Assembly (NCBI RefSeq): GCF_026016465.1 | Contig: NZ_CP100390.1 | Span: 1,464,001 to 1,528,000, forward strand | Source of the DNA: Alkalimarinus alittae | GTDB lineage: Bacteria > Pseudomonadota > Gammaproteobacteria > Pseudomonadales > Oleiphilaceae | Direction: 5' to 3' | Length of the DNA: 64,000 nucleotides | Shown here: one piece after another, positions 1-64,000 of the stretch | Layout: the number at the start of each line of letters is the position of its first letter | Numbering within the stretch: position 1 is the first letter of the stretch | Position numbers and translations under genes: made by a program | Notes under the pieces: model-generated | What the model saw: the letters and a program-made list of their open reading frames with translations, nothing else | Told to the model about the DNA's origin: nothing | Database searches by the model: none

Positions 1-91
1 TCGTCCTTTTTTTCTATGATAGATTGGTAATCGTCTGTCTTTAAATGTAAGTGGTGAGTAACTAATTGTAATAGGCCACTTAATCCAACGC

Positions 92-1138
92 TTAAGCCAT
101 TTCTTGTGGTGTACTTTTCCAGCGATAAATTGAAATGGTGCCAGTATCATAAGAATATTGAAGTTTGTTGAGGGCAGAGCGTTCAACTTCTTGTGCTTTT
201 GGTGGTGTCTGCTCACTGCTAATGGCACATACACTCGTGCCTGCTTTAACCGCCACAAAACCTGCGGTAGTTTTAAACGCCTTTAGGTTTATACCGTCAT
301 GAATTCTTCGGTAGCAGCTAGTGGTACAGTGATCGATATTGCCAAAGCTTGCTATTACGGCAAACTGGCTTTCACTCACTCTGCATACTGTGTCTAGCGG
401 CCTAATTAGGTGACGTAAACGCCTAGAAATACCTAAGAGGATCTCCTCTTGAACAGTATGACTGTAATTGGTTTTGATTTGAGTCCAGTTTTTAACGCCT
501 AGGAGTAAGTAACTAGTGGCGCCACCTCTTGATTCTGAGTGTTCAAGATTGCCTGTTAATTTTTGCTGTGCAAATCGTTGATTACCAAGCCCCGTCTGAA
601 GGTCAATAACATTCTTGGCTTCAAGTTCGCGGTTATTGTCGACCAATAGTTGGTTGGCGATAAGTAAGGAGTTTTGTAGGTCAACAATACGATCAGCGGC
701 GTATATTCTTGGTAGAAGCTGTTTGTTCATATCAGACTTATAAATAAAGTCATCAACACCTCTATCGAACGCTTCTGATAGTGCTTCAACACCTTCTTTG
801 GCGGTTAACAGAATGATATAGGTGTAATGGTTAATCTGTTCGTCAAATTGTCGAACACGCCCCGCCATTTGAAGACCGTCCATTTCTGGCATAAGCCAGT
901 CAGCAACGAGTACGCTGACAGGTCTTTCTTCCATCATTTTTAACGCAGCTGCAGCGCTATTGGCAAAGCGGATATCTCTATAACCCGCTAATTTCAGGGT
1001 TTTTCCAATGATAGTGCTACTAAATTTCGCGTCATCAACAACAAGGATAGGTAAGTCTAAATTAGGCATATTTAAAGCGTCTAATAAGTGATCTTTAGAT
1101 GAGTTTTCGATGGGAGTCGTTATTTTTGTTATATCCAT
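92..1138 (-). CDS. Response regulator: receiver domain plus degenerate GGDEF domain
   Basis: The N-terminal half is a CheY-like receiver: an acidic pair at D35-D36, the phospho-acceptor D80 in VADWLMPEMDG, and the T112/K114 pair. The C-terminal half (about 175-340) has the outline of a diguanylate cyclase domain, but the active-site signature reads SESQF at 255-259 instead of GGDEF. Cyclic-di-GMP synthesis is therefore unlikely, and it may act by binding partners. The ATG at 1138 is preferred over a GTG 36 bases upstream because the extra residues look like untranslated leader; neither has a strong ribosome site. It is cytosolic, with no signal or membrane segment. The gene stands alone, so the partner histidine kinase is not known. 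The 91 bases between its stop and the window edge hold nothing I can call. Confidence 0.85.
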   Translation of the reverse strand: MDITKITTPIENSSKDHLLDALNMPNLDLPILVVDDAKFSSTIIGKTLKLAGYRDIRFANSAAAALKMMEERPVSVLVADWLMPEMDGLQMAGRVRQFDEQINHYTYIILLTAKEGVEALSEAFDRGVDDFIYKSDMNKQLLPRIYAADRIVDLQNSLLIANQLLVDNNRELEAKNVIDLQTGLGNQRFAQQKLTGNLEHSESRGGATSYLLLGVKNWTQIKTNYSHTVQEEILLGISRRLRHLIRPLDTVCRVSESQFAVIASFGNIDHCTTSCYRRIHDGINLKAFKTTAGFVAVKAGTSVCAISSEQTPPKAQEVERSALNKLQYSYDTGTISIYRWKSTPQEMA

Positions 1139-1181
1139 GAAAACTAAATTAATACAGGCATTAAAAAATAACACTTAATAC

Positions 1182-1326
1182 CTAGCTAGTGTCCATCCAG
1201 AAATACCGTAATTGTACCTTTTTGTCATCCTCGCGCAGGCGGGGATCCAGTGTTTTAGCGTGGTTTGAAGTCATGGATTTCCGCCTTCGCGGGAATGACC
1301 ATCGTTTCTGGTTAGGCACTAGTTAG
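1182..1326. repeat. MITE-like nested inverted repeat, about 145 bp
   Basis: The outer arms pair 1182-1191 with 1317-1326 (CTAGCTAGTG against CACTAGTTAG), and the similarity continues inward with mismatches to about 1203 and 1305. Inside, GTCATCCTCGCGCAGGCGGG at 1224-1243 pairs imperfectly with the CCGCCTTCGCGGGAATGAC arm ending at 1299. The inner arms match a common type of intergenic repeat with GTCATxCCCGCG ends. There is no ORF in it, so it would need a transposase from elsewhere. It fills most of the gap between the response regulator and yajQ. Confidence 0.7.
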
Positions 1327-1488
1327 GGTATCTAGAATGTTACACAGCATAGAGTGATTATCGTTTTCTGTCTACGATCAACTTTAATTGAAGTGAACTG
1401 GATCTCTGATATTAAAAAAATGATCTGATTCGTTATAATGGCTTTATGTTAGTCTATTGCGATTAATTTATATTATTGGAGCCTTGAA

Positions 1489-1977
1489 ATGCCGTCATTT
1501 GATACTGTGTCAGAAGTAGATATGCACGAAGTAACCAACGCTGTCGATCAAGCAAAGCGTGAAATGGGGAATCGTTGGGATTTTAAAAAAATAGACTCAA
1601 ATATTGAGTTTAAAACGAAAGATGAAGTCATTGTTTTAAGTGCAGAGCAAGAGTTTCAGCTCGACCAACTCTACGACATTCTTTTGATGGCCTTTGTAAA
1701 ACGTAAACTTGATGGTCGCTCGTTAGGCGATAGTGAAGACAGTAAGGCGGGTAAGCAGGTAAAGCGCAGCTATAAATTACGGCAGGGCATTGATAAAGAT
1801 ACATCCAGAAAAATAGTTAAACTAATTAAAGAAGCCAAGCTTAAAGTACAGGTCGCTATACAGGGTGAAAAAGTGCGTGTTACGGGTAAAAAACGAGATG
1901 ACTTGCAAGAAGTGATGGCTTTTTTACGAGAGGCCGACCTCGAAACGCCGTTGCAGTTTGATAATTTTAGAGATTAA
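1489..1977 (+). CDS. yajQ: YajQ family nucleotide-binding protein
   Basis: At 162 residues it has the normal YajQ (UPF0234) length and typical sequence: it starts MPSFDTVSEVDMHEV, has NRWDFK near residue 30, and ends LQFDNFRD. Family members are small cytosolic proteins with two ferredoxin-like halves. They bind nucleic acid or nucleotides, and some have been reported to bind cyclic-di-GMP. That ligand is interesting beside a degenerate GGDEF regulator, but adjacency alone proves nothing. The ATG has a TTGGAG ribosome site about 7 bases upstream. It is probably monocistronic, since a REP-like palindrome follows the stop. Confidence 0.95.
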   Translation: MPSFDTVSEVDMHEVTNAVDQAKREMGNRWDFKKIDSNIEFKTKDEVIVLSAEQEFQLDQLYDILLMAFVKRKLDGRSLGDSEDSKAGKQVKRSYKLRQGIDKDTSRKIVKLIKEAKLKVQVAIQGEKVRVTGKKRDDLQEVMAFLREADLETPLQFDNFRD

Positions 1978-1989
1978 TTATTCAAAAAT

Positions 1990-2018
1990 AAATCGCAGCT
2001 TATAGCGGCTCCTGCAAA
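1990..2018 (-). repeat. REP-like palindrome downstream of yajQ
   Basis: Read on the minus strand, this is TTTGCAGGAGCCGCTATAAG followed by CTGCGATT. It has the GTAGGAGC...GCGAT layout of REP elements in pseudomonads and relatives. A second copy in opposite orientation lies at about 2514-2545 (about 19 of 28 positions alike), so the pair brackets the small gene between them. Confidence 0.55.
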
Positions 2019-2047
2019 CATATAGAAACTTAAGAGACTGAATAGCA

Positions 2048-2446
2048 ATGGTTAAAAAACTTGCGGTGACTATCGGAACTTTAGCCGTCTTCGCCTTAAT
2101 GGCTTATGTTTTAGTCAGTGGCGGAAAACCTATTAATTCTGACCTTTCGGTTATTGGGCAAGGTAAACCAGTACTGGTTTTGGCATATGAAAACTTTTCG
2201 CCTGTTGGTGGCGAAGCGCTTAATTTGTTGCGCCAAGTCAGAGATGATTTTGAATCGCAGCTTGACTTTGTAGTGGCTGAATTGGGTACGCCTGCAGGCG
2301 ATGGGTTTGCAAGTGGCTATAAAATGACAGATGGAATGGCGGTGTTTTTAACGTCAGATGGTCAGCCGCTGAGGATTATAAATATACCGACAGGGGAGCG
2401 TGAATTGCGACTTCGTTTGGAATCGTTGCTGTCTACTGCTGAATAG
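2048..2446 (+). CDS. Small membrane-anchored protein, possible thioredoxin-like fold
   Basis: This is a 132-residue protein I cannot assign to a named family. Residues 5-24 form one hydrophobic segment (uncleaved anchor or signal peptide), followed by a soluble domain probably in the periplasm. The pattern of a beta-strand (KPVLVLAYENFS), a helix (EALNLLRQVRDDFESQ), then VVAELGTP and MAVFLTSDGQPLRI recalls a thioredoxin fold, but there is no CXXC motif and no cysteine at all. Redox activity is therefore not expected. The gene is solitary and bracketed by inverted REP-like palindromes; the downstream one doubles as a terminator against the convergent permease gene. The thioredoxin-like reading is inference. 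Confidence 0.7.
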   Translation: MVKKLAVTIGTLAVFALMAYVLVSGGKPINSDLSVIGQGKPVLVLAYENFSPVGGEALNLLRQVRDDFESQLDFVVAELGTPAGDGFASGYKMTDGMAVFLTSDGQPLRIINIPTGERELRLRLESLLSTAE

Positions 2447-2471
2447 ATATAGTTAGCGTTTCAGTTGACTT

Positions 2472-2546
2472 AAAGAATCGCGTTAAAGTGGTGCACCTAC
2501 AAAGGTAGAGTATTTTGTAGGGGCTGAAATTTGTCGCGATTCTTTT
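2472..2546. terminator. Inverted-repeat terminator containing a REP-like unit
   Basis: The outer arms AAAGAATCGCG (2472-2482) and CGCGATTCTTT (2535-2545) are perfectly complementary. A second stem, CCTACAAA/TTTGTAGG (2496-2503 with 2514-2521), lies inside. The right arm contains a REP-like unit at 2514-2545. Its place between two convergent genes, with a T run after the right arm, fits a bidirectional terminator. Confidence 0.6.
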
Positions 2547-2553
2547 GTTCGAT

Positions 2554-3888
2554 TTACGACACTCTATACTTATCAACGTAGTGTTGATCGTCTTTCCCCC
2601 AAGGCGCTACTCTAAATAGCAGCAGCATGCCTGGCACTGCGCAAGCGGTACAGAGTAAAAAGAAGTTTGTCCAACCCAGTCCGTCTGCTGGATATCCTGT
2701 CCAGTTCATCAATTGAAATGCAAATGCATTTTGCTCTGGGTCTGCCCCTTCTACCAAATAACCCGTGAGCGCATTGGCAAATGTGCGAGGCAATGCGGCG
2801 ATAGCGGTAAAGAGTGCTAACTGTGTAGCGGTGTAATTTTTATTGGTGGTTCTAGCGATAAAGGCCACAAAGGCTGCGGTACCTAAACCAACTCCTAAAT
2901 ACTCAAACGCCAGCACAAAGCCTAAAGCCCATAGGTTATGGCCAATTTCGGCTAGGATAGCAAAGCCAAGTATGGTGACTATTTGTACTAACCCAAATAA
3001 CCATAATGAACGGTTAATACCTATTCTAACCATTAATAAGCCACCTAGTAGGCCGCCAATAATGGCGGGCCATAAGGCTGCGTGTTTAGCAATGAGCCCA
3101 ATTTCTGTCAGGCTGAACCCAAGATCTAAATAAAAGGGGGTAGATAAGGCTGTGGCCATGCTGTCGCCTAATTTATAAAGGAAGATAAATGCCAGAATTT
3201 CAATAGCGGGGAACCGCCCCAATCGGTTGAAGAATTCATTAAAAGGCTCAATAACTGCTTCTTTGAGCGATAGTGGAGGACGGCTAATACCGTCAGGTTC
3301 TTTAACCGCTAGTGTCATGGCGATGCCTGCGGCCATAAATAGGGCAACTATTATATATACCCACACCCAGTCTACGTGATCAGCCAAAATAAGGGCCAAA
3401 GAACCCGGGATTAATCCAGAAATACGGTAAGCATTCACATGAATCGAGTTACCTAAACCGAGCTCTTGGTCTGGCAGTATTTCTCGACGATAAGCGTCTA
3501 AGACAATGTCTTGGCTGGCGCTAAAAAAGGCGATGGCGGCTGCTAAATAGGCAATGGTCCACAAGGAGTCTAGCGGGTTGAAAAAACCCACCATAGCCAT
3601 TGAAAATAATAAGAACACTTGGGTTATGAGCATCCAGCCGCGTCGACGACCTAAGAATGGAGGGACATATCGATCCATCATAGGGGCCCAGATAAATTTC
3701 CAGGTATAGGGGAGGCCGATTAAGGCGAATAGGCCAATTTCTTTTAAACTAACGGACTCACTACGGAGCCATGCCGGAATGAGCGTGTAGACAAAATACA
3801 GGGGAAGGCCAGAGGTGAACCCGGTAAATACGCAGATTAACATCCGTTTATTAAATAGGGCTTCGCTGATTGTTTCCTTGTGTGGCAT
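2554..3888 (-). CDS. ampG: AmpG-type muropeptide MFS permease
   Basis: This 444-residue MFS protein has about 12 hydrophobic segments. The hallmark AmpG segments are present: FTGFTSGLPLYFV near the start, SLKEIGLFALIGLPYTWKF around residues 46-66, then WAPMMDRY and the loop PPFLGRRRGWML at about 75-90. AmpG imports anhydro-muropeptides through the inner membrane for peptidoglycan recycling, and in some species this feeds AmpC beta-lactamase induction. No ampD or ampR is nearby. The ATG at 3888 has a weak AGGAC site. The direction matches the two small genes upstream, but the gap of about 90 bases makes co-transcription uncertain. Confidence 0.85.
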   Translation of the reverse strand: MPHKETISEALFNKRMLICVFTGFTSGLPLYFVYTLIPAWLRSESVSLKEIGLFALIGLPYTWKFIWAPMMDRYVPPFLGRRRGWMLITQVFLLFSMAMVGFFNPLDSLWTIAYLAAAIAFFSASQDIVLDAYRREILPDQELGLGNSIHVNAYRISGLIPGSLALILADHVDWVWVYIIVALFMAAGIAMTLAVKEPDGISRPPLSLKEAVIEPFNEFFNRLGRFPAIEILAFIFLYKLGDSMATALSTPFYLDLGFSLTEIGLIAKHAALWPAIIGGLLGGLLMVRIGINRSLWLFGLVQIVTILGFAILAEIGHNLWALGFVLAFEYLGVGLGTAAFVAFIARTTNKNYTATQLALFTAIAALPRTFANALTGYLVEGADPEQNAFAFQLMNWTGYPADGLGWTNFFLLCTACAVPGMLLLFRVAPWGKDDQHYVDKYRVS

Positions 3889-3976
3889 TGACTTGCAGTC
3901 CTGATTCTTTATTTTTGTACTGAACGGTTATTTAAACCTTGAAGTCGTTTCTTAATGGTCTGTTGTTGGACTTTAA

Positions 3977-4294
3977 TTATGCCTTCCATAGAAACTTTCG
4001 TAGCGATATCTTATGGTCGTTGAAAACGATGCCTTCTGCAAGAAGTCGTTGTTTTTGTTCTCGATAGGCTTCTGTATGTGCCGGAAATGAAAGTTTTCCT
4101 TGTGAATTTATGACTCTATGCCAAGGAATAGAAGAGCCTTGCGGCAGCGTTTTTAATACGTAGCCTACATAGCGTGCTTTGCCTGGAAGTCCTGCAAGTT
4201 TTGCAACCTGCCCATAGGTTGATACCTGGCCGCAGGGGATAGCATGGATTGTTTGTAGTATTAGCTGCTGATCGCTATCGGGATTATGAGGCAT
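3977..4294 (-). CDS. Alkyltransferase-like protein (ATL), DNA-binding O6-alkylguanine recogniser
   Basis: The 105 residues match the C-terminal DNA-binding domain of O6-methylguanine-DNA methyltransferase. The start has the usual IPCGQVSTYGQVAKLAG helix-turn-helix, with R41 as the probable arginine finger. The PCHRV active-site motif reads PWHRV (W58 for Cys), which is the defining change in ATL proteins. They bind O6-alkylguanine and hand the lesion to nucleotide excision repair instead of transferring the alkyl group. A long perfect hairpin lies just before the gene. This is a common stand-alone gene in proteobacteria, and the call rests on direct motif reading. Confidence 0.92.
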   Translation of the reverse strand: MPHNPDSDQQLILQTIHAIPCGQVSTYGQVAKLAGLPGKARYVGYVLKTLPQGSSIPWHRVINSQGKLSFPAHTEAYREQKQRLLAEGIVFNDHKISLRKFLWKA

Positions 4295-4308
4295 TGTTGA
4301 ATGCTCGT

Positions 4309-4348
4309 TTATAATCCGTAGCCTTAATCACAAGGCTACGGATTATAA
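4309..4348. terminator. Perfect 17-bp stem-loop between the SDR and ATL genes
   Basis: The arms at 4309-4325 and 4332-4348 (TTATAATCCGTAGCCTT and its complement) are perfect with a 6-base loop. It sits 4 bases past the SDR stop. It lacks a clear T run on either strand, so it may be a weak terminator, an mRNA-stabilising structure or an operator. Confidence 0.6.
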
Positions 4349-4352
4349 AGAT

Positions 4353-5114
4353 TTAAATTCTTAACCCGCCATCGACTTCAATAACACGACCTGATAGGTA
4401 ATCGTTTTCGAGTATAAATGCGACGGTCTGTGCGATGTCATCTGGCTCACCCATGCGGCGCAATGGTATCTGGCTCGACATCATTTCTAATGCTTCAGGC
4501 TTCATTGATGCTGTCATTTCTGTTGCTATAAAGCCAGGGGCAATAGCCATTGAGCGAATACCGTAACGAGCAAGTTCTTTAGCCCACGTTACCGACATTG
4601 ATGATACACCAGCTTTAGCCGCTGAATAATTGCTTTGTCCCATATTGCCAGCGCGTGAAATGCTAGCAATATTGATAATGCAGCCTTTATTATCATTTTG
4701 AATCATTTGGGTCGCGGCTTCTCTGCCACACAAGAACACACCTGTTAAGTTAACATCAATGACTGACTGCCACTGTTCAAGTGACATGCGCTTAACAATC
4801 TCCCCATTTTTTGCCTTGATTAATAAGCCATCTCGAAGGATTCCTGCATTGTTAACGAGTCCGTCAATCTTTCCAAAGTCATTGTTTATAGACTCAAATG
4901 TAGAGATAACATCGTCTTCTTTGGCAACATTGCATAGGTAAGACTTTGCTTGGCTACCCGCTTGTTCGCAAAGCGTTACAGTTTCATCGAGTCTGTCTTG
5001 GTTAAGATCAATTAACGCAAGCTTAACGCCTTTATTGGCTAAATAGACGGCCATTGCACGACCTAAACCTTGTCCACCACCAGTAATTGCTACAACAGAA
5101 TCTTGAAGTTTCAT
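4353..5114 (-). CDS. Short-chain dehydrogenase/reductase, FabG-like
   Basis: This is a 253-residue classical SDR. The Rossmann glycine motif TGGGQGLG is at 11-18, NNAG at 88-91, catalytic Ser151, and the YxxxK pair Y163/K167 in SNYSAAKAG. The GG-rich end ([12 protein letters not shown]) is typical of FabG-like members. It would reduce a carbonyl with NAD(P)H, but the substrate cannot be read. A slightly extended loop ([15 protein letters not shown], about 96-110) follows the NNAG motif. The ATG at 5114 is chosen over an upstream in-frame start because TAAGG lies 6 bases ahead and the SDR fold begins at once. It is divergent from fxsA and probably monocistronic. Confidence 0.88.
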
Positions 5115-5325
5115 ATTTGACCTTAATATAAGAAATATACGAATTGATAATATAAAGAAGTTTGTGAAAAACACGTACGGCGCGATATTATGTCAGTTAT
5201 TGCCACATGAGGCTATATTTTCAATCAGTTAAAGGTTTTGTTGTATCTGATTGCCGTTGAGGCACCCTTTTACCGTTACTGCATTTTATTAGCGGTGGTT
5301 TTCGTTTTTTAACGTCAGGATTATT

Positions 5326-5835
5326 ATGAAAGTTTTGTTTGTTCTTTTTATTATCATGCCTGTGGTCGAAATGGCTGTTTTGATTAAGGTTGGATCGTTA
5401 ATTGGCGTATGGTCGACCATTTTATTTGTTCTGTTAACTGCGATTATTGGCGCCTCTTTGCTAAAGCGTCAGGGGCTAAGCACATTGATGCGAGCAAACC
5501 AGAAGATGAATGCGGGTGAAATTCCGGCTAAAGAGGTGGCTGAGGGGTTTATCTTGGCAGTCGGTGGTGCTCTGCTGTTGACCCCGGGGTTTGTGACTGA
5601 CTCGGTTGGGTTTGCGCTTTTATTGCCGGGTATTAGACGTTTAATGATTAATCACTTAATGAAAAAAATGGTGGTGTCAGGGCAGCAGCAATTTACCCAA
5701 GGCCGTGGTGAGTTTACTCACACCAGAAGCACTTATAAAACGTATCGTGATCAAGACGGGGTTATTATCGAAGGCGAATTTCAGGAAGAGTCTTCTAAAA
5801 AGGGCGCTGATCCAGACCAGATAGAAAAAAAGTAA
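5326..5835 (+). CDS. fxsA: FxsA family membrane protein
   Basis: The 169 residues include four hydrophobic stretches in the first 110 and a charged cytosolic tail. The family hallmarks MPVVEMAVLIKVG, then TAIIGASLLKRQG and LLLTPGFVTDSVGF, are clear. In E. coli, FxsA overproduction relieves exclusion of phage T7 by the F-plasmid protein PifA; its cellular role is unknown. Its position just ahead of groESL is as in enterics. The ATG has an AGGA site about 7 bases upstream. The gap to groES carries its own heat-shock-type promoter, so fxsA is likely a separate transcript. Confidence 0.93.
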   Translation: MKVLFVLFIIMPVVEMAVLIKVGSLIGVWSTILFVLLTAIIGASLLKRQGLSTLMRANQKMNAGEIPAKEVAEGFILAVGGALLLTPGFVTDSVGFALLLPGIRRLMINHLMKKMVVSGQQQFTQGRGEFTHTRSTYKTYRDQDGVIIEGEFQEESSKKGADPDQIEKK

Positions 5836-5854
5836 TTATTTTTCCCTCTCTCTA

Positions 5855-5882
5855 TTGAAATGAGTTTATGTAGCCCCATTTA
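5855..5882 (+). promoter_or_regulatory. Sigma-32 (RpoH) type heat-shock promoter for groESL
   Basis: TTGAAA at 5855-5860 and CCCCATTTA at 5874-5882 are separated by 13 bases. This is close to the RpoH consensus CTTGAAA-(11-16)-CCCCATNT. Transcription would start near 5889, giving a leader of about 140 bases before groES. No CIRCE operator is visible. Confidence 0.8.
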
Positions 5883-6027
5883 TAAAGCCACCACTGTTCA
5901 ACTGATATTAACTTGTTGCTCGCTGGCTAATTAATTTAAAGGCTTCTGCGATAAGTTAATGTTGATTGTTGATTAGTTAATATTGATTTTTTTCGGATTA
6001 ATAACCTAAGTTTGGAGAATCTGTGAA

Positions 6028-6318
6028 ATGAAGATCCGCCCGTTACATGATCGTGTCGTTGTACGTCGTAAAGATGAAGAAACCACTACTGCAAGTGGTA
6101 TTGTGCTTCCTGGTAATGCAGCCGAGAAACCATCACAAGGCGTAGTTGTCGCTGTGGGTACTGGACGTATTATGGATAACGGCGACGTTCGTCCATTGGC
6201 TCTTAAAGAGGGCGATACCGTTGTTTTTGGTCAGTATTCAGGTAATACCGTAAAGGTTGATGGCGAAGAGCTATTAATAATGAGTGAAAGTGAAATCTTT
6301 GGCGTACTTGAAAGCTAA
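6028..6318 (+). CDS. groES: Co-chaperonin GroES
   Basis: This 96-residue co-chaperonin opens [14 protein letters not shown] and contains the mobile loop (about 17-34, [21 protein letters not shown]) that docks on GroEL. It ends with the usual [11 protein letters not shown]. Seven copies cap the GroEL ring and enclose substrate protein. A GGAG site precedes the ATG. It forms an operon with groEL 64 bases downstream and is most likely driven by the heat-shock promoter at 5855. Confidence 0.98.
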
Positions 6319-6376
6319 TAAGTCTAGATTTTGAGCTTTTAACAGGTTTTATTTCAAAGGTTAATAGGAAGGATAA

Positions 6377-8032
<1,656 letters not shown>

Positions 8033-8049
8033 TTCCGCTAACCGCTTTT

Positions 8050-8121
8050 GGATAAATACGGCTCTTTTGTATTTATCCATTGCTACTTGAAAAAGCCTCT
8101 TTTAAATAAAGAGGCTTTTTT
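8050..8121 (+). terminator. groESL terminator (two consecutive stem-loops)
   Basis: The first stem is GGATAAATAC/GTATTTATCC at 8050-8059 and 8069-8078. The second is AAAAAGCCTC/GAGGCTTTTT at 8090-8099 and 8111-8120, with the T run partly inside the stem. The second has the form of a Rho-independent terminator. Confidence 0.85.
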
Positions 8122-8240
8122 GTTGTCTGAGAAGTAGGTAGTGAATGAGATAAAGTTTGAGTTTTGGGTACAAATACCTGTTTAATGTTGGATTTAACGT
8201 TAGAATTAGTCTGTAATCTATTGAAGTTATACGCTCATTG

Positions 8241-9020
8241 ATGGGCACCACAGAAGAAAAGAGCCGCGTGTTTAAGAAAATATTATTATTTGTACTGGTG
8301 TGGGTGATCTCTTATATCACTTTTTTGGTCGCAACCGTTCCTGCTAGCTTTGCTTGGAATTATATTTCCCCGCAATTGCCATTGAATTCATTACAGCTTA
8401 ATGTGGATGGGGTTTCGGGTACTGCATGGAACGGCTATGCGTATATGAACTCAAGAGGTATTGAGGGCGTACTCGGTTGGGATATCTCATTTTTAGGGCT
8501 TTTGACCGGACAATTACCCGTTAAGATCGAATTGAAAAGTAATGTTGGACAGCTTGATACCACTGCTCGGTTATTCTCAAACGGAATCGAGTTGAGCGAT
8601 ACAAAGGGGCGTATTAACTTACCGGCTTTAAACCCCCTACTTAAACAGCATCGCATTACGGTTAATGGCACGCTTGAAATTGATAGCTTAACGATTGGGC
8701 TGGTTGACGGGATGCTATCCACCGCAGATGGTTCCTTTAGTTGGACAGGCGGCCGTGTTGAATATCCAGCCGGAAGAGAGGTTCATGGTAATGAATTTCC
8801 TTCGTTTACAGGGCGGTTGGGGCAGAAAGCTGGAAATACATCACTCGTCATTAAAGATACCGAGTCTTCGGTAAACGCCATTGAAGGTGTTATGAATGAC
8901 GCAGGGCTTGCAACGTTAAAAGTAAAGCGTCGGCTTTTAGATTTGGCGAATGAACCATGGCCCGAAAACTCATCAGAAAGTGATGTGGTTTTTAAAATTC
9001 AAAGAAAAGTGGGTTTTTAA
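8241..9020 (+). CDS. gspN: Type II secretion system protein N
   Basis: This is a 259-residue bitopic inner-membrane protein: a short charged cytosolic start, one membrane helix (about 13-35), then a periplasmic beta-rich domain. The LNVDGVSGTAWNGYA motif near residue 55 is characteristic of GspN. GspN is an accessory component of the type II secretion assembly, thought to work near GspC and GspD. A TTG directly precedes the ATG used here, and a GTG at codon 12 is another option; ribosome sites are weak. It ends 2 bases before gspC and is surely co-transcribed with it. Confidence 0.88.
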   Translation: MGTTEEKSRVFKKILLFVLVWVISYITFLVATVPASFAWNYISPQLPLNSLQLNVDGVSGTAWNGYAYMNSRGIEGVLGWDISFLGLLTGQLPVKIELKSNVGQLDTTARLFSNGIELSDTKGRINLPALNPLLKQHRITVNGTLEIDSLTIGLVDGMLSTADGSFSWTGGRVEYPAGREVHGNEFPSFTGRLGQKAGNTSLVIKDTESSVNAIEGVMNDAGLATLKVKRRLLDLANEPWPENSSESDVVFKIQRKVGF

Positions 9021-9022
9021 AC

Positions 9023-9895
9023 GTGGTAAAAGATAAGCTCCCTACAGCAACGCTGATTGATAAACTTCCCCAGTGGATATTTACACTATTGTTGTTATGC
9101 CTTGTGATTTACTGCTCGAACTTATTTGCAGTGCTGACATGGAGTGTGTTGGAAGGTGGTCAGTCATATGTGGGCACTACCCGTTTTGTTGGGACTAATA
9201 GTGGCCAAGGGACTAGGGAATCAGTCGATAGCTCAATACTGTTGACCCAGAGTTTATTTGGTAAAGAGGAGTCATCAAAATCTGATCAGCAAGTGATGGA
9301 TCAAGTAGAAGCGCCAAAGACAAAACTGCAATTACAGCTTAAAGGCGTATTTACCTCCGAGCGTGACAGCGAATCTAGTGCTATAGTTGCTGAGAGAGGG
9401 CAGAAAGGTGAATATTTTAAGATAGGGGATAAGCTTCCAGGAAACGCTGAGTTAGTAGCGGTCTATAGTGACAGAGTACTGCTTAAACGAAATGGAAGAC
9501 TTGAAACTCTCAGCTTCGAGGATGCCGCTAAAGGTGATAATGGTTTTGCAAAGGTAGAGACATCCACTCGCCGTAGACCAGTAACATCACCTCAACAGTT
9601 TGTGGATATTGCAGAGAAAAGATTAATAGAAAGCCCTTCTACGGCATTAGCCTCAGTTGGGTTAAAGCCAGTACAAGAGGGTACGGCGTCAGGTTATGTC
9701 TATGATGGCAAGAACCCAATGCTGGCAGGCATGAACTTAAAACCGGGTGACGTGGTACGTTCAGTAAACGGAAACCTATTAGGTGACATTAATAAAGACA
9801 GAGCGCTGCTAAAACAACTGTATCAAGAAGGCAGTTTAGAAGTTGAAGTTGAGCGAGATGGGACGAGTTTTTATATAAATTACCCATTACGTTGA
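9023..9895 (+). CDS. gspC: Type II secretion system protein C
   Basis: The 290-residue protein begins with GTG. It has a short cytosolic segment, a membrane helix at about 17-38, a homology region at about 95-170 (LQLQLKGVFTSERDSES..AIVAERGQKGEYFKIGDKLPG) that contacts the secretin, and a C-terminal PDZ-type domain (about 195-290, with GMNLKPGDVVRSVNGN). GspC links the inner-membrane platform to GspD and helps recruit substrates. It sits 2 bases after gspN and 96 before gspD. The order N-C-D, with no gspE-M following, means the rest of the system must be elsewhere in the genome. Confidence 0.94.
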   Translation: MVKDKLPTATLIDKLPQWIFTLLLLCLVIYCSNLFAVLTWSVLEGGQSYVGTTRFVGTNSGQGTRESVDSSILLTQSLFGKEESSKSDQQVMDQVEAPKTKLQLQLKGVFTSERDSESSAIVAERGQKGEYFKIGDKLPGNAELVAVYSDRVLLKRNGRLETLSFEDAAKGDNGFAKVETSTRRRPVTSPQQFVDIAEKRLIESPSTALASVGLKPVQEGTASGYVYDGKNPMLAGMNLKPGDVVRSVNGNLLGDINKDRALLKQLYQEGSLEVEVERDGTSFYINYPLR

Positions 9896-9991
9896 TAGCA
9901 GATCAAAGATTAAAATCATGACCTAGTTGTGACTATGTAGTTATCTTTTTGATTTAAGTAATAATAAAATAACCAAACATATTATAGAACC

Positions 9992-12019
9992 ATGGGAATA
10001 CATTTTTCGATGAAGCGGTTTATTTCGGTTAGTCACATAGTTATTTTGAGCTTTTTGTTTATGTTTTCTCAGGCGGTGTGGTCTGAAGAGCAGACGTGGA
10101 AAGTAAACCTTAAAGATGCTGATATTAGAGCATTTGTAACTCAAGTATCGGATATTACAGGCTATAGTTTTGTAATTGACCCCCGAGTCAAAGGTAAGGT
10201 GACGGTTATATCGAATGCCCCTATGGGCCGCGATGCTGTTTATGAAATGTTCCTTTCTGTGTTACAGGTTCATGGGTTTTCGGCGATTCCTTCAGAAGGC
10301 GTAATAAAAATTGTTCAGCAAAACGAAGCTAAACAGAGTGCAACTAATTTAAGAATGTTGTCTCGTGTGCCTGCAGAACAGTTGGTTACGCGAGTCATTC
10401 AAGTAAAAAATGCGAATGCGCTTGAACTGGTACCTATTCTTCGTCCTATGGTTGCAAAATATGGGCATTTAGCGGGCGTTGCCGCTGCTAATGCACTAAT
10501 CATTAGTGATCATATATCTAATATCAAACGAATTAGTGGCATTATCGATGAGCTAGATAGTCCTTCTCAGTATGGATTAGAAGTTATTCAGCTTGAAGAG
10601 GCATGGGTTGGCGATATGGTTAAGCTTTTAGAAGAGCTAGCGCCGGCTGAATTAGGAAAAGCAGGAGCAAAAGCGTCGGCGAAGAAGTTTAGTGTTGTAG
10701 CTGACGAAAGAAGTAATCGCTTAATAGTTAAAGGTGATGAAAATTTCCGAAATAAAATCAGAAAACTAATAGATAAACTCGATCAGCCTGCAGCAACCTC
10801 TGGTACAACAAAAGTGGTTAGATTGAAGCATGCCGACGCTAAAGAGATGGCTGAATTACTTAAAGGCATCATGGGTGATATTAGTTCAGAAAGTAAAGAG
10901 CAAGGTTCTAAGAAAAACAGTGGTGCTGCAGCAACTGTGTACGCGGATGAAGGTATCAATGCGTTAGTGATTAGAGCTGAACCTTCAGTACTTCAAGAAA
11001 CTGAAGAAATTATTCGTCAGCTTGATGTTCGCCGCGCTCAAGTCCTCATAGAGGCGGCAATTGTTGAAATTGGTGACGAAAATACTAAAGGGTTAGGTGT
11101 TCAGTGGGCACTATTTGATGCTGGTGGAACTATTCCTGGAGCGATTACTAATTTTGGCGAGGTTGGCTTAAGTGCTGCAGGCGTGTTGGGTGCAATTGCC
11201 GCAGATGACCCTGCTGCTGTTAGTGGTGTCGCGCAAGGAGGTCTAACACTCGGTGTTGGGCAAGAAAGCGGCGGAACGAGTTGGGGGGCACTCATACAGG
11301 CCCTAGATTCAAATACTGATGCGAACCTGTTGTCTACGCCCAAAATTATCACCATGGATAATCAAGAGTCGTCTATTATTGTTGGGCAAAATATTCCAAT
11401 TAAAACAGGTGAGTCCACGACCGCTGGAGACGGGACTTCAAACCCATTTACTACAATTACGCGTGAAGATATTGGTGTGAAACTGGTGGTTACACCCAGT
11501 ATTAGTGAGGGGGATTTGGTTCGCCTAGAAATCACGCAAGAGATATCGTCAATTGCTGACAGTGTTCAGGTTGCATCAGATATCGTGACCCAAAAACGAG
11601 AGATCAAAACGAATGTGCTCGCTGACGATGGTGAAACGATTGTATTGGGTGGGCTAATTACTGAAGACTACAGGGTTAAGGTGAGTAAAGTGCCTTTGCT
11701 GGGTGATATTCCTTGGTTGGGGGCGTTATTTAGAAGTACTGAGAATAAGCGTGAAAAACGAAATCTACTGATTTTTCTACGCCCAACAATCTTACGTGAT
11801 AAGACGAAGACTAAAGAAATTACTGAAGAAAAGTTTCATGCGCTTTGGGAGCTTAACCTAGACATTAAAGAGGACCGTGGACGTATCAGAGAACGTTCTG
11901 AGGGCGAAATTATTCCTCGACCATCTGTTGACTCATTATTTAACGGTAACCGTCTGAATGACACTGTGGATGACAATGACGAAGGGGAATATGAAGATGA
12001 AAACGGGGAAAAAGATTAA
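9992..12019 (+). CDS. gspD: Type II secretion outer-membrane secretin
   Basis: This 675-residue secretin has a signal peptide ending near WSEE, then N0 (WKVNLKDADIRAFVTQVSDITGYSFVIDPRVKG), three N1-N3 KH-like domains, and the C-terminal secretin barrel from about 345. The barrel includes the VPLLGDIPWLGALFRS segment and LLIFLRPTIL. Multimers form the outer-membrane gate through which folded exoproteins leave. The alternative ATG at 10010 gives a more typical MKRFIS signal-peptide start; the leader for either is poor. The tail is unusually acidic (DDNDEGEYEDENGEKD). A strong terminator follows. Confidence 0.96.
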   Translation: MGIHFSMKRFISVSHIVILSFLFMFSQAVWSEEQTWKVNLKDADIRAFVTQVSDITGYSFVIDPRVKGKVTVISNAPMGRDAVYEMFLSVLQVHGFSAIPSEGVIKIVQQNEAKQSATNLRMLSRVPAEQLVTRVIQVKNANALELVPILRPMVAKYGHLAGVAAANALIISDHISNIKRISGIIDELDSPSQYGLEVIQLEEAWVGDMVKLLEELAPAELGKAGAKASAKKFSVVADERSNRLIVKGDENFRNKIRKLIDKLDQPAATSGTTKVVRLKHADAKEMAELLKGIMGDISSESKEQGSKKNSGAAATVYADEGINALVIRAEPSVLQETEEIIRQLDVRRAQVLIEAAIVEIGDENTKGLGVQWALFDAGGTIPGAITNFGEVGLSAAGVLGAIAADDPAAVSGVAQGGLTLGVGQESGGTSWGALIQALDSNTDANLLSTPKIITMDNQESSIIVGQNIPIKTGESTTAGDGTSNPFTTITREDIGVKLVVTPSISEGDLVRLEITQEISSIADSVQVASDIVTQKREIKTNVLADDGETIVLGGLITEDYRVKVSKVPLLGDIPWLGALFRSTENKREKRNLLIFLRPTILRDKTKTKEITEEKFHALWELNLDIKEDRGRIRERSEGEIIPRPSVDSLFNGNRLNDTVDDNDEGEYEDENGEKD

Positions 12020-12068
12020 CCTTCTATTTAGGCATGCATAGCGCTAACTCAATAGCGTTTGTTATTTT

Positions 12069-12109
12069 AAAAAGGGTCAGATTGCTCAACGTATCTGACC
12101 CTTTTTTTA
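12069..12109. terminator. Bidirectional terminator between gspD and the M48 gene
   Basis: The 14-bp arms AAAAAGGGTCAGAT (12069-12082) and ATCTGACCCTTTTT (from 12093) enclose a 10-base loop and run into T residues. A-rich and T-rich flanks on opposite sides let it serve both convergent genes. Confidence 0.9.
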
Positions 12110-12120
12110 TATCTAACAAA

Positions 12121-14124
12121 CTAGTTTTGCATTAACAGTGGAGGCATAGGGCAGTCTAGTACCACTGCAACAAGTCGTAATAACTCGTACTCACGATATT
12201 TAACGGTGTTGTCAGCCATGACGCAGTCGATAAATGAATCAATTAATGGACGTTTGAGTAGGGGGGATAATAACCTTAGCTTATTTAAAGCATGACTTAC
12301 TTTACGGGTGTTGTATGTAGGGCTTTCTTGCCACTCAATTGTATCTGAGAACAATGACATAGCATGATTAAAACGAGACGCTTGCTCTTTTTTATCTTTA
12401 CTGGATGCGGTTGCGAACAAGCTAAGAATTAAAGCAACTTCGTTACCTACATCGTTGAATGAATGATATTTACTTTTGATCTTATGACCATGATTTGGTG
12501 CTAACTGCTGCTTAGCTAAGGTTAATAGGGCAAATTCGAAAAATGTTATCTTTGCATCGGTATTTGCGATAGTCGACAAATCATCTATTAGCTGTAACCT
12601 ATGGCTTTGGGTTAGCTTTCTGAGTGAGCCGATTGAAGTTTCAATGATAGGCAAGCGGTGATCGAGTCGTATGGCTTCTATTAACGGCTTAATGTTCTTG
12701 TAGTTCGATGAGCGTAAGTTCTGTTGCGCGCGTTTAGATAAATTGGCTATCGCCTTTTCCTGAGTTTTTTTAGCTGTTTCATTAAGCATAAGTGACAGTA
12801 GCAGCATTATTGCGCCCTCTGAGGTGCGCGTAAGGTGCTTTATTTCGTCAGGTATCTCAGATAATAGTGCTTTCGCGTAATCAATGTGTGCGGGTCTGAC
12901 AGTGCCGGTTGTACGCTCTAGTGCTGCTGCGCTGACTCTAAAGGATTGCTCTCGGGCTGTAGATTGCCCTTGGCTAAATCCGACAATAGAGCTAGAGGCT
13001 GACTGTACAGGGTCTGCATGAAGAGCTTGCTGTGAAGTCGCATGAGTGGCAGGCTGCTCTAACGATGTGGCTTGGTAACGTGTAGGTTGTTTTTGGGCTG
13101 CATGCTTGCGCGCTTTAAATCGGACTAAGTATGAGGTATCGATAGTTGATATTCGCTCTTTTAGTGGTGGGTGAGAGGCTAAAAGACCACTGAAATGGAG
13201 TTTAATAGATTCAGAAAAACAGCAGTGGTTAATATCTTCCGCGTGACGGGTAAAACGGAGTTGGGAGCCTTCTTGGGTATCCAGTATTTTATAGAGGGCC
13301 CCTGCAATGCCTTCAGGGTTGCGTGTGAATTGCACCGAGGCGGCGTCCGCCAGAAATTCTCGCTGTCTGGATATTGCTGCTTTAATGACTCGACCAAAGA
13401 ATAGACCTGTATAGCCTATTGCAATTAGAGTGATACCTATAAAAAATAGCGCTACATCGTTTTTATTTCTACGAGCGCTGTAACTATTAGATCGATTAAA
13501 GGGGGCATGCATGAGGTATTGTCCAATTTGACCAATCAAGAGAATGCCCGCCAAAACCGCTATAAGGCGAATATTTATTCGCATATCACCATTTAATATA
13601 TGACTAAACTCATGACCAATAATACCTTGTAGTTCATCCCTTGATAATGTTTCTAGTGCCCCTTTAGTAATAACCAAGACACACTCTGTAGGTTCATAAC
13701 CTGCCACAAATGCGTTGATAGAGTGTTCTTTGTCCATAATGTAAAGTTCAGGCATCATTGTCCCTGATGCAATAGACATCTCCTCAACAAGGTTGATATA
13801 GCGCTGTTCAAGCGTGTCTTGAGTGCTTATGTCTACTTTTCTGCCGTTTGCCATATTGGCGACAGCGCGCCCACCCTTCGAAAGATTCAGAAACTGGTGA
13901 ATAGTGCCTAAGGCGATGGTGAAAAGAAGGGCCCCTGATATTGAAAGGCTGAGTCGACTTGAAAGCCACTCTTGAAGGGCGATGGGGGGTGAATCTGTGA
14001 CGCTGAGAATTAAGTAGCAAGCGAGATTAGTAATAGCGACGATAAGAGCGACTGCGATTAGAAATAGAAAAACTAAAAGCAGCGACTTCTTTCGTGCAGT
14101 TTCTTGATGGTCGAAGAAGTTCAT
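12121..14124 (-). CDS. M48 family zinc metalloprotease with long C-terminal extension
   Basis: In this 667-residue protein the HEXXH zinc motif is HEFSH at 171-175, and a downstream REFLADAAS (about 255) supplies the third ligand. Membrane helices lie at about 15-40, 58-75, 185-203 and 222-245. That layout matches HtpX/Ste24-type peptidases, which cut misfolded membrane proteins at the inner membrane. The last 350 residues are an extra mostly helical region not found in HtpX (usually about 290 residues). The gene follows lemA by 14 bases; LemA-M48 pairs are a recurrent association. The start at 14124 lacks a strong ribosome site, and coupling to lemA is likely. Confidence 0.88.
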   Translation of the reverse strand: MNFFDHQETARKKSLLLVFLFLIAVALIVAITNLACYLILSVTDSPPIALQEWLSSRLSLSISGALLFTIALGTIHQFLNLSKGGRAVANMANGRKVDISTQDTLEQRYINLVEEMSIASGTMMPELYIMDKEHSINAFVAGYEPTECVLVITKGALETLSRDELQGIIGHEFSHILNGDMRINIRLIAVLAGILLIGQIGQYLMHAPFNRSNSYSARRNKNDVALFFIGITLIAIGYTGLFFGRVIKAAISRQREFLADAASVQFTRNPEGIAGALYKILDTQEGSQLRFTRHAEDINHCCFSESIKLHFSGLLASHPPLKERISTIDTSYLVRFKARKHAAQKQPTRYQATSLEQPATHATSQQALHADPVQSASSSIVGFSQGQSTAREQSFRVSAAALERTTGTVRPAHIDYAKALLSEIPDEIKHLTRTSEGAIMLLLSLMLNETAKKTQEKAIANLSKRAQQNLRSSNYKNIKPLIEAIRLDHRLPIIETSIGSLRKLTQSHRLQLIDDLSTIANTDAKITFFEFALLTLAKQQLAPNHGHKIKSKYHSFNDVGNEVALILSLFATASSKDKKEQASRFNHAMSLFSDTIEWQESPTYNTRKVSHALNKLRLLSPLLKRPLIDSFIDCVMADNTVKYREYELLRLVAVVLDCPMPPLLMQN

Positions 14125-14138
14125 GAATACTTATAGTG

Positions 14139-14732
14139 TTAGTCGAACGAAACCTTAACTGCTTTTTTGGCTTCGACATCTTCTAGTTCAAATAGCGAGG
14201 TCTCTTTGAATCCACATAAGCCTGCAATAAAGTTGTTGGGGAACTGCTCTCTGTAGGTGTGATAGGCCATTACAAAATCATTGTAAGCCTGTCTTGCAAA
14301 AGATACTTTGTTCTCGGTGCTAGATAGCGCTTCCATTAGTTGCTGGATTGTTTCATTGGCCTTGATATCAGGGTAGGCCTCTGCAACAGCATAAAAGTTA
14401 GCAAGGGCTTTGTTTAGAAGATTTTCAGCCCCCATCAGTTTTTTTACTGCAGCGCCATCTTCAGGGTGTTGAGCTGCTGACTTTGTGGCTTTAGTCGCTT
14501 GGTTTCGAGCAGAGATAACTTTTTCTAAGGTGTCTTTTTCATGAGCCATATAGGCTTTCGCCGAATCGACCAAATTAGGAATTAAGTCATGTCTTCGTTG
14601 TAACTGTACGTCAATCTGAGAAAATCCATTTTTAAAGCGGTTTTTTAGTGTAACGAGTTTGTTGTAAATGGATATTAGGTAAAAGACTGATATTACAATT
14701 ACCACAAGCCCGATTAGCGTGTTAGTTGACAT
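14139..14732 (-). CDS. lemA: LemA family protein
   Basis: The 197 residues comprise an N-terminal membrane helix (about 6-26), then the family hallmarks: KNRFKNGFSQIDVQLQRRHDLIPNLVDSAKAYMAHE, ARNQA, and the helical tail ending FKETSLFELEDVEAKKAVKVSF. LemA proteins are anchored alpha-helical bundles of unknown biochemical role, often encoded with M48 peptidases or TPM proteins. This LemA has nothing to do with the sensor kinase of the same name. GGTGAA precedes the ATG. It is the first gene of a two-gene operon with the M48 protease. Confidence 0.93.
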   Translation of the reverse strand: MSTNTLIGLVVIVISVFYLISIYNKLVTLKNRFKNGFSQIDVQLQRRHDLIPNLVDSAKAYMAHEKDTLEKVISARNQATKATKSAAQHPEDGAAVKKLMGAENLLNKALANFYAVAEAYPDIKANETIQQLMEALSSTENKVSFARQAYNDFVMAYHTYREQFPNNFIAGLCGFKETSLFELEDVEAKKAVKVSFD

Positions 14733-14762
14733 AATTCACCTTTTGACTGGCTGTTAAGCGGG

Positions 14763-16820
14763 TTAAACATTTTTTTCGGTATTCTTTTTATCGTAAGCCA
14801 AAAGGTAAGTTAAGAACTCGTCGGCGGGTACGGGTCTACTATAAAAATAGCCTTGGCCCATGTCGCATCCTCGACTTACTAAATAAGCCTCTTGCTCTTC
14901 TGTCTCAACGCCTTCTGCAATAACCTTTAAGTGTAAACTCTTACTTAGCTGAATAACGGCATTAACGATGCTTGTATCATCCTCATCAATCAGAAGGTCA
15001 TGCACAAACTGCTTATCAATTTTTACTTTATCGATCGGCAGTTTTTTAAGGTAACTCAATGAAGAGTAACCTGTTCCAAAATCATCAATAGCGGTCGACA
15101 CACCGTGATCTTTAATGCTGTTAAGTGTGCTAATGGCTTTACTGACGTCTTCCATAACGCCTGTTTCTGTAATCTCAACCTCTAGATACTGCGGTTCGAT
15201 ATGGTGTTTTGCTAGTGTATCTTTAATGTGCTTATCAATCGTTGTGTCCCTTAGCTGGACCGCCGATAAGTTAATAGCCAGCTTGATACAGTGTCCTTTC
15301 TTTTGCCAGATGGCAGCTTGTTTGCAAGCTTGATCGAGAACCCAGTTTCCAATACCAACGATTGATCCGTTATCTTCTGCAATGGGAATGAAGATATCAG
15401 GGGGGATAAAGCCACGAGTAGGATGAACCCACCTAAGTAATACTTCGGCACCAATGATTGTGTGGTTCTTGTAGTCAATTTGCGGTTGAAAAACGATATG
15501 AAATTCATTATTTAGAAGCGCTTGATGGAGATCTTTTTCCATCTGCTTTCTTTCACGCATTTCACTATCAACGCTGGCAACGTAAAACTGAAACTGATTA
15601 CGGCTAACCGTTTTGGCCAGTGTCATTGTCTGCTCAGATTTCTGTAATAAGTCATCTGCAGTCTCTCCGTCATCAGGAAAGATAGTAATGCCAATGGTGG
15701 TATATAAATTAATACTTAAGTCATCAATCAAAAAGGGTTCATTAAGGCGGTTAAGTAATTTTTCAGCTAATTCAGCCACATTATAAGCGTTGTGGATGTT
15801 GTATTGGATTAATGAAAACTGATCACCGCCCAGTCTAGATGCGGTATGTAATGCACCATTGTTATTGGATAGTCTTTCTGCAAACGCCTGAAGTAGCTTG
15901 TCGCCGACGGTATAGTTGAATTGGCTATTAATGGATTTAAAATCATCTATACCGCAACATAATACGGCGACCTTATGGCCCGCTCGGCGAGCATCTTCAA
16001 GTGAACTTTGAAGATGGTTTCTAAACATCAGCCTATTGGGTAGGCCAGTTAAAGGGTCGTATTGAGAGAGTTTGAGAACTCTGGCTTCTGCAGCTCTTCT
16101 TTTCTGTTGGTTGTCTGAAATTTCTTCAAGGAGGTCGTTAGCTGTGCTAACCCAAACACCAAGCTCATCATTCTCATGATTTTTTGGGGCTGGAATGGTC
16201 TGCCTGCTGGGTTCAGAAGGGTTAACCCTTAATAGCGACTGGATAATGTTGGATAGAGGACGTGTAAGTAGGTAGTGATAAACCAGAAACAAAATAGCCG
16301 CTAATATCGCCGCTCTAAGAAGACCTGAGGCGAAAACAATGACAGAGCGATCTAAAAAGAGCTTTGACTTGTAGGCTGTATCGATTGTAATGACTAAGTC
16401 GCCATAGTAAACCTGCTCACCCTCGTCTTTAATCAACTGAACTTTAAACTGTTTTTCTTTACCAAAAATAGGGTCTGTGAGCCAACGAAAAGGCGCTTTA
16501 CGTAAGTCTCGCACCTTTTCTGCCAACAGCGTTTCATCGGGGTGCCCAATACCTGCGTAACGTATTTCCCTTTGCTGGAATAGTCCTTCAACTACTTGCT
16601 TTGCAAGTTCAGGGTCAAGGCTGTACACCGCTTGGGTTGCAGGGTCTTTGACAACGTCAAGAATTTGGGTTGCTTGAGTGTCAAGCTCATCCATCGCTCT
16701 AAAGGCATCTAAAGATATTTGCCCGATACTTAATACCCCCCCCGCGATGAGAGCAGTTAGAATAACCCACCGAAGGAGTTTGATAGATAGGCGCTGATTT
16801 TGAGGGTGCATCTCAGTCAT
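14763..16820 (-). CDS. Membrane-bound GGDEF/EAL signalling protein
   Basis: This 685-residue protein has a membrane helix at about 14-34, a periplasmic sensor region of about 130 residues, a second helix at about 167-187, a HAMP-like linker, GGDEF (about 245-410) and EAL (about 425-675). The GGDEF signature reads GGDQF, so cyclase activity is doubtful. The EAL domain starts EVLLRW instead of EALLRW but keeps NLSAVQL, DDFGTGYSSL, KIDKQFV and AEGVETEEQ. It therefore probably hydrolyses cyclic-di-GMP, perhaps with GTP-responsive control by the GGDEF half. It is a solitary gene with lemA 30 bases downstream. The signal sensed is unknown. Confidence 0.92.
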   Translation of the reverse strand: MTEMHPQNQRLSIKLLRWVILTALIAGGVLSIGQISLDAFRAMDELDTQATQILDVVKDPATQAVYSLDPELAKQVVEGLFQQREIRYAGIGHPDETLLAEKVRDLRKAPFRWLTDPIFGKEKQFKVQLIKDEGEQVYYGDLVITIDTAYKSKLFLDRSVIVFASGLLRAAILAAILFLVYHYLLTRPLSNIIQSLLRVNPSEPSRQTIPAPKNHENDELGVWVSTANDLLEEISDNQQKRRAAEARVLKLSQYDPLTGLPNRLMFRNHLQSSLEDARRAGHKVAVLCCGIDDFKSINSQFNYTVGDKLLQAFAERLSNNNGALHTASRLGGDQFSLIQYNIHNAYNVAELAEKLLNRLNEPFLIDDLSINLYTTIGITIFPDDGETADDLLQKSEQTMTLAKTVSRNQFQFYVASVDSEMRERKQMEKDLHQALLNNEFHIVFQPQIDYKNHTIIGAEVLLRWVHPTRGFIPPDIFIPIAEDNGSIVGIGNWVLDQACKQAAIWQKKGHCIKLAINLSAVQLRDTTIDKHIKDTLAKHHIEPQYLEVEITETGVMEDVSKAISTLNSIKDHGVSTAIDDFGTGYSSLSYLKKLPIDKVKIDKQFVHDLLIDEDDTSIVNAVIQLSKSLHLKVIAEGVETEEQEAYLVSRGCDMGQGYFYSRPVPADEFLTYLLAYDKKNTEKNV

Positions 16821-16955
16821 TTGTCGTTATATTCTTGGTTGCGAAGAACTTTAAGTAAAATCAATCAATTATCATTCAGTGTAGCAAAAAAACTAGAACG
16901 GGAAAGAGAACAGTTGAAAGAATTTTTAACGGCCTAGATAGCGAACGCTTAAACC

Positions 16956-16988
16956 GAAAAAAAGCCGCACAGAGGCGGCTTCTTTTTG
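16956..16988. terminator. Rho-independent terminator for sodB
   Basis: AGCCGC (16962-16967) pairs with GCGGCT (16974-16979) around a 6-base loop. An A run on one side and a T run on the other let it work on both strands. It lies 28 bases beyond the sodB stop. Confidence 0.85.
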
Positions 16989-17015
16989 TAACAGGCTTGA
17001 AAGCAAATAAGTGCT

Positions 17016-17597
17016 TTAAGCCGCTAGGTTTTGTGTAACAAATTCCCAGTTTACAAGCTTCCAGAATGCATCTAAATAAGCAGGGCGTGCGTTACGGTAG
17101 TCAATGTAGTAAGCGTGTTCCCAAAGGTCTACAGTCAATAGTGCTGTTTGACCTGCAGTCATGGGGGTACCTGCGTTGCTAGTGTTAACAATTTCTAACG
17201 ATCCATCAGCATTCTTAACTAACCAAGTCCAGCTTGCGCCAAAGTTGTTAACTGCTTTGTCGTTAAGCTGAGTTTGGAATGCTTCGAAAGATCCAAATGC
17301 AGCGTTGATTGCATCTGCTACAGCACCTGTTGGAGCGCCACCGCCATTTGGGCTTAGGCAATTCCAGTAGAATGTGTGGTTCCAGATTTGTGCTGCGTTG
17401 TTGAAAACCGGGCCGCTTGAAGATTTGATGATTTCTTCAAGCGTCTTTCCTTCAAATTCAGTACCCGGAACCATACCGTTTAACTTATCAACATACGTTT
17501 TGTGGTGCTTGCCGTGGTGATATTCTAATGTTTCTGCAGAGATGTGAGGTGCTAAGGCATCTTGTGCGTAAGGTAGTGCAGGTAATTCAAAAGCCAT
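17016..17597 (-). CDS. sodB: Iron superoxide dismutase
   Basis: The 193 residues equal the length of E. coli SodB. It opens MAFELPALPYAQDALAPHIS and shows YHHGKHHKTYVDKLN, NHTFYW, FGASWTWL and the metal-binding DLWEHAYYIDYRN block. The iron ligands are expected at the usual three His and one Asp. It dismutates superoxide in the cytosol. The ATG at 17597 is chosen over one 15 bases upstream because GGAGAAG lies at the proper distance and the family starts MAFELP. A perfect FNR/Anr-type box lies about 100 bases upstream, and a short match to the putative iron-stress sRNA overlaps the leader. Confidence 0.97.
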   Translation of the reverse strand: MAFELPALPYAQDALAPHISAETLEYHHGKHHKTYVDKLNGMVPGTEFEGKTLEEIIKSSSGPVFNNAAQIWNHTFYWNCLSPNGGGAPTGAVADAINAAFGSFEAFQTQLNDKAVNNFGASWTWLVKNADGSLEIVNTSNAGTPMTAGQTALLTVDLWEHAYYIDYRNARPAYLDAFWKLVNWEFVTQNLAA

Positions 17598-17696
17598 GCT
17601 GGTCTTCTCCATTGTTTTCTATCAGGAATTGCATTTATTTTGATTTGATTTTTGCATCGTAATTGTTTTAGGCAATGCTAAAGTCTGATGCTATTT

Positions 17697-17710
17697 TTGA
17701 TGTACATCAA
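17697..17710. promoter_or_regulatory. FNR/Anr-type operator upstream of sodB
   Basis: TTGATGTACATCAA is a perfect match to the consensus TTGAT-N4-ATCAA and fully palindromic. It is centred 106 bases before the sodB ATG, in the gap between purK and sodB. Oxygen-responsive control of sodB is inferred; whether it activates or represses depends on the unknown start site. Confidence 0.65.
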
Positions 17711-17777
17711 ATCTAGTTGTGACGAGATAATAGCACTGAAATCGCAGCTTATCTAGATATCGAGCCGATAAGGGGGT

Positions 17778-17809
17778 CGCCAACTATTATAAATTCTTAA
17801 TAGTTGGCG
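17778..17809. terminator. Stem-loop downstream of purK
   Basis: CGCCAACTATTA (17778-17789) pairs perfectly with TAATAGTTGGCG (17798-17809) over an 8-base loop. It lies 27 bases past the purK stop. There is no T run on the purK strand, so termination is plausible but may be inefficient. Confidence 0.6.
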
Positions 17810-17835
17810 AAAGTGGTTTTATTGTAGGTTCTATT

Positions 17836-18951
17836 TTAACTGATGGACGATATAAAATCGGGGCTGCCAGGTAAAAATGAAGCAACATTTTTAACTCTCC
17901 AAGCTAGCTCTTCATAGCTGTCAGCCTGAACTGTTACATGACCTAGTTTTCTGCCTTTACGCTCTTCTTTGCCGTAAAGGTGAAGGTGGGCATAGGGGAG
18001 TTTAAGAATGGCTTCTTTGTCACCTTTTTCTGCAATGATGTTGATCATGCAGGTAGGCTTGTTGGCATCAGTGTTACCTAATGGTAAACCCGCGATAGCT
18101 CTAAGGTGGTTTTCAAATTGACTGCTTGCTGCACCTTCGATAGACCAGTGCCCTGAGTTATGAACCCTAGGGGCCATTTCGTTCGCCATTAAGCCTTCAG
18201 GTGTTTCGAAAAGTTCCAGCGTCAGCACTCCGACATGGTTCAATTCGTTAATCAGTGCTTTGATGTAGCTCTGGGCTTGCTTCTGAAGCTCCATTGATAC
18301 TTTTGGGGCAGGCGCGATTGAATAACGCAATATACCGTCATGATGGTTGTTTTCAGCTAATGGGTAAAAAGCGACTTCGCCGTTAGTCGATCGCGCAGCG
18401 ATGATAGATAGTTCACGCGAAAAATTTATAAATGATTCAACGATAACTGCGTCGTGATTGATTGAATTCCAAGCGGTTTGAGCGTCTGCAACATCTCTAA
18501 GCACCGCTTGACCTTTACCGTCATAACCTTCAGTGACTGACTTGGCAACGACTGGGCAACCGAGTTCCGTTGCAGCTTGTGCGAGTTCGTCGGCACTTGT
18601 GGCGATACGGTAGTTGGCAGTAGGGATGCCTAGGGTTTTAAATAATGCTTTTTCTTTCGATCTATTTTGACAGACTTCAATAGACTTCGAAGAGGGATAA
18701 AGCGGTTTTTGTTTTTCGATGGCTTGAGTGAGCTCAAGCGGTAAATGCTCAAACTCATAGGTAACCACATCAACATTTTGAAGAAAGTTTTCTAACTGAT
18801 CACCCGATCCGCCTTTATCGACAATGATATCTCCAAAACCAACACTAGGTGAGCCGCTGGTATCGTAAAAGCTAAATGACATTTCTAAAGGGTAACCTGC
18901 AATGGCAAGCATTCGCCCTAATTGACCTGCACCCAATACGCCTATTTTCAT
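17836..18951 (-). CDS. purK: N5-carboxyaminoimidazole ribonucleotide synthase (PurK)
   Basis: This 371-residue ATP-grasp enzyme opens [16 protein letters not shown] and contains [19 protein letters not shown] and [14 protein letters not shown]. It converts aminoimidazole ribonucleotide, bicarbonate and ATP to N5-CAIR in de novo purine synthesis; PurE then rearranges the product. The start codon overlaps the purE stop by 4 bases, showing translational coupling. A stem-loop follows the stop. Confidence 0.97.
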
Positions 18952-19457
18952 TTTGCTACTCTCTTTGACTCGCCTCTAGGGTCAGGGTTGTCCAAAATAG
19001 TTTGAGTTTGATTAGCTCTAAATTCATCAACTGCTTTTTTGATTGATGGGTTTTGCAGTGCCAGAATCTGGCCGGCAAGTAAACCTGCGTTAGTTGCGCC
19101 TGCTTTGCCTATTGCAAGTGTGCCAACGGCCACTCCGCCCGGCATTTGGGCAATGGATAATAAAGAATCAACACCGTTAAGTGTACGCGACTGAACAGGA
19201 ACTCCTAGCACAGGCAATGATGTTTGGGACGCGACCATGCCTGGTAGGTGGGCAGCACCACCCGCACCCGCAATAATAACTTGAATACCTTTGGACTCAG
19301 CGCTTTTAGCATAATCAAATAGTAAATCGGGTGTACGATGCGCTGAAACAACCTTGGCTTCGTAAGCGATACCTAATTTATCAAGCATCGTTGCGGCGTT
19401 TTCCATGGTGGGCCAGTCTGACTTTGAACCCATGATTAGGCCAACAAGTGGTTGCAT
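18948..19457 (-). CDS. purE: N5-CAIR mutase (PurE, class I)
   Basis: At 169 residues it has the normal class I PurE length. The motif [13 protein letters not shown] is near the N-terminus, [13 protein letters not shown] near residue 40, and [12 protein letters not shown] near 66. It moves the carboxyl group of N5-CAIR to C4 to give CAIR. It is the first gene of the purEK operon. The upstream gap (19458-19714) is shared with a divergent gene; it contains AAACGTTTTC on the minus strand, reminiscent of the PurR-box core, but the match outside the core is poor. Confidence 0.97.
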
Positions 19458-19714
19458 TTTGTGTCCTCAAGATAAATCAATGCGTATTGCGACTACTATT
19501 CAATATCATTCAGAATCGCTTAGAAAACGTTTAGTCTTTCGAAAAACTGAATGATAAGCAGTGATTGAATGAATATTAGCCAGAAAAAAGGGCATATAGT
19601 AGTGATTCAGCGATTACCATGCAAACCCAATTTACTTTGACCGCGGGTAAACAGATAATTGTTTACAGTAAATAAGCAGATTCTTATATAAAAAGTGAAG
19701 GTTAAGGAGTTTAA

Positions 19715-20620
19715 ATGGAAGGCTTAAGACCCGACAGAGATGAAGTCGACAACTTTCAGCGAAGTCGAAATACGGGCAAGGGGGCTGGAAAGCAAAAAGC
19801 TAACCCAAGTATAAGTGCAGACAAGAAAGGCGCTGCAAAAACAACAGCATCTAAGCCGCCCAAAGCCCCAAAAACCACTAAATCAAGTAGTCCTATGCTT
19901 GTGTGGTTAATGTTGGTCGTTATTGCGGGTGTGGTGTCTTGGTTCGGCTGGGAAAGCTATCAGCAGAAGCAGGTGCTAAAGGCAACTACTGCTGAGCTGC
20001 AAGATGCATTAGTGTTTGTGAGACAAAGTAAGTTGTTAATGGCAAGGCTCGAAGGTGAGTTGAGTGAGACCGGTGCAGAACTGATCGAAAGTGATACTGG
20101 GGCGCAAAAAAAGATGGCATTTCTCGAATCGGAAATTCGTAAGCTTTGGGGTATTGCGTATGACCGAAACAGAAAGGCTATTGCTGCAAATAATGGCGAT
20201 ATAAAGCAGCAGGGTACAGAACTAAAGTCCATTAGTTCAACGGTTAGCAAGCAAGCTAAAGGGGTTGAGGCGCTAGTGAGCAAGGTTGATAGCCTTACCG
20301 CTAAAATAGATAAAGAAACGGCTTCTACTGCAGCGTTGCAGACAGAAGTGTCATTGTTAAGGGAGCAAAACAGTCAGTTGCTGGGTCAGTTGAAATCTAT
20401 TGAGGATGCTTCAGGTAGTGCAATTGCAGAAATTAGACAAAGTATCGATAAACTAAAAGACACCAAAGCGGTTGAAGGCAGAGTTCGTTTAAATGAAGTG
20501 GCTATCGAGGCGATTGATGCATCAAGGTTACAATTGAATGAGCGTATTGTAGCGATAGATCGTCGATTAAATGATCTTCAATTATCAATCAAGTCGTCTC
20601 AACCAACGGCAGCGCCTTAG
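19715..20620 (+). CDS. Bitopic coiled-coil protein of unknown function
   Basis: The family of this 301-residue protein is not recognised. Residues 1-60 are a Lys/Ala/Pro/Ser-rich cytosolic segment, 61-79 a single membrane helix (MLVWLMLVVIAGVVSWFGW), and from about 85 to the end a long heptad-rich coiled coil interrupted once near residue 150. The arrangement suggests a periplasmic rod anchored in the inner membrane, perhaps with an envelope scaffolding role; that is inference. GGAG lies about 8 bases ahead of the ATG. It is divergent from purEK. The next gene starts 60 bases later in the same direction and may be co-transcribed. Confidence 0.75.
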   Translation: MEGLRPDRDEVDNFQRSRNTGKGAGKQKANPSISADKKGAAKTTASKPPKAPKTTKSSSPMLVWLMLVVIAGVVSWFGWESYQQKQVLKATTAELQDALVFVRQSKLLMARLEGELSETGAELIESDTGAQKKMAFLESEIRKLWGIAYDRNRKAIAANNGDIKQQGTELKSISSTVSKQAKGVEALVSKVDSLTAKIDKETASTAALQTEVSLLREQNSQLLGQLKSIEDASGSAIAEIRQSIDKLKDTKAVEGRVRLNEVAIEAIDASRLQLNERIVAIDRRLNDLQLSIKSSQPTAAP

Positions 20621-20680
20621 GCTCATAGAGCCTGTATGCTTGTCTAGTGTAAATACAGAAGACCCTTTAATAGGTGAATA

Positions 20681-21628
20681 ATGACAAAGCATAAATCCGT
20701 TGAGCATTTGCTACAGAAATTGATACAGCAACCTTATCTTAAAGGTGCTGACGATTTACCCCTTGTTGAATGGTATCGGAAGATGAGGGTCGATACTGAA
20801 GGGTTAGAAACCCAAGGACTAAGTGCTCTGCAAGGTGGCTTTTACGCTAATAGTGCGGGTCAGGCATTTGTTTTTGGGTATGAAGTTGCGATACAGCGTT
20901 TAACTGGGTTGGATACTCAGGAATATTTGGCCGCCTTTTGTGTGACAGAAAATAAAAGTGCGCATCCTCAGGCAATGCAGACATCTTTAACTAAAAAGCG
21001 CGATGGGCAATGGATGCTTACTGGGAAAAAAGACTTTGTAACCATGGCTTGTAATGCTAAGTGGCTTCTTGTGGCGGCAAAGTCGGGTCTATCGGGTGAT
21101 GGGCGTAACCAAATCAAGCTCGTTAAAGTGGATGTGTCTGCTTCTGGGGTGGATGTTTTAACGCACCCGCCTTTACCTTTTATTCCTGATGTGAGTCATG
21201 GGGCTGTTACATTCGACTCGGTATTGGTAGAGGGTAAGGATATTTACCCAGGTGATGGTTATGCCAACTTTGTAAAACCATTTCGGTGGTTTGAAGATAT
21301 CAATGTATTTATTTCATTGACAGGGTATCTATTAAAACTAGCGCTGACGAATCAGTGGCCTGTGTCGTCTAAGGTAGAAATTATGTCGATACTGGTAACG
21401 TTAGTAGGCTTGCAGCAGATGGATGCTGATGAGCCAATGGCACATATATTAATGTTTGATCAAGCGGCTAAGCTGGCGTGTTGGCTAGATAACTATGATG
21501 ATGAGTGGGAAGGCGTTAGCTCACCTGTTGCAGCGGCATGGAAGAGGGATCGGGGTATTATGAGTGTAGCCAATTATGCTCGATCTGCGCGATATAAAAA
21601 GGCACTTAGCCGAATGGCGCTTGCTTAA
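20681..21628 (+). CDS. Acyl-CoA-dehydrogenase-like protein, short
   Basis: The 315 residues resemble the N-terminal and middle domains of acyl-CoA dehydrogenases. The segment AAFCVTENKSAHPQAMQTSL followed by KKRDGQWMLTGKKDFVT (about 85-125) corresponds to the FAD/substrate-binding strand region, and VTFDSVLVEGKDIYPGDGY (about 180-200) matches the usual beta-domain exit. The C-terminal four-helix domain is shorter than in classical enzymes (about 380 residues), and no convincing catalytic glutamate can be named by eye. It may be a divergent or inactive member. A GGTGAA site lies ahead of the ATG. The next gene is convergent. Confidence 0.65.
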   Translation: MTKHKSVEHLLQKLIQQPYLKGADDLPLVEWYRKMRVDTEGLETQGLSALQGGFYANSAGQAFVFGYEVAIQRLTGLDTQEYLAAFCVTENKSAHPQAMQTSLTKKRDGQWMLTGKKDFVTMACNAKWLLVAAKSGLSGDGRNQIKLVKVDVSASGVDVLTHPPLPFIPDVSHGAVTFDSVLVEGKDIYPGDGYANFVKPFRWFEDINVFISLTGYLLKLALTNQWPVSSKVEIMSILVTLVGLQQMDADEPMAHILMFDQAAKLACWLDNYDDEWEGVSSPVAAAWKRDRGIMSVANYARSARYKKALSRMALA

Positions 21629-21644
21629 GGTGTATTCGGCTGTT

Positions 21645-21665
21645 CTTTTCTTTTCTTTTCTTTTC
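21645..21665 (+). repeat. CTTTT pentanucleotide tandem repeat
   Basis: Four perfect CTTTT units (21645-21664) plus one further C lie in the 36-base gap between two convergent genes. Slippage here would not alter either product unless it reached the ODP stop codon. The T-rich tract may help termination. Confidence 0.75.
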
Positions 21666-22396
21666 TACTGTATAGCGACGCCCACTTCTAACGCTTCAAA
21701 CCAATCGAGAAACTTCCCGACATTTTCCCCTCTGAATATTCGACCGTGTTGTGGGATCATGATGTCAATGTCTAGTTTTCTAATGCGGCGTATCCAGTCC
21801 TGCTTAGCTCTGTTTGATGGCATCCAGCGCTGGTGGAAGAGCTGCATTTTGTCAATTTGTTCGTTGAAGTCTTCGATCTCAAAAGGTGCATCGGGTGCTT
21901 CAAGTGCAGCGCCTATATCGCCCGAAAAAAGTATTTTAGCGACCGGGTCATAAACATTAAAATTACCCGAAGAATGAAGATAATGAGCGGGGATAAATTG
22001 CAGCTCTATGTTGCCGACTTTAATCGTTCCACCCTGATCTTTAATTGGCGTGTACTCAATATTATTCATTCCAAAATGGCGAACAAAGCCTTCCCAAAGC
22101 CAGGGACAGTGGAGTTTGGCGTTTGGCACTACCTGATCCCATAACCCAAGAGATGAAATAATGTCTGGGTCTTGGTGAGATGCAAATATATGAGTGATAT
22201 GATCTATCGGCACATATTTGAGGGTTGCAGCCAGCATGGGCGCAAATAGCTCTATACCGCCTGGGTCGAGCAAAATTGAATGCTCGCCAGACGTAATTAG
22301 CACTTGGTTGGTATCAATTATTTTTTCCGGCTTTCCTGGGTCTCGGCCAAATATGATCCATCGATGACTTTTATTGTAGAGCGTTGTTGCCAGCAT
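21665..22396 (-). CDS. ODP-type di-iron protein, metallo-beta-lactamase fold
   Basis: This 243-residue protein resembles the metallo-beta-lactamase half of flavodiiron proteins without the flavodoxin. The metal motif reads SHQDPD (H74, D76, D78) in place of HXHXDH, with further ligands H138/H141 (PAHYLHSSGNF), D160 (FSGDIG) and H217 (PQHGRIF). Oxygen-binding di-iron proteins (ODP) of this type bind O2 or NO and have been tied to chemotaxis signalling in spirochaetes. Here the gene follows a short MCP-like gene by 24 bases, which supports an oxygen-sensing role. An ordinary hydrolase or NO reductase-like role is the alternative. Confidence 0.78.
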   Translation of the reverse strand: MLATTLYNKSHRWIIFGRDPGKPEKIIDTNQVLITSGEHSILLDPGGIELFAPMLAATLKYVPIDHITHIFASHQDPDIISSLGLWDQVVPNAKLHCPWLWEGFVRHFGMNNIEYTPIKDQGGTIKVGNIELQFIPAHYLHSSGNFNVYDPVAKILFSGDIGAALEAPDAPFEIEDFNEQIDKMQLFHQRWMPSNRAKQDWIRRIRKLDIDIMIPQHGRIFRGENVGKFLDWFEALEVGVAIQ

Positions 22397-22420
22397 TTTT
22401 AGTTGTTCTCTGTCATAGTG

Positions 22421-23023
22421 TTATCTTGGGGTTCCCAATAATGATATTGAGCGAGAGATGTGCTCTTTAATTTTATTGGCCATTACCTGAATGCTGTCCG
22501 CCATTTCAACTAAATGACCTTGAAATTCACCTGTTCGAACTGCTTCAAGCTTTGAGGTGACCGCGATCACATCAATGGCTCTCATGTGTTGTTGTATTTC
22601 GTCCAGCTTATTGCCTAGATCGTTAATTAATTTGCCGAAATCATAGTTTAGGGATTTTTGCGTGTTGGTGATTTTAGACATAGTAAAGGTGATGTCATTT
22701 TTATAAATAGCGGATTCTGCGAGTTTAAACGCAGTGTTCAGCTTGTTTAAAACGACACTGTTTCTCCACTCGGTCACAGAATGTGTCGATATATCAAGCG
22801 CCATAATGTTAATTGATTTTGCTAAGCTGATGGTTTCGCTTGCTAATTCATCGTAAAAATTTGCGATAACGGCAAGGCCGGCTGCTTGACTGCCCGCCCT
22901 TAAAACGATGGCCCTTGCGTTTTTGGATGAAATAGCAAGTTGTTTAGCGACCTTTTGAGCAAGGTGAAGCTCTGAGGCAATTTGTGCTGCGGCCACTGCT
23001 TGCTTGGCATGATTACCCGACAT
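22421..23023 (-). CDS. Short soluble MCP-like (chemoreceptor signalling) helical protein
   Basis: The 200 residues are nearly all helical with no membrane segment. Around 150-190, DVIAVTSKLEAVRTGEFQGH followed by LVEMADSIQVMANKIKEHI lines up with the MCP signalling tip (NAAIEAARAGE..GRGFAVVADEVR.LAERT). The conserved arginine-glutamate-glycine core is altered, and the coiled coil is much shorter than in a normal receptor. It may report to a chemotaxis kinase or be a CheA-independent sensor partner. It is the upstream gene of a two-gene unit with the ODP-type di-iron protein. No methylation sites or ligand domain can be named. Confidence 0.65.
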   Translation of the reverse strand: MSGNHAKQAVAAAQIASELHLAQKVAKQLAISSKNARAIVLRAGSQAAGLAVIANFYDELASETISLAKSINIMALDISTHSVTEWRNSVVLNKLNTAFKLAESAIYKNDITFTMSKITNTQKSLNYDFGKLINDLGNKLDEIQQHMRAIDVIAVTSKLEAVRTGEFQGHLVEMADSIQVMANKIKEHISRSISLLGTPR

Positions 23024-23136
23024 AAAACAATGACCTTTAAATTATTGCTGTGCTGCTCATTATGCTGATGATAACCCACAACCTATAACTAGCGTTTTTT
23101 CAAGTATAGACGAAGGTTTTTGGTTGCATAGTTTTT

Positions 23137-23178
23137 GGTAGTCGGTAGTCGGTAGTCGGTAGTCGGTAGTGGGTAGTG
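23137..23178 (+). repeat. 7-bp tandem repeat (GGTAGTC), six units
   Basis: Four perfect GGTAGTC units are followed by two GGTAGTG units. They lie in the 365-base gap between the divergent MCP-like and lipoprotein genes. Nothing else recognisable lies in that gap. Copy number is likely to vary by slippage. Confidence 0.9.
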
Positions 23179-23388
23179 GGTTGTTGAGTTGATGGCTGAA
23201 ATGTAATGCAACGATTTCTGTCTTGTTAAAGGTTAATATTCTCGAATTGTTTCAAAATGTATCCTATGACTTGAGGTGCTTCTCAATTTTTGCATCATAA
23301 GTTTGTTAATATGGGCAGATTACCGCTAATGCTGTAACTAAATCTAACTAGAAAAGTATTAGTGCTTAGATCTTGGAGTTTACTTAAT

Positions 23389-24291
23389 ATGTTAAAAAGA
23401 ATTTTACAAATTGCATTTGTTGCAGTCATTGTCACTTTTCAGACAGGTTGTTTGTATATGGCGTTTGAAAAGCACGGCGGCGCTTTTTTGGTGTCTGTAA
23501 CGGGGGAGCAGTTTGTGCATATCCCTAATGACCAGTGGGACTCGACAAATAATGCGATGGTTTATTTTTATCGCCCCGATAGTCGTTGGGCTTCGGAAGA
23601 AATTGATGCTCCAAGTGTATTTATCGATGATCATCGTTATGTGAGTCTGCGTGCTAATGGGTTTACGTGGTTAGAGATGGCGCCAGGGCCTAAACAAATA
23701 ACAATGAGAAGGCCGATAGGGTTGTTGCTAGGGTTTGAAGGGATTGGCAGCTTCTCGCTGAGTAAAATAGTAGACGCAGAGTTTGATTTAGAAGCGGGTA
23801 AGGTTTATTACTTCCGTTACTCAGAAATACAAGCACCATCACAGCCTAATCCTGATTTAGACCCAGAAGATACCTTGGCTCAAGGTGATATGCAGCTAGT
23901 CTCGCGTGATGTGGCGATTAAAGAAATAGTAAAAACTCGTTTTATTGAGAATGAACCCCCTTTTGCTAAAAACTCAGCCGGTACGTCTATTGTTGAGCAA
24001 AATAAAAAAGACGCCTATGAAAAAGAAAAGGCAAGATTAGAGCTCGCTAAAGAAGAAGAGTTGGAACAGTTAAAAGCGGATGGTCACTGGAAAAGCACTA
24101 AGTGGTATTGGCCGTTCGGTGGAGGCCCAACAAAACGAACTGAAGCCGATATCGAGCTCAAAGAACTTGAAAAAGAACGAGAGAATTACTTGTTAGCACT
24201 GGCGGCAGAAGAGAATAAAGGGAAGACAAAGTGGTGGTGGCCGTTTGGTAATAAGCAGCAAGAAGAAGAGCCGCAGCAAGAAGCGTTGTAA
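23389..24291 (+). CDS. Lipoprotein, DUF2846-like, with repeated Trp-rich motif
   Basis: This 300-residue protein has a lipoprotein signal peptide ending in TGC (Cys21). Residues about 30-170 contain MVYFYRPDSRW, PSVFIDDHRYVSLRANGF and KVYYFRYSEI, the layout of DUF2846-like envelope lipoproteins. The C-terminal third is a charged coiled coil carrying two copies of a Trp-rich motif, KSTKWYWPFGG and GKTKWWWPFGN, about 50 residues apart. I know of no function for them. The ATG at 23389 is chosen because GGAG precedes it and the lipobox then sits at the usual distance. The small gene after it starts 28 bases downstream. Confidence 0.75.
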   Translation: MLKRILQIAFVAVIVTFQTGCLYMAFEKHGGAFLVSVTGEQFVHIPNDQWDSTNNAMVYFYRPDSRWASEEIDAPSVFIDDHRYVSLRANGFTWLEMAPGPKQITMRRPIGLLLGFEGIGSFSLSKIVDAEFDLEAGKVYYFRYSEIQAPSQPNPDLDPEDTLAQGDMQLVSRDVAIKEIVKTRFIENEPPFAKNSAGTSIVEQNKKDAYEKEKARLELAKEEELEQLKADGHWKSTKWYWPFGGGPTKRTEADIELKELEKERENYLLALAAEENKGKTKWWWPFGNKQQEEEPQQEAL

Positions 24292-24319
24292 GGATATATA
24301 GTGTGTTGTGGAGAGTGTT

Positions 24320-24709
24320 ATGAGTGTAAAACGTGTAATTGCAGATCGACTAGAGAAGGCTCGAGAATTTGCAGATAGTGTGAGAGCTGTATATGAAGAT
24401 GCGTACAGTAAAGCAGACGAGCTACGAAAGGGGGGGGGCAATGAGCTCATAAAAGAGATTCACCCTGCAGTAAAGACAACTCTTGAAGGTGGATATCAAC
24501 GAGCTCAAACGGCGTTGGATGACTTTAATCAGTCATTGGCAGATAAGGCGATCCCTTCTTTTAGAAAAAGTGCTGTATCTAGAGAGCAGTTGGAGCAAAA
24601 AGCAAAGGGTGCACAGAAAAAGTCGGTTAAAGGTAAGACAAAAGCTTCACAGCAGAAGAATGGTAGCTCTAGTAGCAAAGCGACTCAGAGTGTTCGGTCG
24701 AAAAAGTAG
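24320..24709 (+). CDS. Small basic Lys/Ser-rich protein with G9 tract in its gene
   Basis: This is a 129-residue protein of no recognised family. The first 85 residues form amphipathic helices, phasin-like in general look. The last 40 are a disordered Lys/Ser/Gln-rich tail, similar in composition to AlgP-type or histone-like tails. Codons 37-40 include a run of nine G (24430-24438), a site where slippage would shift the frame. The ATG at 24320 is preferred because GGAG lies about 6 bases before it. It follows the lipoprotein gene closely and probably shares its transcript. Confidence 0.6.
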   Translation: MSVKRVIADRLEKAREFADSVRAVYEDAYSKADELRKGGGNELIKEIHPAVKTTLEGGYQRAQTALDDFNQSLADKAIPSFRKSAVSREQLEQKAKGAQKKSVKGKTKASQQKNGSSSSKATQSVRSKK

Positions 24710-24800
24710 CTAAGCGGGTGCAGTGATGAGTTTATAGTGACCCCCCTTACATTTATATGCAGGGAGGGTATTGTTTATGTCTGTGTAAGCGATTGTGGGT

Positions 24801-25028
24801 CTAGTTAGAGCGCGTGTAAGTCATCTTGCTGAGTTGATTTAATATATTAACTCTAGCGTCAATCATATCTTGATAGGTCTTTATTAGGCTCTCTTGACCT
24901 TTTAATGAGGCACGTTTAATGATTATTAGACGTCTTTCGTAAAGGTTGATTTCTTCTGATAGCATTTTTTTTACAATATCGACCTGATAATGCCTACCTT
25001 GAAAGTGAATTTCTTGCGGACGTCCCAT
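24801..25028 (-). CDS. Small conserved-looking helical protein, unknown
   Basis: The 75 residues begin MGRPQEIHFQGRHYQVDIVKKML and then form one long helix with a mildly heptad pattern. It has no membrane segment or cysteine. AAGGAGAG is placed ideally ahead of the ATG, which is the main reason to believe it is translated. The family is not recognised. It is convergent with the small basic gene and faces away from the tRNA cluster. Confidence 0.6.
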   Translation of the reverse strand: MGRPQEIHFQGRHYQVDIVKKMLSEEINLYERRLIIIKRASLKGQESLIKTYQDMIDARVNILNQLSKMTYTRSN

Positions 25029-25281
25029 TTTTCTCTCCTTGTCTATTTACTTGGCTTTGCCAGTTTCCATTCGTGATGAATCCTGTGGTTACTCTCTTGA
25101 GACGTATCAGTATCTGACCTTTTAAAATATAGACAGGGTATAAAGTATTTACCAGTCGACTCTATAATTTATTCGGTAGGTAAAAGGTCTTCTTAGTCGC
25201 TTAAAATATAAGCAATTATTCGGTTTTTTTAACTATTTTTAAAAATAGGCCTCTTTTTTTATAAAAGTTGTAAGAATGCAT

Positions 25282-25309
25282 TTGACACTCTGCCAAGAAT
25301 CAGTAGAAT
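25282..25309 (+). promoter_or_regulatory. Sigma-70 promoter of the tRNA-Val/Asp operon
   Basis: A perfect -35 TTGACA (25282-25287), a 16-base spacer and -10 TAGAAT (25304-25309) are followed by a GCGC discriminator. A GC-rich discriminator is typical of stringently controlled stable-RNA promoters. The first tRNA starts 22 bases after the -10. Confidence 0.85.
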
Positions 25310-25330
25310 GCGCATCTCCAATACGGGTTG

Positions 25331-25406
25331 GGGTGGTTAGCTCAGCTGGGAGAGCATCGCCCTTACAAGGCGAGGGTCACAGGTTCGATCCCTGTACCAC
25401 CCACCA
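25331..25406 (+). tRNA. tRNA-Val (anticodon TAC), copy 1
   Basis: It is 76 bases with CCA encoded. The acceptor arm GGGTGGT/ACCACCC, the D-arm GCTCAGCTGGGAGAGC, anticodon loop CTTACAA and T-loop TTCGATC are all in place. It is identical to copy 2 at 25536. Confidence 0.97.
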
Positions 25407-25440
25407 ATATTGGATAAAGTGAATGTTTTGATGTTGTTGC

Positions 25441-25517
25441 GGACCGGTAGTTCAGTTGGTTAGAATACCGGCCTGTCACGCCGGGGGTCGCGGGTTCGAG
25501 TCCCGTCCGGTCCGCCA
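25441..25517 (+). tRNA. tRNA-Asp (anticodon GTC), copy 1
   Basis: It is 77 bases with CCA encoded. The acceptor arm GGACCGG/CCGGTCC, anticodon loop CTGTCAC and T-loop TTCGAGT are normal. It is identical to copy 2 at 25647. Confidence 0.97.
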
Positions 25518-25535
25518 ATTAATAAACAATCCACT

Positions 25536-25611
25536 GGGTGGTTAGCTCAGCTGGGAGAGCATCGCCCTTACAAGGCGAGGGTCACAGGTTCGATCCCTGT
25601 ACCACCCACCA
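25536..25611 (+). tRNA. tRNA-Val (anticodon TAC), copy 2
   Basis: It is an exact repeat of the tRNA-Val at 25331, 18 bases after tRNA-Asp copy 1. It shows a tandem duplication of the Val-Asp pair. Confidence 0.97.
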
Positions 25612-25646
25612 ATTTAGTATAAAAGCTAAATATTAAAATTTGATGC

Positions 25647-25723
25647 GGACCGGTAGTTCAGTTGGTTAGAATACCGGCCTGTCACGCCGGGGGTCGCGGG
25701 TTCGAGTCCCGTCCGGTCCGCCA
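25647..25723 (+). tRNA. tRNA-Asp (anticodon GTC), copy 2
   Basis: It is an exact repeat of the tRNA-Asp at 25441 and the last gene of the four-tRNA cluster. No strong terminator hairpin is obvious right after it. Confidence 0.97.
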
Positions 25724-25950
25724 TTAAAATTTTATCCAGTCAGCATATCTGTAGCTAAATTCTTTTGTTTATCTTCGATGTAATAAAACTTTAATATTAG
25801 TTTAATTTTTCTGAAATACTCTTCTATTACACTTTCTATCATCAAGCAGCGATTGTCTCACCTCAGTAATGCTTACTGCTTGTAGTATGTGTTTGAACGG
25901 GCTTAATAAAGTCGTTCATTTAATAAAAAATTGTATAAAGAGAAAAAATT

Positions 25951-26034
25951 ATGAGTGATTACGAAGACGATATTCTAGAGTTAATGTTTGATGAGATGGA
26001 TGATGATGAAATTGATGATGCCGTAGAGATGTAG
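25951..26034 (+). CDS. Possible acidic 27-residue small protein
   Basis: The ORF reads MSDYEDDILELMFDEMDDDE and continues acidic to its stop, with 14 Asp/Glu of 27 residues. AAAGAG lies about 9 bases upstream. There is no other support, and such a composition can arise from GAT-rich DNA by chance. It sits alone between the tRNA cluster and the next gene. Confidence 0.3.
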   Translation: MSDYEDDILELMFDEMDDDEIDDAVEM

Positions 26035-26403
26035 GCATCCATAATTTAAGTGAGTGTTTCCTTTCTTGTTATTTTCTGAGTATTTCCTTACTTTTTGTTA
26101 TCCCTGCCCACTTTAAAGCTTGGCTATTTGTAAATTTTATAAGATGTACAGCTTTAGAGTGCTGCTGACAGCCCTGTCGTATCTAGTCGATTTATTCCTA
26201 TGCGTTTTATCTCGCTGAAATTCAGGTTCGAGCAAAGTGTGCCAATTATTTTTTGACTAAGATTTGTTAGCATGCATGGCGCATCACAGTGATAGGTTGT
26301 GATCTGTTCTAAACTATAGTTTAAATCAATGTTGAATTAGCATGATTGGCGCAAACGGCATTGGTGTTACACTTGCAACTATTATGTGAATTTTGAGGAA
26401 GTT
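26035..26403 (+). other. Gene-free stretch upstream of the coiled-coil/Cys protein gene
   Basis: I see no convincing ORF, RNA gene or repeat here. It presumably contains the promoter of the following gene, but no -35/-10 pair is clear enough to call. Confidence 0.5.
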
Positions 26404-27714
26404 ATGGGAAGTCTGAAGTCGGATACATCTGTTGCCGTTTTTTTCATGGAAGGTAATACGGTTAGTCGGCAGATGTTGTTTTCTGAATTCGAGGCAATCT
26501 TGGATGGTTATGTCGGTTTATCAGATATGGCAGATAAAGAAGCCAAAGCCGTCTATGTGGTTGTAAATGGTCAGTTGCAAGTTGAGGCGTTGGTATTCTT
26601 CTTAATTTATTTTGATGATGAAGGTCGCGCTGACCCCGAGTGGAATATTCCTATTGAGCGGTTAGCGTCTATTTCTGGTGGTGGCCCCGATATGGGGGGC
26701 GGAGCCATTCGGCTATCTTGTCGAAGTCAGTGTTCTATTAATTGGCATCAAAAGGAGTTGTGGGACCCGGATATGACGCCCGGCTCTAGCCACTTTGCCG
26801 CTATTAAAAAGGCAGTAGAAAAGAATCGTTTGGGGTTTAAGAGCGTTAGTGTTGAAGAAAATGTGCCGACACTTCAGCCGTTTGAAGCTGACTTAATTCC
26901 AACGATTACCACCAAAGTTGATAGTGAGGCGGATGACACAGAACATCGTTTAAAGCTTGCACGTTTGATCAAAAACCAACGTTTAAGAATTAAAACGCTT
27001 GAGTCACACCGGCAGGCTCAGAAAGAAGAGTTTCAACGGCAGAATACATTACAGTCTCAAGCATATAAAACAAGAATCCAGAACCTTGAGTTAAGCGTTG
27101 AAAAACTAAAAGTAATTAATGAGCAGTTGCAAGAAAAACTCTTTAATCGAAATCAGCAATTTCTGGGCCTTCAAGACAAAGTGTCTAATCAAACCACGCA
27201 TCTATCTGATCTCGAAGATAAGCTCAAGCATGCGGAGGTAGCCGAAATTGAAGGGCTAGAGAGGCAGAAGCTTGAAGCAGAGTTAGTTATCTTAAAAGAG
27301 CAGCTGGATAGACGTGATATAGAGGCTGTTTACCGAGAAGAGAAACAAGAGTTGTTGCGTGCGGAGCTAGAAGAGCTGAAAGCGACAACAGAGCAAACTG
27401 AGCGTGAAAGCATGATGGCCAAATTGCAAGAGCTGGAGGTTGTGTTTGTGGCGTATCACCCAGGGGCAGGTCATGTCACGGTGCCATTCTCAGATATTTA
27501 TCGATATGTTGAAAGCCCATTAAAATATGTGGCCTCTAAGTGTTATGTGACAGAGGAGGTCTATAAGAAGTGGCTAGACCATCAAGACAACCCTGTTTGT
27601 TGCTACAAGAAAGGTGATGGCGAATTGTGTGGGGCATCGCTTAAGTTAATTAGCAATCCAGGTGATTTTGAGGAAGGGGTTAGTGATCATTGTTCGAGAC
27701 ACCGAGTTGATTAA
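26404..27714 (+). CDS. Coiled-coil protein with C-terminal Cys/His cluster, unknown
   Basis: This 436-residue protein has three parts. Residues 1-140 are a globular domain opening GSLKSDTSVAVFFMEGN and including NIPIERLASISGGGPDMGGG. About 170-350 is a long coiled coil beginning HRLKLARLIKNQRLRIKTLE. The last 90 residues carry a possible metal site: PVCCYKKGDGELCGASL, then DHCSRH. The family is not known to me, and I infer a cytosolic scaffold or DNA-associated role only loosely. The ATG at 26404 has GAGGAAG 5 bases ahead and is much better than the GTG 18 bases upstream. The PLP enzyme gene follows after 29 bases. Confidence 0.7.
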   Translation: MGSLKSDTSVAVFFMEGNTVSRQMLFSEFEAILDGYVGLSDMADKEAKAVYVVVNGQLQVEALVFFLIYFDDEGRADPEWNIPIERLASISGGGPDMGGGAIRLSCRSQCSINWHQKELWDPDMTPGSSHFAAIKKAVEKNRLGFKSVSVEENVPTLQPFEADLIPTITTKVDSEADDTEHRLKLARLIKNQRLRIKTLESHRQAQKEEFQRQNTLQSQAYKTRIQNLELSVEKLKVINEQLQEKLFNRNQQFLGLQDKVSNQTTHLSDLEDKLKHAEVAEIEGLERQKLEAELVILKEQLDRRDIEAVYREEKQELLRAELEELKATTEQTERESMMAKLQELEVVFVAYHPGAGHVTVPFSDIYRYVESPLKYVASKCYVTEEVYKKWLDHQDNPVCCYKKGDGELCGASLKLISNPGDFEEGVSDHCSRHRVD

Positions 27715-27743
27715 GCGACAACGAAATGCGGTGAGCGAGCGTT

Positions 27744-28712
27744 ATGGCTGAGGGCTCTATCGCAGCTGCTTGGTTGAAAGAACCTAAAGATATACCGGTT
27801 ATCTCGCTTAACTGTGAACTGTTAGATGACTCTGGTGTTGAGCTTTGGGTGGCAAGGCTCGACCTCGTTGACCCGCTGATATCAGGGAATAAGTGGTTTA
27901 AGCTTAAGTACAACTTGTTGCAGGCGCTCGATCAGGGTGCGACCCATGTGGTTAGCTTTGGCGGTGCTTATTCAAATCATCTTCATGCATTAGCGGCTGC
28001 TTGTCATCGTTTGGGGTTGAAGTCTACTGCGGTAATAAGGGGTGAGTTAGTGTCCCCTTATAATGCAACCTTGCAAGACTGTGAGTTGTGGGGGATGTCT
28101 TTTTTACCTGTCTCTCGTATTGAATATCGCGAGAAAACCTCCCCGAAATTTCTTCAATCCTTACATGATCAGCTAGGTGAGTTCTATCTTGTTCCAGAAG
28201 GAGGGAGTAATACTTTAGCGGTGCAAGGAATGTCAGAGGTTGCGAGTGCTGTTCTTGGTCGACTTCAGTGGTGTGATTATCTGTGTTGTGCTGTGGGGTC
28301 AGGTGGAACGCTCTCTGGTTTGATTGCAGGTGCTGACTCTGCTGTTTCGTGTTTGGGGTATAGTGCGCTCAAGGGTGGCCAATATCTAGAAGATGACATT
28401 AAGGTATTGATTAATCAGTATCAATTAAGTCATGGTTATACCTCGGATGAGCTCAATAATAAAGAGGCCCCTATGTTTGAAATGGTTCATGACTATCACT
28501 TTGGTGGCTTTGCTAAAGTTAGACCTGAGCTTCTGAGTTTTATTGCTTGGTTTGAAGGGCGCTTTGAAATACCGTTGGAGCAGGTTTATACCGCAAAAAT
28601 GTTTTACGGAATTTTTGATCAAATCAAGATGGGCTATTTTAATAGAGGGCAGCGTATTGTTGCTGTTCACACTGGCGGTCTTCAGGGGAGAAGAGGGCTT
28701 AAGTTGCTTTAA
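27744..28712 (+). CDS. PLP-dependent D-cysteine desulfhydrase / ACC deaminase family protein
   Basis: This 322-residue fold-type II PLP enzyme has the cofactor lysine in DPLISGNKWFKLKYNL (about residue 50) and the substrate-binding SFGGAYSNHLHALA at about 70-84. The phosphate loop is VGSGGTLSGLIAG (about 190). The family covers 1-aminocyclopropane-1-carboxylate deaminases and D-cysteine desulfhydrases. In gammaproteobacteria without ethylene-linked lifestyles, the latter or another D-amino-acid reaction is more likely. Its last 4 bases overlap the end of the convergent DUF1853 gene. Substrate assignment is inference. Confidence 0.85.
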   Translation: MAEGSIAAAWLKEPKDIPVISLNCELLDDSGVELWVARLDLVDPLISGNKWFKLKYNLLQALDQGATHVVSFGGAYSNHLHALAAACHRLGLKSTAVIRGELVSPYNATLQDCELWGMSFLPVSRIEYREKTSPKFLQSLHDQLGEFYLVPEGGSNTLAVQGMSEVASAVLGRLQWCDYLCCAVGSGGTLSGLIAGADSAVSCLGYSALKGGQYLEDDIKVLINQYQLSHGYTSDELNNKEAPMFEMVHDYHFGGFAKVRPELLSFIAWFEGRFEIPLEQVYTAKMFYGIFDQIKMGYFNRGQRIVAVHTGGLQGRRGLKLL

Positions 28713-29680
28713 ATGCTGGTGGGTTCGCTTGTGTGTGGCCAGTTATCAGGTACGACGAATAGTCTAAGTGCTTCAGTGTAGCGTTCATGTTGCTTTGTTA
28801 GGCATGCAATCATCCAAGGTCGACTCTCGGTTTTAACCTTTTTTGTGACAGCTTCTAGCATCTCAATGCTATTAAAGAATAGGCTGCCTTGTTCATCGTT
28901 ATTATGGGTATTTTCGTTAACGCTATTATTTACAGTATAGGCACTGACCCACTCTGATTTAGTCAGCATGGCCCATGCATCAACATTGTTTTCTTCAATG
29001 TAAGTCGTAAACTCTTTAAGTGTAAACCATAGGCCTCTTTGATGAGCTTCGTTGCAATAATTGGGTGAAACGACCGAGGGGGTAGAAGGGTAAAAAAGAT
29101 AACCTTTAATAATTATTTGCGGCTCTATAGACGTGGCTATTGGATCTATGTTGATTGTGCTCAGCGCCTGTTTTCCACTGTCTAGCTGAGATAGCTGGAG
29201 CTGAGTGTTAATCATTTTGCTCATTTTTAAGTCTAGGCGATCTCTGCATTGAGGGCCTAGCCAAATATTCTCACCGTCCGAAAATTCTAGCTGGTTTTTT
29301 TTGCTGAAACCTAAATAAAACTTGATGGCTATCTCTTGGTGTAAGTATTGCTCTCTTTCTTTGTCTAAGACTATAAAGTCAAACTCACCTTCTGTTCGTG
29401 CGGCAGTATTAGCTTGTAGATTTTTGGCAATCAGCTCAAACCTTGGGCTTGAAAGTAGGTAAAACGCCCATAACGATTCAAAGTAGGGGCCTAAAAAGTG
29501 AGATTTTTCATGTGAAAGGTGTTTCAGTAGCGGAGAGGGGTTTTGGTCTAATGATAAAAGCCACTGATCAACCCATTTGTCATGCGCTGCATCGACGACG
29601 GTTGGCCAATTAGCTTTTTGTATAATGAGTGATGGGCTAGTAACAACCCAAGCGAGGTCTCTTACGCATTTATTTTGCAT
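28709..29680 (-). CDS. DUF1853 family protein
   Basis: The 323 residues carry the DUF1853 hallmarks: SHFLGPYFESLWAFYLLSSP at about 61-80, EGEFDFIVLDKE near 97, HQEIAIKFYLG near 114 and WLGPQCRDRLDLKM near 140. The E..DF/E.A.KFY arrangement resembles a PD-(D/E)XK nuclease core. No biochemical role is established that I know of. It ends overlapping the convergent PLP enzyme gene by 4 bases. Only about 115 bases separate it from the divergent nadK start, so promoters must be compact. Confidence 0.82.
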   Translation of the reverse strand: MQNKCVRDLAWVVTSPSLIIQKANWPTVVDAAHDKWVDQWLLSLDQNPSPLLKHLSHEKSHFLGPYFESLWAFYLLSSPRFELIAKNLQANTAARTEGEFDFIVLDKEREQYLHQEIAIKFYLGFSKKNQLEFSDGENIWLGPQCRDRLDLKMSKMINTQLQLSQLDSGKQALSTINIDPIATSIEPQIIIKGYLFYPSTPSVVSPNYCNEAHQRGLWFTLKEFTTYIEENNVDAWAMLTKSEWVSAYTVNNSVNENTHNNDEQGSLFFNSIEMLEAVTKKVKTESRPWMIACLTKQHERYTEALRLFVVPDNWPHTSEPTSI

Positions 29681-29796
29681 ATTGTTTGTACAATCATCTC
29701 GTTGGCGTAATCTTTTCGTTGGTTCGCTCTTTCCGTTGGACTGTTTTTTCCGTTAGTATGGAGTTAATACACCGCCGGAGGTATATAAAAGACACT

Positions 29797-30681
29797 ATGG
29801 ACCACTTTCGTAATATTGGGCTGATCGGCCGAATGGGCAGCGTAAAAGTTGTTGAAACGCTTCGTACCCTAAAAAAGTATCTCCTCAATGAAGGCTACCA
29901 CATGATCATTGAGGAAAACACGTCTACGTTGCTGCCAGGTCATGGTCTGCAGGTGAGCAGTGTTAAAATGATGGGTGAGGTGTGTGACCTTGTTATTGTT
30001 GTTGGAGGGGACGGTAGCCTGCTGGGCGCAGCAAGGGAGTTGGCAAAATCCAATGTTCCGTTGTTGGGTGTTAACAGGGGGCGGCTCGGGTTTCTAACAG
30101 ATATATCTCCAAATGAGCTAGAGGAGAAAGTAGGTAGTGTTCTCAATGGCGAATATGTTGAGGAACGACGCTTTTTGTTGGATGTTACGGTCAAACGTAA
30201 TGGTGAGCCTATCGCGTATGGTTCTGGGTTGAACGATATAGTGCTTCATCCAGGAAAGTCTACGCGTATGATTGGCTTTGATTTGTTTGTAGAAGGGCAG
30301 TTTGTTTACAGTCAGCGTTCAGATGGCCTGATTGTATCGACCCCTACCGGTTCAACAGCCTATTCATTGTCTGCCGGGGGGCCATTATTGCACCCTAGGC
30401 TAGATGCTATTGTGCTAGTACCTATGTTTCCTCATACATTGAGTAGTCGACCAATTGTGGTGGATGGCAATAGTGAAATTAAAATCATTATCGGTGAGGG
30501 TAATGAAATATACCCTCAGGTTAGCTGTGATGGCCAAACCGACTTGCCGGTAGCGCCAGGGGATGTCGTCAACATTTACAAAAGACCTTATAAAGTCAGA
30601 TTAATACACCCAACAAGCCATAACTTCTATGAAACCTGTAGAAAAAAGCTTGGGTGGGCGCATAACTTAGGTACGACGTAA
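29797..30681 (+). CDS. nadK: NAD kinase
   Basis: This 294-residue protein phosphorylates NAD to NADP in the cytosol. The GGDG signature is in VIVVGGDGSLLGAARELA (about 64-81); NRGRLGFLTDI, the glycine-rich TPTGSTAYSLSAGGPL (about 172-187) and HTLSSRP are all present. The ATG at 29797 gives the family length and start (MDHFRNIGLIGR); the in-frame extension of 37 residues upstream looks like non-coding leader. GGAGG lies about 15 bases ahead, rather far. The phosphatase gene follows after about 100 bases. Confidence 0.96.
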   Translation: MDHFRNIGLIGRMGSVKVVETLRTLKKYLLNEGYHMIIEENTSTLLPGHGLQVSSVKMMGEVCDLVIVVGGDGSLLGAARELAKSNVPLLGVNRGRLGFLTDISPNELEEKVGSVLNGEYVEERRFLLDVTVKRNGEPIAYGSGLNDIVLHPGKSTRMIGFDLFVEGQFVYSQRSDGLIVSTPTGSTAYSLSAGGPLLHPRLDAIVLVPMFPHTLSSRPIVVDGNSEIKIIIGEGNEIYPQVSCDGQTDLPVAPGDVVNIYKRPYKVRLIHPTSHNFYETCRKKLGWAHNLGTT

Positions 30682-30778
30682 GTTGATCCCCCTAATGCAA
30701 GCTGATTATATAAATGATGATGGTTTACTGTTTGGCAGTTGCACGAGTGGCTGGTGATGATTATATGCTGGAGGAATA

Positions 30779-31741
30779 GTGGCAAAATCACAAGGTTATG
30801 ACCTGATTGGTGATGTGCATGGATGCATGATGACATTAGTTAAGCTGCTGGAGCAGTTAGGGTACCGTAAGAAAAACGGTGTTTATCAGCATGCTAATCG
30901 GAAGGCTGTATTTATTGGCGATATTATAGATCGAGGGCCGCGGATCCGTGAGAGCTTGCATATTGTCCGAGATATGGTCGAGCGTGGTTCAGCTTATATT
31001 GTGATGGGAAACCACGAATACAATGCATTAGGTTATTGTACTCGAGCAAGGCCCGGTAGCGGGCAAACCTACCTGAGAGAGCATAATGACCGGCATAAAC
31101 GGCTGATTAGAGAAACCCTTGACCAGTTTGAAGCATATCCGTCTGAGTGGAATGACTTTTTGGATTGGTTTTATCAAATTCCGATATTTTTAGAATTAGA
31201 AGACTTTCGGGCTGTCCATGCTTGTTGGGATGATGGGTTGATTACGCAATTTAAAGACCGCTATGGCGGAAACTTGATTGACGAAGACTTTTTACATGCC
31301 TCAACGGTGAAAGATAGTTTTGCCGGGCAGATGATGGATCGATTATTGCGCGGAACTGATATGCGGCTGCCTAACTCTGAATATATTGTAGGAAAGGATG
31401 GCTTTACTCGACACTTCTTCCGTACTAAGTTTTGGAATGATGATCCGCAAGTCTATCAGGATATTGTGTTTCAGCCAGATCCTCTACCTGAACACATCGC
31501 GCAACACGAACTGACAGAAAAAGAGAAAGATCGGTTACTTAGCTATGATGCTGAGCAACCGCCAGTATTTGTGGGGCACTACTGGATGTCTGGCCCTCCG
31601 CGACCTATTCAAAATAATATTGCTTGTCTAGATTACAGCGCGGTTAAATATGGCAAGCTCGTCGCCTATCAAATGGATGGTGAAAAAAAGCTATCTAAAG
31701 ATAAATTTGTTTGGGTTGATGTAGAAAAGCCAGAAATGTGA
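30779..31741 (+). CDS. PPP-family metallophosphatase
   Basis: This 320-residue protein has the calcineurin-like phosphatase motifs GDVHG (12-16), GDIIDRG (about 48-54) and GNHEYN (about 78-83), with a later HACWD and GHYW. They coordinate a dinuclear metal centre. The closest known groups are symmetrical Ap4A hydrolase/PrpE-like enzymes and bacterial Ser/Thr protein phosphatases; which substrate applies is not readable. It starts at GTG with GGAGG 6 bases ahead. The rhomboid gene follows after 24 bases and is likely co-transcribed. Confidence 0.85.
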   Translation: MAKSQGYDLIGDVHGCMMTLVKLLEQLGYRKKNGVYQHANRKAVFIGDIIDRGPRIRESLHIVRDMVERGSAYIVMGNHEYNALGYCTRARPGSGQTYLREHNDRHKRLIRETLDQFEAYPSEWNDFLDWFYQIPIFLELEDFRAVHACWDDGLITQFKDRYGGNLIDEDFLHASTVKDSFAGQMMDRLLRGTDMRLPNSEYIVGKDGFTRHFFRTKFWNDDPQVYQDIVFQPDPLPEHIAQHELTEKEKDRLLSYDAEQPPVFVGHYWMSGPPRPIQNNIACLDYSAVKYGKLVAYQMDGEKKLSKDKFVWVDVEKPEM

Positions 31742-31765
31742 TTACGCAAAGGCAAGGCGGGTGTA

Positions 31766-32659
31766 GTGGAAAAAGTAAGTGAAGTTGATATAGGTGTTGA
31801 TCTGCTGCTTTTTAGTCGTTGGCTAAGTAGTCAACGAGTTCTGCATCGGATAGCGGAAGAGAAGGGTGTTCAGGTTGTATGGGTCGAAGCCGCTGAAGCG
31901 GAGCCTTCAGTTAGAGCGGCACTTGATCGCTATCTGAGTGATGATGACTTTAAATCACAGGTAGATGCCTATAGTGCCCAACTTACCTTCACTGTAAGGT
32001 CTTCTGCTGCCGTAATGCCAAGACCCACCTTATCGCAGGCGCCTATAACATTTGCATTTATATGTCTTTCTATGATTATTGCTTTATTAACTGGCTTTGG
32101 AGAGGGCGGGCCTATACTGCGAGCGATGATGATAGTAGACCCTAGCGGGGTTGATGTCTCGCTAGCAACCACGAAGCTAAGCTTGCTGCTTTCTACGCTT
32201 GCTGATCTTCAGTTGTGGCGGCTCATTTCACCTGATTTTCTTCACTTTAGTAGCCTACACCTTATTTTTAATATGTTAATGTTTTGGTTTTTAGGCGGAC
32301 AGGTTGAGTCTTTGCAGGGTAAGGGGCGGTTTTTAATGTTGTTCTTAATCTGCTCTGCTGTCCCTAATATTGCGCAATATCTAGAAGCGGGCCCTTTGTT
32401 TGGGGGGATGTCTGGTGTTGTTTATGGGTTGGTGGGTTACTGCTGGTTGTGGTGTCGAAAAAGACCAGGTGAGTTAACGTTCCCACCTGCCATAATGGGG
32501 ATTAGTGTTGTTTGGTTAGTGATTGGCTATACATCATTAACTGAGACACTCTTGCTAGGGAGGATGGCTAACTCGGCGCATTTATTTGGACTGCTGACAG
32601 GGATGCTGTATGCCTATATAGTTTTATGTAAGACGGGGGCCAAAGAGAATAGTATTTAG
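31766..32659 (+). CDS. Rhomboid family intramembrane serine protease
   Basis: The 297 residues comprise a cytosolic N-terminal domain (about 1-90) followed by six or so membrane helices. The catalytic serine lies in GGMSGVVYGL (about 210) and the catalytic histidine in NSAHLFGLLTGML (about 272). The SSLHLIFNMLMFWFLGG helix, with the His and Asn of rhomboids, is also clear. The layout is that of GlpG, which cuts membrane proteins inside the bilayer. GTG start. A minus-strand terminator facing the gene end belongs to a putative sRNA. Confidence 0.9.
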   Translation: MEKVSEVDIGVDLLLFSRWLSSQRVLHRIAEEKGVQVVWVEAAEAEPSVRAALDRYLSDDDFKSQVDAYSAQLTFTVRSSAAVMPRPTLSQAPITFAFICLSMIIALLTGFGEGGPILRAMMIVDPSGVDVSLATTKLSLLLSTLADLQLWRLISPDFLHFSSLHLIFNMLMFWFLGGQVESLQGKGRFLMLFLICSAVPNIAQYLEAGPLFGGMSGVVYGLVGYCWLWCRKRPGELTFPPAIMGISVVWLVIGYTSLTETLLLGRMANSAHLFGLLTGMLYAYIVLCKTGAKENSI

Positions 32660-32674
32660 GCGGTAATAATTAAT

Positions 32675-32752
32675 AAAAAAACCCCTCTTTGGGAGAGGGG
32701 GTCACAATCTGTGAAGTTCCTGATGAGAGAGATCAGTAGAGCTTTAACACTC
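32675..32752 (-). ncRNA. Candidate Fur-repressed (RyhB-like) small RNA, about 78 nt
   Basis: On the minus strand, -35 TTTACA (32788-32783) and -10 TATCAT (32765-32760) are 17 bases apart, so transcription would begin near 32752. The transcript has a small hairpin (CTGAT/ATCAG) and then a Rho-independent terminator: CCCCTCT/AGAGGGG (32700-32694 with 32688-32682) followed by seven T. A near-perfect Fur operator covers the spacer and -10. Promoter, operator, length and terminator all match the RyhB/PrrF type of iron-stress sRNA. There is no obvious core-sequence homology to E. coli RyhB, and no expression evidence. Confidence 0.65.
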
Positions 32753-32788
32753 AAGACAAATGATAATCATTATCATTTGTCTTGTAAA
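32753..32788. promoter_or_regulatory. Fur operator overlapping the sRNA promoter
   Basis: The 15-base arms at 32753-32767 and 32769-32783 are perfect inverted repeats around a central C. The core AATGATAATCATTATC equals 16 consecutive positions of the 19-bp Fur consensus. It covers the -10 and spacer of the minus-strand promoter. It could also control the plus-strand yeaC gene 190 bases away. Confidence 0.85.
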
Positions 32789-32971
32789 TAGTATTAGTCT
32801 AATTTCTTTTCATTATTTTATTGTTTCAATCTTTTGGCTGCATTTTCTTAATCTCTGCAATGCTAGTTGCTATCAAAATAATATTCATTTTACCGACGGT
32901 AACAGTGAAACAATGGCTCGTTCCTCACTCTGTATGATATAGTCCTGCCTCCCTTTTTATGGATTACTGTC

Positions 32972-33238
32972 ATGACATTTGAAGAGATTGTTCAGAAAAT
33001 AGACCCACAAATTTATAAAAATTTACGTACTGCTCTAGAACTAGGTAAATGGCCAGATGGTCGAGTACTGACGCGTGATCAGAAAGAGATCTCTATGCAG
33101 GCGGTTATTTATTATGAAAACCAAGCCAATATAGCGGAGTCAGACCGAATCGGTTTTATCGACAGAGCTAAAGTTGAGGCAACGCCTTGCGCGACATCTG
33201 CAGGCACTAATGACGTTGAGGTCATTAAGGTTGGCTAA
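32972..33238 (+). CDS. yeaC: YeaC family protein (DUF1315)
   Basis: The 88 residues match DUF1315: MTFEEIVQKIDPQIYKNLRTALELGKWPDGR followed by LTRDQKEISMQAVIYYEN. This is a small cytosolic protein of unknown function, widespread in gammaproteobacteria. Its ribosome site is weak. It lies 190 bases downstream of a Fur operator, so iron control is possible, though that operator is better placed for the minus-strand sRNA. The DUF2797 gene follows after 77 bases. Confidence 0.88.
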   Translation: MTFEEIVQKIDPQIYKNLRTALELGKWPDGRVLTRDQKEISMQAVIYYENQANIAESDRIGFIDRAKVEATPCATSAGTNDVEVIKVG

Positions 33239-33315
33239 TACGTTGTTGATGGCGTATTAGTGTTAATGTCTAACGCTTTTTAAGAAATATATTGTTGAGA
33301 ATATAGGCGGCTAAC

Positions 33316-34146
33316 GTGGCACTACTCGGTGAAGGTCCTTTGTCAAAAATGGTTGTTTCGTTGGAACAACCCGTCAGTTATAGCCTGACATTAGGTGATG
33401 CTTCATTGAACCTAAATGAGCTTATTGGGACACAGATTAAGATTCAGTATCAAGGCAAGATTACCTGCACAAATTGCGGAAGAAAGACCAATAAAAGTTT
33501 TGCTCAGGGGCATTGTTATCCTTGCTTTACAAAGCTTGCATCATGCGACACTTGCATCATGAGTCCTGAAAAATGCCACTATGCCGCAGGTACTTGTCGT
33601 GAGCCAGAGTGGGGTGATAAACACTGCATGACACCTCATATCGTCTACTTAGCTAATTCATCAGGTATAAAAGTGGGGATCACCCGCGAGACCCAGGTGC
33701 CAACACGATGGATTGATCAAGGTGCGATAGAAGCGATTCCGGTTTTTAGAGTGTCAACACGTCATTTGTCTGGTTTGGTGGAGGTTGCCTTTAAAAAACA
33801 TGTCACCGATAGGACCAATTGGCGGGCCATGCTAAAAGGACAGGTTGCTGAAATGGATATGTTAGCTGAACGTGACCGCTTACTTGCTTTGGTCGAAGAA
33901 GACATTAAGCAGATTAAGTCTGAGTTTCCAGAGGAAACGGTTGAGTTGGTCGAAACACAGAAAAAAACGCCAATGGAATATCCGGTAGATGTATGGCCAG
34001 AAAAGGTGGTGTCGCTTAATTTAGATAAAACGCCTGAAGTATCGGGGCAACTCGTGGGAATTAAGGGGCAGTACTTAATACTTGATAATGGCTGCATCAA
34101 TATACGGAAGTTCGGGTCCTATCATGTTGAGATTTTCAGTTATTAG
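33316..34146 (+). CDS. DUF2797 family protein with Cys clusters
   Basis: The 276 residues carry CTNCGRKTNKSFAQGHCYPCF (about 51-71) and CDTCIMSPEKCHY (about 76-88), giving at least two probable zinc sites. HIVYLANSSGIKVGITR (about 112-128), which resembles a GIY-YIG-like start, follows. The order matches DUF2797. No function is established; nucleic-acid binding is the natural guess. It begins at GTG. It probably shares a transcript with yeaC and precedes pepN by 86 bases. Confidence 0.82.
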   Translation: MALLGEGPLSKMVVSLEQPVSYSLTLGDASLNLNELIGTQIKIQYQGKITCTNCGRKTNKSFAQGHCYPCFTKLASCDTCIMSPEKCHYAAGTCREPEWGDKHCMTPHIVYLANSSGIKVGITRETQVPTRWIDQGAIEAIPVFRVSTRHLSGLVEVAFKKHVTDRTNWRAMLKGQVAEMDMLAERDRLLALVEEDIKQIKSEFPEETVELVETQKKTPMEYPVDVWPEKVVSLNLDKTPEVSGQLVGIKGQYLILDNGCINIRKFGSYHVEIFSY

Positions 34147-34232
34147 CTATAACCTGTAATATCATATAAATATATTAATATCTTGATTTTGCTAAAAAAA
34201 ATATCTATTAATTCTAATAAGTAGGTCAGGGA

Positions 34233-36890
34233 ATGAAAGAAGCTCAGCCACGCACCATTTTCCTTAAAGATTATCAAAAACCTCCATTTTTAATTGATGA
34301 AACAGTTCTTCATTTTGACTTAAATGAACAGGGCGCTACAGTTAAGTCTCGATTAAGTGTACGGCGAAACCCTGAAGCAGAGCTCACAACAAGTGACTTG
34401 ACTCTTGATGGGGTTGATCTTGAATTAGTATCCATCGCGATTGATGGCGTTGCTTTATCAGAGGGGCAATACGCGGTAACTGAGGAAGGTCTCAAGGTTA
34501 TCGGTGTTGCTGATACGTTCTTATTAGAATGTGAGACGCTGATTAAACCCCAGGAGATTACCTGCCTAGAGGGGCTTTATAAGTCCTCTTCTATGTTTTG
34601 CACACAGTGTGAGGCAGAAGGATTCAGAAGGATTACTTACTACCTCGACCGACCAGATGTTATGTCTCGCTTTACCACTACAATTACGGCAGATAAAACC
34701 CTATACCCAGTGCTTTTGTCGAATGGTAATGAGGTTGAGCGTGGTGATCTGGAGTCCGGTCGTCATTTTGTAAGATGGGAAGACCCGTTCAGAAAGCCAT
34801 GTTATTTATTTGCCTTAGTGGCAGGTGATCTTTTAAATATTGACGATCAATACGTAACCGCATCTGGGCGAAAGGTTTCATTGCGGATGTTTGTAGAGCC
34901 ACAAAATAAAGATAAGTGTGAGCACGCACTGAGTTCTTTAAAGGCATCAATGAAATGGGACGAAGACGTGTATGGGCGTGAATATGATCTAGATATATTC
35001 ATGATCGTAGCGGTTGATGACTTTAATATGGGGGCGATGGAAAACAAGGGGTTAAATATATTTAACTCATCTTGTGTGCTGGCAAAGCCTGATACTGCAA
35101 CCGATTCGACCTATCAACGCATTGAGGCGATTGTGGCGCATGAGTATTTCCATAATTGGTCCGGGAATAGAGTAACGTGTCGAGACTGGTTTCAGTTAAG
35201 TCTTAAAGAAGGGTTTACTGTTTTTAGAGATGCTGAGTTCTCCGCAGATATGAACTCTCGAACAGTTAAGCGTATCGAAGACGTTAACTTGCTTCGTACT
35301 GCCCAATTTGCTGAAGATTCAGGGCCTATGTCTCATCCTGTTAGACCGTCGTCTTTTATTGAAATATCCAACTTTTATACCTTAACGATTTATGAGAAGG
35401 GCGCGGAAGTTGTTGGCATGATTCATCGATTGCTAGGTGAAGAGTTGTTCCGAAAAGGAAGTGACCTCTACTTTGAGCGTCATGATGGGCAAGCAGTAAC
35501 GACTGACGACTTTGTTCAAGCAATGCAAGATGCCAGTGGGAAAGACTTAACACAATTCAAACGCTGGTATGATATTGCCGGTACGCCCGTTATTGATGTT
35601 GACTATCAATACGATGAGCAAGCTCAACTATTTACGCTAACGCTTTCACAGTCATGCCCCTCAACGGAAGGTGATGCGGATGAGAAGCCTTTTCATATTC
35701 CGTTTACTTTTGCATTACTGGATAGCAATGGCTGCAATATTCCTTTGATACAAAATGATGATGCAGTATTTGCAAATGCGCCTACAGAGTTGGTGTTGGA
35801 TTTTGTAGAAACAGAGCAAACCTTTAAATTTCAGCATATAGAAAAAGAACCTGTACCCTCGCTTTTGCGAGGCTTTTCGGCACCCGTAAAAGTTAAAAAT
35901 ACATTCAGTCGTGACCAACTGCTTTTTTTGATGATGAATGAGACTGATGGCTTTAATCGTTGGGATGCAGGTCAACGGCTTTCGGCTGATATTATTCAGT
36001 CAATTGCAGAAGACTACATGCATGGGCGAGCGCTTAATGTTGATGCGCGCTTGGTTAATGCCTATAGGGGCTTGCTAGTGAGCAAGTCAATAGATAAGGC
36101 GCTACTGTCAAAGATGCTGATGTTACCAACAGAGTCATATCTTATTGAGTTGGCAGATGAGGCTAATATTGAGGCGATACATCATGCCAGAAACCTTGTG
36201 CGTGATACGCTTGCTGAAAAGCTTAAGATTGAGTTGTTGAGATGCTATCAGGAAAACACTGATGTTGGCGCTGCATATAGCGCAGACTTTAACTCAATCG
36301 CTCGTCGATCTTTGAAAAACTCAGCGCTTAATATTTTACTGTCTGCAGGTGATTCTGATGCGCTTGTGCTCGCAGAGAAACAATTTGTAAGCGCTACTAA
36401 TATGACGGATGAAAGTGCCGCGTTAATTGCGTTGGTTAATTCGGACTTTGTTTCGCAGCGTGAATCTGCGCTTAATACGTTTTATGCAAAGTGGAAGGCA
36501 GATCCTCAGGTTGTTGAGCAGTGGCTATCTATTCAGTGTACTAGCGCTAAATCTGGAACCTTAGAGGCTGTTAAGCGCTTAATGACGCACGAGGCTTTTG
36601 ATATTAAAAATCCAAATAAGGTGAGGTCTGTCATTGGTGCCTTTTGTAATCACAATCTTATTAACTTCCATAATTTAAGTGGTGAGGGGTATCAGTTTTT
36701 AGCGGATAACGTGATTAAGCTAAATAAGCTTAATCCGCAAATTGCATCAAGATTGGTGACACCCTTAACGCGCGGTAAAAAGTTTAATCAAGAACGGCAG
36801 GCGCTCATGCAAGCACAGTTGCATCGGATTTTAAGCGAAGAAAACCTATCTAAAGACGTCTATGAAGTGGTGTCAAAAAGCATAAAGTAA
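34233..36890 (+). CDS. pepN: Aminopeptidase N (M1 family)
   Basis: At 885 residues this is the usual length. The exopeptidase motif GAMENKGLN is at about 268-276, the zinc motif HEYFHNWSGN at about 304-313, and the third ligand Glu lies in the following LKEGFTVFRDAEF. Domains in order are N-terminal beta saddle, thermolysin-like catalytic, small beta, and C-terminal helical. It removes N-terminal residues from peptides in the cytosol. The ATG has AGG about 8 bases ahead. There are no visible irregularities. Confidence 0.97.
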   Translation: MKEAQPRTIFLKDYQKPPFLIDETVLHFDLNEQGATVKSRLSVRRNPEAELTTSDLTLDGVDLELVSIAIDGVALSEGQYAVTEEGLKVIGVADTFLLECETLIKPQEITCLEGLYKSSSMFCTQCEAEGFRRITYYLDRPDVMSRFTTTITADKTLYPVLLSNGNEVERGDLESGRHFVRWEDPFRKPCYLFALVAGDLLNIDDQYVTASGRKVSLRMFVEPQNKDKCEHALSSLKASMKWDEDVYGREYDLDIFMIVAVDDFNMGAMENKGLNIFNSSCVLAKPDTATDSTYQRIEAIVAHEYFHNWSGNRVTCRDWFQLSLKEGFTVFRDAEFSADMNSRTVKRIEDVNLLRTAQFAEDSGPMSHPVRPSSFIEISNFYTLTIYEKGAEVVGMIHRLLGEELFRKGSDLYFERHDGQAVTTDDFVQAMQDASGKDLTQFKRWYDIAGTPVIDVDYQYDEQAQLFTLTLSQSCPSTEGDADEKPFHIPFTFALLDSNGCNIPLIQNDDAVFANAPTELVLDFVETEQTFKFQHIEKEPVPSLLRGFSAPVKVKNTFSRDQLLFLMMNETDGFNRWDAGQRLSADIIQSIAEDYMHGRALNVDARLVNAYRGLLVSKSIDKALLSKMLMLPTESYLIELADEANIEAIHHARNLVRDTLAEKLKIELLRCYQENTDVGAAYSADFNSIARRSLKNSALNILLSAGDSDALVLAEKQFVSATNMTDESAALIALVNSDFVSQRESALNTFYAKWKADPQVVEQWLSIQCTSAKSGTLEAVKRLMTHEAFDIKNPNKVRSVIGAFCNHNLINFHNLSGEGYQFLADNVIKLNKLNPQIASRLVTPLTRGKKFNQERQALMQAQLHRILSEENLSKDVYEVVSKSIK

Positions 36891-37272
36891 CAAAAATAGC
36901 ACTTTGGACTGATAGACAGACCGCCAAAATATGCTAAAAATAGATAGGGTAAGCAGTGCTTTCTCAGATTAACTGTAGGGTTAGATTCTTATCGCCTATG
37001 CATGAATGTGTATTGGGTAATAAAAAAACGTAGAGAAGAGTAAGTGTTACTTAGGTATTTAGCGGGATGAAAAAGCGCGCAATATCGAGTAGCTAGAGTA
37101 AAACTCAGGCGGAGGGGTAGGCTCCAACCTGATATAGATTTGGCCGTAGTTATAATAAAAAAAGTGACATAACAATAATAAAATTGCTTACGGAAAATAT
37201 AACCGTGAATTTATATTCACAGGTGTTAGGTTTTATACCGATCATCAACTTTGATTTGTACTAGGTAATAAT
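36891..37272 (+). other. Gene-free stretch between pepN and the DUF1329 gene
   Basis: It is AT-rich with no ORF, RNA gene or strong hairpin that I can support. It probably carries the promoter of the DUF1329/YCF48-like/RND set. Confidence 0.5.
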
Positions 37273-38655
37273 ATGCAGAAAAGAAATATACTGCTGAGTA
37301 GCTTGATTGTATTCTCGCTTTTTTCAGCAGGTGCTAACGCAAAAGTCTCTTCTCAAGAAGCTCAGAAATTAAAAGGCGATTTAACACCTTTTGGGGGCAT
37401 TAAATCAGGGAATGAAGAAAAGACAATTCCCGAATGGACAGGTGGCTTAACGGTTGCTCCGGACGGATATAAAAAATCTGGTCAGCACCATATCGACCCT
37501 TTTCCAGGCGATAAAATATTATTTACCATTACCGCACAAAATGTTGAAAAGTATAAAGATAAGCTAACAGCTGGTCAGTTAGCGCTTTTTAAAACATACC
37601 CTACTACCTATCAAATGCCTGTGTATCAATCCAGGCGTACTCACGCAGCACCTGAGTGGGTTGCTGATAACACGTTTAAAAATGCGACCCAAGCTGAATT
37701 GGTCAGAGGTGGTGCAGGTATCAAAAAAGCCTATGGCGGTATTCCTTTCCCTTTACTGAGTGGGGATGAGAGTGAAAAAGGGCTGCAGGCTATCTGGAAC
37801 CACAACACCCGCTGGCGTGGCGTGTTTGTAACCCGTCGCTCGTCAGAGGTTAACGTACAGCGCAACGGTGACTTTACACCCGTGACCTCGCAGCAGGAGC
37901 TCTTTTTTAACTATTACAACCCAGAAGGTAGTGAAAAGACACTGAAGAATATTCTCTTCTACTACCTCTCTTTTACTAAGTCACCTGCTCGTTTAGCGGG
38001 TGGGGCAGTATTGATTCACGAAACGATGGATCAGGTGAAAGAACCGCGTCAGGCATGGGGTTATAATTCTGGTCAGCGTCGTGTACGTCGTGCACCAAAC
38101 CTTGCTTATGATTCGCCTATTGCAGCATCTGATAATTTACGTACAGCTGATGACACCGACTTATTCAATGGTGCTCCAGATCGATATAACTGGACATATA
38201 AGGGGTTAAAAGAAGTTTATATCCCTTACAATAATTACAGAATGAGCCAAGGTGATGTTAAATATAGTGATTTGTTGGGCGTATCACATATTAACCCTGA
38301 GCTAACACGATGGGAGTTGCACCGAGTACATGTTGTTGAAGCGAACCTTAAAAAAGGAGAGCGTCATATTTATAAAAAGCGTGTATTTTATCTAGATGAA
38401 GATAGCTGGAACGCAACAATGGTTGATCAATATGATAACCGTGACGAGCTGTGGCGTGTCAGTGTTGCATTCTTGAAAAACTTTTATGAACTGCCTGGTG
38501 TGTGGACGGCGCTAGATGTGTTTTATGACCTGCAGGCTCGTCGTTATCATGTGCAAGGGCTAGATTCAGAGGAGCGTGAAACCCGTATATTTGAAAATAA
38601 AGTACCGAATTCACGTTACTTCAAACCGTCATCTCTCAGAAGAAGAGGCCGGTAA
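37273..38655 (+). CDS. DUF1329 family periplasmic/outer-membrane-associated protein
   Basis: This 460-residue protein has a signal peptide cut after AGANA (about 23). The mature protein shows DUF1329 features: LKGDLTPFGGIKSGNEEKTIPEWTGG near the start, WNHNTRWRG (about 175) and the DEDSWNATMVDQYDNRDELWRV block near 375. The family is structurally related to LolA/LolB-type lipid carriers, and members are often encoded beside RND-type exporters, as here. The gene is first of a probable three-gene set with a YCF48-like protein and an MMPL transporter, which suggests transport or insertion of a hydrophobic compound across the envelope. The substrate is unknown. Confidence 0.88.
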   Translation: MQKRNILLSSLIVFSLFSAGANAKVSSQEAQKLKGDLTPFGGIKSGNEEKTIPEWTGGLTVAPDGYKKSGQHHIDPFPGDKILFTITAQNVEKYKDKLTAGQLALFKTYPTTYQMPVYQSRRTHAAPEWVADNTFKNATQAELVRGGAGIKKAYGGIPFPLLSGDESEKGLQAIWNHNTRWRGVFVTRRSSEVNVQRNGDFTPVTSQQELFFNYYNPEGSEKTLKNILFYYLSFTKSPARLAGGAVLIHETMDQVKEPRQAWGYNSGQRRVRRAPNLAYDSPIAASDNLRTADDTDLFNGAPDRYNWTYKGLKEVYIPYNNYRMSQGDVKYSDLLGVSHINPELTRWELHRVHVVEANLKKGERHIYKKRVFYLDEDSWNATMVDQYDNRDELWRVSVAFLKNFYELPGVWTALDVFYDLQARRYHVQGLDSEERETRIFENKVPNSRYFKPSSLRRRGR

Positions 38656-38786
38656 TTATTGGTAGATTTAAGGGAGAGTGTCTTAAGGCGCTTTCCCTAT
38701 TTTATATTTAAAGCAAAGGATTAGTTGCGAACGGAACGGTTTTTACTATCCTAAATGATACTATCGTTATAACAAAGGCTTCTCTA

Positions 38787-39932
38787 ATGAGACACTGCTT
38801 TCATAAGCTGTTTACACAGTTATTGGTTTTTTCTCTGTTTACTATTTGTATTTCTTCCAAGGTGTATGCGTTGGATGATGTATTGGACACCCCTTCAATG
38901 ACAACACAGATAGCTGATCAGTCGTTGTTGTTAGATGTTTCGGCTGCAGGAAAGCGTTTGGTTGCAGTAGGTGAACGCGGGCATATTATCTATTCTGATG
39001 ATCAAGGTGAGAGTTGGGTACAAGCGAGCGTTCCCGTATCTGTAACACTAACAGCGGTTCACTTTCCCACAAGTACTCAGGGTTGGGCTGTTGGGCATGG
39101 CGCTATCATTTTGCATTCAAGTGATGCAGGTGAGAGTTGGACTAAACAGTTTGATGGCAACTTGGCTAATCAGCAAGTTATTGAGCAAGCGGAGCAACGC
39201 ATAGCCAACTTAGAACGTGATTTGGAAACGGCGCCTGAAGATATGCAGGGTGAGATTGAGTTCAAGCTAGAAGAAGCTCAGTTTGGGCTAGAAGATGCAG
39301 AGTTTGATGCTGAGACGGGACCCAGTAAACCGTTATTGGATGTTTGGTTTGAAAGCGAGCTTAAAGGTTTTGCTATAGGGGCTTATGGTTTCTTCTTTGA
39401 AACAAAGGATGGGGGCAAGACCTGGACCAATGCATCAAACCGTATTGATAACCAAGATCGCTTCCATTTAAATGCCATCAATGAAATAGTGGGCGGTTCG
39501 CTGTTCATCGTAGGTGAAGCAGGTAATATTTTTAGAAGTAACGATAAAGGCAGTACGTGGGAGCGTGTAGAAAGCCCCTATGAAGGCTCTTTTTTCGGTG
39601 TTAGCGGTACAGGCAATGTTAACGAAGTGCTGGTGTTTGGGCTGAGAGGAAATCTCTACCGCTCAATAGATTTAGGCGCTAACTGGACACGAATACATAG
39701 CGGTAATGAGGCTACCTTGATAGCGGCTCAGTATGGCGACGATGGGATTGTTGCGGTGGTGGGTAATTCAGGGATTGTCTTAGTAAGCGGCAATGCTGGT
39801 GAGTCCTTTCAGGCCATCGTTAGAGATAACAGGCAAGCCGTTACATCGGTATATTTATTGGAAAATGGAAATTTCTTGTTGGTGGGTGAGCACGGTATAG
39901 ATATTAGTGGTCCGACAGGGCGTAACTTGTAA
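38787..39932 (+). CDS. YCF48/BNR-repeat beta-propeller periplasmic protein
   Basis: This 381-residue protein has a signal peptide cut near VYALDD (about 29). The mature part is a series of short propeller blades with the repeated Asp-box-like motif S.D.G.SW (DDQGESW, DAGESWTK, KDGGKTW, NDKGSTWERV, DLGANWTRI). An acidic helical insert (about 130-170, rich in EQAEQRIANLERDLE) interrupts the blades. This resembles the photosystem II assembly factor YCF48, here in a non-photosynthetic setting. It lies between DUF1329 and RND genes and probably acts as a periplasmic partner of that transporter. Confidence 0.85.
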   Translation: MRHCFHKLFTQLLVFSLFTICISSKVYALDDVLDTPSMTTQIADQSLLLDVSAAGKRLVAVGERGHIIYSDDQGESWVQASVPVSVTLTAVHFPTSTQGWAVGHGAIILHSSDAGESWTKQFDGNLANQQVIEQAEQRIANLERDLETAPEDMQGEIEFKLEEAQFGLEDAEFDAETGPSKPLLDVWFESELKGFAIGAYGFFFETKDGGKTWTNASNRIDNQDRFHLNAINEIVGGSLFIVGEAGNIFRSNDKGSTWERVESPYEGSFFGVSGTGNVNEVLVFGLRGNLYRSIDLGANWTRIHSGNEATLIAAQYGDDGIVAVVGNSGIVLVSGNAGESFQAIVRDNRQAVTSVYLLENGNFLLVGEHGIDISGPTGRNL

Positions 39933-40079
39933 TACCACTAATATTTGTTGAGCACTTGGATTAATTTTTTTAGACGTTTTTAATAAATTATTTAGGCTTT
40001 GATAATTACTCGTTAGAGTGTTTGAAATGCCCAATGTTAAAAATGAATTTGTCGCTTTTTTGAGCAAGAGGAATAGTGA

Positions 40080-42476
40080 ATGTCAAACCCCAAGCATGAT
40101 AAGGGTGAACACTATCTACTGACACCGAAGGCTGAACCCTTCCTAGAACGTATTATCTTTAATAACCGTTTTATTATATTGGTTATGTTTCTGTTCTTAA
40201 CTGTGTTTTTGGGTTACAACGCAGTCAAGATCAAGCCTGATGCGTCATTCGAGAGGCTGATCCCGCTTGAGCATCCATTTATCATTAATATGCTCGAGAA
40301 TAGGTCGGACTTAGAAAATCTAGGTAACTCTATCAAGATAGCGGTTGCTGTCGAAGACGGTGATATTTTCACTGAAGAATACATGAGCATGCTGCAAAAG
40401 GTCACTGATGAGATGTTCTATCTCTCAGGGGTTAATAGAGCAGGGCTAAAATCGATATGGACACCAAATGTCCGCTGGGTAGAAGTAACAGAAGAGGGGT
40501 TTCAGGGCGGCCCTGTGATTCCAGACGGTTATGATGGGTCAAGAGATAGCTTAGAAGCGTTAAGGCAGAACATATTAAAGTCTGGTCAAGTGGGAAGTAT
40601 TGTTGCAGATAACTTTAAGTCCACCATTATTTATGCGCCGCTATTTGAAATAAATCCAGAAACAAATGAGCCATTAGACTACAAAGCATTTTCTTTAGAA
40701 TTAGAAGAAAAGATTCGTGAGAAATATGGTAAATCAGACCCGAACATTAATATTCATATTATCGGTTTTGCAAAAAAAGTAGGTGACTTAATAGAAGGGA
40801 TTGGTTCCATTGCAATGTTTGCTTTGGTAACTATCACGTTAACGACTTTATTTTTATTCTGGTATTCCCGTTGTTTAGCAGGAACGATTATTCCTGTTTT
40901 AACGTCACTAGTCGCTGTGTTTTGGCAGCTAGGTATATTGAAATTGCTTGGCTACGGTATGGACCCATACTCTGTACTGGTTCCGTTCTTGGTATTTGCG
41001 ATTGGGATAAGTCACGGTGTTCAAATAGTTAACCAAATGGCTGTTGAAGCGGCGAAAGGGTTTGACCCGATGACGTCTTCAAGATTGGCATTTAGGCAGC
41101 TCTATATTCCAGGGATGTTGGCGTTGGTGAGTGATGCAATTGGTTTCTTAACACTGCTATTTATCCAAATTGATGTAATTAGAGATTTGGCTGTTGCTGC
41201 GGGTATTGGTGTAGCTGTAATTATCGTAACAAATCTTGTGCTTCATCCGCTTGTTATGTCTTATGTAGGTATTAGTAAGGGGGGCATTAGGCACGTTCAA
41301 AATCACGGTGAAAAACAAGACCGTAAATGGCGTTTATTGTCATTTTTCTCGCACCCGAGTGTTGCACCTATCTCTATTTTAATTGCGATTTTAGGTTTTG
41401 GTATTGGTATCTACTACCAGAAAGATCTTAAAATTGGTGACTTAGATAAGGGTGCGCCTGAGTTGCGTGCAGACTCTAGATACAACGTTGATAATGAGTA
41501 CATTATCAGTAACTACAGTACTAGTGCCGATGTCTTGGTTATTATGGTTGAGACTGAGAAAGAGCAATGTACTAACTATCGTGTAATGGATGCGATGGAT
41601 AGATTGCAGTGGACCCTTGAAAACTCGCCTGGTGTTGAGTCAACAGCATCTTTGGTGACTGTTTCTAAGTTGGTGACTAAGGCGCTTAATGAAGGTAACT
41701 TCAAGTGGTTTGATCTATCTCGTAACCAAAGCATTATCAACTCGTCAATTCAGCGTGCTCCTGCAGGTTTAATTAATACCAATTGTGATATGACGCCTGT
41801 TTTAGCATTCTTAAAAGATCATAAAGCAGAGACATTAGATAGTGTTGTGAATACCGTTGAGAAGTTTGTGGCAGATAACCCAAGCGAGGACTTTACGTTC
41901 TTACTGGGTGCAGGTAACGCGGGTGTTGAAGCTGCTACAAACCAGGTAATCTCTAAAGCGAAAGACATGATGTTGTTTTTTGTGTATGCCGTAGTGAGTA
42001 CTCTTTGCTTTATCACATTTAGATCGATTAGAGCTGTAATTTGTATTGTTACGCCGCTAGCCTTAACGTCAGTCTTATGTGAGGCGCTGATGGCTCAATT
42101 AGGCATTGGTGTTAAAGTGGCGACCTTACCGGTTATTGCGCTTGGTGTGGGTATTGGTGTCGATTATGGTATCTATATTTATACTCGCTTAGAGAAGTTG
42201 CTGATTGAGGGTAAACCACTTCAGGAAGCATACTTTGAAACATTACGCACCACTGGTAAGGCGGTTGCATTTACAGGGGTTACGTTGGGAGTAGGTGTCT
42301 TTACTTGGATCTTCTCACCGATTAAGTTCCAAGCAGACATGGGGATACTTTTGTTCTTTATGTTCTTATGGAATATGGTAGGATCCCTTTGGCTGCTACC
42401 GGCGCTGGCGAGATTCTTATTACGTCCTGATAAAATGGTTGCAAAGGCTAAGAAAGCTGAAGCAAATGCAAGCTAA
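40080..42476 (+). CDS. RND superfamily (MMPL-type) transporter
   Basis: This 798-residue protein has about 12 membrane helices in the RND 1+5+1+5 layout with two large periplasmic loops (about 55-240 and 460-620). Sterol-sensing-like helix groups lie around 245-390 and 630-780. FAIGISHGVQIVNQM and ALGVGIGVDYGIYIYTRLE are the matching helix-4 segments of the two halves. It belongs to the MMPL/hydrophobe-exporter side of the superfamily rather than drug-efflux AcrB types. AGAGGA precedes the ATG. It is the third member of the DUF1329/YCF48-like/RND set and ends with a strong terminator. Confidence 0.9.
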   Translation: MSNPKHDKGEHYLLTPKAEPFLERIIFNNRFIILVMFLFLTVFLGYNAVKIKPDASFERLIPLEHPFIINMLENRSDLENLGNSIKIAVAVEDGDIFTEEYMSMLQKVTDEMFYLSGVNRAGLKSIWTPNVRWVEVTEEGFQGGPVIPDGYDGSRDSLEALRQNILKSGQVGSIVADNFKSTIIYAPLFEINPETNEPLDYKAFSLELEEKIREKYGKSDPNINIHIIGFAKKVGDLIEGIGSIAMFALVTITLTTLFLFWYSRCLAGTIIPVLTSLVAVFWQLGILKLLGYGMDPYSVLVPFLVFAIGISHGVQIVNQMAVEAAKGFDPMTSSRLAFRQLYIPGMLALVSDAIGFLTLLFIQIDVIRDLAVAAGIGVAVIIVTNLVLHPLVMSYVGISKGGIRHVQNHGEKQDRKWRLLSFFSHPSVAPISILIAILGFGIGIYYQKDLKIGDLDKGAPELRADSRYNVDNEYIISNYSTSADVLVIMVETEKEQCTNYRVMDAMDRLQWTLENSPGVESTASLVTVSKLVTKALNEGNFKWFDLSRNQSIINSSIQRAPAGLINTNCDMTPVLAFLKDHKAETLDSVVNTVEKFVADNPSEDFTFLLGAGNAGVEAATNQVISKAKDMMLFFVYAVVSTLCFITFRSIRAVICIVTPLALTSVLCEALMAQLGIGVKVATLPVIALGVGIGVDYGIYIYTRLEKLLIEGKPLQEAYFETLRTTGKAVAFTGVTLGVGVFTWIFSPIKFQADMGILLFFMFLWNMVGSLWLLPALARFLLRPDKMVAKAKKAEANAS

Positions 42477-42489
42477 ATAAAGTGACATC

Positions 42490-42518
42490 AAAAAGCCCGT
42501 TTATACGGGCTTTTTTTT
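42490..42518 (+). terminator. Terminator after the RND gene
   Basis: AAAAAGCCCGT (42490-42500) and ACGGGCTTTTT (42505-42515) form an 11-bp stem with a TTAT loop. The T run continues to 42518. Confidence 0.93.
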
Positions 42519-42716
42519 GTTTTAGGTGCTCGCTATTATTTAAATAATAAGAAATATATCGCTTGTTTATGCTTAATTGACACTAACTCCTTTATTTAAT
42601 TGCATTTATAGGCTAGTTTTTAACGTGTGTAACGCTATGTGCGTATATCAAGACCAATGTTTAATCTCATTTCGTAAGAAGATGGGGAATTATAAATAAA
42701 GGTAAATAAAGGGAAA

Positions 42717-43709
42717 ATGAATATGGCTCTAAAAACGAAATTAGCTTCAGTCATTATAGCGGCTACCGTAGGTATTGCAGCTTCAAGTGGGATCAATGCG
42801 ACGCCTAAAGAGCAGCGCTTTATCACTATCGGTACAGGCGGTGTTACCGGAGTATATTACCCAACGGGTGGAGCAATCTGTCGCTTGGTTAATAAATCTC
42901 GTAAAGAGCATGGTATTCGTTGTTCAGTAGAGAGTACCGGTGGGTCTATCTATAACTTGAATACTATTCGTGAAGGCGAGCTAGATATGGGTATTGTCCA
43001 GAGTGACTGGCAATTCCATGCATATAACGGAACAAGTAAGTTTGCAGACTCAGGCGCCAACAAAGATTTGCGCGCAGTTTTCTCTGTTCACCCAGAACCG
43101 TTCACTGTTGTGGCGCGTAAAGATGCCAATATCAAAACGTTTGAAGACCTAAAAGGTAAGCGCGTTAACGTTGGTAACGCAGGCTCTGGTCAGCGTGCAA
43201 CAATGGAATTATTGATGGCTGAGAATGGTTGGACGATGGATAGCTTTAAGCTAGCATCTGAACTTAAGCCTTCAGAGCAGTCAAAAGCACTTTGCGACAA
43301 CAAAATAGATGCAATGGTTTATGTTGTTGGTATTCCTTCTGGAGCTATTAAAGAAGCGACAACATCTTGCGATAGCGTGATTGTGCCTGTTAGCGGTCCT
43401 GCAGTAGATAAACTTATTACTGAGAATCCATATTTCCGTAAGGCGACAATTCCTGGTGGCATGTACCGTGGAACGGATAATGATGTTTCTACGTTTGGTG
43501 TAGGCGCAACATTTGTTACGTCATCTAATGTTCCTGAAGATGTGATCTATCAGGTGACCAAGGCTGTGTTTGAAAACTTTGATAGCTTTAAGCGACTTCA
43601 CCCTGCTTTTGAAAACCTAGAAAAAGAAGATATGGTTAAGGATGCGTTATCAGCACCTCTTCATCCTGGTGCTGTGAAGTATTACAAAGAAGTCGGTTTA
43701 ATTAAATAA
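42717..43709 (+). CDS. TAXI family TRAP transporter solute-binding protein
   Basis: This 330-residue protein has a signal peptide (cut near GINA) and the TAXI signature [20 protein letters not shown] at about 36-55. [28 protein letters not shown] follows. It would bind a substrate in the periplasm, often glutamate, glutarate or another carboxylate in TAXI systems, and deliver it to the fused permease encoded next. A second in-frame ATG lies 6 bases on and either could be used; AAGGG sits ahead of the first. A hairpin after the stop separates it from the permease gene. Confidence 0.93.
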
Positions 43710-43724
43710 GCTGAGTTTCTTTTT

Positions 43725-43752
43725 AGCAAAAGGAGGTTCTCCTCCTTTTGCT
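43725..43752 (+). terminator. Hairpin between the TAXI binding protein and permease genes
   Basis: AGCAAAAGGAGG (43725-43736) and CCTCCTTTTGCT (43741-43752) form a perfect 12-bp stem with a TTCT loop. The stem is followed by a T-rich stretch. It may act as a partial terminator or mRNA stabiliser giving more binding protein than permease. Confidence 0.75.
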
Positions 43753-43879
43753 TTCATTTCTTGCAAAATGTTTTTTGTAGTTTCTTGTAATCGCTAAGAA
43801 TTTAATGCCTTGCGAGAGCAAGTGACTATTAAAAACGTTTTAGCAGACATCCTTCTAATTAGCAGAGTGTTTTCTTATT

Positions 43880-46465
43880 ATGAACGAAGAAAAACCGCAT
43901 GCGCATGATGCGATTGACCCCGAAAATAAAGAAGTAATTGACAGCATTCTTCAAGCAGAGACAGGGGGGCGTGCATCTACGGGAATCCCTGCTAAAATTT
44001 TGCTTATTGTCCCGCTCTGCTGGTCGTTGTTTCAGTTGTGGGTTGCCTCTCCATTGCCTTTCGAGTTTAACTTTGGCGTCTTTAATGAAGATCAGACAAA
44101 GTATATTCATTTGTCATTTGCTCTATTTTTAGCCTTTACGGCATTTCCAATGTTCAAAAGCAATACAGGGAGAATACCGGTTATTGACTGGGTTTTTGCT
44201 ATTCTTGGCGTTGCTAGCGCTATGTATTTGTTGGTGTTTAGAAATCAACTGGCAGGCCGTTCGGGTGCGCCTGTTACGTTTGATCTAGTAATAGGTGTCA
44301 TTGGGATGATCCTGCTGCTTGAGGCTACAAGAAGAAGCCTTGGGTTACCGTTAATGATCGTAGCGATTGTTTTCCTGATCTATACCTTTGGTGGGCCTTA
44401 CATGCCAGACGTTATTGCGCATAAGGGGGCAAGTCTAAGCAAAACTATTTCTCACCAGTGGCTAACGACAGAGGGCGTTTTTGGTGTGGCTTTAGGGGTG
44501 TCTGCCAGCTTTGTATTTTTGTTTGTCTTATTTGGAGCCTTGCTTGAACGAGCGGGCGCTGGTAATTACTTTATTAAAGTCGCCTATTCGTTGCTAGGAC
44601 ATATGAGAGGTGGCCCAGCAAAGGCTGCCGTTGTGTCGAGCGGCTTGAGTGGACTTATATCGGGCTCTTCTATTGCGAACGTAGTAACAACGGGAACCTT
44701 TACAATTCCTTTGATGAAGCGTGTTGGTTTTCCTGCGACTAAAGCTGGCGCTGTAGAGGTTGCTGCTTCCACAAATGGACAGCTAACACCACCTATAATG
44801 GGGGCTGCAGCCTTCTTGATGGTTGAGTATGTCGGAATTTCTTATCTTGAAGTCATACGGCATGCAATTCTTCCAGCTTTGATTTCTTATGTCGCGCTGG
44901 TTTATATCGTTCACCTTGAAGCACTCAAACTGAACATGAAGGGTATTCCTCGAACAGTAAAAACGACGGTAGCGCAAAAACTCTTATCGTTCTTAACCGT
45001 CTTTGTCGGTTTAATGGTTATGACGCTCGCCGTCTATTATGGCTTAGGGTGGATCAAAGATGCTGCAGGGGACTCAGTCGCTTACATCGTAACGCCATTA
45101 TTACTGATCGCGTATATAGGTTTAGTTATGTACGCCTCTAAATATCCAGAGCTCGAAATAGATGACGACACTACAGATATGACACAGCTGCCAGAAGTTG
45201 GCCCTACGGTTAAAGCAGGGTTACACTTTCTATTGCCAGTGGTTGTATTGGTATGGATGCTAGCTGTTGAGCAGCGATCGCCCGCACTATCAGCTTTTTG
45301 GGCAACGTTGGTTATGGTGTTTATTGTATTAACACAGAAGCCGTTATTCAGTTTTTTCAGAAACCAGAATGACTATTTGAAGGCAGTTAAAGAAGGTGTT
45401 GATGATTGCTTTCATGCCTTAGTAACGGGCGCAAGAAATATGGTTGGAATAGGCGTTGCGACGGCAGCTGCAGGTATTGTGGTGGGCACGGTTACCTTAA
45501 CGGGTATCGGCTTGGTAATGACTGAATTTGTGGAGTTTATATCCGGCGGTTCTATGATTATGATGCTGGTGTTTACCGCGGTTATCAGTCTGATACTGGG
45601 AATGGGGTTACCGACCACAGCTAACTACATCGTTGTCTCAACGTTGATGGCACCGGTTATTGTTGCATTGGGCGCTGAGCATGGCTTGATTGTGCCGCTG
45701 ATAGCTGTCCATTTGTTCGTGTTTTATTTTGGGATTCTTGCTGACGATACCCCGCCGGTAGGGCTAGCTGCGTATGCTGCAGCGGCGATCTCAGGGGCTG
45801 ATCCTATACGGACGGGGATTCAGGGTTTTACCTATGATATTCGTACGGCTATTTTACCGTTTATGTTTATCTTCAATACTCAGCTTTTGCTAATCGGTAT
45901 AGATAGTTGGTTTCAATTAGTTCTTACTATTGTATCTGCGGTTATTGCGATGCTTGTTTTTGCTGCGGCCACCCAAGGATATTGGCTTGTTAAGTCTCGA
46001 ATCTGGGAGTCTTTAATTCTGGTGCTTATTGCATTTACCATGTTTAGACCCGGTTTTTGGTGGGATATGGTTTATCCGCCGCTAGAGCAGGTTGGTGCTC
46101 AAGTTATCTATGAAGAAATCGACAGGACGGCAGTGGATGGACAGCTTAGAGTTGTTGTAGAGGGCGAAACCCTAGACGGTGATCAGGTTAATAAACGTGT
46201 CATGCTTACAATGGGTGAGGGTGATAGCGCTGAAGCACGTTTAAAAGAATCTGGCTTAGAGCTTCGAAATGAAGACGGAAGGCTGTTTGTTGATATGATG
46301 GGGTTTGGCTCTCAGGCTGAACAGGCTGGCATTGATTTTGATTGGGAAATTAAAGCATTAGAAGTAGAAACCGACCGGCCAACCAAAGAGTGGATGTTTA
46401 TTCCTGCATTGCTCTTACTGATAATACTAGGTTGGAATCAGCTCAGGCGGCGTCAACCCGCTTAG
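43880..46465 (+). CDS. TRAP transporter fused permease (DctQ-DctM type)
   Basis: This 861-residue protein has about 18 hydrophobic segments: a four-helix small-subunit part (about 35-165) fused to the large permease (about 170-740). The conserved GSSIANVVTTGTFTIPLMKRVGFP and AASTNGQLTPPIMGAAAFLM stretches (about 255-310) belong to the ion/substrate pathway. The end adds a hydrophilic domain (about 740-840) and a final helix. Such fused permeases pair with TAXI binding proteins and use a cation gradient. The gap of 170 bases from the binding protein carries a hairpin. Confidence 0.93.
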   Translation: MNEEKPHAHDAIDPENKEVIDSILQAETGGRASTGIPAKILLIVPLCWSLFQLWVASPLPFEFNFGVFNEDQTKYIHLSFALFLAFTAFPMFKSNTGRIPVIDWVFAILGVASAMYLLVFRNQLAGRSGAPVTFDLVIGVIGMILLLEATRRSLGLPLMIVAIVFLIYTFGGPYMPDVIAHKGASLSKTISHQWLTTEGVFGVALGVSASFVFLFVLFGALLERAGAGNYFIKVAYSLLGHMRGGPAKAAVVSSGLSGLISGSSIANVVTTGTFTIPLMKRVGFPATKAGAVEVAASTNGQLTPPIMGAAAFLMVEYVGISYLEVIRHAILPALISYVALVYIVHLEALKLNMKGIPRTVKTTVAQKLLSFLTVFVGLMVMTLAVYYGLGWIKDAAGDSVAYIVTPLLLIAYIGLVMYASKYPELEIDDDTTDMTQLPEVGPTVKAGLHFLLPVVVLVWMLAVEQRSPALSAFWATLVMVFIVLTQKPLFSFFRNQNDYLKAVKEGVDDCFHALVTGARNMVGIGVATAAAGIVVGTVTLTGIGLVMTEFVEFISGGSMIMMLVFTAVISLILGMGLPTTANYIVVSTLMAPVIVALGAEHGLIVPLIAVHLFVFYFGILADDTPPVGLAAYAAAAISGADPIRTGIQGFTYDIRTAILPFMFIFNTQLLLIGIDSWFQLVLTIVSAVIAMLVFAAATQGYWLVKSRIWESLILVLIAFTMFRPGFWWDMVYPPLEQVGAQVIYEEIDRTAVDGQLRVVVEGETLDGDQVNKRVMLTMGEGDSAEARLKESGLELRNEDGRLFVDMMGFGSQAEQAGIDFDWEIKALEVETDRPTKEWMFIPALLLLIILGWNQLRRRQPA

Positions 46466-46482
46466 CTTTCAGTGGTTTAATC

Positions 46483-46509
46483 AAAACAGGCGCAAGACGC
46501 CTGTTTTTT
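46483..46509 (+). terminator. Terminator after the TRAP permease gene
   Basis: AAAACAGGCG (46483-46492) pairs with CGCCTGTTTT (46498-46507), with the T run continuing. The stop codon is 18 bases upstream. Confidence 0.9.
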
Positions 46510-46670
46510 CGTTTGTACATTGTGGATAGCGTCACTAAACAAGCGCAATGTTTATTAATTAATGCACTTGAACTAATGGTATTCGCAATTTCATCTTGCT
46601 AGAATCGCGCCTTCGATTTTTTTAATCATGTGATCTTTAGTAGGGATCACCACTGAAAGGGGTTTATGAT

Positions 46671-48593
46671 ATGCCAGTCATCACTCTTCCTGATGGAAGT
46701 CAGCGTTCTTTTGATAGCTCTACAACAGTTGCAGGCGTTGCAGCTGAAATCGGTCCAGGGTTAGCAAAAGCAGCATTAGCCGGTAAGGTCAATGGAGAGC
46801 TAGTTGATACATCGTACACAATAGATAGCGATGTTGAACTCGCCATTATAACCGACCGTGATGAAGAAGGGCTGGAGATAATACGGCACTCGACTGCTCA
46901 CCTTTTAGCAATGGCAACACAGTCATTGTTCCCTACTGCACAGGTAACTATAGGTCCGGTCATTGAAGACGGTTTCTTTTATGATTTTGCTTTCGAACGA
47001 ACGTTTACACCTGATGATCTTGTTCTAATAGAAAAACGAATGACCGAAATTGCCAAGCAGGGGTTGCCTGTTTCTCGTTCGATTATGTCTCGTGATGAAG
47101 CTGTTGCGTTATTTGAGAAGAAGGGCGAAAAGTATAAAGTTGAAATCATACAAGATATTCCGGGTGATCAAGACCTTTCGTTCTACAGTCAGGGCGACTT
47201 TATAGATTTATGTCGCGGCCCCCATGTGCCTTCAACATCAAACCTCAAGTACTTCAAGTTAATGAAGGTGGCAGGTGCATATTGGCGTGGTGATTCAAAC
47301 AACGAAATGCTAACCCGTGTATACGGGACAGCTTGGTCAAATAAAAAAGACCTAAAAGCTTACGTTCACAGACTTGAAGAAGCTGAAAAGCGAGACCACC
47401 GAAAAATTGCCAAGAAGTTAAACTTGTTTCATACCCAAGAAGAAGCGCCGGGTATGGTATTTTGGCATTCAAAAGGTTGGACGATTTATAACGTATTAGA
47501 AAATTATATGCGTAGCGTATTGAACCGTCAGGGCTACGAGGAGGTCAAAACGCCTCAACTTGTTGACCGTACGTTGTGGGAAAAATCAGGACACTGGGAC
47601 AAGTTCAGTGATATGATGTTCACGACCCACTCTGAAAGTCGTGACTATGCAGTTAAGCCAATGAACTGCCCATGCCATGTACAGATATTTAATCAGGGGT
47701 TAAAAAGTCATAAAGATCTCCCGTTACGTTTGGCTGAGTTTGGCTCATGTCACCGTAATGAACCATCAGGTACGCTGCATGGTTTGATGCGAGTTAGAAA
47801 CTTTACTCAAGATGATGCTCATATTTTCTGTACAGAAGAGCAGATGCAAGATGAAGTAAGTCGATTTATAGACCTTCTATTTGAAGTGTATCGAGATTTC
47901 GGTTTTGACGATGTGCTATTGAAACTGTCTACTCGACCTGAAAAACGAGTAGGGTCAGATGAAGTGTGGGATCGTTCTGAAGCGGCGTTAGAAGAAGCAT
48001 TAAATAGCAAAGGCCTTGATTGGGAATTATTACCGGGTGAAGGTGCTTTTTATGGTCCAAAAATAGAGTTCTCGTTAAAAGATTGTATCGGTCGTGTTTG
48101 GCAGTGTGGAACCATACAAGTGGACTTCTCAATGCCAGGTCGTTTGAGCGCACAATATGTGTCAGATGATCAAAGTCGACAGACACCTGTGATGTTACAC
48201 CGAGCAATTTTGGGTTCATTTGAGCGATTTATTGGTATTTTGATTGAGCATTACGAAGGTGCATTTCCATTCTGGTTAGCGCCAGAACAGGTCGCAATTC
48301 TCAATATTACTGATCGACAAGACGAATATTGTCAAAATTTGTCAGAAAAGTTGCAAGATATGGGTTATCGTGTGCATATAGACTTGAGAAACGAGAAGAT
48401 TGGATTTAAAATTCGTGAGCACACATTAAACAAGATTCCTTATCTGCTTGTTATCGGAGATAAGGAAGTAGAAAATAAAACGGTCGCCATTCGCACTCGT
48501 ACAGGTGAAGACTTGGGTGTAATGACATTGGAAGAGCTTGAAGTAGTATTCCAAAACGAAATGGCGAAAAAAGGTCGGATTACAGCGGAGTAA
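46671..48593 (+). CDS. thrS: Threonyl-tRNA synthetase
   Basis: This 640-residue class II synthetase has the TGS domain (about 1-62), the editing domain with [12 protein letters not shown] (about 74), the catalytic core (about 245-535; zinc ligands MNCPCH, and [23 protein letters not shown] as motif 2) and the anticodon-binding C-terminus. AAAGGGG sits ahead of the ATG. A hairpin (GTGATC/GATCAC, 46630-46650) lies in the leader, but it does not obviously mimic the threonine anticodon arm as the E. coli operator does. It heads the thrS-infC-rpmI-rplT cluster. Confidence 0.98.
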
Positions 48594-48598
48594 TAACA

Positions 48599-49135
48599 AT
48601 TAAGCGTAATAGTCAGGGTAGCCGAGCTAAGAAAGCTCCAATTAACCAAAATATTACAGCTACAGAGTGTCGCCTTATAGGGGCGGACGGTGACCAAGTT
48701 GGGGTCGTAGCTATCGAAGAAGCCTTAGAAATGGCTCAGAAAGCAAGTCTCGACTTGGTTCAAATAGCCGACTCTGATCCAATAGTCTGTAAAATTATGG
48801 ACTTTGGTAAAAAGGTTTTTGAAGAGAAAAAGCAGAAAGCAGCACAGCGCAAGAAGCAAAAACAGACCCAGGTTAAAGAAATCAAATTAAGACCAGGGAC
48901 GGAAGAAGGGGATTATCAGGTAAAACTGCGCAACCTGATACGTTTCCTTGAAGCCGGGGATAAAGCTAAGGTGACAATTCGTTACCGAGGCCGCGAGATG
49001 GCTCATCAGGAGATCGGCATGAAATTACTTAACCGAATCGAAGTTGATTTGGAAGAGTATGGTGCTGTTGAACAAAGGCCGAAGATGGAAGGTCGGCAGA
49101 TGATGATGGTAATCGCCCCGAAAAAGAAAAAGTAA
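48599..49135 (+). CDS. infC: Translation initiation factor IF-3, AUU start
   Basis: This 178-residue IF-3 is read from ATT at 48599. In that frame the protein begins [20 protein letters not shown] and is continuous with the obvious IF-3 body ([21 protein letters not shown], then [12 protein letters not shown] and [20 protein letters not shown]). Starting at the first ATG would delete 44 conserved residues. AUU initiation is the known autoregulatory device of infC: IF-3 itself blocks starts at non-standard codons. GGAG lies 6-7 bases ahead, overlapping the end of thrS. Confidence 0.96.
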
Positions 49136-49260
49136 CGTTGACGTTAATAGAACTCTCTGAAGAGTATTTAGTTTCATTTTTTGAAATTTGAATATGTATT
49201 TGGAGGGGTTTTCTATTTTCTGAGTTGCTCCTTTTATTAACGAATGCGGAGTTATGTATT

Positions 49261-49449
49261 ATGCCAAAAATGAAAACCAAGCGCGGGGCAGCAAAGCGCT
49301 TTAAAAAAACAGCTAGCGGATATAAGCACAAGCAATCCTTCACCAGCCACATACTGACAAAGAAAAGTACTAAGCGTAAGCGTCAGTTACGTGGTTGTAA
49401 GCAAGTAGCAGCGAGTGATGTTCCATTAATCAGACGTATGTTAGCTTAA
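49261..49449 (+). CDS. rpmI: 50S ribosomal protein L35
   Basis: The 62 residues open [20 protein letters not shown] and end PLIRRMLA, standard for bL35. An in-frame upstream ATG would add 12 hydrophobic residues that do not belong to the family; GGAG lies 9 bases before the chosen start. It is co-transcribed with infC and rplT. In E. coli, L20 represses this gene through the leader, and the 125-base gap before it could hold such a structure. Confidence 0.97.
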
Positions 49450-49487
49450 TAATCGCCTTATAAAAGATTAGATAGAAGGATTGTAAT

Positions 49488-49844
49488 ATGCCTCGCGTAA
49501 AACGTGGTGTCGTCGCTCGTCGTCGTCATAAGAAAGTTCTAAAGCAAGCTAAAGGTTACTATGGAGCTCGTAGTCGAGTCTTTAGAGTAGCAAAGCAGGC
49601 GGTTATCAAAGCAGGTCAATATGCTTACCGTGACCGTCGTCAGCGTAAGCGTCAGTTCCGTGCTCTATGGATCGCGCGTATTAACGCTGGAGCTCGTATC
49701 AACGGTTTGTCATATAGCCGTTTGATTGCTGGACTGAAAAAAGCAAATGTTGAAATTGATCGTAAAGTCCTAGCTGACTTGGCGATGAACGAAAAGAATG
49801 CATTTGCAGCAGTTGTAGAAACCGCTAAAGCAGCGCTTGCTTAA
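49488..49844 (+). CDS. rplT: 50S ribosomal protein L20
   Basis: This 118-residue basic protein opens [20 protein letters not shown] and shows [19 protein letters not shown] and [14 protein letters not shown], standard for bL20. It binds 23S rRNA early in assembly and feeds back on its own operon in E. coli. It lies 38 bases after rpmI. A strong terminator lies between it and pheS. Confidence 0.98.
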
Positions 49845-49885
49845 GCCGAATTTCTCGATTGTAAGAAGTTTGCAAAAAGCATGAA

Positions 49886-49936
49886 TTGATCAGTGCTACG
49901 TTATTAACAGTATTTTTTACTGATAGTGCTTTTTAA
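49886..49936 (+). CDS. Possible pheST leader peptide (TTG start, 16 residues)
   Basis: A short ORF from TTG reads MISATLLTVFFTDSAF, with three Phe codons in 16 including an FF pair. It ends 15 bases before the strong hairpin in front of pheS. E. coli pheST is controlled by an attenuator with a Phe-rich leader peptide in the same place. Against it are the weak start and ribosome site and the lack of an evident antiterminator stem. Confidence 0.3.
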   Translation: MISATLLTVFFTDSAF

Positions 49937-49951
49937 TTGATGTGGTCAAAC

Positions 49952-51000
<1,049 letters not shown>

Positions 51001-51060
51001 ATCATTACAAGCCTTACAAATTTAGTTGACCACTACAAATACCAAATTAGCGAGAGAATA

Positions 51061-53433
51061 ATGAAATTCAGCGAACAGTGGCTTAGGGAATGGGTTAATC
51101 CCGATATCAGTACCGAAGAATTGGTTTCACAAATTACCATGGCTGGTTTGGAAGTTGATGGTGTAGAACTTGTTGCCGGTGAGTTTAGTGGTGTTGTGGT
51201 CGGCGAAGTTTTATCGACAGAGAAACACCCAGATGCTGATAAATTAAGTGTTTGCCAGGTAAGTGCTGGCGACGAAACGTATCAGGTTGTGTGTGGTGCG
51301 CCGAATGTTCGAGCTGGTTTAAAAGTACCTTTTGCAACTATTGGTGCGATTTTACCCGGTGATTTCAAAATTAAGAAAGCAAAGCTGAGAGGAGTCGAGT
51401 CTCAGGGAATGCTTTGTGCAGAAGCTGAGTTAGGGCTATCTGAAGCGTCAGATGGTCTAATGGAGCTGCCTGTAGATGCAAATGTCGGTCAAGACTTCAG
51501 AGAATATATGAGCCTGAATGACCGTATGATCGAGGTTGATTTAACGCCCAACAGAAGTGACTGTCTATCGATAGCGGGTTTAGCGCGTGAAGTGGGCGTG
51601 TTAAATAAAATATTGGTAGAGCAGCCAGACGTGAAGGCTGTTTTGCCAACGATAGAAGACACATTTACGGTTAACGTTGATGTACCTGCATATTGCCCAC
51701 GCTATATTGGGCGAGTCATAAAGGGTATTAATGTAAATGCACAAACACCTCTATGGATGCAAGAGAAGCTTAGAAGAAGCGGCTTGAGAAGTATTGACCC
51801 TGTGGTTGATGTCACTAATTACATATTGCTTGAATTTGGTCAGCCCATGCATGCATTCGATCTAGATAATTTATCGGGTTCAATAAATGTACGGATGGCA
51901 GAGGATAAAGAAAAGATAACACTGTTAGATGGCCAAGAAGTTGAGTTACGCTCAAATACATTGGTTATTGCTGATGAAGAAAGGGCATTGGCTATTGCGG
52001 GGGTTATGGGTGGAGCGCATTCAGGCGTTAATGAGAGTACCACCAATATATTCCTAGAATGTGCGTTTTTTGAACCTATCAGCATTGCTGGAAAGGCTCG
52101 TTCATACGGACTACATACTGACTCGTCACACCGTTTTGAGCGAGGTGTAGACTTTAATCTTCAGGCTAGCATGATCGAGCGAGCAACTGCGTTGTTACTT
52201 GATATTGTTGGTGGTGATGCAGGCCCTGTATCAGAGAAGGTCTCTAAGGCCGACCTCCCTGTTAGGTCACTAGTTGAGCTTAGGTATGCACGAGTTGAGT
52301 CGTTATTAGGCCTGAGTATCGATAGAACTGAAGTCGAAGAAATACTCACACGTTTAGGATTGTTTGTAGATAAATTAACTAAAGATGGTTGGCTCATAAA
52401 AGTGCCATCATATCGTTTTGATATCTCAATTGAGGCTGACTTAATTGAAGAGGTCGGGCGAATCTACGGTTACAATAATCTGCCGGTGACGAAGCCTGTT
52501 GGAAGTCTTGCACTAAGACCTAATGATGAATCTATAACGCCTATTGCGGACATTCAAAATCATTTGGTCACATTGGGTTATCAAGAAGCTATAACCTATA
52601 GTTTTGTCGATCCAGAGTTACAAAAGAGGCTAGACCCTGAAAATGAAGGGATCGCGCTAGCGAATCCAATATCTGCCGATCTTTCAGTTATGCGGACGAC
52701 GCTGTGGACAGGCTTATTAAAAGCGTTAATGTATAACCAAAACCGTCAACAAGATCGCGTACGGTTTTTCGAGACGGGGTTACGCTTTGTTAAGCAAGGT
52801 GATGATATCGATCAGCCGCTTATGCTAGCAGGGGTGGTTTCTGGCACTCGATTACCAGAAAACTGGACAGGCGGAAGTGATTCGGTTGATTTTTTTGATG
52901 TTAAAGCCGACTTAGAATCGCTTCTTGCGCGTTTGGGGACTGGTTTTGAGTTCAAAAAGGGTAGTTTGCCTGCTTTGCACCCCGGCCAAGCCGCTGAAAT
53001 TGTTAAAAATGGTGAAAAAGTTGGATATTTAGGTGCTTTACACCCAGAAATACATAAATCACTGAATTTAAATGGCTCGGTTTATTTATTTGAGCTATGC
53101 TTAAATCAAATCGTTAAGGGTAACGTGCCGCAATGTAAAGAATTTTCGAAATTTCCGGAAGTTCGCAGAGATTTAGCTATCATTGTTAATAAAGAAATAC
53201 AGTTTAATGATGTTAAAGCTGCAATCATTGAAAAGGCAGGTGATTTTCTGATTGATTTGAGAGTGTTTGACGTTTATCAGGGGCAGGGTGTTGAGCCAGG
53301 AATGAAGAGTCTGGCCATCGGAGTAACTTGGCAGCATGTCGAAAGAACACTTAATGATGATGAAATTACTCAGACCTTCAACGATATCATTGATGTATTA
53401 AAAGATCGATTTGGTGCAATACTAAGGAGTTGA
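51061..53433 (+). CDS. pheT: Phenylalanyl-tRNA synthetase beta subunit
   Basis: At 790 residues this has the full family length. It begins [17 protein letters not shown], has the tRNA-binding EMAP-like domain (about 40-150, [15 protein letters not shown]), the B3/B4 editing domain ([22 protein letters not shown] about 243-264), the B5 domain and a final ferredoxin-fold anticodon-binding domain. GAGAG lies before the ATG. It is followed after 4 bases by ihfA, and translational coupling is likely. Confidence 0.98.
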
Positions 53434-53437
53434 ATGT

Positions 53438-53740
53438 ATGGGGGCTTTAACAAAAGCTGATATGGCTGAGCGCCTCTATGAAGAAGTAGGCTTGAATAAA
53501 AGAGAAGCAAAGGAAATGGTTGAGTCATTTTTTGACGAAGTCAGATCCTCTCTTGGTCATAATGAGCAGGTGAAGCTCTCTGGATTCGGGAACTTTGATC
53601 TTCGAGATAAAAAACAGAGACCAGGCCGAAACCCTAAAACGGGTGAAGAAATTCCGATAACAGCTCGCAGAGTGGTTACGTTTCGTCCGGGACAAAAGTT
53701 AAAAGCGAAAGTAGAAGCATATGCTGGAACCCAGTCATAA
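53438..53740 (+). CDS. ihfA: Integration host factor alpha subunit
   Basis: The 100 residues have [30 protein letters not shown] and the DNA-arm segment [25 protein letters not shown], followed by [17 protein letters not shown] bends DNA in transcription, recombination and replication. AAGGAG lies about 7 bases ahead. Its end overlaps the merR-type gene by 20 bases. A pheT-ihfA order is conserved in gammaproteobacteria. Confidence 0.98.
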
Positions 53741-54077
53741 TAATGAGTTGCCCCCTATACCGGGCAAACGTTACTTCACTATAGGTGAGGTAAGCGATCT
53801 ATGTAGCGTAAAAGCACACGTTTTACGCTATTGGGAACAAGAGTTTCCTCAGTTGTCGCCTGTTAAGAGACGCGGAAATCGACGTTATTATCAGAGACAA
53901 GATGTGTTGACTATACGTCAGATCCGTAGTCTGCTATATGATCAGGGTTATACCATCGGAGGCGCAAAACAAAAGCTTACTAACGAAGATAGCGTAGAAG
54001 ACTCAACGCAATATCATCAGATTATTCATCAGATGATTACTGAATTAGAAGAGGTTTTGGTGGTTCTTAATAGTTAA
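53721..54077 (+). CDS. MerR family transcriptional regulator
   Basis: This 118-residue protein has a MerR winged helix (about 16-85: [30 protein letters not shown], then [19 protein letters not shown]) and a short helical dimerisation tail. It lacks a C-terminal effector domain or cysteine metal site. The same gene follows ihfA in pseudomonads and relatives, next to tRNA-Pro. The target is unknown. It overlaps ihfA by 20 bases and is followed by a clear terminator. Confidence 0.92.
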
Positions 54078-54099
54078 TACTGTGTGTAATCTAAGCAAT

Positions 54100-54128
54100 A
54101 AAAACGCCCGCTTATGTGGGCGTTTTTA
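54100..54128. terminator. Terminator after the merR-type gene
   Basis: AAAAACGCCC (54100-54109) pairs with GGGCGTTTTT (54118-54127) around an 8-base loop. A and T runs on opposite sides make it bidirectional. Confidence 0.92.
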
Positions 54129-54227
54129 TTTCTAATAGATTAATAATAGATGCCTTTATTTATTTAGAGAGTTAGGTTATTATCCTCACGCGTTTGAGGT
54201 TGATCCCCATTACCTTAAACGATAGTT

Positions 54228-54304
54228 CGGGACGTAGCGCAGCCTGGTAGCGTACATGCATGGGGTGCATGTGGTCGGAGGTTCAAATCCTCTCGTCCCG
54301 ACCA
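54228..54304 (+). tRNA. tRNA-Pro (anticodon GGG)
   Basis: It is 77 bases with CCA encoded. The acceptor arm is CGGGACG/CGTCCCG. The anticodon arm CATGC-ATGGGGT-GCATG gives anticodon GGG. It stands after ihfA-merR, a spot known to host integrated elements in pseudomonads, and gene content changes sharply after it. Confidence 0.96.
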
Positions 54305-55021
54305 ATTTTTTATTATTTTGTTTATATAAAGTGGTCATAAAGTACTGAAGTATATATAAAATTTATAATTTTATACTATAAGTTATATTTTATTTCCATG
54401 TATTATTAACCCCCTTAAATACCCCCAATAAACCCCCGATATCAACGTGGCGGTAGGAGCGGTTGATTCTTGGCCGGGGGGGTAAATGATTGACCACAAC
54501 TACCTTAAGTTTCCTCTTTTTCTCTCAGCTTTTTCTTTTCGATATAGTATTGTTTCTCCCTCTAAAACTTATTCTTACATATGCAGCCTTATGATATTTA
54601 CTGAAGCAATAACTTGCGTTCAGTGTATAACGCGGCGGTAGTGAGTGGAGTTATTGAGTTTTAATGTTAATGGACTTTCTATTATCTGCATTAACTCGCC
54701 ATTTGTTATTTACCACTTAAACACCCCTGTATGAGCTTTCCTTAAAGGGTTTAAATATAGGGTTATAGACATAGTCTTGTACTTAAACGTCATTGAGAGG
54801 GGGTTACTGAGCGTCTTATGATATTTCTTTAGTCTGTTTGGCAGTTAAAATGATACCTTATGGTTTATGATTATCTCACAGATAAAAGTGGCTTAAGGGT
54901 TTACCTTGAACACTATACTTGGCGAGAAAGTTTTTAAGGGGAGCCATCAAGTCCACCTAGAAGTAGCGAGTGGTTCGCCCCTAGTTCTATAGACACCTCA
55001 TAGAGTTATAATGAAACTTAA
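54305..55021 (+). other. Gene-poor stretch behind tRNA-Pro with spaced C5 motifs
   Basis: There is no supported gene in these 717 bases. At 54408-54437 three CCCCC blocks (54410-54414, 54422-54426, 54433-54437), each after A or AA, are spaced 11-12 bases apart, about one helical turn. A run of seven G at 54476-54482 is the same motif inverted. Such phased repeats next to a tRNA end would suit arm-type sites of a tyrosine integrase or its accessory factor, but no integrase gene is in view. The rest is AT-rich without visible structure. Confidence 0.5.
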
Positions 55022-55348
55022 TTATTGAGGTAAGCCTCCTTGTACAACGCCAGAAAAACCAGTTGGGTCAACATATCTGCCTGCTACGGGGTGAACTCTT
55101 CCTCCCTTTTTTATCTTTGAACTGGTCTTTGGTCTGATTGACTTTATTTCGTCTGAAATTGAATCAATTTCAACCTGTAAATCAATTAATTGTTTATTCT
55201 TCAAGACGACTTTGTCTAGCAATACATTACGGGATTTTTCGTCTGCAGCTTTTACTTTCTCAACTAAGAGTTTAAGGCTTAACCTCATATCCCTAGACTT
55301 ATGAAGTAATATTGACCTTTTCTTTCTTAGTGCCTTAATTCCGGACAT
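55022..55348 (-). CDS. Small coiled-coil protein, unknown
   Basis: The 108 residues are a Lys/Arg-rich coiled coil (about 1-75) followed by a Gly/Pro-rich tail ending HPVAGRYVDPTGFSGVVQGGLPQ. There is no signal peptide, membrane segment or cysteine. AGAGAG precedes the ATG. It is divergent from the Imm11-like gene, 95 bases away. It might be a remnant or small partner of a polymorphic-toxin locus, but nothing in the sequence shows toxin activity. The family is not recognised. Confidence 0.55.
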   Translation of the reverse strand: MSGIKALRKKRSILLHKSRDMRLSLKLLVEKVKAADEKSRNVLLDKVVLKNKQLIDLQVEIDSISDEIKSIRPKTSSKIKKGGRVHPVAGRYVDPTGFSGVVQGGLPQ

Positions 55349-55443
55349 AACTCTCTACTGCTTAACATCTAGATTTACCAAAGACTACATGACTGATAAA
55401 GTACATAAATCAGACGAAAAAAACACATAGAATAGGCGTTATA

Positions 55444-56040
55444 ATGGCTAATTATTATTTATTTGATCGCGATTGTGTAGGCCGGTGGATAGATGCATCA
55501 AAAGGAACAAATCAACCGTTGGTTGACTGGTTTTATTGGCGACAAGGAAACGTTATTCCTGAAAGGGAACAAATCCCTAACCCAATAACCTTCACTTTGC
55601 GGCCCTACAATCCTCATTCCACTGATGATAGCCATCATATGCCATCATTTCTCCGAGCTTCTGCGCCAATATTCAGCGATAAGTTGCTTGAAGCACTTCG
55701 AGACTGCGGCGTTGATAATCTAGTCACTTACCCTTGCCACATTACTGATCCAGATAGCGGAGATGTATATAAAAACTATAAATCGGTGAATATTATTGGA
55801 TTGGTTTCTGCTGCAGATATGGAAAAGTCAAACGCAACAGTACATCCTAATGGCCCAGCTAGGCACGATGTAGATTTTGATGGTTTGACCATTGATAATG
55901 ATAAAACTAATGAAATTTTGTTTTTTCGACTAGCTGAGTCAACAAATGCGATAATTGTTCATCAGCAAGTTAAGGATACGCTCATAGCGAAAGGCTTTAC
56001 TGATTTGGCGTTTTATGAGACTGAAAAAATTGCGTTATAA
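55444..56040 (+). CDS. Imm11-like (DUF1629) immunity protein
   Basis: The 198 residues carry the outline of the Imm11/DUF1629 family. PSFLRASAPIFSDKLLEALRDCGVDNLVTYPC is at about 68-99, YKNYKSVNIIGLVSAADMEKS follows at about 111, and ILFFRLAESTNAIIVHQQVKDTL lies near 160-182. The family is known from polymorphic-toxin loci, where it neutralises a cognate toxin in the cytosol. No toxin gene precedes it, so it looks like an orphan immunity gene kept after the toxin was lost or facing an external toxin. The family call is from memory of the pattern. Confidence 0.65.
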   Translation: MANYYLFDRDCVGRWIDASKGTNQPLVDWFYWRQGNVIPEREQIPNPITFTLRPYNPHSTDDSHHMPSFLRASAPIFSDKLLEALRDCGVDNLVTYPCHITDPDSGDVYKNYKSVNIIGLVSAADMEKSNATVHPNGPARHDVDFDGLTIDNDKTNEILFFRLAESTNAIIVHQQVKDTLIAKGFTDLAFYETEKIAL

Positions 56041-56101
56041 TTAAGTTCAAAAAGAGTCGCTATGTCACATCAGCCGCTGTGATATATCGAACGATAATTC
56101 T

Positions 56102-56551
56102 AGAACAAAACAACCCAAAGCTAAGGCCAAAACGCGTAGTAAAGTTGATGTTGCTATCGATATGATTGGCAAGCTGTGTGGGCTAGAGCGAGCTTATCAA
56201 GATTCGACACCAGAAATCCGCTATCAAATGCGCCAAGAGAAGGCGAAACCCGTGCTCGAAAAACTGCGGCACTGGTTGGATAAAACCTTGCCTGCTGTCC
56301 CGCTAACCACATTATTGGGAAAGGCCCTGAATTATCTGCACAAATACTGGTCACGTCTGACGATCTACTTGGAAGATGGCCGCTTGAATATCGATAACAA
56401 CATAGCAGAGAATGCTATCCGACCGTTCGTAATCGGTCGCAAGAGCTGGTTGTTTAGTGATACACCGAGAGGGGCTCACGCTAGTGCAAAGGTCTATAGT
56501 GTTATTGAGTTAGCTATACATAAAAATGACAAAACTTTGAACTGGGAGTAA
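56102..56551 (+). pseudogene. IS66 family transposase, C-terminal remnant
   Basis: The open frame from about 56102 (first ATG 56162) covers only the C-terminal part of an IS66 TnpC transposase. Recognisable parts include YLEDGRLNIDNNIAENAIRPFVIGR and KSWLFSDTPRGAHASAKVYSVIELA. Full-length IS66 transposases have about 500 residues; this has about 150. The N-terminal part is missing, and after IELA the sequence departs from the family (IHKNDKTLNWE). No matching terminal inverted repeats or tnpA/tnpB are seen. It is a decayed insertion that marks this region as a hotspot. Confidence 0.85.
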
Positions 56552-57388
56552 TGTTGGTTGCAAAACAGGCCGAAAGATATCACTTTAATTTCGTCCATTT
56601 ATGTTAGGTAAGGCGCTGATAGTTAGTGGCTTTAATATGCTACAGATTAATTGCTCTTCGGCATATCGTATCACTTTAAATATCACTAAATCGAGCTTAC
56701 TGTAGTTGCAAGTTCCGCTCCGTCGATTTATGCGAGGCCCAAAAAATCATTATCTTTCGAATTACACTGATCGCTCGAGATTATTCCCCCTGATCCTTTG
56801 AAATTAAAGGCGGGACGCTATATTGTTATGAACCATAATGCTTTGGTATTTCTATCAAAGTACCATGAAAGGTTCGGAATCATTCCGAATTATGCGGTCG
56901 ATTTACAAATAAATTACTTTGTGCCATCCATCAAGATTTTAAAGAACCCTTCCTCATAAATACCGTAGTAAACTGATGAGTATTTAATCGAAGACTAGGT
57001 CAACTAACAACGATTTAGATAAATAATTCTACAGGCTCGCCATGCGTAGATTCTGTGTTTTCGCCTGCCCCTACGGTATCTACTGCTCTTATTGAACCTT
57101 TCAAAGAAGAATGGTATCGAAACTTAAAATGCAAGTATCTGGTTTTTATTTTTTAAAGCTTGAAAGTTTTCAAGCTTGCATGTAAGTTTATGTTAATGCG
57201 GTTTTAGCTAACGGTATGGAATAGCTGTTAACAGAAGCGATAATTGATCTAAAGCGTAGTACGCTCCTCACGCCCTTTAAGGGTGTATCCCTACCAAAAT
57301 ACTCGTAGTAAAAGTGCAGCTTATGCTGTGCTTTTGTAGTTTCAAGCTATAGAAAATTATTAATTTTTTATTGGTTCTGGAGCAAACA
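56552..57388 (+). other. Gene-free stretch ahead of the S8 peptidase gene
   Basis: No supported ORF was found in these 837 bases. Three small inverted repeats are visible: TTCGGAAT-C-ATTCCGAA at 56873-56889, AAGCTTGAAA/TTTCAAGCTT at 57156-57177, and an 11-bp stem with two wobble pairs at 57310-57335. The last is terminator-like and stands 54 bases before the peptidase start. The promoter of the downstream genes should be in this stretch, but none is clear. Confidence 0.5.
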
Positions 57389-58477
57389 ATGACTACTGGA
57401 CTTAAGTCTAATGAATCTGTTAATGATCATGACTGGGCTATTAAGTTTTCTAATTTCGATAGTGCATGGGCTCTGACTCCACCCGCTGGCGGCAAAAGCA
57501 AGGGTGAGGGTATTTACGTTGTTCATCCTGACACTGGTTACACCGAACACCCTGAGTTGCTAGATGGCGGAAGAGTCTCGACTGACCGATCTTTAGATCG
57601 GTGCTTTGTTGGGCCGTACGCAAAATATCAAACCGCCCATGAGACTTATCAGGGGCTTGTTGCACCAGGGCATGGGACGCATACGGGTACTGTTATGATG
57701 AGCGAGTGGGGGGCTCCCTCGCCAGGCATAGGCATTCGGGGGGTTAATGGTGCAGCGCCAAAAGTTAACCTGATACCTTGCCGAGTGACCAATGATGTAT
57801 TTTTGGGGGATTCGGGCGATGCTTCTTTGGCTCGTGCTATTCATTACGCCTGCTATCTAAGTAAAACCATTCCTGTAGGTGTTATTTCTATAAGTTTAGG
57901 TTCTGTTGAGCTTGGTGCGCCAAATGACTGTCTGAGGATTGCGCTGAAAAGGGCTAAATCTTGCGGAATTATTGTTTGTTCCGCTGCAGGTCAAGGAAAG
58001 AAATTCATGCAGCCCGACTGGCAGAGCCCTGTTTACCCTGGAAAAAGTGAAGATACTATCTGTGTTGCTGCGTGTGACTCAACAGGCGCTAAATATGATG
58101 TAGGATTTTATGGTCAGGCAGTCGATATCACGGCACCTGGAGTAGGGGTGTGGCATGGAAAATCAACTCGTGTAAGTCGAAAGACTAATTATGGCGATTA
58201 CTTGCTGCTTAAAGGTGTTTATACCATTGAGCAAGGTAGTGGTACGTCTTACGCAACCGCCATTACTGCTGCTGCATGCGCTATGTGGCAGGCATATCAT
58301 GGGCGCGATGCATTAATCAGAAAATATACTAAACCTTTATTGTTTGCTGCATTCAAGAGAGTGCTCATCAATTCGTGTCATACACCGGCCGGTTGGGACA
58401 CAAGTAAATGTGGCGCTGGAATTCTTGATGCACAGAAATTGTTGCAGCAATCCTTACCAGCTAAGTCATCTCTATAA
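57389..58477 (+). CDS. Leaderless S8 (subtilisin-like) serine peptidase
   Basis: This 362-residue protein has a subtilisin-type triad: D48 (YVVHPDTGY), H95 (APGHGTHTG) and S287 (QGSGTSYAT). The usual oxyanion Asn of the AAGN motif is replaced by Gln202 (CSAAGQG). There is no signal peptide, membrane helix or propeptide: the catalytic domain starts almost at once. The protein is therefore cytosolic or exported by a dedicated route. GGAG lies 7-8 bases before the ATG at 57389. It heads a compact set with a DUF6603-like protein 27 bases downstream and a very large protein after that. Its target could be one of those partners. Confidence 0.85.
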   Translation: MTTGLKSNESVNDHDWAIKFSNFDSAWALTPPAGGKSKGEGIYVVHPDTGYTEHPELLDGGRVSTDRSLDRCFVGPYAKYQTAHETYQGLVAPGHGTHTGTVMMSEWGAPSPGIGIRGVNGAAPKVNLIPCRVTNDVFLGDSGDASLARAIHYACYLSKTIPVGVISISLGSVELGAPNDCLRIALKRAKSCGIIVCSAAGQGKKFMQPDWQSPVYPGKSEDTICVAACDSTGAKYDVGFYGQAVDITAPGVGVWHGKSTRVSRKTNYGDYLLLKGVYTIEQGSGTSYATAITAAACAMWQAYHGRDALIRKYTKPLLFAAFKRVLINSCHTPAGWDTSKCGAGILDAQKLLQQSLPAKSSL

Positions 58478-58504
58478 CTCAACTTTGCGGAAAAGGTTAT
58501 TCTT

Positions 58505-61500
58505 ATGCCACAGACGCCCAATTTTTTAAATGAGTTGCTTTCTTTTGCAGAACCACTAACCCAGCTACTAGACAGCGAAGAGAGTTGTACTTTATTTTTT
58601 CGACAGTTTGGTTATGACGTAGCCTCTGCTGATATAGCGAGTTTGTTTAATACACTAACCAATATAACGCCTTCGCTGACTGATACGTTTGGCGATATCT
58701 TTGATGGCGATATTAGCCAAATGGATGTAGTGATAGTTGCAAGGGAGCTTTTCAGCGCTATTCAACGTTTGGTGGATAACGATGATGTAAGGGTGATCGT
58801 GACTGATAGTACTGATTTTATGCTAGAGGTTTTCGATTATTTAGTGGCTCGGTATTTAAGTTCTCGTATTCCTGTTGCATCGGGTTTATTGAAAGCCTTA
58901 GGGGTTATTGAGACAAAAGAAATTGAATCATCTCGGCCCGGTTCATCTCCTGCTAGTGCAGATGTAAGACAGTATGCTTTCACGCAGATTACCCTGCGTT
59001 GGGATCGTTTGGGGACGTTTGTAAAAGAGACAGGCGAGTGGGCTTACGATGTTTATGGTTGGGCAGGTAAGCCATCGAGTGGCGATGAAAAGTACTTTGA
59101 CTATGAAAAAGCAATTAACAACCTCGTGGGTTTGGTTGAGTCTACTAAAACGGTTTTAGCTTACGAGCAAGATTTAACTCCTGCAGAATTGTCTGTATTT
59201 CTTAAAAATACCGACCCAACTGTTGTTACTCCTCAAGCGGTTCTACCTTTATTTCAAGATGAATTTGACTCCGATGGTGTCGATGGCGAGCCTATTTTTG
59301 CTAATGAAGTAGGCATTAAAGTTATACCCTCAGGAGACCTTAATATACCTGAACGATTAGGCCTCGCAGTCTCACCGTATGCCAAAGGACATGCTTCGGC
59401 TGAAAAAGATATTACTGAAAACCTGAGCTTTAGTGCGTCCTTTACGGGAAGTGCGACAGGCGGCGCTTACTTAAACTTGTCGCCAGAGGGCATTGATATG
59501 CTCACGGGTGGGACGGTAAATGCCTCTTTTGAGTATGGACTTAAGTATGCCAAACAAGACAATGAACCTATTATTTTTGTTGGGGACGCTGATTCAACGC
59601 GCATTCAAGCTAATGCGATTGTTGCCTCCGTAGGTGGTCATCTCACAGGTGACTTTTATATTGCTGGTGGTGTTGAAGGCCTTTCAGCAACGGTAGACTT
59701 ATCGAGCGATGGTTTTTTAGGGGCGATTATTTCGGAACCGATTGATATCACCCTAGGCTCGGTACTTATGGGGTGGAGAAACGGGCGTGGTGTTTATTTT
59801 GATGGTGGCACTCGCTTATCAGTGACGGTGCCTCTTGATCTTGACTTGGGGCCTGTGTCTATATACGAGGTTAGTTTGGCGTTGGACTGGGAGTCTGATG
59901 TTGATGTTACGTTAGCTATAACTGCAGACGCCACGCTTGGTCCTTTATATGCTTATGCTGAAAATATGGGCGTCGTAATTTCAGTAGAAAAAAACCAACA
60001 AAATACGGGGTTGCTTGGCCAGTATGATCTTGATTTTGGTTTTCAGCCTCCGACAGGGTATGCCGTTGCCCTCGATTTTAGCCCTGTTGGGGGCGGTGGC
60101 TTTTTATCGATAGATGAACATGAATACCGAGGAGCGCTGGCGTTAGAATTTGAGTCATTTGGTTTTTCTGCGTTTGGCATCTTGAACACCCAACTGCCTA
60201 ATGGCCGTGACGGCTTCTCTATGGCTGCATCTATATTTGGAGAGTTTAGTTTACCGCTTGGTTATGGGTTCTTCTTAACGGGTGTTGGTGGCGTGATAGG
60301 TATTAATAGAACGTGTAACACCGATGCCTTGCGCGATGTGCTATATGAAGGGCGTTTAGATAACTTGTTGTTCCCCTCTAATCCTATCGCCAATGCTAAA
60401 ACGATATTAGATGATATGGCGGAAATTTTACCCGCAAAAGAAGGGCAGCATTTAGCGGGACCGGTAATGAAAATCGCCTGGGGACAACCTGTATTGGTAG
60501 ATGTCAAACTTGGGCTTATTCTGGAAGTGGGTGATGAAGTTCGCTTGGTTATATTGGGCGGTCTTGGGTGCAATCTTCCTACTAAAGAGAGTGCATTAGT
60601 CGCTCTTAATTTATCATTTATGGGCGAGATAGATTTTGCTGCAGGCACGCTTAGTTTTGATGCGACGTTGCAAGGGTCTCGCATTTTAACGTTTGCAGTA
60701 TCAGGCGATGCCGCCATTAGAACTGGTTGGGCTAACCGAATAGAGCATCTAGCCTCCTTTGGCGGATTCCACCCAGAATACCCTATCCCTCCTGGTTTGC
60801 CGAATTTAAGGCGTTTATCGATTAATTTTGGTACTAATAATCCTAAGATTACATTATCTGCATACCAAGCCGTTACTTTAAACTCGCTACAGTTTGGTGC
60901 TCGCGCAGACCTTTATGCTAAAGGCCCAAAAGTATGGCTGGTAGGCAGGCTTGCGGCAGAAGGAGAAATCTATTTTGATGCGCTCATTTACTTTAACCCG
61001 TTTGCTTTTGATACCCGTCTAGGAGGAGGGCTTAGGTTATTGGTGGATGGCGATACGGTGTGTGGGCTTGGTTTTAGCATCCGTTTTACAGGGCCTAATA
61101 CATTCAAAATAGACGGTAAAGTATGGGTCACTGTATTTGGTATTGATGTGGATTTTAATGTGAAGCATACCTGGGGAGCGCGTCAGACGTTGCCCGAGGC
61201 TACGGTAAATGCCATCACAGCACTTCGATCAGCGCTTTTGGAATCTAAAGGATTTGAGACCGTAGCACCTTCAGGCAGGTCTAGTGGCGTGTCATTCAGG
61301 TCGTCTGATGAAAGCAGTTCTGCTGTAGACCCTGTTGGTGGTTTGCGTTTTATGCAGCGAGCTTTACCGTTAGGTGTTTCGATACAAAAAATTGGTGATG
61401 CTACGGTTGTGGGGCCGAATAAGCTTGATTTAAAGGTCTTTAGTCAAGGTCGGGAAGTAAACGTTAGCGAAATTAAACAAGACTTTGTTAGAGGACATTT

Positions 61501-62017
61501 TTTTAGCCTAACCGAAGATGAAAAGCTTCGTTCGGCAGCATTTGAAAAATATAAAGCTGGTTTTGAATTAAAGGCTGATGAGCTTGTTACTAAGACAGGG
61601 GCTGAAATTACAGCCGAATATGAATATGAAGTTATTGAGATTCCAGTAGAAGATGAGCGTGACGATGTTTTGAAAATAACACCGCACTTTAACCTTGATG
61701 ATGCCTTAATTACTCGATTTATGAGAGGGCATCAAGAGCTTCATTTCCGTTCGAGAGGCAGCATTATTGGTCAAATAAAACCTGAAGACATTATTGTTGT
61801 TGAGGAGACTAGTTTTGTAAGGCAGAAACAGTTTTCTGAACTTGCCACTCAGTCTGTTGGTCGTGTTGATAATAGTTTAATTGATAGAACGCTACGCCAA
61901 GCAGATTTTTCACATACTAATTTGAGTCAGGCTTTTTGGGTATCCGACGACGCCATTCAGCTTGAAGCCAACCCGGTTGTTGCAGATTATATTGCTGCGG
62001 CTCAGTTAAGGAATTAG
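58505..62017 (+). CDS. Large DUF6603-like beta-rich protein
   Basis: This 1170-residue protein has no signal peptide or clear membrane helix. Residues 1-230 are mostly helical. About 230-890 is a repetitive Gly-rich beta region carrying stretches I associate with DUF6603: GGGGFLSIDEHEYRGALALE (about 532), GFFLTGVGGVIGINR (about 588), MKIAWGQP (about 656), and SFGGFHPEYPIPPGLPNLRR (about 750). The last 280 residues are charged and poor in such repeats. The family has no established function that I know of. AAAAGG precedes the ATG. It sits between the S8 peptidase and the next large gene (3-base gap), strongly suggesting joint action. The DUF name is from memory. Confidence 0.65.
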   Translation: MPQTPNFLNELLSFAEPLTQLLDSEESCTLFFRQFGYDVASADIASLFNTLTNITPSLTDTFGDIFDGDISQMDVVIVARELFSAIQRLVDNDDVRVIVTDSTDFMLEVFDYLVARYLSSRIPVASGLLKALGVIETKEIESSRPGSSPASADVRQYAFTQITLRWDRLGTFVKETGEWAYDVYGWAGKPSSGDEKYFDYEKAINNLVGLVESTKTVLAYEQDLTPAELSVFLKNTDPTVVTPQAVLPLFQDEFDSDGVDGEPIFANEVGIKVIPSGDLNIPERLGLAVSPYAKGHASAEKDITENLSFSASFTGSATGGAYLNLSPEGIDMLTGGTVNASFEYGLKYAKQDNEPIIFVGDADSTRIQANAIVASVGGHLTGDFYIAGGVEGLSATVDLSSDGFLGAIISEPIDITLGSVLMGWRNGRGVYFDGGTRLSVTVPLDLDLGPVSIYEVSLALDWESDVDVTLAITADATLGPLYAYAENMGVVISVEKNQQNTGLLGQYDLDFGFQPPTGYAVALDFSPVGGGGFLSIDEHEYRGALALEFESFGFSAFGILNTQLPNGRDGFSMAASIFGEFSLPLGYGFFLTGVGGVIGINRTCNTDALRDVLYEGRLDNLLFPSNPIANAKTILDDMAEILPAKEGQHLAGPVMKIAWGQPVLVDVKLGLILEVGDEVRLVILGGLGCNLPTKESALVALNLSFMGEIDFAAGTLSFDATLQGSRILTFAVSGDAAIRTGWANRIEHLASFGGFHPEYPIPPGLPNLRRLSINFGTNNPKITLSAYQAVTLNSLQFGARADLYAKGPKVWLVGRLAAEGEIYFDALIYFNPFAFDTRLGGGLRLLVDGDTVCGLGFSIRFTGPNTFKIDGKVWVTVFGIDVDFNVKHTWGARQTLPEATVNAITALRSALLESKGFETVAPSGRSSGVSFRSSDESSSAVDPVGGLRFMQRALPLGVSIQKIGDATVVGPNKLDLKVFSQGREVNVSEIKQDFVRGHFFSLTEDEKLRSAAFEKYKAGFELKADELVTKTGAEITAEYEYEVIEIPVEDERDDVLKITPHFNLDDALITRFMRGHQELHFRSRGSIIGQIKPEDIIVVEETSFVRQKQFSELATQSVGRVDNSLIDRTLRQADFSHTNLSQAFWVSDDAIQLEANPVVADYIAAAQLRN

Positions 62018-62020
62018 CAG

Positions 62021-64000
62021 ATGAACTCACACTTTGCTTTTTTACCCAGTTTTAAAACCCGTTTAGCTGCTGACGCAAAAGGGAATAATCGCAGCCAGTT
62101 AACGCTATCATATGACCTCAAAATATCAGCCTCACCGGGTGCTTCATCTGCCGCTATAGGGTCAGATATTGCAATCACAGCGAACTTAAAAGGTCCTGGC
62201 GATGTTGTATCAGTGTCGCCTGACCAAATTGCCAGAATAGAACCTCAGCAAGGTTTACGGGGTTTCGAACCTAACTATTTCCCCTTTGTTGAATTTGTAG
62301 ATGTAGATTTTCCTTGGCGTTTTTCATTAGATAATGGTGTCTCTCGTCGTAATCGACCCTGGTTATCATTACTTGCGCTAAAACCTGACGAGTTTGACTT
62401 TATTGATCAAGGGATGGGGCCACTGCCGCGTATACGGATTCATAGTGCTAGTCAGTCTTTACCTAACTTAAATGATGCATGGGCTACAGCCCACTCACAG
62501 GTTAATTTGGCTGAGCAAGGCTCAAATGATCCGGTGGGTGTTTTAGCCGAGGATGAAGCTAGGGGCTTCTCTCGGTTGATGTGTTTTCGAAAGTTAGATC
62601 CCCAGGTAGCGTACTATTTGTTTTTAGTGCCAAATTATCAGTGTGGCGTACTTGCTGGCATGGGGGCAGGGAACGTACTTGACGCAGGTTCAGCATCGGC
62701 ATGGGATAGCAATTCGGGTGACGCGGTTACACTGCCGTTTTACCTGCAGTCTAGATTTAACACTAATGCATTGGAAGACCTTGAAGTGCTATTGCGTCGC
62801 TTAACGGCATTCAAAGCAGATGGTGTCGACGAGGCTGGTGCAACAACTAAGATCTCAGCCGCTAATCCAGGGTATTATCTAGGTTATCAAAAACGAGGTG
62901 CGCAGTTTGAGTTACAAGGGGCTTTAAAGCAACCAGGCAGTTTAGTAGAGCAATATAATACTGACACTGTACTGGCGTCAAAAATGGTTAATACTCTAAA
63001 AGAGAGAATCTCAGGCGAGCTAGAAGACCATGATGATGAAGACCCTCTCGTTTCATTTCCTGCTTATGGGCATCACTTCCGTCATGAAACAAGGGTGGTT
63101 GAAAGTAGAGCCAGGCAGAATAAATGGTTTGATCGAATCAACCTCGATTTAAAAATGCGCCAGGTCGCTGCACTGGGTGCAGAAACTGTTCGTAAAAACC
63201 AAGAAGAATTTTCAAAAATTTGCTGGCGACAATATAAAGATGTTTTAGAAGCAAATAAGCGTTTGGCGCGTTTAAGATTAGCCAAAGAGCTGACAGGCAA
63301 ACTGGTGCAAAAGCACTTTGTTAAATTACCTTCCGATGTTTCGTTAGTATTATCTGAGCCATTGCTGCCTTATATTGTCGATAGCAAAGGAAAAGCCATG
63401 CTGGATAATATTCGAAATAATGGCATACCCTCATCTTTTGCCAGCAGAAACCTTAGACGAATCTCTGCAAAGAGGCCTGTTCGTCAAACCACAAGTAATA
63501 ACAACCGAGAACTAAAAACAATTCCTTCACCTCAAATACCGGGTGATATGGCAGCCTCAAAAATATCTACTATTTCGCCAGGTATATTAAATACCGCTAT
63601 AAAACGTCGCCAAAGTATACTCTCTCATAAGGGGGTGAAAGGTGCACTGGGCCGTAGTCTTAAGAATATTTTAGGTGAAAATAGTTTTAATGGTGCTGTT
63701 CGGCCACGAACACTGGTGACACCCATTTCGCAATTTAGTAGCCACGAATATGTAAAAGAAATCTCAAATACGCTCTATGCATTACCAGAAGCCAAAGCCC
63801 GCTTTACTGTCTCAGGTTTAACTGATATTGAGAGAAAAAAGGTGGCGCCTGTTTACCGTTCACCTGTTGTCCCTCTTCCATTGGCTAACTATTTAACGGC
63901 GTTTTCAAAAGATAGTTTGTTACCGGGCGTATCTCATTTACCTAATAATACGGTGGCTATTTTTGATGAAAATCGAATGTTTATTGAGTCATTTATGGTC
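62021..64000 (+). CDS. Very large uncharacterised protein, partial (runs off window)
   Basis: The frame opens at ATG 62021, 3 bases after the DUF6603-like stop, with AAGGA 8-9 bases ahead. It stays open for 660 codons to the window edge. There is no signal peptide or membrane helix. It begins MNSHFAFLPSFKTRLAADAK; near residue 90-120 lies FEPNYFPFVEFVDVDFPWRF followed by RRNRPWLSLLALKPDEFDF, a distinctive block whose family I cannot name with certainty. Residues about 380-470 are helical and charged, and the rest is mixed. The tight spacing means it is almost certainly part of the same operon as the S8 peptidase. Its true length is unknown. Confidence 0.8.
   Translation, partial: MNSHFAFLPSFKTRLAADAKGNNRSQLTLSYDLKISASPGASSAAIGSDIAITANLKGPGDVVSVSPDQIARIEPQQGLRGFEPNYFPFVEFVDVDFPWRFSLDNGVSRRNRPWLSLLALKPDEFDFIDQGMGPLPRIRIHSASQSLPNLNDAWATAHSQVNLAEQGSNDPVGVLAEDEARGFSRLMCFRKLDPQVAYYLFLVPNYQCGVLAGMGAGNVLDAGSASAWDSNSGDAVTLPFYLQSRFNTNALEDLEVLLRRLTAFKADGVDEAGATTKISAANPGYYLGYQKRGAQFELQGALKQPGSLVEQYNTDTVLASKMVNTLKERISGELEDHDDEDPLVSFPAYGHHFRHETRVVESRARQNKWFDRINLDLKMRQVAALGAETVRKNQEEFSKICWRQYKDVLEANKRLARLRLAKELTGKLVQKHFVKLPSDVSLVLSEPLLPYIVDSKGKAMLDNIRNNGIPSSFASRNLRRISAKRPVRQTTSNNNRELKTIPSPQIPGDMAASKISTISPGILNTAIKRRQSILSHKGVKGALGRSLKNILGENSFNGAVRPRTLVTPISQFSSHEYVKEISNTLYALPEAKARFTVSGLTDIERKKVAPVYRSPVVPLPLANYLTAFSKDSLLPGVSHLPNNTVAIFDENRMFIESFMV

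Follow-up and report, generated by a model that had tools for sequence, protein, structure and literature searches.

A putative Fur-repressed, iron-sparing small RNA of Alkalimarinus alittae, most likely a diverged homologue of PrrF

Results

Anatomy of the minus-strand unit

The window, the whole stretch of 64,000 nucleotides of Alkalimarinus alittae DNA analysed here, contains a gap between two plus-strand genes: the rhomboid gene before it ends at 32659, and the DUF1315 gene after it occupies 32972-33238. Only one plus-strand open reading frame of at least 60 amino acids occurs across this gap (60 amino acids, 32760-32942) and it has no Pfam match, in agreement with the original prediction that no credible coding gene is present. 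At the Rfam gathering score, no small RNA (sRNA) family was found in the whole window, where five tRNAs alone reach it. Four consecutive tRNA genes at 25331-25720 have alternating identical scores, as a duplicated pair would. On the minus strand of the gap, the following features can be read:

32760..32788, minus strand: predicted sigma-70 type promoter TTTACA-17-TATCAT, called from its agreement with the consensus at 10 of 12 bases
32752..32784, no strand assigned: Fur-type operator by sequence match, a perfect 16-1-16 palindrome that spans the -10 box and the greater part of the spacer
32675..32753, minus strand: putative sRNA gene of about 79 nt, the 5' end being placed from the -10 box
32715..32734, minus strand: conserved predicted pairing core GATCTCTCTCATCAGGAACT, from the alignment of family sRNAs and complementarity to target mRNAs
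32675..32700, minus strand: intrinsic terminator, GC stem-loop and T7, read from the sequence

The two arms of the operator, at 32752-32767 and 32769-32784, are perfect inverted repeats of each other separated by one base, and the operator includes AATGATAATCATTATC, a run of 16 consecutive Fur-consensus bases, at 32759 with zero mismatches; with up to 3 mismatches permitted, shuffles of the window give a mean of 0.97 matches. The operator was called by comparison with the general Fur consensus. The terminator stem has seven pairs (32700-32682) followed by TTTTTTT on the minus strand; read on the plus strand, the same stem has an A run ahead and no T run behind. The architecture first proposed, namely, a TTTACA-17-TATCAT promoter covered by a palindrome with 16 consecutive Fur-consensus bases, then about 78 bases ending in a GC stem and a T run on the minus side only, was recovered in full, with a length of about 79 nt.

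The predicted fold of the window RNA is unremarkable by itself (z of -1.44; 20 of 200 shuffles as stable). Fold prediction places the core in a hairpin with an open CUCUCUC loop in the window's genus and in a mostly unpaired stretch in the RNAs of three relatives (g10). Covariation was sparse by RNAalifold (10 pairs, of which 2 changed on both sides), and structure was therefore not taken as evidence.

Conservation in the genus and in the family Oleiphilaceae

The whole unit is kept in four of the five genus genomes, counting the window's own (G000), and the other three copies are 86 to 91% identical to it; none was found in the fifth genome, G003. Beyond the genus, a loose DNA search recovered the 21-base core in many of the 163 genomes of this marine family among the matches listed, and the family copies that were fetched have a Fur-like site before the core and a GC stem with a T run after it. 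A loose 17-base pattern run on 26 genomes was dropped, with many scattered matches listed, though above the reversed control. We built a transcript-only model, R1, from 25 aligned sRNAs of 24 genomes, excluding the Fur site as far as possible; five loci without a core were left out of the alignment (L016, L022, L027, L036, and L038), and L035, which has both core and Fur-like site, was missed by the selection filter. In this set, partly selected by the core, TCTCTCTCATCAG is found in 25 of 25 sRNAs. R1 matches 136 of the 163 family genomes (24 of which supplied R1 itself) in 7 of 16 genera, the weakest match having an E value of 8.1e-7.

The core and the Fur-like site are linked. Across 59 family loci, each of the 39 distinct exact core copies is preceded within 75 nt by a Fur-like site scoring at least 12/19, and for 38 of them the score is at least 14/19, while 1% of random 75-nt control windows reach 13/19. 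Among 12 R1-negative family genomes in which we read the 420 nt upstream of DUF1315, G005, G008, and G159 have a diverged copy with a Fur-like site; the other nine have DUF1315 with neither a core nor a Fur site above 12/19 in these 420 nt, and one of them, G044, retains an apparent terminator. The original prediction had named as evidence against itself a poorly conserved transcript beside a retained Fur box; the opposite was found, the transcribed core being kept family-wide.

Relation to PrrF

The core UCUCUCUCAUCAGG aligns with the core of PrrF (Rfam RF00444), and PrrF is the sole Rfam match at the locus, at a permissive threshold (31.5 bits, E of 0.18). Elsewhere in the family, scores reach 35.4 bits in G001 and at most 43.3 bits (E of 4.9e-4), part of these scores stemming from the Fur box that the Rfam PrrF model includes. 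The gathering score of 90 bits is reached neither by the window copy nor by any scored family locus, and we do not claim formal PrrF membership because of the distance between 31.5 bits and this cut-off. At an E value of at most 1, RF00444 matches 14 of 17 core-bearing family loci (the exceptions are L003, L013, and L024), and it is the best Rfam family by E value in 13 of these 14, anti-hemB coming ahead at L018. An Rfam PrrF search of the five genus genomes gave one sub-threshold match, in G001, and none in G000. Weak Rfam matches to anti-hemB (down to an E value of 0.067), tsr26, Qrr, suhB, and GcvB were taken as chance.

R1 was then run against 390 genomes of the order, where 49 matched at an E value of at most 0.05, 18 within the family and 31 outside. 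We judged 16 of the latter to be chance matches, having no core and a Fur score of 8 to 12/19, and the other 15 have both the core and a Fur-like site (12 to 15/19). Five of the 15 score 157.9 to 163.2 bits against PrrF and are thus PrrF proper; the other ten, of families f34, f36, f37, and f38, score 43 to 70 bits, with cores intermediate in sequence or score. Among these ten, five f38 genomes carry exactly GATCTCTCTCATCAAGCTAATCACGG, of which the first half is that of the window core and the second half that of the PrrF core, ATCTCCTCATCAGGCTAATCACGG; one further genome is one base off GATCTCTCTCATCAAGCTAATCACGG, three have the PrrF-like TCTCCTCATCA, and the G262 variant contains an additional A.

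A second model, R2, was built from the non-family members alone; in this test, partly circular because those members had been found with R1, the window locus was matched with an E value of 3.3e-4, the next match in the window having 0.93. On 38 sources, R2 found all 26 core-bearing family loci (E values of 2.2e-6 to 0.099), ahead of its best match in eight background stretches (0.11). The diverged family copies L221, L223, and L224 gave no R2 match at an E value of at most 10 and no PrrF match at an E value of at most 0.5.

Several genomes carry tandem PrrF-like copies: five at one locus of G411 (L214, 250-1540), three each in G512 (L197) and G262 (L095), two each in G199 (L196) and G259 (L212), and, inside the family, a pair in G144 (L033). 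Tandem PrrF is therefore not special to P. aeruginosa. At one f38 locus (L092, 1672-2523), a gene for a cyclic-nucleotide-binding protein lies near the PrrF-like RNA; such a neighbour is present at the P. aeruginosa prrF locus as well.

Predicted mRNA targets

PrrF and RyhB repress mRNAs of iron proteins (PMC4211561 and PMC8534726), and a P. fluorescens data set gives negative values under iron limitation for SodB, AcnB, and LeuC in at least one table column (PMC3377617). We picked as targets RyhB/PrrF-type genes of ten genomes (sodB, sdhC, aconitase-family genes, and class I fumarase), except leuC, which came from the aconitase search. Each was scored by the best ungapped helix that the 30-nt core can form with positions -45 to +15 of the start, and leuC of G158 (wrong start) was excluded beforehand, as was sodB from the background since it lies within the window:

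17016..17597, minus strand: sodB (Fe superoxide dismutase family), predicted target; Pfam Sod_Fe_C match, start and stop read
17621..17628, minus strand: UUCCUGAU, predicted to be the target site in the sodB leader, lying 31 to 24 nt upstream of the start codon

In the window's own genome, the helices of leuC (-16.9 kcal/mol) and acnB (-13.8 kcal/mol) beat those of all 232 background genes, sodB (-9.2 kcal/mol) and fumarase (-8.4 kcal/mol) are equaled by 3.4% and 5.2% of these genes, and sdhC is ordinary (-7.2 kcal/mol, 13.8%). The five iron-enzyme mRNAs have a mean helix energy of -11.1 kcal/mol against -3.75 for the background, whose starts come from a crude custom open reading frame finder, so that wrong starts would weaken it. 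This mean was reached in none of 20,000 random five-gene draws, in none of 20,000 draws limited to the 110 background genes that have a Shine-Dalgarno-like motif, and by none of 300 dinucleotide-shuffled (mean of -6.5) or 300 mononucleotide-shuffled (mean of -3.8) cores. Two more aconitase-family genes of this genome (L150 and L159), kept outside the five for their uncertain starts and scored later, were ordinary: where their starts paired, the helices had -5.6 to -7.3, and one start gave no helix. A gapped duplex test with 233 background genes is less clear, with leuC in the best 0.4%, acnB 4.7%, sodB 6.9%, fumarase 14.2%, and sdhC 41.2%; the gapped duplexes, long and noisy, were set aside for the ungapped helices.

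Across relatives, the search for acnB covered eight of the ten genomes and found it in all of them, with an identical helix. G003 has no copy of the sRNA, and there sodB (-5.0), leuC (-5.3), and fumarase (-6.3) pair at background level, and the acnB and sdhC sites are still present; G155, which has the sRNA, pairs weakly at sodB (-6.5) and leuC (-6.7). In the window, sodB and the sRNA gene are about 15 kb apart, and a spacing of about 15 to 16 kb is also seen in G001, G002, and G155.

Fur-like boxes across the genome

The symmetric 19-mer AATGATAATNATTATCATT occurs with zero mismatches at two sites of the 4,254,924-base genome, the sRNA operator and position 1098318; when up to 3 mismatches are permitted, it occurs at 28 sites per strand and the reversed control pattern at 8. 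We examined the neighbours of eight other Fur-like boxes, 10 proteins in all. Two of these boxes adjoin proteins of unknown function and one a solute-binding protein; the other five are next to TonB receptor, PepSY, or flavodoxin genes. Because Fur-like boxes adjoin such genes, this genome likely has an ordinary Fur regulon. Along 1065561-1098336 of contig C1, Fur-like boxes are dense and occur together with TonB receptor, PepSY, and flavodoxin genes; this stretch includes the other perfect box and is probably an iron-uptake island.

Discussion

Altogether, our analysis argues that the segment 32675-32788 very probably encodes a small RNA made at iron shortage to shut down iron-using enzymes. 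We put at about 0.9 the probability that this RNA, about 79 nt long, is repressed by Fur and acts in trans to spare iron; in origin, it is most likely a diverged homologue of PrrF. We propose a model in which, in the presence of iron, Fe-Fur bound to the operator over the promoter would keep transcription off and, in its absence, the RNA would be made and would end at the terminator, as its anatomy suggests. The pyrimidine core would then pair with the ribosome-binding regions of the acnB, leuC, sodB, fumarase, and, weakly, sdhC mRNAs, which may block translation and promote mRNA decay, probably with Hfq.

This candidate resembles PrrF1 and PrrF2 of Pseudomonas in its Fur site over the promoter, here a sequence match, in its GC-rich Rho-independent terminator, in parts of the core, (A)UCUC(U)CUCAUCAGG...UCAC(A/G)G, and in its predicted Fe-enzyme targets, found here by complementarity with controls and weak for sdhC. 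Compared with the PrrF core AUCUCCUCAUCAGGCUAAUCACGG, the AUCUC-CUCAUCAGG half is retained with one extra base, whereas in the second half UCAC(A/G)G alone is retained and the GCUAAU part has changed. The window sRNA also differs by being single copy, by its gene neighbours, and by its length, about 79 nt counted from the predicted start through T7, versus 116 and 114 nt for PrrF1 and PrrF2 (PMC2851614). In all, we consider it likely, from sequence comparison, that the window sRNA and PrrF share common descent with subsequent divergence.

Of the "RyhB/PrrF-like" label given at first, the PrrF half stands, PrrF being the one Rfam family matched, and RyhB likeness does not extend beyond the proposed role of a Fur-repressed sRNA sparing iron. 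No RyhB match was obtained at the window locus at either the gathering or the permissive Rfam threshold. The targets of enterobacterial RyhB include sodB, acnA, and fumA (PMC8534726), and PrrF is described as having no sequence homology to RyhB (PMC4211561). NrrF and ArrF, iron-repressed sRNAs of other Proteobacteria, are named in the literature as PrrF or RyhB counterparts, as are HrrF and BrrF among the papers listed; the sequence comparison was by Rfam scan, in which none of the four appeared at the window locus.

An independent Fur-repressed sRNA could instead have converged on the PrrF motif, with the ribosome-binding sites of its targets forcing a CU-rich core. The Rfam score far under the cut-off and the different length would fit such an origin, as would the neighbours, which are rhomboid and DUF1315 genes in the window, SfsA and Rieske genes at the two f38 loci examined and, at the one Pseudomonas-type locus examined, a zinc carboxypeptidase gene. 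Yet ten genomes of f34, f36, f37, and f38 have intermediate cores or scores, each with its Fur-like site, and the five f38 genomes hold both core halves in the same order, so that we regard convergence as unlikely.

It is more improbable still that the Fur box serves the plus strand, i.e., DUF1315, or both directions, with the minus-strand RNA being secondary. The operator is symmetric, a weak plus-strand promoter-like site, TTAACA-18-CATTAT (9/12 consensus bases), overlaps it, and the gene starts about 190 nt beyond this site; against this, it is the minus-strand core and terminator that are kept between species, the core and Fur-like site of f38 occur together beside other genes, and nine of the 12 R1-negative genomes keep DUF1315 without either. 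That the RNA has a dual function or encodes a short translated peptide, instead of acting by base pairing, is scarcely credible, as 79 nt allow at most 26 codons and conservation, judged by eye, tracks the core rather than a reading frame; a 5-codon GTG frame can be made out by eye.

The diverged PrrF homologue that we favour appears to be new. In the open literature, outside which subscription journals mostly lie, we found no iron-sparing sRNA described for Oleiphilaceae, no joint mention of PrrF and Hahella, and PrrF together with Marinobacter solely through a reference title; among the matches listed, titles and the beginnings of abstracts report no PrrF outside Pseudomonas and its named counterparts. 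We lean toward the view that PrrF is not a Pseudomonas invention and rather an sRNA family spread through Pseudomonadales, with shortening in Oleiphilaceae, tandem expansion to five copies in G411, and loss. Through the intermediates, the PrrF pairing core can be followed across deep divergence. Many marine heterotrophs are limited by iron. With its named targets and its matches in 136 of 163 family genomes, this conserved candidate would be easily tested in a culturable relative. If our reading is true, G003, without the sRNA and several of the target sites, makes the coevolution of an sRNA and its targets testable in natural relatives.
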